23,695 nucleotides of DNA. Source: Chrysochromulina tobinii. Its lineage: Eukaryota > Haptophyta > Prymnesiales > Chrysochromulinaceae. The stretch's first letter is position 1; each line of letters opens with the position of its first letter. The stretch lies in the NCBI GenBank assembly GCA_001275005.1, contig JWZX01003042.1, positions 1-23,695 of the forward strand. Reading direction: 5' to 3'. The notes under the pieces were generated by a model that had not been told where the DNA came from, did no database searches, and worked only from the letters and a program-made list of their open reading frames with translations. Position numbers and translations under genes: made by a program. Positions 1 through 23,695 of this stretch are shown in pieces.

Positions 1-239
1 AGCTGGAGGGCCATAGATCGAGTCTAGGGACCATATGGACTCATACAACACAGAGAATCACGCCATCACAAGTCACTCTCCCCACTCACATGTCACATTG
101 TGACCCCGAGTACGACCTGTGACGTCGCGTTTTGGTCGCATTTCGGTACTAGGGGTATGCAGTGCGACCTGTACTGGCGTGATTCTCTGAATTGTATGAG
201 TCCATATGGTCCCTAGACTCGATCTATGGCCCTCCAGCT
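1..239. mobile_element. MITE-like foldback element with 65-bp terminal inverted repeats
   Basis: Bases 1-65 are the reverse complement of 175-239 with only two mismatches, both near base 48-49 of the arm. The 109-bp centre is non-coding; it holds a short palindrome (gtcacattgtgac) and two copies of the word cgacctgt. Long near-identical arms, small size and no open frame are typical of a non-autonomous DNA transposon or foldback element. The left arm starts at the first base of the window, so the true left end and any target-site duplication cannot be seen. The high arm identity suggests a young insertion. Confidence 0.75.
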
Positions 240-919
240 ATGTGCTGTCTCGCGATCTTTGGAGATGTGCATCGAAATAGACCTTAGTCAATAAGTAGGC
301 CGACATTCGACCCCCCCCCCGTCCTCCACCGAACGAACGGACGGCAAAGTCCAGTTCAGTCAAGTCAAGTCAAGTACACATCCATGCACATCCGGAGGAG
401 GTGAAGCTGAACCGCACAAACAGTGAGGCCCCGGGCGGCGCCCCACAGCACCAGGGCCGTGTGTGAACTCTCCGTCGGCGTCCGGCTCGGTCCGCGGTCC
501 GTTCTCCACGTCTCCTCTCACGCTCTCAGGCCGTTGAGGTTAACGTGGCGTGTGTGCAAAACTGCAAATAACGCGCTGCAAATACACGTCGGTCTCGAGC
601 GTCGCATGTTCACACGGAACACCCGGCGCGGTGGGGGAATGGACGTGAATACACAATTGCAGACTTCGTACCATGCAGACTTCACAAGACTTGTAATCCA
701 ATGTATTATTTGCTTTCAAGGGCAACATCTCAAAATGCTGCTACAGGGCTCCTAAGGGTGTAGACTGCTGCGTTAACTGCTACGTGAACGCGGCTGACAT
801 GGCATCTGAAACGTCGAATAGGGTAGTCGCGCGCGCGTGCGACCTGGGCGACGTCCGCACCAGCGGCAGCGCGCACGCTAGAGAGCGGCTCACAGCGAGA
901 CCGAGTCGCCACATGAGCC
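240..919. other. Intergenic stretch downstream of TMEM107
   Basis: About 680 bp between the foldback element and the TMEM107 stop codon. It contains a run of ten C (311-320) and a short TCAAG pentamer repeat (358-376). A 110-codon open frame on the plus strand (423-755) has no recognisable domain and looks like chance. I see no RNA gene here. Confidence 0.5.
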
Positions 920-1470
920 TCACCACCTCCTCTTACCCAGCACCATCACGGTGGTGAACGTGTAGACCTCCGCGAGCAGCTGCAACCCGTTGCCGATGCC
1001 CACGATGAACCACACGTACAAGTAGTGGCCTTTTGCGATGACCACAATCGACAGCAGAATGCTTTCCAAGGTGTGCATGAAGATATCTGCGCCAGGGACA
1101 CGATACGGGACGGGACTGTGAGCCTCGAGCGCGATCGCGCAACGGGTGGCGGCTCGGGGAAGGGGCGCCGCGACGCTGCGGCTGATGCCTGGGGAGGCAC
1201 TTTTGCGAACTCACGGAAGATGCTGATCGGGAGGTCAAACGTTGAGAAGCCGCCAAAGAAGCTCACAGCATTGATGGCCAGCACGCAAAAGCAGAGGACG
1301 AGGGCGGCGCTAGCGGAGCCGACCAGACTGTCGAGATCTGATTGCTCGTACAAGAAAGGCAGAGCGACAATGCAGTTGTCCTTGATGGCGTAGAGCGTGA
1401 GCAGCGCCGAGAAGAAGTGGCCGACGAGTGCAAGGAATCGGATGGGCACGACGAAGTCGTGGTGCCCCAT
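920..1470 (-). CDS. TMEM107: TMEM107, ciliary transition-zone membrane protein (two exons)
   Basis: Exon 1 runs 1470 to 1215 and exon 2 runs 1086 to 920; spliced, they give 140 residues, the same length as human TMEM107. The N-terminus carries the family pattern VPIRFLALVGH, then a second helix ending FFGGFSTFD, equivalent to the family's FLSGVSMFN. Exon 2 supplies two more helices (HTLESILLSIVVIAKGHYLY and the segment ending TTVMVLGKRRW). Four membrane helices with a basic tail are expected. In animals TMEM107 sits in the ciliary transition zone, helps recruit MKS-complex proteins and gates membrane-protein entry; the same role in flagella is inferred here. The ATG at 1470 is chosen because homology begins there. 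The open frame continues upstream without a good match. It is head-to-head with the demethylase gene. Confidence 0.88.
1087..1214 (-). other. TMEM107 intron (128 bp, GT-AG)
   Basis: The donor reads GTGAGT directly after ...ATCTTCC and the acceptor is GGCGCAG. The intron is phase 1; splicing joins C to AT and gives an uninterrupted ISIFHIFMHTLES through the third helix. It contains no copy of flanking exon sequence, unlike the four introns of the two large plus-strand genes. Confidence 0.85.
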
Positions 1471-1764
1471 GCGACTAGTTGCGCTGGTGTCGCCTGAGGG
1501 CAGGAATGGCTTGGCGGGAGAGCCGTGCGCCAGCCCGTGTGTCCCTCTCGCGCTTCGGGGAGTGAGTTCGTGTGAACACCGGATCTTCACATGAATGTTG
1601 AGTGACCATCGATCTCGTCGCACACGTGCGTGCCGCTCCTCCGGAGCACCTTTTCTGGAACTTGATTTTCGGTTGTGGCGGTCAGTCAAGTCTGCCTTGA
1701 CTTGACCTGACCTTGCCTTGTGTCGGCGATCTCACAGACGCGGGCCTGCTTCGCTTTTCGCGTC
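1471..1764. promoter_or_regulatory. Head-to-head promoter region, TMEM107 / LSD1-like gene
   Basis: The 294 bp between two divergent ATGs must hold both start regions. It contains an imperfect inverted repeat around 1683-1706 (AGTCAAG ... CTTGACT), close to the demethylase start. No TATA box is obvious. Shared control is inferred from layout only. Confidence 0.45.
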
Positions 1765-4700
1765 ATGTCCACCTCCAAGCGAGCAGCCAACGAAGAGGGC
1801 GACGATTCCTCTGCCGGGGGTCGTAGCATGCGCCAGCGCGAGAAGCGCACGTACAACGACGACAACCCTCTCATCTTGGCCGCACTGGCCCACATGGAAG
1901 ATGAGCGCAAGTCGAGGCCGCAGCGCACGGACGACGTTGCCGCCCGAGAGCTCGGCCTGCAGCCGTACGAGCTCGCAGACTTTGAGCGCACCTGCTGCGC
2001 GATCCCCGACGCGCTACGGCGTAAGCCCTCGCGGATGACATCGATCCGTAACCACATGCTCGGCCGCGCTGCAAAGAATCCATCCAAGTTCCTGACATTT
2101 GCCGAGTCGGTGAAGGGGCTCGACTCGTCCTTCCAGCGGTCCGTCGCGACGAGCGCCGACGCGGCCGATGCGTCCGCCGTGTACGAGTGCCTGACGCACC
2201 ACGGCTACCTCAACTTTGGCGTCCTCGACGACCACCCTTGTCTACCTGCAGCGGGCCGCAGCACCGTGTCGTCGTCAAAGGCGGCGGCGGCGGCGACGGC
2301 GAACCCCGCGCGTCGGCGCGTCATCGTCATCGGCGCGGGTGCCGCGGGGCTCGCGGCGGCTCGCCAGCTCCACATGCTCGGCCACGAAGTCATCGTGCTC
2401 GAGGCGCGTCAGCGCACGGGCGGGCGTGTGCACACCTTGAATGTGAAGACGCCCATGGGTATGGGCTCGGTGGACCTCGGCGCGATGGTCGTGACGGGCA
2501 CCGAGGGCAACCCGGTCGCCATGATCGCGCGCCAGACGCGCTCGCGCATGCATCGCCTGACCCCGAAGTGCCGCATCTACACGCCGACGGGGCAGCCGGT
2601 GCCCGATGCGCTCGACACGGCGCTCGAGGCCGAATGGAACACGATGCTCGACATGTGCAAGGCCGAGGCGCTGCCCGAGCCGTTCGCCGACGTGTCGCTC
2701 GGGAGCCGGCTGCGGGCCATCCTGCGCGAGCGCAAGGAGTGGTACAGCACCATCGAGGGGCAGCTCGCCCAAGACGAGGCCGCGCGACGGGCTCACCACG
2801 ACGCGAGTGGCCCACGGAGCGCCGTCCTGGGCGGTAGCTCGCTCGTGATCTCCGAGGGCGAGGTCGCGATCTCCGCCTATGCGTGCGAGCTGTGCGGCCG
2901 CTGCTTCGCGTCCATCGATCGGCTCGACAGGCACCGACTGTGCTGCCTGCCAGAAGGGGACGCCACACGGGTGCTCGTGCGCTCCCATAAGGCCTTCTCG
3001 GGCTTCGAGGGCGTCGTGGTGTCGCAGACGGGCAAGGGCGATAAGTGGGAGGCCTTCATCATCGATTCGAACTACGGGTCGAGCTACGGGCGCAAGCGCC
3101 GGCGCGTCGGCCAGATCTTTGATTCCGCGACCGTGATTGCATGCTGATGGCATGCTGATGGCATGCTGATTGCATGCTGATTGCATGCTGATTGCCCCCC
3201 TCATCAGGCGCGTCGGCCAGATCTTTGATTCCGCAGAGGAGGCTGCGCGCGCGTACTCCGCCGAATGCCGCACCGTGCTGCTCGAGGAGCTCGCCCGCAA
3301 ACGCGAGGAGGAGGAGGCCGACGCAGAGGGCAAGGAGAATGCCGGCGGGCGCGCGGGCGCTGCGAGTAGCGGTGCGGGCCGCGGCGTCGGGCTGGGCGGC
3401 GGCGGCGCGGCGGCCACTGCGGCCGCCGGCCCACGCATCACCAAGCTCGAGGACCACACACGCCTCGATGATGACGATGATGATGAGAGCATGAGCGGGC
3501 AGCACGCGCCGGGGCCCATCGGGGATAGCAACGAGTACGAGGTCGAGGCGATCCTAGGCGAGCGGCGTGCGCGCACGAGCGGCGGCGGCAGCCGTCTCGA
3601 GTATCAGGTCAAGTGGCGCGGCTACCTCGAGCCGACCTGGGAACCGCACGCGCATGTGAGGGACTGCCTGCCCTTTGTCGCCTATCAAGAGCAGAAGGCG
3701 CTCATCGGGTGCGATGCCTGCCGCGGCAAGCACGTCGCGCACACGTGCGGGCGCGGCGCACAGGGCGCAGGCAAGCGGCCAGCGGGGGCCGCTCGCGACG
3801 GCGCTCGCGAGGCGCCGCCACCCAAGAAGGCGGCGTCGTCGGCAAAGCAGCCAACGCTCGGCACAGCGCTCGGCCCGTCCGCCTCCGGTGCGCTCGGCAC
3901 AGCGCGCACCTTCCTCTTCAAGTGTGCGCAGTGCAGCACCCAACTGTCCCTGAGCCTGCCGCTCTCGCACACGGCACCCAAGGTGACCACCTCCTGCTCG
4001 CACTGTGGCTCCACGCTCGACATCGCCATCCCCGCCGCCAAGCCCGCGCCGCTTGCCTCGCAGCAGGCCGCGGCACCACCGCCAGCGCCGTCCCGGGCGC
4101 CACCGCCAGCGCCGTCCCGGGCGCCACCGCCAGCGCCGTCCCGGGCACCGCCGCCAGCGCCGTCCCGGGCGCCGCCGCCAGCGCCGGTCGCGCAACCCAA
4201 GACGGCGGCCGACGCACTTGAGGCACAGGAGGCGGCGACGGCGCAGGCAGCCCCGCGGTACTGCCCCAACGGCCATCGGCTCCAAGTGAGCGCATCGCAG
4301 GACAAGGCGCTCAAGTGCGACGGGACGTGCTGCCGCCTCATTGTGGCTGCGGGCTCGCGCCACTTCAGCTGCGCGCCGTGTGATTTCGACGTCTGCTTCC
4401 GCTGCGCGGTGCAGTGCTGCTCGGCCACCCCTCCGCCGCCGAGCGCATCGCCGCACGCAGCGGTCGTGCCGCCGCCCTCGAGTCTGCCACCGCTTGCCGA
4501 GCCGCCAGCGAGCGCCGTAGCGAGCGGGCTGCCGCTGCCGCCCGATACGGCGCCGCTCGTTACGGCGCCGCTCGATACGGCGCCGCCGCCCTCGTGCCCG
4601 CCATCGCCTGCGGCCGACGAGGTCGACGTCGACGTCGACATGGCAAGTGCCGCAGCCTCGCACGGCATAGCCTCGCATGGCGTAGTGAGCACTGGGGGTG

Positions 4701-7233
4701 GAGGTGCCCCCGCGTTGACACGAGACGTACTGGAAGCTGCCGCAATTGCCGAGGCTCCCTCAGCCACCGCCATAGCTCCCACTCCCGAGCTCGCATCTCC
4801 CGAGCTCGCATCTCCCGAGCTCGCATCTCCCGTAGCTCCCACTCCGACGGATGCCCCCACCGCCGACCCTACTACGCTCACGATTGCGCCGGCTCCGGCT
4901 GCGCCGTCGGCCTCGGCCGCCCCCGCTGCGCCCAATCCGGCCGCTGCGGCTCCCGCTACTGCCGCCGCTGCCGGCGCTGCTGCTGCCGCTACTTACGCTG
5001 CCGCCGCTTACGCCGCCGCCGCCGCTGCCGCTGCTGCCAATGGCCGCACCATTGCGCCGGCTCCGGCTGCGCCGTCGGCCTCTGCCGCCGCCGCTGCGCC
5101 CTGCTGCTCCTCCGCTACTGCCGCCGCTGCCGCCGCCGCTGCTGCCGCCGCGGCGGCGGCCTCCGCTGCTGCTGATGGCGCGGCCAATCGTCGGACGTTC
5201 ATGTGCGCATGCACCAGCTGTGGCACCAGCCTTCGCTTTAAGGTGGATTGCCCTCCGCAGGGATGCGTCGTGCAGACGGCCTGCGCCTCGTGCCATGCGA
5301 AGCTGCGTGTCAACATCCCGCCAAACGGCGGCGCGCCTGCGCTGCCGAAGGCGGCGCCCGCGATCGTGTCGAGTGCTCATCGCGCCGGAGCAACCGCGAC
5401 TTCGGCGGGCGCCGCCGCGGGCCGCCCCCGCCGCTGCGAATGGCCGCAGCATCAGCGCCGCCGCAGACAGCGCAGGTCGCTCAATGAGTCGACCGGCGGT
5501 GCCACAGCTTCCAGCGCTCGGCCGCGGCGAGATGCAGCGCATCGGCGGTGACGCGAGCGGCAAGGAAGCACGTGGGCTGGCTGCCGCGGATAAGGCGGCG
5601 CGCGAGGCAGCGTTTGCAGAGGAGGATGCCGAGGACACGGAGGCGCCGCTGCCGCTGCCCGCGCAGCTGCTGAACTGGCACTGGGCGAACCTCGAGTATG
5701 CCAACGGCACAGTGCTCGCCTCGCTCTCCAACCGCTGGTGGGACGCCGATGACGAGTTCGACTTTGGCGGCGGCCACTACCTGCTGCCCGATGGGTACGG
5801 TGGGCTGCTCCAAAAGGTGGCCAATGGCCTTGACGTGCGCTTTGGGCACGTCGTGCATGCAATCGAGAGGACGCCCAACGGCGTTCAGGTCAAGTACAGC
5901 AGGACGAGTGCTGCGCCCAAGACGGCGCCCGAACCCGCACCCGCGCCCGCGCCAGCGCCAGCGCCATCGCCAGCCGCGCCGCCAGCCGCTGCCGACACTA
6001 CCCTGGCTACCAGCGACATCAGTGCTGCACCTGTCGCCACTGCACCCGTCGCCGACGCGAGCTCATCCGCATCGGTCGTCGCATCGGCTGCCGCCCCTGC
6101 CGCCCCTGCCGCCCCACCTACCGCCCCTGCGGCCCCACCCACCGCCCCTGCCGCCCCACCTACCGCGGCCCCACCCGCCTCCGCCCCACCCGCCCCACCC
6201 GCCTCGGCGGCATGGAGCAGTATGGATGCGGATGCGGTGGTGGTGACGCTGCCTCTGGGCGTGCTCAAGGCGGGCATGGTGCGCTTCGACCCGCCGTTGC
6301 CACCGCGTAAGCAGAGTGCCATCGATCGGCTCGGCTTCGGCGCGCTCAACAAGGTATTGCTGCTCTTCCCACAGGACGAGTTCCGTCACGATGGCCTTGC
6401 ATGCAGGTGCTCACCACGGCGCCCCACCCTCTTCCCCACAGGTGTTGCTGCTCTTCCCACATGCTTTCTGGGAGGACCTCGAGGGGCGACGCGATTTCTG
6501 GGGCGTGTGCGCGCCCACGTCCAAACGGCGCGGCGAGGGCTTCCAATTTTGGAACCTGCAGCGGTGCACGGGCCAGCCGATGCTGCTTGTGCTGCATGCG
6601 GGGCGCGCCGCGTGCCGCGATGGCGCTCCCACGCGCGACGAGGACGCGGTCGAGGCGACGCTCGAATACCTGCGCGGCATCTTCGGTGCCGATGCGGTGC
6701 CGGCGCCCACGCAGCAGGTGGTCACTCGCTGGGACGAGGACCCCTACGCGCGCGGCGTCTACTCGCACGTCGCCCTTGGCGCGACCAGCCGCGACTACGA
6801 CTTGATGGCCGAACCGCTTTGGGACGACACGCTTCTTTGGGCAGGCGAAGCCGCGTGCCGCGCCCATCCGGCCACCGTCGCGGGCGCCTTCATTAGTGGG
6901 CTTCGTGAGGCCGCGCGCTTCGCGTGCCGCATGCATCAGGAGGGGCGCTGGCGGCCGCCAGCGCCGAGCGCCCCACTGCCGCCTGCCCTTCACCCTCACC
7001 CGAAGCCAGCGACGAGCGCCCCACTGCCGCCTGCCTTCCACTCGTGCCGGACGCCCGATCAGAGCGAGTTACTCGCGGCGCTGCAGAAGGCCCAGAACGA
7101 CGCGAGCGAAGCGCGCGCCGAGGCGCAGCAGGCTGAGGCACGCGTCGCTGAGCTGCTGCGCGAGGCGCGCCAAGCCGAGAGCGACGCCCGCCGACAGGCG
7201 GAAATGGAGCGGGCACAGCAACGATCGGGGTGA
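1765..7233 (+). CDS. LSD1-type histone lysine demethylase (SWIRM + amine oxidase) with chromatin-reader insertion
   Basis: Flavin amine oxidase of the LSD1/KDM1 family, expected to remove methyl groups from histone lysine in the nucleus. The ATG at 1765 precedes a basic, acidic-rich tail, a SWIRM domain (about residues 55-150) and the FAD fold (VIVIGAGAAGLAAARQL, about 184-215, then EARQRTGGRVHT). The oxidase is interrupted near residue 360 and resumes near 1236 with LLNWHWANLEYANG. It continues through TLPLGVLK, which keeps the lysine equivalent to human K661, then GFGALNKVLLLF, DYDLMAEP, and the FAD-binding end AGEAACRAHPATVAGAFISGLREAAR. A glutamine/alanine-rich coiled coil closes the protein. 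Assumed introns are 3102-3207, one near 5368-5470 and 6354-6441, giving about 1,726 residues, twice human LSD1. A proline/alanine-rich loop (about 5925-6210) is a second, smaller insertion. A polyamine oxidase is excluded by the SWIRM domain. Confidence 0.85.
3102..3207 (+). other. Intron 1 of LSD1-like gene (106 bp, GC-AG) bounded by duplicated exon sequence
   Basis: A 28-bp sequence is present identically at 3101-3128 and 3207-3234 (period 106). Between the copies lie tandem runs of tgattgcatgc-like 11-mers. Removing 3102-3207 uses a GC donor (GCGCGT) and acceptor CATCAG, and restores an exact AP2-like reading RRRVGQIFDSAEEAARAY. A canonical alternative, 3133-3220 (GTGATT...GGCCAG), also keeps frame but leaves a repeated IFDSAT insertion in the domain. 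Reading straight through meets a stop at about 3145. Confidence 0.7.
5368..5470 (+). other. Probable intron 2 of LSD1-like gene (exact ends unresolved)
   Basis: The reading frame of the second zinc ribbon (open to 5551) must shift by one to reach the frame of the resumed amine oxidase (LLNWHWANLEYANG from about 5671). Several GT-AG pairs keep the frame: donors at 5368 or 5373 with acceptors ending at 5449, 5455, 5466, 5470 or 5475, giving introns of 82-103 bp. The surrounding sequence is alanine/proline low complexity, so homology cannot choose between them. A one-base indel is the alternative. Confidence 0.5.
6354..6441 (+). other. Intron 3 of LSD1-like gene (88 bp, GT-AG) starting with a copy of the next exon
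   Basis: The exon ends ...CTCAACAAG and the donor begins gtattgctgctcttcccaca. The acceptor is CCCCACAG and the next exon begins gtgttgctgctcttcccaca, identical in 19 of 20 bases. Splicing is phase 0 and gives GALNKVLLLFPHAFWED, matching the LSD1 family (GNLNKVVLCFDRVFW). Reading through leads to a premature stop. A second possible acceptor (TTGCATGCAG) ends at 6406. Confidence 0.82.
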
Positions 7234-7665
7234 ACTGAGGACAGTGAGAAGACATCAGCGAGGCGTCGCCACGTCTCGGCTCGGGAGGCGGTGCATGGGC
7301 CATGGCTCGCTAGGCCCGCAAGGCCTCCCAACGCCCTCTTGCCCCCGCCCCGGGGACGGAATGGACAACCTGAGTCGCGTCGGCCTCGGTGCAAACGGTG
7401 TCGAACGTAAGGCTAAGACGTAAGAAGGACCACGAAACCGATGGGTCGGGTAACACTGACGAACATTACGTACACCTCCACATCGTTCGCCCGGATCGAC
7501 ATCGTAACCGTTACTCGAAACTCTCCGAGCGGCGAGCACACATGAGGTTCACATGCTCCAACATGAGGCTCACATGCTCCAACATGAGGTTCACATGCTC
7601 CAACATGAGGTTCACATGCTCCAACATGAGGGCCGCAAGGCGAACGAACTGGAGTAATCCATGCC
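7234..7665. other. Intergenic region between convergent 3' ends
   Basis: This 432-bp stretch separates the stop codons of two converging genes. Apart from the 21-bp tandem repeat at 7540-7631 I see no gene. A short open frame across the repeat is only the translated repeat. Confidence 0.6.
7540..7631. repeat. 21-bp tandem repeat, 4.4 copies
   Basis: The unit acatgaggttcacatgctcc plus a final a occurs at 7540, 7561, 7582 and 7603, then a partial copy. The only difference between full copies is ggct for ggtt in the second. It lies 35 bp from the stop of the EF-hand gene, in its 3' flank. No coding role is apparent. Confidence 0.9.
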
Positions 7666-8581
7666 TCAATCCGACTTTTTGACGCCCTCGGGCTTCGGTT
7701 TGGCGCCCGCAGACTTGGGCAGTAGGTGGACAGTACGCCCGAGCTCCTGGATGTTCTTCCCGAGACCATCAATGACGTCGACGACGCCTTTGCCGAGATC
7801 ATCCACAAAAGCCATTGGGTTCGATTCGGCTTTTAATGACGGTCTGGCCGCGTCTGCCGGCTGGTCTCTAGTGGACGTGGTCTGCTTATGAATCTTCTTC
7901 TGAGTCACCTTCACGACGTGATCGTCGCAAAGGGAGAGGGCCGGACCGATGACTAGCAAGAGCAGCGTCGTGAGCAGCGTCTCATCGAGAGCTGCTGGCA
8001 GAGTGGCGCCTAAGGCTTTCAAGAGGCTCGGCGTAGACAGGTGGCCAAACTCCATCAGCGTTACCACACAGAATCGCATTCCGAACGTGACGTAGCTGGC
8101 CATCATCGGGCAAATGATTGTGAGGGCGATCTGCAGGATCACCCGGCCGAATGTTTAGCGCACCAAAGGCTCAATCACCTCTTTGAATTTTTCGTAGCTC
8201 GAGGCCACGGCCATCTGCATCCGCCAGGTCCATGAGCTTCTCAACCTTGTCTCGAGGCGGCGTGCGGATGTTGAGCCCATAGCGATGAAGCTGCAGATAG
8301 AGCTCGAGTACGCCCACGTATAGCTCATCTTTATCTATGCTCCCAGAGTGATCGATGTCCACCTCGGCAAATGCTGCTTTACAGGCCGCATCAAAATAAG
8401 AGCGCCAACGCTGTCGAATGTACAAGGTACAGACGCTGGCAATCAGAAAGGTAACGACGGTGATCGACACGGCCGGCGCGAATGCGGGATGATTGGAAAG
8501 CCAGTCTTCAACACCGTCAAAAACGGATAACACCGGTGACAACGACGATGACGGCAGCGGCGGGGCGGATGACCACGCCAT
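7666..8581 (-). pseudogene. Membrane EF-hand protein gene, broken or with an unrecognised intron
   Basis: From the ATG at 8581 the frame encodes one membrane helix (about residues 36-56), then a canonical EF-hand (DIDHSGSIDKDE at residue 75) and the start of a second (LADADGRG). There the frame slips: the matching second half, SSYEKFKEVIEPLVR, is in another frame, then meets TAA at 8157-8155. That same frame reopens as TFGRVILQIALTIICPMMASYVTFGMRF with two further hydrophobic stretches, ending at 7666. So the ancestral protein was probably helix - two EF-hands - helices. One spliced reading is possible: donor AAG/GTTGAG with acceptor CCTGCAG, phase 0, removing the second EF-hand, the slip and the stop together. 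An assembly error would explain the slip but not both lesions easily. It is head-to-head with another EF-hand membrane gene. Confidence 0.6.
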
Positions 8582-8825
8582 TTGCCATACGTCCCGCGAA
8601 ATTTTGAAGAATTTATATGGTCTAGCATGTCTGCTAAGCACATGTTGTAGCGTGCGATACATTTTTATCCGGGTTACATGATGTTGTTGCATATGAGCTC
8701 TCGCAACAGGAATACGGTAACGCTTTCGGCTTTCGCGTGAAGCGTGTGTTTTGAGTCGCGGCTTTTCTTGGACGTCAGCCGTCGTCGACCACCTCTTCGG
8801 CGTCGTCGACCACCTCCTCTTCGTC
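8582..8825. promoter_or_regulatory. Head-to-head promoter region between two EF-hand membrane genes
   Basis: 244 bp separate the two divergent ATGs. Part of it is more AT-rich than the coding sequence (about 8595-8670). The start of the minus-strand gene could be further upstream: an in-frame ATG lies at 8662. No clear core-promoter element is seen. Confidence 0.4.
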
Positions 8826-9608
8826 ATGACGCAGAGCACCCTCCTTCCTCACATCGTCGACGCCATTTTTGCCGCAGTTTCAGCCATCGTCGGCATCGGC
8901 ATGCTGCACTGGCTAGAGGCTTTGCTACACGTCAAGCTTTTCGACTCGAAAATGCTTTCGTCCATTGTGATTTTTTGTTCCAACCCGGTCCCGCCGTCAC
9001 CGAAATCGTTCGTCATCTGCACCGCTTGCTCCTTCGTCGCAGGCATTGTGTTGCATTTCACCTTGCAGGGTGCAACGCAGACTGGCAACGTTGTTGCGGT
9101 TGGCTTCACCATTCTCCTGTCCAAGCTCTCGTCCCACAACTTTTCGCCCGCGGTCGGAATGGCTGTCTTCGTCGCCACGAATCAGTGGAAAAGCTCGTTG
9201 GATCCCGTGAGTTATCTCGTCACGCCGTGGCTTGCAGGACATTGCTTGCTGTATCTTTGGGCACTCATCATCGCTGTGCCGCGGAAATCTATTCGCGTTC
9301 GGCTGGCGATGCGCGAGTGGCGTGTCCGGATGGAGGATCCCCAAGCCCAGAAAGTATCGGAGACCGTGACACGGGCGCGACTCAAGGAGCTGTTCACGCG
9401 TTGCGACACGTCAGGCGATGGACGCATCGATGCCACCGAGTTCAAGGTCGCATATCGGCTCTTTTCTAGCGACGACCTGCCGCTCAACGACTGTGCGGAG
9501 ATCATCCGCGGCTTTGATGCTAATGGGAGCGGAACCATTGAGTTCGAAGAGTTTTGCGAGGCGCTCGCGCCGTTTCGCGCGAGCGAGAAGAGGGCAAAGA
9601 CAAGTTGA
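8826..9608 (+). CDS. HPP-like integral membrane protein with C-terminal EF-hand pair
   Basis: About 260 residues from the ATG at 8826; the frame is open upstream but only from non-ATG codons. The first 170 residues have four or five hydrophobic helices and resemble the HPP membrane family: MLSSIVIFCSNPVPPSPKSF, then a glycine-rich helix, and SHNFSPAVGMAVFVA in place of the name-giving HPPAGA motif. The C-terminus has two complete 12-residue EF loops, DTSGDGRIDATE (residue 194) and DANGSGTIEFEE (residue 231), each with acidic positions 1 and 12, so Ca2+ binding is likely. Bacterial HPP proteins are small membrane proteins, and plant homologues act in nitrite transport at the plastid; a Ca2+-gated transporter is only an inference. 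No intron is needed. It faces another EF-hand membrane gene across a short promoter. Confidence 0.7.
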   Translation: MTQSTLLPHIVDAIFAAVSAIVGIGMLHWLEALLHVKLFDSKMLSSIVIFCSNPVPPSPKSFVICTACSFVAGIVLHFTLQGATQTGNVVAVGFTILLSKLSSHNFSPAVGMAVFVATNQWKSSLDPVSYLVTPWLAGHCLLYLWALIIAVPRKSIRVRLAMREWRVRMEDPQAQKVSETVTRARLKELFTRCDTSGDGRIDATEFKVAYRLFSSDDLPLNDCAEIIRGFDANGSGTIEFEEFCEALAPFRASEKRAKTS

Positions 9609-9927
9609 GGACGCTGGTCGATGCGGCGCCTCCAGCTTGGAATGTGGTTCAAGTCCCCGGATGCATTCCATAAATACGCTCGACATCCTCGTGGATGTGC
9701 GCCCGGTCCCGATGCTTGGCATGTGCCATGAGTAGGCTGATGCATGAGGGCCGCGCGTTGCACGGGAGCCGGGGCACGCAACGAACCTCAACCGAGCCAC
9801 GGCCAAAACGTGAATTACGATGAGAGAGGCCGCTGGCCCCAACGCGAGAAAAAAGTTACCGCGGTCGTTATACATCTCCCTCCCCCTCGTCCTTATACCA
9901 AACAAGGCGTATCCCCTCCCCAACCTG
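9609..9927. other. Intergenic region between convergent genes
   Basis: 319 bp between the stop of the HPP/EF-hand gene and the stop of the LARP7-like gene. It contains a pyrimidine-rich stretch (about 9880-9960). No gene or repeat is seen. Confidence 0.55.
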
Positions 9928-11148
9928 TCACTCGTCACGCCCTCGCTTCGAGCCGCCATCGCCGCCCGGCTCGCTGTCGTCGTCGCCATCACGACCGCGC
10001 TTCGCCCCGCGGCCCTCCCCTTCCTGCTGCTCCTCTGACTGCTCCTCTGACTGAACCTCGCCGCCGTTTGCATCCGCCTCCGCCTCCTCCTTCGGCGCCT
10101 TTGTGCCCGGCCCGTGCTTGCGCTCCCACCACTTGTCGCGCTTCACCTTGCGTGCTTTGGCCGTCGAGTGGCGGAGCGCGATGATCATTTCGGTGTACGC
10201 GCTGAGCGCCTCGCCCCGCAGCAGCTCGTACCGGACCGCATGCCCGTGAAAGCAATGACCCTCGGCAGAGAGGATGCGCACTGCCTCGGCGGCTCCGACG
10301 GGCGTCGCCATACGCACAAACCCGACAGTCACATCTCCCGAGTTTGAGATTCCATAATCGACGAACTCGACGGGCGCCACGCGACCGAAGGTCTCATTCA
10401 TACTGCGCCGGATGGCCTTCACAGCGGTGCCTCCCTTAGGAAGACCTGTCACCTTGACCACACGCCGCTGTGCGGACTCCACCGCTGCGGCCGCCGCGAC
10501 CGCGGCCTCGGCCTCGGCGGCGGCGGCGAGCGAGCTGGCTTGGGCCTCCGCCTCGCGCCGCCCTTGCTCGAGCGCGCGCTTGTACTCTTCCTTCATGGCG
10601 AGCCAAGCGAGCTTATGCATCACGCGCAGCGGAGTGCCTACGCCTGCGAGGGCCGAGCACGTCGGCTCGTCGACCGCGTTCGCCGCACTTGCAGCGACCG
10701 CCGCGTCGGGCAACGCAAACTCGACAAAGGCAAAACCCTTGAGGTCACCGCTCGGCAGGCGCGGCAGCGAAACGTATGTCACCTCGCCGAAGCTGCTCAG
10801 CGCGCTCTGCACCATGTCACGCGAGGTGCCCGCCTGCAGCGGCTCCACGTACACGGTGCGTTCATCACTGTCATCCAGCGCAGACAGCTCTCGCGTGCGC
10901 CACACGCTCTCGCCGTCGTCAGAGACCTCGATCCCAGGCACGAGTCGCAGCGCTGCGCGCACGGCCTCCAAATCGTCGCCGACAAGCGCCTTGACGCGAT
11001 TGAATGAACCGAGCTCTCGCACACACACCTCCCCGGTGCCACGTGGGCCGGTCAGCCGGAGGAGAAAGCGATCTTTGCGCAGGTTGGCATCGCTGAAGTA
11101 GAATCTGAGTTGGTCGCACAGGGCGCTCATCTTGGAGTCAGCCGCCAT
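9928..11148 (-). CDS. LARP7: LARP7-like La-related protein (La motif, RRM1, xRRM)
   Basis: Single-exon frame of 406 residues from the ATG at 11148. The La motif is at about 7-92 (QLRFYFSDANLRKDRFLLRL, then LGSFNRVKALV). RRM1 follows at about 96-165 with RNP2 TVYVEPL and RNP1 KGFAFVEF. After an alanine/glutamate-rich linker comes a C-terminal RRM (about 228-330) with no RNP1 aromatics but FVDY in strand 2, which fits the Y/F-x-D RNP3 signature of the xRRM. The next helix leads into a basic KARKVKRDKWWERKHGPG segment. The tail is acidic/basic low complexity with KRGRD repeats, a likely nuclear signal. Family members bind the UUU-3' end of RNA polymerase III transcripts: 7SK in animals, telomerase RNA in ciliates (p65). 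Genuine La (SSB) is the main alternative, but La lacks the RNP3-type second RRM context. It is head-to-head with the ShKT gene. Confidence 0.82.
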   Translation of the reverse strand: MAADSKMSALCDQLRFYFSDANLRKDRFLLRLTGPRGTGEVCVRELGSFNRVKALVGDDLEAVRAALRLVPGIEVSDDGESVWRTRELSALDDSDERTVYVEPLQAGTSRDMVQSALSSFGEVTYVSLPRLPSGDLKGFAFVEFALPDAAVAASAANAVDEPTCSALAGVGTPLRVMHKLAWLAMKEEYKRALEQGRREAEAQASSLAAAAEAEAAVAAAAAVESAQRRVVKVTGLPKGGTAVKAIRRSMNETFGRVAPVEFVDYGISNSGDVTVGFVRMATPVGAAEAVRILSAEGHCFHGHAVRYELLRGEALSAYTEMIIALRHSTAKARKVKRDKWWERKHGPGTKAPKEEAEADANGGEVQSEEQSEEQQEGEGRGAKRGRDGDDDSEPGGDGGSKRGRDE

Positions 11149-11471
11149 AAACTCGGTCTTAGTTGCTCGCTCGCTCGCTCGGATGAGGGGGCAACAAAAG
11201 CGACGTCGATGTGTGTTTCAGGAGTCAAGTTCAGTCGCGAAGTCCGCACGATTTAGGGCCACGCGGGGTTCACGGCTGTGAATGGGTAGGCAATAATTTG
11301 ACGAATGGGGGACGTTGCAACGAATCTATGAAACATGACAAAACCGGAAATTTTTGGCTCGAAGTTCCCGCGGGCCCGCCGCGGCAAGACACGTCACGAC
11401 TCCTCTTCGCCCGCCGCCCCTCGACGAGGGCCCCCTAGTGTGTGCGTCCCGCTGCTTGCGGTCCGAGGTTT
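11149..11471. promoter_or_regulatory. Head-to-head promoter region, LARP7-like / ShKT gene
   Basis: 323 bp between divergent ATGs (11148 and 11472). It includes a (gctc)n-like stretch near 11166-11180 and an AT-richer segment (about 11285-11360). No TATA box is clear. Confidence 0.4.
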
Positions 11472-11918
11472 ATGCACCGACTCGCCAGCTGGGCCTGCCT
11501 GCTGGTTGCGTACGCGGCGACCGCCGAGGACACGGTCAAGGTGGAGGCCAACGCGGACGGCAGCACGGAGCTCACGAATCCTTACGAGGCCTCGGGAGAC
11601 ACAACGGAGGAATGCTACGCATGGGCGGCTGACAAGCAGTGCGCAGTCAATCCAGGGCATATGCATTCGTCGTGCAAGTATTCGTGCTGGGAGTGGAACC
11701 AGTGGCGAGCCAAACAATACCCGGACTACAAGAACATCGACCGCAGAATGGACTGCCACCAGTGGGCACAAAATGGCGAGTGTTCCAATAATCCAGTCTA
11801 CATGAAGGAGAATTGCCCAGAGTCGTGCAAACTGAAGGGCTACGACCCGCCGCCGCCGCCGCCCGAGGAGAAGAAGAAGAAGAAGAAGAAGAAGAAGCAG
11901 CAGAAGACAGAAGAGTAG
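11472..11918 (+). CDS. Small secreted protein with two ShKT-like repeats and a lysine-rich tail
   Basis: 148 residues. The ATG at 11472 starts a good signal peptide (MHRLASWACLLVAYAATAED, cleavage likely near residue 18). Two cysteine-rich repeats follow: ECYAWAADKQCAVNPGHMHSSCKYSC and a second with DCHQWAQNGECSNNP...CPESC. Both match the ShKT pattern C-x3-4-W-x3-C-x2-NP-x3-M-x3-C-x3-C, each lacking the outer pair of cysteines. A proline run is followed by nine lysines and an acidic end. In algae such repeats often sit beside prolyl 4-hydroxylase domains; none is present here, so this may be a stand-alone matrix or lumenal protein. Function is unknown. The lysine run comes from an (aag)n microsatellite and may vary in length. 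Confidence 0.75.
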   Translation: MHRLASWACLLVAYAATAEDTVKVEANADGSTELTNPYEASGDTTEECYAWAADKQCAVNPGHMHSSCKYSCWEWNQWRAKQYPDYKNIDRRMDCHQWAQNGECSNNPVYMKENCPESCKLKGYDPPPPPPEEKKKKKKKKKQQKTEE

Positions 11919-12309
11919 AAATTTGCAGAGTTCACTCGGCGTCGACGCATGGCGTTGATGGAGCGGCTCTTGCTTGCGTGGACGCTGCGCCGGTGGCCCA
12001 TACGGCCGGGCTAGCGTCTCGGTCGCAGTGTGCTTCTTCTCATGTTCGACGACCGCACAGACTGACTGAAATCTGAATCTCTCGTCTCTTCATCCGGGCG
12101 CCCGCCCCCATGCGGCCCGCCCCGGCCCCCGCGCCCGCGCGCGGATTTAAAAAACGCCGCGCCCTCCGAGACGAGACCGAACCATTATATAAATACACGC
12201 GCCTCACAACTACAAGCCGCGACGCCACAGGTCGCCACGAGACGCCCGGTCGTGGTTGCAAGGTCGTGGTAGGACCCCGGACATCGCCTCTCGCCGGGTA
12301 TTGATGCTA
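11919..12309. other. Intergenic region with TATA-like sequence
   Basis: 391 bp between the ShKT stop and the end of the GT77-like gene (convergent). TATATAAA lies at 12186-12193 on the plus strand, with no protein gene downstream on that strand. The 100 bp after it contain several short complementary words. This may be an unannotated RNA gene or chance; I recognise no RNA family. Confidence 0.3.
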
Positions 12310-13727
12310 TCAAACACTCGCCTCAGTAACGCTACCACCCGCATGCTCCCACGAGGTGAACATGCCCGCCGCGCACTTGCCGCCTGGCTGCGAATAGTTG
12401 AGGTGGACAGCGAGCCTCTGCGAGCCCGTGACAGCGAACTTTGTGCCATTAGGCCACGTGCCACGCCCATGCCGTTGCATTGGGCGAAAGGTCGGGAAGC
12501 TCGCGAACGCGGACGGGTCATGGCCAAAGGTGCGGAGCAGCGCCGCCCGTGACGCTCTGAGTCGTGCAATCAATTGGACGAGTGCCTCTCGGTAGAAGAT
12601 CGTCTCCGATGGGAGCGACTTTTCCCAGGTATGGAGCAGAGGGCTCACTCTCAAGCGTGCAGCCGAGTGCGGCGGAGGCGTGCGCACCTCGCCCTCGATC
12701 TCCTCGAGCCTCGACGGCCTCCAGCTGACCGGCAAGCTGGGCAAGCTCCAAAACCCGAGCATGCGAGCGCATGCAATGCGATCGGCGGGCGGTACTGGCG
12801 AGACGCTCGTCCAAAGATGGACGGCGATGACGCCGCCCAGGGCGATGGCGGCACGCGGCAGCTGCTGGGGCAGCTTCGAGTGCCACTTGTAAGGATGTGG
12901 CAAGAGCTCATACGAGATGCGGGCCCAGCGCAGCGGGCGCGACCTCACGGCGTCAAACTCTTGGGTGCTGCCCACGGGGCTGTTGAGCTGTTGCCGGTCG
13001 TGAGCCTCTTCGTCTTGAAAGTCGTCAGCTCGAAGCGCGCGTCGTATGCGCTCGCGGCTCGGCGCATCCCTCACCGCATGCTTGCACTCTTCGCGGAGGA
13101 CGTCAAGCTTGCCGCGCACAGCAAAGTCGAATAGCGCTTGATCCCAGCAGTGAATGTAGTGCGCCGACGACGGCCAGCGGGCGAGACGCTGGAAGAGGGA
13201 GCGCGCCGCGAGCGTTGGCTGAGCGAGAAAGAAGCCCAGATTCAGATCATCCTTGCCAAAGCCCTGCTCGGAGCACTGCAAATCGAGTGTTGGGTCCTCT
13301 ACGAGCTGGGGATCATTGACCCAGAAGACGTCCATCTCGCTGAAGATGACCTTGAGCCCTACGGCGAGCAGTCGGTGCGTCACTTCAGCCTTGATGTACA
13401 AGCTCCGTGTGGAGAGCGGAGCGGCCTTTGAATCGTACAGGCGAATGACACTCACGTTGCGTCGCACAAACGCCGCATGCGTCTGCGCATCCATCGCTCC
13501 GACAACTGGTGTGGAAGGCGCCGATTCGACTCCGTGAAAGCCAATTGTCCAAAGCCGCTAGCGTAGGCGTAATTGCTGTACGTGAAGGTGACAGCTGGCG
13601 GAAAATTCGCTGGGGCTAATGGCAGAGAGCGACACTGCTGCGCTCGCGCGACGGCGGCCACGGCGGTGACAAAGGCCGAGAGCAGTGTATCGTTGTGGAC
13701 ATTGCCTAGGTCGTGATCGTAGAGCAT
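12310..13727 (-). pseudogene. GT77-like nucleotide-sugar glycosyltransferase with two one-base insertions
   Basis: Read from the ATG at 13727, the first frame gives VTFTYSNYAYAS, a typical strand at the start of the GT77/DUF271 fold. Then comes ALDNWLSR, readable only after skipping one base near 13555-13556. VESAPSTPVVGAMDAQTHAAFVRRN follows only after skipping another base near 13531. The remaining 394 codons are open: KAEVTHRLLAVGLKVIFSEMDVFWVNDP carries the metal-binding DxD-type motif, followed by NLGFFLAQPT and HCWDQALFDF, all family landmarks. With both bases removed the protein would be 471 residues. No signal peptide or anchor is visible, unusual for a Golgi enzyme. Two insertions 25 bp apart with the rest intact fit either a recently lost gene or local sequence error. 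Acceptor sugar and linkage cannot be inferred. Confidence 0.65.
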
Positions 13728-14455
13728 CGTCAGCTATGCCCCGCTCTGGAGCGCCTCTAGAGCGCCTCCGCTCGCTCAAGCGGCAAGGCGCTAGCGGCCT
13801 AAGCGGCCGTCAACGTGCAACAAGAAGAAACACAGAGAGCGTGAAAGGTCGCAATTTGTTAATTGTGGTTACTCTCATTGCATGCGTCAACATACATGCC
13901 ACCACATGATCCAGATGACCCAACTTGCATGTGTGATGTTAGTGTGACGCTATATTTAAAACAAAACCTCCCTCCATACCCACCACCCACACACAAGACC
14001 TTATCATCTACGTCACCACCCTCCCCCACAGGGGGAGAGTGGGACCACCCCCCTCTACGGGGGCGGCCGCGACGTCCAACACCACTCTCTTGGGGAGATA
14101 CGTCGAACCCTCGGGTGCGTGCGTGTATAGGTATGGTCCGGTCACCAAAAGCAAACTTTCCTAGTGTGACGCTATACTCTTTTGGACGGCGATTGGAGTT
14201 TCGCAGTTTGGACGTACCATTCTTGGTACCATTCCGGACCGTACGAGCTACGACGGTACAGCGTACACCGTTAGCGTTACGAAACTGTTCGTGATCGTGA
14301 GGTGGGCAAACTGAAACTCTCTCGCGTCTCGCCGCGTCGTGCTTTCCATTGATTCCAACTATGCTGTCCAAAATTAAGACGTTCATGCAAACCTCGAGAT
14401 GCATTTCGCGCGCACTCACCTCAACCGTGCAGATATCGTCACTGGGGTTCTCTCA
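13728..14455. other. 728-bp gene-free region between two minus-strand genes
   Basis: It contains the upstream flank of the GT77-like gene and the 3' flank of CCDC113. Visible structure: a 15-bp direct repeat (13940-13954 and 14162-14176), a C7/G7-like hairpin (ctcccccacagggggag at about 14022-14038), and a cluster of GTAC words (about 14213-14275). A strong donor-like gaggtgagtgcg lies on the minus strand about 45 bp past the CCDC113 stop, so a 3'-UTR intron is possible. No protein or RNA gene is recognised. Confidence 0.5.
13940..14176. repeat. 15-bp direct repeat (tagtgtgacgctata), spacing 222 bp
   Basis: Identical words at 13940-13954 and 14162-14176 in the same orientation. The first is followed by tttaaaac, the second by ctctttt. 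They could be the ends of a small decayed element or paired regulatory sites. No coding sequence lies between them. Confidence 0.6.
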
Positions 14456-15460
14456 TCAGCGCAGCCCGGCCTTGCGCGCGAGAGACTGCAACCGCCGGTT
14501 CTCCATCTCTGCGATGCCGACCTTGCGCTTCCACGCGTTGAGTTGGCTCTCGAGAACGAAAGCCTCGGCCTTCTGCTGCACGTACTCGAGCACTTGCGGC
14601 ATATTCGACTCGGTGTTCTCCTCGCGTCGGAGCTTGCGGTCTAGCCGCGCCGCCTGCTCCTTCTCCTGCTCGACGCGCGTGATCTCCTCGGAGATCTTGG
14701 CGAGCGACTCCTTGCGCGCCGTCGTCTCGCGCTTGAGCAGCTCCGACTCCGTTGTCAAGTTGTTCAGCTTGTGCTTGAGCGTGTTGAGCACCTGCACCGT
14801 GTTACCCGTCGTCAGCTTGAGGCGCAGCAGCTCGTTGTTGCGCTCCTCGATCTTCTCTAGGTACTGCTGGTTCTCGATTTTGAGCTGGTCGAAGTCGATC
14901 ACGTGCAGCACCTCGCCCATGTCCTCCTTTTGCTGTAGCTGACCCTCCACCTTTTGGTACTGAGACTTGAGGGTCGCGTTCTTGAGCCGCAGCTTCTCGG
15001 CGATCGCCGCCTTCGCGTTGAGTTTCTCCTCCATGTAACGCACCGCCTTCTCGGCGATCGTCTTCCCTGTCCGGAAGTTCTCGGCCCCAGTCACGATGTC
15101 GCGCTTGAACTCGTACGCGTCCTTCTTGATCTCAGCAATCCGAACGTCACACTCCTCCATGCGTGCGCGAAGCGTGTCCAGCAGCTGCTCGGAGTTGCGC
15201 TTCGTCAATGCGATCTCCTCGCGCAGCTCATCCATCTCCTGCACCGCGATGTCGTACTTCTGCTCTGGCGTGAGCAGCGTCATCTGCGACCTCTTCGCCG
15301 CTCCCTTGCGCTTACCCTTCTCATCGTCATCGGCAAGCAGCGCGGGCGCCGTCCTCTGCAGGTGGCTCTCGAAGAGCTCGTTTTCGCGCACGAGCGTCTC
15401 ATTGAAGCGCAGGAGCTCCTCGAGCTCCTGCTCTTGCGTGTCGTCGAGACCCTCCGCCAT
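14456..15460 (-). CDS. CCDC113: CCDC113/FAP263-like coiled-coil ciliary protein
   Basis: Single-exon frame of 334 residues from the ATG at 15460, in the strong context gccATGgc; the frame is open upstream but without homology. The protein is almost entirely coiled coil. The core (about 150-330) matches the CCDC113/CCDC96 family: EKLRLKNATLKSQ, then MGEVLHVIDFDQLKIENQQYLEKIEERNNELLRLKL, TGNTVQVLNTLKHKL, and near the end a VGIAEMENRR segment equivalent to the animal VEIAEM. CCDC113 (FAP263 in Chlamydomonas) works with CCDC96 (FAP184) at the base of axonemal structures near radial spoke 3 and the N-DRC, affecting beating. This implies a motile flagellum in the host. It shares a 138-bp promoter with the anoctamin gene. 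The sister protein CCDC96 is much longer, so CCDC113 is preferred. Confidence 0.85.
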   Translation of the reverse strand: MAEGLDDTQEQELEELLRFNETLVRENELFESHLQRTAPALLADDDEKGKRKGAAKRSQMTLLTPEQKYDIAVQEMDELREEIALTKRNSEQLLDTLRARMEECDVRIAEIKKDAYEFKRDIVTGAENFRTGKTIAEKAVRYMEEKLNAKAAIAEKLRLKNATLKSQYQKVEGQLQQKEDMGEVLHVIDFDQLKIENQQYLEKIEERNNELLRLKLTTGNTVQVLNTLKHKLNNLTTESELLKRETTARKESLAKISEEITRVEQEKEQAARLDRKLRREENTESNMPQVLEYVQQKAEAFVLESQLNAWKRKVGIAEMENRRLQSLARKAGLR

Positions 15461-15598
15461 GGCCGCTTTGTGGTACACAACAGCCGGCGGTTTCCCCACA
15501 GCGAACTTTTTCAGCTTCGAGTTCTTTGAGGTGAGGCCAAAAAAAAGCCTCTCGCGGGTTGAGGTAGGCTGCCGTCCCCTGTAGCGCCGCGGCTCACC
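15461..15598. promoter_or_regulatory. 138-bp bidirectional promoter, CCDC113 / anoctamin
   Basis: Only 138 bp separate the two divergent ATGs, the shortest head-to-head spacing in the window. The two genes must share 5' regulatory sequence or overlap in their leaders. No RFX X-box palindrome or TATA box could be identified by eye. Confidence 0.55.
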
Positions 15599-18407
15599 AT
15601 GAGCAGTCAGGCACAGGACGGCTATGCCCACCTCGAGGAGGGCATAGGCGAGCTTCTACTAACGGCGCCCCCCAGCACCGGGCAGCCGTATTTCGACCTC
15701 GTCCTCATCTTTCCGGTGGCTGATGCGAACAGTGGCGCGGTAGAGCAGGCGGACAGTGACGCCGTAGAGAAGGCCACAGCCGAGCTCAAGCTGAAGCGAC
15801 CGTCCTTCCAAGGGCTGCCGGGCGGCCCAAAGCGGCAACGCGACGTTGTCGCTGCACGCGTGCGCTCGATCGGCATCGAGGCTGTTGCTGATCTCTCTCG
15901 TGATCGAGATGAGGTGCTGCTCAAGCTATCCGCTCCCGACGCGCTCCTCGAGAAGATGGCTGAGCACCTGACGATGGAGAAGCGGCTCAAGGCGGACAGG
16001 CGGGGCCGCGAGGGCTACTACACGGACTTCAAGGCCGCTGAAAAGGAGCGCTTCGAGCCGGAAAGCCCGACGTGCTTCTTCAGCTCCCTCGAGCGCATCC
16101 GGCTGCTACAGTCGCTGCTCGAGCTGCCGCAACACGAGGGTGGCTGCGGCCTCAACCTGGACGACCTGCTCGCGATCAAGGTGCTCACGGCAGTCGTGCC
16201 CGTTCACGAGATCGAGGGCAGGCGGACGGAGCTCATGCGCATCTGGGTTTCGCCGCCGCTCAAGCTCACTGTCAACCAGCCGCTCGACCGAGTCCGTGAT
16301 TACTTCGGCGAGCGAATCGCCTTCTACTATGCCTTCACCGAGGAGCTCACGAACGCGGTCCTGTACCCCGCCGCGATGGGTGCGGTGCTCTTCATCGTGT
16401 CCCAAATTTGGTACAACGGCTCCACCGACAACATGTTCACGCCCATGTACTCCATGTTTATCCTCGTCTGGATCACCTATTTCCTAAAGAGGTGGAGACG
16501 CGCTGAGGCGAGGCTCGCGGCGCACTGGCACGTGGTCGACTATCGGGAGACGGAGCGGCAGAGGAAAGAGTTTGAAGGCGACGAGGCGCGCGGCTTCTAC
16601 TCGGACGAGGGCTACTGGGTCCCCGTCCCCGATGATGACGAGTACGCCGACAAGGCGCCGCTGACGAAAAGGTTCTTGCCCTCAGAGCGCCGAGAACGCG
16701 TGCTCTATTCATACGTCCTCCTGACGCCCATTCTGGTGGGCATGGTCGTGGTGATCACCATGGTCCTCGCGTACAAGTCGCTGGCCATGCTCAACTTTTA
16801 CCTGCTCTTCATCAATGACGGCAAGCCGGAGACCCTCGACCGGCACGGAGTGCAGCTGGGCTCTGTCCTGGGCGGCGCGATGAACGGCGTCTACGTCGCG
16901 GTGAGCAACCAGGTGTACCAGCGCGTGGCGCGGCGCCTCACCGACTGGGAGAATCACCGCACGCTGTCCGACTACGACGATGCGCTCATCGTCAAGACCA
17001 TGATCTTCCAGTCCGCCAACTCGTACGTGGCGCTCTACTACACCGCCTTCGTCAAGGCCGGTGACATCGATTGGCTCTCATGGCTGACACACGTCCCAGA
17101 GTACTGCCACGACAAGACGCACTTCACCTTGACCGCGGAGCAGATCGAGGCGCAGTATGGTGGCGTCAATCCGTACTGCATGAACGACCTGTCGGCCTTC
17201 ATGACCACGGCCTTGATCGTCAACATGCTGACTGGCAAGATCTTAGAATTTGTGATGCCCTGGATGAAAGGCGAAGCTCCGGGAGGCAGACGAGGAGTTT
17301 GCCATGTTCGCGGCGCAGACGGCCAAGGAGGAGACGGCGATCGAACGGATCTGCTTCAAGTTGCGCTTCCTCTGTGGCGGGCACTCGGTTGCGGTCAAGA
17401 TGGCCGAGGCCTCAGGCGAGCAGGTTGTCATCAGCGCGATGACTGTGTACGAGGCGCAGGCGAAGCTCGAGCCCTTCGAGGGAGTCTTCTCCGAGTACTC
17501 ACGGATCGTGGTGCAGCTCGGCTACGTGGTGCTCTTCGCGCCCGCCTTCCCGCTCGCCTCGGCGCTGCTCTTTGCCTCGTTCTACTTTGAACTTCGCACG
17601 GATGCGTACAAGATGGTGTGCAACACGCGCCGGCCGCCCTACATAGGTGGTGAGGACATCGGCTCGTGGCAGACAGTGCTGCGAGTGCTTGCGGCGCTGG
17701 GCGTGCTGACAAATGTTGGTCTGGTCGGGGTCACCGACACGACCCTCAAGCGCCTGCTGCCGTTCAAGCTCCTCGGGCTCATCGAGATCAACGAGAGCAA
17801 CAAGCTCATGTTCCTGATCGTCGTCGAGCACCTGCTGCTCCTCGCGCAGTTCTATGTGGTGACCATGATCCCGGACATGCCCGAGGACCTTGCCGTCGAG
17901 ACTGCCTCTCAGCAGTGGCGCGCTAAGGCGCCGCGAGAGCCGCCACCGCCGCCTCCCGCGCAGTGGGACGACGACGCGCTGCTCCGCATCTATGGAACTG
18001 CCGAGAAGGCGAACAAGGCTTTTTCCGAGGCACCAACGTCACCGACCGACGCGAAACCCGCACACGCGCAGTATTACGACATGACTGAGGCCCTCCGCGA
18101 GATCGATGCAGCTCTCAGGGAAGGCTCTGGGAAGAAGCTGGACTTGAATAACGGCGCTCTGCGCGACATGCTGCGCAACGCACAGCAACAGTGTGCGCCT
18201 CCGTCCTTGGAGAGCATATCGCCGGCGCTCGAGCGGCTTTCCACTGTGCCGGAAGACAGGATCAGCAATGGATCTCTGGTCGATGCCTCTCGCCATGGGA
18301 ATCGCCGGGCTGCCACTTGGGTCGAAAAGCTCACCCACTCACCCGCGCGCTCGGAGCGCGGTGAGACGAGTCGTGCTGGAAGCATCTCTTCTCGACTCTG
18401 GACATGA
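15599..18407 (+). CDS. Anoctamin (TMEM16) channel/scramblase family protein, one apparent frameshift
   Basis: The ATG at 15599 (caccATGag) opens 663 codons. Homology continues in the next frame from about 17266: MPWMK is followed by KLREADEEFAMFAAQTAKEETAIE. Skipping one base gives about 935 residues. The cytosolic N-terminus (about 1-235) precedes the membrane domain, which opens with RIAFYYAFTEELTNAVLYPAAMGAVLFIV. The family helix VKTMIFQSANSYVALYYTAF follows, then EYSRIVVQLGYVVLFAPAFPLASAL, FELRTDAYK (keeping the E-x3-D pair of the Ca2+ site on helix 8) and DIGSW, and a last helix near LIVVEHLLLLAQFYVVTMIP. In EYSRI the second acidic residue of the usual EYLEM is R, so Ca2+ control may differ. 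The tail (about 770-935) is cytosolic and proline/serine rich. Members are Ca2+-activated chloride channels or lipid scramblases; which applies here cannot be told. Confidence 0.85.
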
Positions 18408-18668
18408 TTCGTCTGCCATGCATATGATCTCCAGGTCACGTTAGCGGCGCTCCTTCCAGATTCACGCCACCGCACAAAACAGGCGGCCGTACAATTCCAG
18501 ATAGTGCCGCGGTGCAGCCATCCGTTGGGATCTGGGCAGTCTAGTGTCTTCTCTCTAGTACGAAAAACTGCGACCGCGCGTCTACTCAATACGGTAGTAA
18601 CGGAATTGTGTGTCGTGTGCTGGTCGGGTCCGAGTATGTTTTGAAAGCCCGACTTGAAGTCGAAGTCG
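18408..18668. other. Intergenic spacer / upstream region of the two-module glycosyltransferase
   Basis: 261 bp between two same-strand genes. It should hold the anoctamin 3' end and the next promoter. No repeat, TATA box or small gene is seen. Confidence 0.45.
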
Positions 18669-21600
18669 ATGACACCGGACCGGCGTTCACACGTACCAAG
18701 AAACATTCACACCTGTTCCCTCAGGAAGTCGATCACGAGGCGATCGATGGCGCCAGGACCGGCGGGGCATTTTGTCCAGCGCTCCGTCTTCCCTGAGCCG
18801 GCCCCTGCCGTCTGCGTGACCTTCTTCACTTGCCTAGGCAACGATGTAGATGGCACAGCTGACTTGCAGTACACGTACGCCTTTGCAATCTCGTACCTTG
18901 AGGAGCAGCGCGCAGCCTTCCTGGAAGAGAAGGGCTCCAGGCTGCCGTACGAGCTGGTCTGGGTCGATAATGGCGGCGATTCGAACGCCCACGCGGCCTT
19001 CCTCGCTCGTGGCGCGCAATTTGAGGTGGCACGGCGCAATCCGACCAACGAGGGCCTTTTCCGCGCGGTGAATGACGTGTGGTTTCGGGGCCACGGCTGC
19101 CGTGCCCGCTACGTGCTTTCCCTCGAGGACGATCGCGTGCCGCGCCCCGACCTCCCTGGCAGCCCTCAGCCCCACCTCGCGCTTTCGATTGAGCTGCTCC
19201 AGCACGATGCCACCCTCGCGGGCGTGCGCCTCAAGGACGAGTGGAGCGATGACGTGGTTAGCCGTGCGCAGGAGCAGGCACTCGCGACGGCCAACATGCC
19301 CGTGCCTGCGGCTGCTCTGGCTGGGTGCCGCTCGGGTACGTGCCCGCCGCTGCGGCAGCAGCCGGGCGCTCGGCTACGCTACGCCCGCCACTGCATGGCT
19401 CTGAGCTCAGGCTTTGTGTGGGGCTCCTTTTCCATGGCCGCCGTTGTGTACGATCGCGAGCGGCTGCTGACGACCGTGGGTGAGCTTCGGGAAGGAGCTC
19501 CGTGGGACGAGATGCCGTACGACTATGCCGAGGGGCAGTACGCCGTGCGCGTCGGCCTCGCGGGCCTGTGCACGGCGCGCCCCGCCTTTGACGATGCGTG
19601 CTCCACCCTCGATCACGACAATCGTCCGCTGCGCCAGCCGCCGCCAGGGAGTGGCGTGGCAGGGAGTGACGTGCCAGGGAGTGGCGTGGCAGGGAGTGAC
19701 GTGGCAGGGAGTGGGCCATGCCACCAAATCTTTCTCGAAAGGCGCACGCCGCACAGGCGCGACCTGGACGACTATCGCTGGTTCTTCCACAACGTGAGTG
19801 GCATCTCGCTGCCCGAACTCGAGGCCGCTGCTGGGCCACCTCCCGTGGATACAGCGAGTGCACTGGCCTGTGATGCGGCTACTGACGGCGCTACGACGCG
19901 CGCCACCGGGCCGTCGTGCCGGGCGTCGTACGCCACCGACGGCAGCGGCAGCGGCAGCGGCAGCGGCAGCGGCTCAAGTCCCAACACCGCTGCCCATGCA
20001 GCTGCCGCCACCGCCGCTGCCGCCGCTGCCGCCGCTGCCGAGCCCATGGGCGCCATGGCGGGCGCCGTGGCGGGCGTCGTCGGGGAAGCCTCCGTGGACG
20101 ACGCCTCTGTGCTGGGGCATGCGTGCGACGGCAGTCCGATCAGTGCCGCCACGTACGCCGCCTTCGACGAGCTCAATTCAGCCACACGCTTGGCCTATGA
20201 CTCTCACGACTACACGGAGGCCGCGGCTGCCTTTCGGCGGCTCCGGAGCCTCGTTGGGGGCGTCGAGGCTCTGATCCGGCGCTTCGAGTGCGTCGGGCTG
20301 TCGAGGTTCTATGCAGAGCATCTGACCAATTGGGCAGTGCCCCCCGCCGTGGCGGCAAGCGCCGGCATGGCGAGCGCCACGAGCGCCGTGGCAAGCGCCA
20401 CGAGCGCCGCGGCAAGCGCCGGGAGCGCCGTGGCAAGCAGCGGTGCCAGTGGGAGGAGTCGCGGCAGCAACGGGAAAGGCGGCCCAGGCGGTGGGGATAC
20501 GCCCAACACGGCGCCCGGTGGGGATCCGCGACTTGAGAGGAACACTGCCGCCACGTCAGCCGCCACGTCAGCCGCCGCCTCCGAGTCGACGGCGCCGTCC
20601 GCCACGTCAGCCGCCACGTCAGCTGCCACGTCAGCCGCCACGTCAGCCGCCGCCTCCGAGTCGACTGCGCCGTCCGCTGCGACATCGAGCCCGCGAGCGC
20701 GCCGTACCGAGCGCCCGCGACAGCGCCGGCCCCGAGCGGAGGGCATCACCGACTGGCGCGACGTGCCGCCGCCGCCCCCGCCGCCCGCGCCCGCGAATGG
20801 CGCCGTGATGGGCACCCGCACCCTGAGCTCGTCGGCCATCCCCAAGATTCTCATCCAGACTTGGAGAGAGTTGCAGCTGCCCGCGCAGTTTGCGGAGCTG
20901 GCTGAGCGGCTGCGGCGTGCTCACCCATCGTGGACGTACTTGCTCTTCGACGATCAGGACATCGAGGCCTTTGTGCGAGCGCGGCAGCCTCGCTGGTTGC
21001 CTCTCTTCCAGGCGCTCACGTACGCACCCATCCAACGACCTCTTTCGCTGCCTCTGATGGCCTCTGATGAGCTCCCTCATTGCATGCAGGTACGCACCCA
21101 TCCAGCGACCGCTTTCGCTACCTCTAATGGCCTCTGATGAGCTCCCTCATTGCATGCAGGTACGCACCCATCCAGCGACCGCTTTCGCTACCTCTGATGG
21201 CCTCTGATGAGCTCCCTCATTGCATGCAGGTACGCACCCATCCAGCGCATCGACCTCTTTCGCTACCTCGCCATCGAGCACTTTGGCGGCTTCTATCTCG
21301 ACGTGGATGTGCTGCTGCTCCAGCCGCTCGACGCGCTCACCACAGCGCTCGCGCCGAGCGCTCGACACGGCGGCAGCAGCGCACCGGTAGCCATCTTCCC
21401 CTTCGAACGGCTCGTGGACCCTCGCGTGCACTCGACGCTTGTGGAGCACACCGGCTTTGGTGGGCTTGTCGGCCAGTATGCATTCGGCGCCACGCCCGGG
21501 CACCCCTTTTTGCGTGCGATCCTCCGTTGCGTCTGGCGTGCGTCTCGGGAGCCGGGATGGGCTCGTGTGCCTGCTCGGCCAGGTACGTTGATTGCATGCT

Positions 21601-23156
21601 GATTGCATGTCGATTGCATGTCGATTGCATGCTGATTGCAATGTGTGGCTCGTGTGCCTGCTCGGCCAGCCGGGGACGAGGACGATGACAAGACAGTGCA
21701 CTACACGACAGGCCCGGCCCTCGTGACGCGCGCGTACATCGAAGGCGGCTTCCTCGACTCGGTGCGCTTGCTCTACGGCACGATGCTCGGCCCGTCTGAC
21801 CCAGCGGGGTGGGGTGCCTTTGGTCCTTATGGGGTGCACTTGCATGCGGGCACGTGGAAGGCGACCAAGGAGCTCAACCACACGCGGCTTCTCGCTCGTG
21901 CACTCGCGCATGCACAGGCGGGGCGGCACGAGCAGGCAGCCGGCGTGCTCAAGCGCGTGGCGCTGCACTCAAGTGGAAAGCTCGAGCCCGCGGCGATTGA
22001 CGAGGTGTGGAAGGAGTACTTTCTGAGCTTCCGACGCGCCGGCCGACCGGCCAAGGCGCACCTCGACATTGCGCACGATCGGCTGGCAGCGCGTCAGCTC
22101 GAGCCGGCGATGCACGACCTTGCCGATGCAGAGGCGGCCGCCACTGCCATGGGGCAGCTCGATCTCCGAGCGGAGGTGCACGTGCTGCGCTCGCTCGTGA
22201 TTGCGAGGCGTGCTCTCGAGGCAGATCGCAATCTCGATGCAGATCGCAATCTCGAGGCAGATCCTCGTGATGGGGCGAGCGGAGCGTCCAAGGGGCTCTC
22301 GAAGGCCGCTGCACGCACTGCCGGCGGTGGCGATGGCGGCGGCGGCGCAGACGCCGACGCGACGGCGGCGGCGGCGGCGGAGCTGCAAAGTGCCTTGCGG
22401 CTTCAACCGAATGCGCCGATGCCTCGTCTCGTGTGGGCCATGCATCGGCTGCGCGCCTCCGCCACGCACGCGGCCGAGGCGGTGCCGCAACTGGCCCACG
22501 CGATTGTCTTGGAACGCCAGGCGCGCAGCCGTGGCATCTTGAAGCCCACTCACGAAACCGTCAGCGCTCCTGACGAAACCGTCAGCGCTCCTGACGAAAC
22601 CGCCAGCGCTCCTGACGAAACCGCCAGCGCTCCTGACGAAACCGTCAGCGCTCCTGACGAAACCGCCAGCGCTCCTGACGAAACCGCCAGCGCTCCTGAC
22701 GAAACCGCCAGCGCTCCGCTCAGCCTACCATTCGTTCTCTATGTGTGGCACACGTCTCCGGTGCTCCGCGCGTCCATGGAGGGCTCTCCGCCGATCGCCA
22801 CGCTGCTCGGACGCATGCGATCTCCGGCCGATCTCACCAGCCATACGCCCGCCGACCTCGAGACGGTCGACGTGATGCGTGCCAAGCTCGACGCAGCGCG
22901 CGACCACTCGCACCCAGCCTCGCCGCGGCCGCCGGCGACACAACCTTCAGCGTCGGCACGATCGGCCGGTCGAGCTCGCGCCGCAGCTCATCCGGAGTGG
23001 CTGGCGGGTGGACCAGGGCGCACAGCTGCGGTGCTCCCCATCGATGCCGCCGAGGCTGCCCGCCTGGCTCACAAGCGGCGCACCCCCTTCACTTCGGGCA
23101 CTGCCTGGCTGCGCGTCAACGAATTTGGTGTGCCGTCGATCGAGTTCTCCCGCTAG
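18669..23156 (+). CDS. Two-module glycosyltransferase: GT2-like + GT32 (OCH1-like) with helical-repeat tail
   Basis: Three exons (18669-21019, 21230-21582, 21670-23156) give about 1,396 residues; an in-frame ATG at 18747 is an equally good start. Module 1 (about 45-320) is GT-A-like: YELVWVDNGGDSNAHAAF, RNPTNEGLFRAVNDVWF and a metal-type LEDD. Module 2 (about 720-950) is GT32: IPKILIQTWRELQLP, PSWTYLLFDDQDIEAF, then across intron 1 IDLFRYLAIEHFGGFYLDVDVLLLQPLD with the DxD, and across intron 2 TVHYTTGPALVTRAY. The tail (about 970-1180) has alanine-rich paired helices resembling TPRs. Module linkers are G/S, A/T/S and DETASAP repeats. No signal peptide or anchor is seen, so a missing 5' exon is possible. 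GT32 enzymes add mannose or other hexoses in the Golgi. Substrate is unknown; two catalytic modules suggest two sequential additions. Confidence 0.75.
19939..20690 (+). repeat. Low-complexity coding linker of the glycosyltransferase
   Basis: Short tandem repeats in frame: (ggcagc)n giving GSGSGSGSGS (about 19942-19973), (gccgct)n poly-alanine (about 20000-20040), gagcgcc/aagcgcc units (about 20355-20440), and 15-bp gccacgtcagccgcc units giving ATSAATSAA (about 20549-20650). They separate the two catalytic modules and probably act as flexible tether sequence. Confidence 0.7.
21020..21229 (+). other. Intron 1 of glycosyltransferase: three tandem 70-bp GT...AG units
   Basis: Units at 21020-21089, 21090-21159 and 21160-21229 each start gtacgcacccatcca and end cattgcatgcag. 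Units 2 and 3 differ at one base; unit 1 differs slightly more. The following exon begins with the same gtacgcacccatccagcg, then a similar ctttcgctacctc. Removing all 210 bp joins CTCAC to GTACGC and gives ALTYAPIQRIDLFRYLAIEHFGGFYLDVDV, a clean GT32 core. Reading through meets stops. Each unit could act as a complete intron. Confidence 0.85.
21583..21669 (+). other. Intron 2 of glycosyltransferase (87 bp, GT-AG) ending with a copy of the previous exon
   Basis: The last 23 bp of the exon (21560-21582, ending ctgctcggccag) are repeated exactly at 21647-21669, ending at the acceptor. Between them, after GTACG, lie tandem copies of tgattgcatgc-like 11-mers. Splicing CCAG/GTACGT...GGCCAG/CC is phase 1 and gives WARVPARPAGDEDDDKTVHYTTGP. 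Reading through meets a stop at about 21600. Confidence 0.85.
22551..22718 (+). repeat. In-frame 21-bp tandem repeat, eight copies (DET[V/A]SAP)
   Basis: Eight consecutive 21-bp units encode HETVSAP then seven DETVSAP/DETASAP heptapeptides near the end of the glycosyltransferase. V and A units differ by a single base (gtc/gcc) and alternate in a VVAAVAAA pattern. The repeat is coding, perfectly in frame and likely variable in copy number. Confidence 0.9.
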
Positions 23157-23695
23157 CGATGGCGATGCTGCGCGCGAGAGCCGGTGGCACTGGCAGGGGC
23201 TTCAACTTTGCGTCTCGTATGTCGCACGAGCCTGCGTAGTATGTAGTTTTGTAGTAAGTGGACCACAGGGCTCAAGGGCCAACTTAAACCAAAACTTAAA
23301 GTAGCCCGCTCTCGGTGGCCATGGGGCGAAACTAGATCTCCAAACACAGCACTGAACCGTTTTGGACGAAACTCTATGCCTGAACGGTGCAAAGTGGCAT
23401 TTCCATGTTGGCCATTGAGCTGCAAGCTGCGGTCTAATTATAGTTTTTCTCAAAAAATGAACTCAACTTTGGAGAAGTTCTGTGGGCGGCACCCGTGAAC
23501 GCGCGAGCGGTGGCTTCGCGCCCCTATTTCCTCTATATCCTCTGCAGATCCCAAAATTTTTGTCCGGTGACATGCATTTAATTGGATGGCCTAAACGGAG
23601 AAGTTTTTGTGTTGCGAGAGTTCGAGAGTAGCTCCTCAGATCCCCCACAGGCGATCTAGAGGGAAGAAGTGGGCGAAGACCGCTTACACTAGCTT
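23157..23695. other. Downstream flank without a recognised gene
   Basis: 539 bp after the glycosyltransferase stop. It is more AT-rich than the genes, with A/T runs at about 23285-23300 and 23440-23470, fitting a 3' UTR and spacer. Short open frames on the minus strand show no domain. I see nothing else. Confidence 0.5.

Follow-up and report, generated by a model that had tools for sequence, protein, structure and literature searches.

In LSD1/KDM1A, the Tower interacts with CoREST and is needed for activity on nucleosomes (PMC6558185), and fungal KDM1 proteins are described, in the text available from another study, as carrying an insertion at the Tower position that is dissimilar to the animal one (PMC2579438). 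The locus described here comes from the haptophyte Chrysochromulina tobinii and occupies positions 1765-7233 of the window (the whole stretch of DNA analysed, 23,695 nt of contig JWZX01003042.1), where a single KDM1/LSD1-family gene on the + strand has a spliced product of about 1728 amino acids. It resembles human LSD1/KDM1A with CoREST (PDB codes 2iw5 and 6vyp, among others) in its SWIRM domain, its FAD amine oxidase and the insertion point, as well as in the catalytic lysine and most of the substrate-lining residues checked. The human coiled-coil Tower has about 100 residues, whereas a multi-domain cassette of 929 residues is found here, and candidate readers sit inside the enzyme itself. 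Overall, as judged from sequence comparison and a structure model, the gene probably encodes an LSD1-type (KDM1) FAD-dependent lysine demethylase in which a chromatin-targeting cassette replaces the CoREST-binding Tower at the insertion site. The features of the gene are as follows.

1765..3101, +, exon 1: SWIRM, oxidase N-half, C2HC finger and start of the AP2-like domain
1966..2217, +, SWIRM domain (Pfam)
2311..2799, +, amine oxidase N-half: GAGAAG FAD motif, MVVTG, SLG at 2695 (Pfam, PDB matches)
2872..2955, +, C2HC zinc finger, first element of the cassette (ligands invariant in four sequences; 54-68% identity to four relatives)
2977..3298, +, AP2-like domain, split by intron 1 (profile comparisons)
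3102..3207, +, intron 1, GC-AG, 106 nt; its body, (GCATGCTGATT)n, recurs genome-wide
3527..3706, +, chromodomain, Y-W-Y cage positions retained (Pfam, PDB profile search, alignment)
3704..3772, +, HTCG mini-finger, C-x2-C-x3-H-x2-HTC (pattern also once in P0001, eleven times in P0002, once in P0079)
3908..4030, +, zinc ribbon 1 (cysteine spacing)
4253..4405, +, ZZ/DC1-like finger, window sequence only (sequence reading)
5192..5320, +, zinc ribbon 2 (cysteine spacing, conserved in relatives)
5366..5456 (approximate), +, frame change from 2 to 0 in a low-complexity linker: intron or base error
5646..5906, +, amine oxidase C-half, first part (LLNWHWANLEYANG)
5907..6215, +, Pro/Ala-rich loop of about 100 residues within the C-half (a gap in three aligned relatives)
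6216..6936, +, amine oxidase C-half, second part: TLPLGVLK, catalytic lysine in FGALNK (interrupted by intron 3)
6354..6441, +, intron 3, GT-AG, 88 nt, splitting the second part of the C-half
7057..7230, +, coiled-coil-like C-terminal tail (sequence reading)

Three frame changes occur between 1765 and 7233, two of which are explained by the well-marked introns 1 and 3. Intron 1 has a 28-nt exonic duplication at both ends and intron 3 an exact one of 17 nt; since each intron is flanked by two copies of one exonic sequence, splicing restores one copy and the frame. At 5366-5456 many GT-AG junctions fit and none is preferred; the 1728-residue protein contains one chosen junction, and no domain depends on the choice. 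Every part named in the preliminary description was located on the + strand of this interval, but the order that it gave has to be corrected, as the ZZ/DC1-like finger sits between the two zinc ribbons. It had also overlooked the HTCG mini-finger, the Pro/Ala loop of the C-half, and the coiled-coil-like C-terminus, the last recognised by eye.

The SWIRM domain lies N-terminal to the oxidase, which is the KDM1-type arrangement. In Pfam it scores 30.0 bits against a cut-off of 28.6 when exon 1 is searched. Profile searches of the whole spliced protein, one of the checks proposed earlier, matched SWIRM marginally (27.4 bits, just below the same cut-off), Chromo, and the amine oxidase in three stretches (E 2.7e-70); TLPLGVLK is retained in the C-half, as had been reported. 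The best PDB matches of both oxidase halves are LSD1, followed by LSD2, and 22 of the 28 LSD1 positions checked, which included H3-tail pocket residues, are identical, the catalytic lysine K661 being one of the 22. The earlier assignment to the KDM1 family is thereby upheld by SWIRM, by both oxidase halves with their PDB matches, and by the position of the protein among KDM1s in an oxidase tree, a placement that rests on weak deep forks and several long outgroup branches.

The cassette opens with the C2HC finger, whose pattern C-x2-C-x12-H-x3-C is invariant in all four aligned sequences and which has a weak Pfam match below cut-off (zf-C2H2_11, E 4e-4). The next domain had been called AP2-like, and this name stands on profile matches and fails in Pfam, which never exceeded its cut-off. 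The Pfam AP2 model gave no report in the window protein, P0001, P0002 or P0003, and in P0080 it reached E 0.067 and 13.9 bits against a cut-off of 33.3 (residues 159-212, profile positions 1-51 of 54). Pfam was therefore dropped as proof of AP2, the model being under its cut-off in all long cassette proteins, and profiles were used instead. A profile of five AP2-like stretches had two PDB matches at E <=10, WRI1 (1.8e-5) and ERF096 (0.15), both AP2 factors, and hhalign gave a probability of 95% when the AP2-like profile was aligned with AP2-like repeats from this genome. Genes with such repeats (SSNESGFKGVR...YLGTFATPEEAALCYARHVGAERA), under the Pfam AP2 cut-off, were observed at loci L027-L029.

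The chromodomain scores 31.7 bits in Pfam against a cut-off of 25.1, and its profile is nearest in PDB to cpSRP43 (E 4.6e-13), CDYL (E 8.4e-12) and HP1 (E 3.7e-11). The aromatics Y, W and Y, which we take to fill the aromatic-cage roles, are invariant in all three sequences carrying the domain. It is not rare in this organism, since the assembly has 49 chromodomain matches at E 1e-4 (a lower bound, as are all own-genome counts given here). The zinc ribbons were recognised by cysteine spacing and have no Pfam family above cut-off, and the ZZ/DC1-like finger has no full-length counterpart among five relatives. Several of the chromatin proteins compared contain the short finger C-x2-C-x(3,5)-H-x2-HTC[GA]; in Prymnesium parvum (P0002) there are eleven HTCG fingers, all C-terminal of the oxidase, with a Pfam match to zf-C2HE below cut-off.

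The placement of the cassette at the Tower site, as previously claimed, agrees with two lines of evidence. The N-half matches LSD1 up to about residue 420 and the C-half alignment begins at ILDWHFANLEFAN, the insertion being placed with the limits that we take the Tower to have in LSD1. In the predicted structure of the orthologue P0080, the cassette exits from the Tower base, where only two helices, of 32 and 17 residues, are modelled; most of the insert has low confidence, and the flanking parts build one oxidase fold. It had been proposed that structure prediction should show whether the two halves fold together, and in P0080 the parts of both halves are modelled as one oxidase domain; P0080 lacks SWIRM as well as the beginning of the FAD Rossmann fold, and other KDM1s were present in its alignment, which favours a KDM1-like model. 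Exon 1 of the window gene, folded alone, had a mean pLDDT of 61.7, with a good SWIRM and a poor oxidase half. No match to the CoREST-binding coiled-coil Tower was found in the insert, either in PDB and Pfam sequence searches or in the P0080 model. A Tower hidden inside the insert was also considered and rejected, since nothing Tower-like matched and the content consists of fingers, the AP2-like domain and the chromodomain. The structure searches had LSD1, LSD2, polyamine oxidases or SWIRM proteins, and no AP2 or chromodomain, among the matches listed. Against viral structures, the P0080 model had one match at E <0.001, a Fadolivirus amine oxidase (E 5.5e-12) with a low TM, which is uninformative.

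Searching with the spliced protein retrieved P0001 (1344 amino acids), P0002 (P. parvum AB1Y20_002174, 1747 amino acids) and P0003, and searching with the C-half of P0003 added P0080 and P0081, the latter an incomplete model from Emiliania huxleyi with the ribbons and the C-half. In P0001 and P0002 the oxidase is interrupted by a cassette with a chromodomain, and the order N-half, cassette, C-half is common to both. In P0080 and in P0003 one polypeptide, beginning within the N-half, comprises the C2HC finger, the AP2-like domain and the two ribbons and continues into the C-half. P0080 has 1116 amino acids, and its contig, no longer than 3598 bases, leaves scant space for introns. These two relatives join the parts without any splicing assumptions, in keeping with the earlier reading of one protein. 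The spacing from SLG to WHxANLEY (WHWANLEY in the window) is 929 residues in the window, 641 in P0001, 462 in P0002, 568 in P0003 and 512 in P0080. Between the window protein and the four long relatives, identity is 54-69% in the C2HC and AP2-like parts and 48-60% in the available oxidase N-half. Since the cassette is conserved across independent sequences, a chance arrangement is disfavoured.

In a tree of 35 oxidase domains, the five cassette proteins form one clade (support 100/100), in which the window protein adjoins P. parvum (92/89). The preliminary description had suggested looking for the same architecture in other haptophytes, and it was found in other likely haptophytes, P. parvum among them; from the sequences compared, the arrangement is most likely conserved within the prymnesiophyte haptophyte lineage. 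The chromodomain is present in three of the five long cassette proteins and absent from P0003 and P0080, and the window and P0001 have chromodomain and HTCG finger in different orders. Among the sequences compared, three features are confined to the window: the ZZ/DC1-like finger, the Pro/Ala loop at 5907-6215, and the coiled-coil-like tail. When these variable parts are set aside, the constant core consists of C2HC, the AP2-like domain and the two ribbons. There was no sign of the cassette as a mobile module, the C2HC-AP2 part being found at the window only among the best candidates of its own genome. A search for cassette-only proteins returned P0001 and P0002 alone and missed P0003, a true homologue, so it was not exhaustive.

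One possible scheme for the action of this enzyme can be described as follows. By analogy with LSD1, it would remove mono- or dimethyl groups from a histone lysine, presumably H3K4. The core of C2HC, AP2-like domain and ribbons may bind DNA, and would then supply in cis the function that LSD1 obtains from CoREST in trans. The chromodomain, where it is kept, may hold the protein to a methylated H3 tail; reading of one mark and erasure of another could then take place on a single nucleosome. The simplest reading would be that the lineage put targeting domains at the Tower point, and the layout suggests that the enzyme steers itself to its targets. In the earlier proposal of a reader and an eraser coupled in cis, it is the structure and the position of the cassette that have support, and the coupling itself would be a presumed function; since the chromodomain is absent from two of the five long cassette proteins, methyl reading is not an invariant task of the cassette. 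In its fullest form, which we put forward only tentatively, the proposal is a self-targeting LSD1 of haptophytes, in which an in-cis substitute for CoREST has taken the place of the Tower, the AP2/C2HC core docks on nucleosomal DNA, and an HP1/CDYL-type chromodomain reads a repressive mark, thereby licensing removal of another mark on the same nucleosome.

It is also conceivable, though we think it rather unlikely, that the enzyme and its layout are real and that the cassette is a hub for partners or a regulatory arm which, like the Tower, recruits proteins, possibly a scaffold of the ELM2/CoREST type. Such a role would agree with the frequent binding of proteins by zinc ribbons and by C2HC fingers, and the absence of the chromodomain from P0003 and P0080 points the same way. 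Two of five ELM2 matches in the assembly are over the cut-off (the best on contig C1482, E 7.1e-5); ELM2 domains are therefore encoded, a CoREST-like partner may exist, which speaks against CoREST having been fully replaced, and a claim that CoREST is absent from the genome was dropped. The AP2 domain, however, is typically a DNA-binding fold, the only PDB matches (E <=10) of the AP2-like profile are AP2 transcription factors, and the chromodomain cage is retained wherever the domain is present. A precedent for working through partners is fission yeast Lsd1, which operates in a complex with PHD proteins according to the text available (PMC10795994).

That the gene is a decaying or catalytically dead copy with junk as its insert appears highly improbable. 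Signs of decay might be seen in the shift of frame at 5366-5456 and in linkers of low complexity, among them the Pro/Ala loop, which is not seen in three aligned relatives. Against this, the catalytic lysine has been kept along with 21 further positions that were checked, identity to four relatives over the C2HC and AP2-like domains is as high as given above, and the C2HC-AP2 part was found at one place in the genome, judging from the best candidates. It is scarcely credible that adjacent genes, two or three in number, or a faulty join in the assembly have been taken for one gene, although the three frame changes, the middle one ambiguous, could be attributed to this. P0080 and P0003 speak against a two-gene reading as single proteins across N-half, cassette and C-half, P0001 and P0002 have the same order, neither window half is complete alone and both together build one oxidase profile, and the sequences of introns 1 and 3 belong to repeat families spread across the genome.

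These repeat families are of some interest in themselves. The intron 3 family (loci L014-L042) has a 24-mer, GCATGCANGTGCTCACCACGGCGC, ahead of a pyrimidine tract and CACAG, with 705 genome matches compared with 0 in a reversed control. In a sample of 30 sites from 21 loci, the window's included, an exact flanking direct repeat of at least 14 nt was found at 17 of 30 sites and in 20 of 844 mixed pairs of equal search length; at 20 nt the counts were 13 of 30 and 1 of 844. The repeat often begins at AG|GT, and from its sequence the family looks like introner-driven intron gain with a donor site borrowed from the duplication; earlier introner families have repeats of 3-9 bp, as given in the available text (PMC9860276). 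The intron 1 family (loci L049-L060) consists of GCATGCTGATT repeats ending in CATCAG, with 412 matches of a 26-mer at <=1 mismatch, overlapping ones counted. Flank repeats of at least 14 nt occur in 10 of 13 arrays, a count without control in which two arrays are parts of the window intron and two arrays in L049 share one flank repeat. Elsewhere in the window, positions 1-239 hold a MITE-like element with 79-nt inverted arms that are 91% complementary, and its end has 25 genome matches at <=2 mismatches, its own two included; positions 15563-18407 appear by eye to encode an anoctamin/TMEM16-like membrane protein.

Among the 142 proteins from three homologue searches, the distance from FAD motif to WH was measured in 130 and could not be in 12 (P0003 included). 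A true distance above 500 was found in P0001, P0002, P0073 and P0005, the insert of P0005 being low-complexity; high values in P0019, P0024, P0037 and P0048 were discarded as chance motifs far upstream, and those of P0080 and P0081 as pattern artefacts. The proteins examined closely were the five cassette proteins of the database together with P0005, P0065, P0073, P0079 and P0083. P0073 is a metagenome SWIRM-oxidase of 1860 amino acids with a distance of 1067 (median 172); it has about 900 extra residues between the oxidase halves, Tudor-like by eye, in which no Pfam domain was found at E <=0.1. In the same genome as the window, locus L009 (contig C878, 310-7773) has a 2488-aa open frame whose amine oxidase halves are about 1850 residues apart. 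Its insert has a PTM/DIR17-type Tudor and C2H2-like fingers (by eye), the open frame closes with a PHD-like finger that scores below cut-off, and Pfam detected no SWIRM in the frame; as read from these motifs, it is a second reader-laden split oxidase. Contig C1918 has a KDM1-like gene without an insert of cassette size. P0073 and the C878 protein are thus like the window protein in that their oxidase halves are parted, and differ in that their inserts are other ones and both lie outside the cassette clade in the tree. If the self-targeting LSD1 proposed above is true, the Tower site would serve amine-oxidase erasers generally as a plug-in point, and the Tudor oxidase of C878 and P0073 may have reused it.

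The novelty of the layout, as put forward earlier, agrees with our literature search, in which no KDM1 of this layout was recognised among mostly open-access titles and abstracts, with three KDM1 papers compared in their available text. Arms of very different kinds can be accommodated at the Tower site, and the replacement of the Tower by domains of kinds that bind DNA or methyl marks would be a natural domain-swap experiment on which part of the CoREST contact is needed; it also makes histone erasers more accessible to study in haptophytes, a major group of algae in the ocean with little chromatin work in the literature searched. To our knowledge, LSD2/KDM1B has neither a chromodomain nor an AP2-like domain. 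It is similar in being a KDM1 oxidase which is described as lacking the Tower and carrying zinc fingers (PMC6558185), and it differs in that its CW finger is near the N-terminus and the oxidase is, as far as the available text describes it, uninterrupted by a finger (PMC2579438). Fission yeast Lsd1 is likewise described as having no Tower, and both Lsd1 and Lsd2 bind chromatin through a DNA-binding HMG box (PMC10795994); this box is C-terminal and not at the oxidase insertion site. The plant LDL3 group consists of long proteins with an insert at the Tower position; that insert has 24-94 residues, and the text available mentions no reader domain in it (PMC6558185), in contrast to the 929-residue cassette of the haptophyte enzyme.
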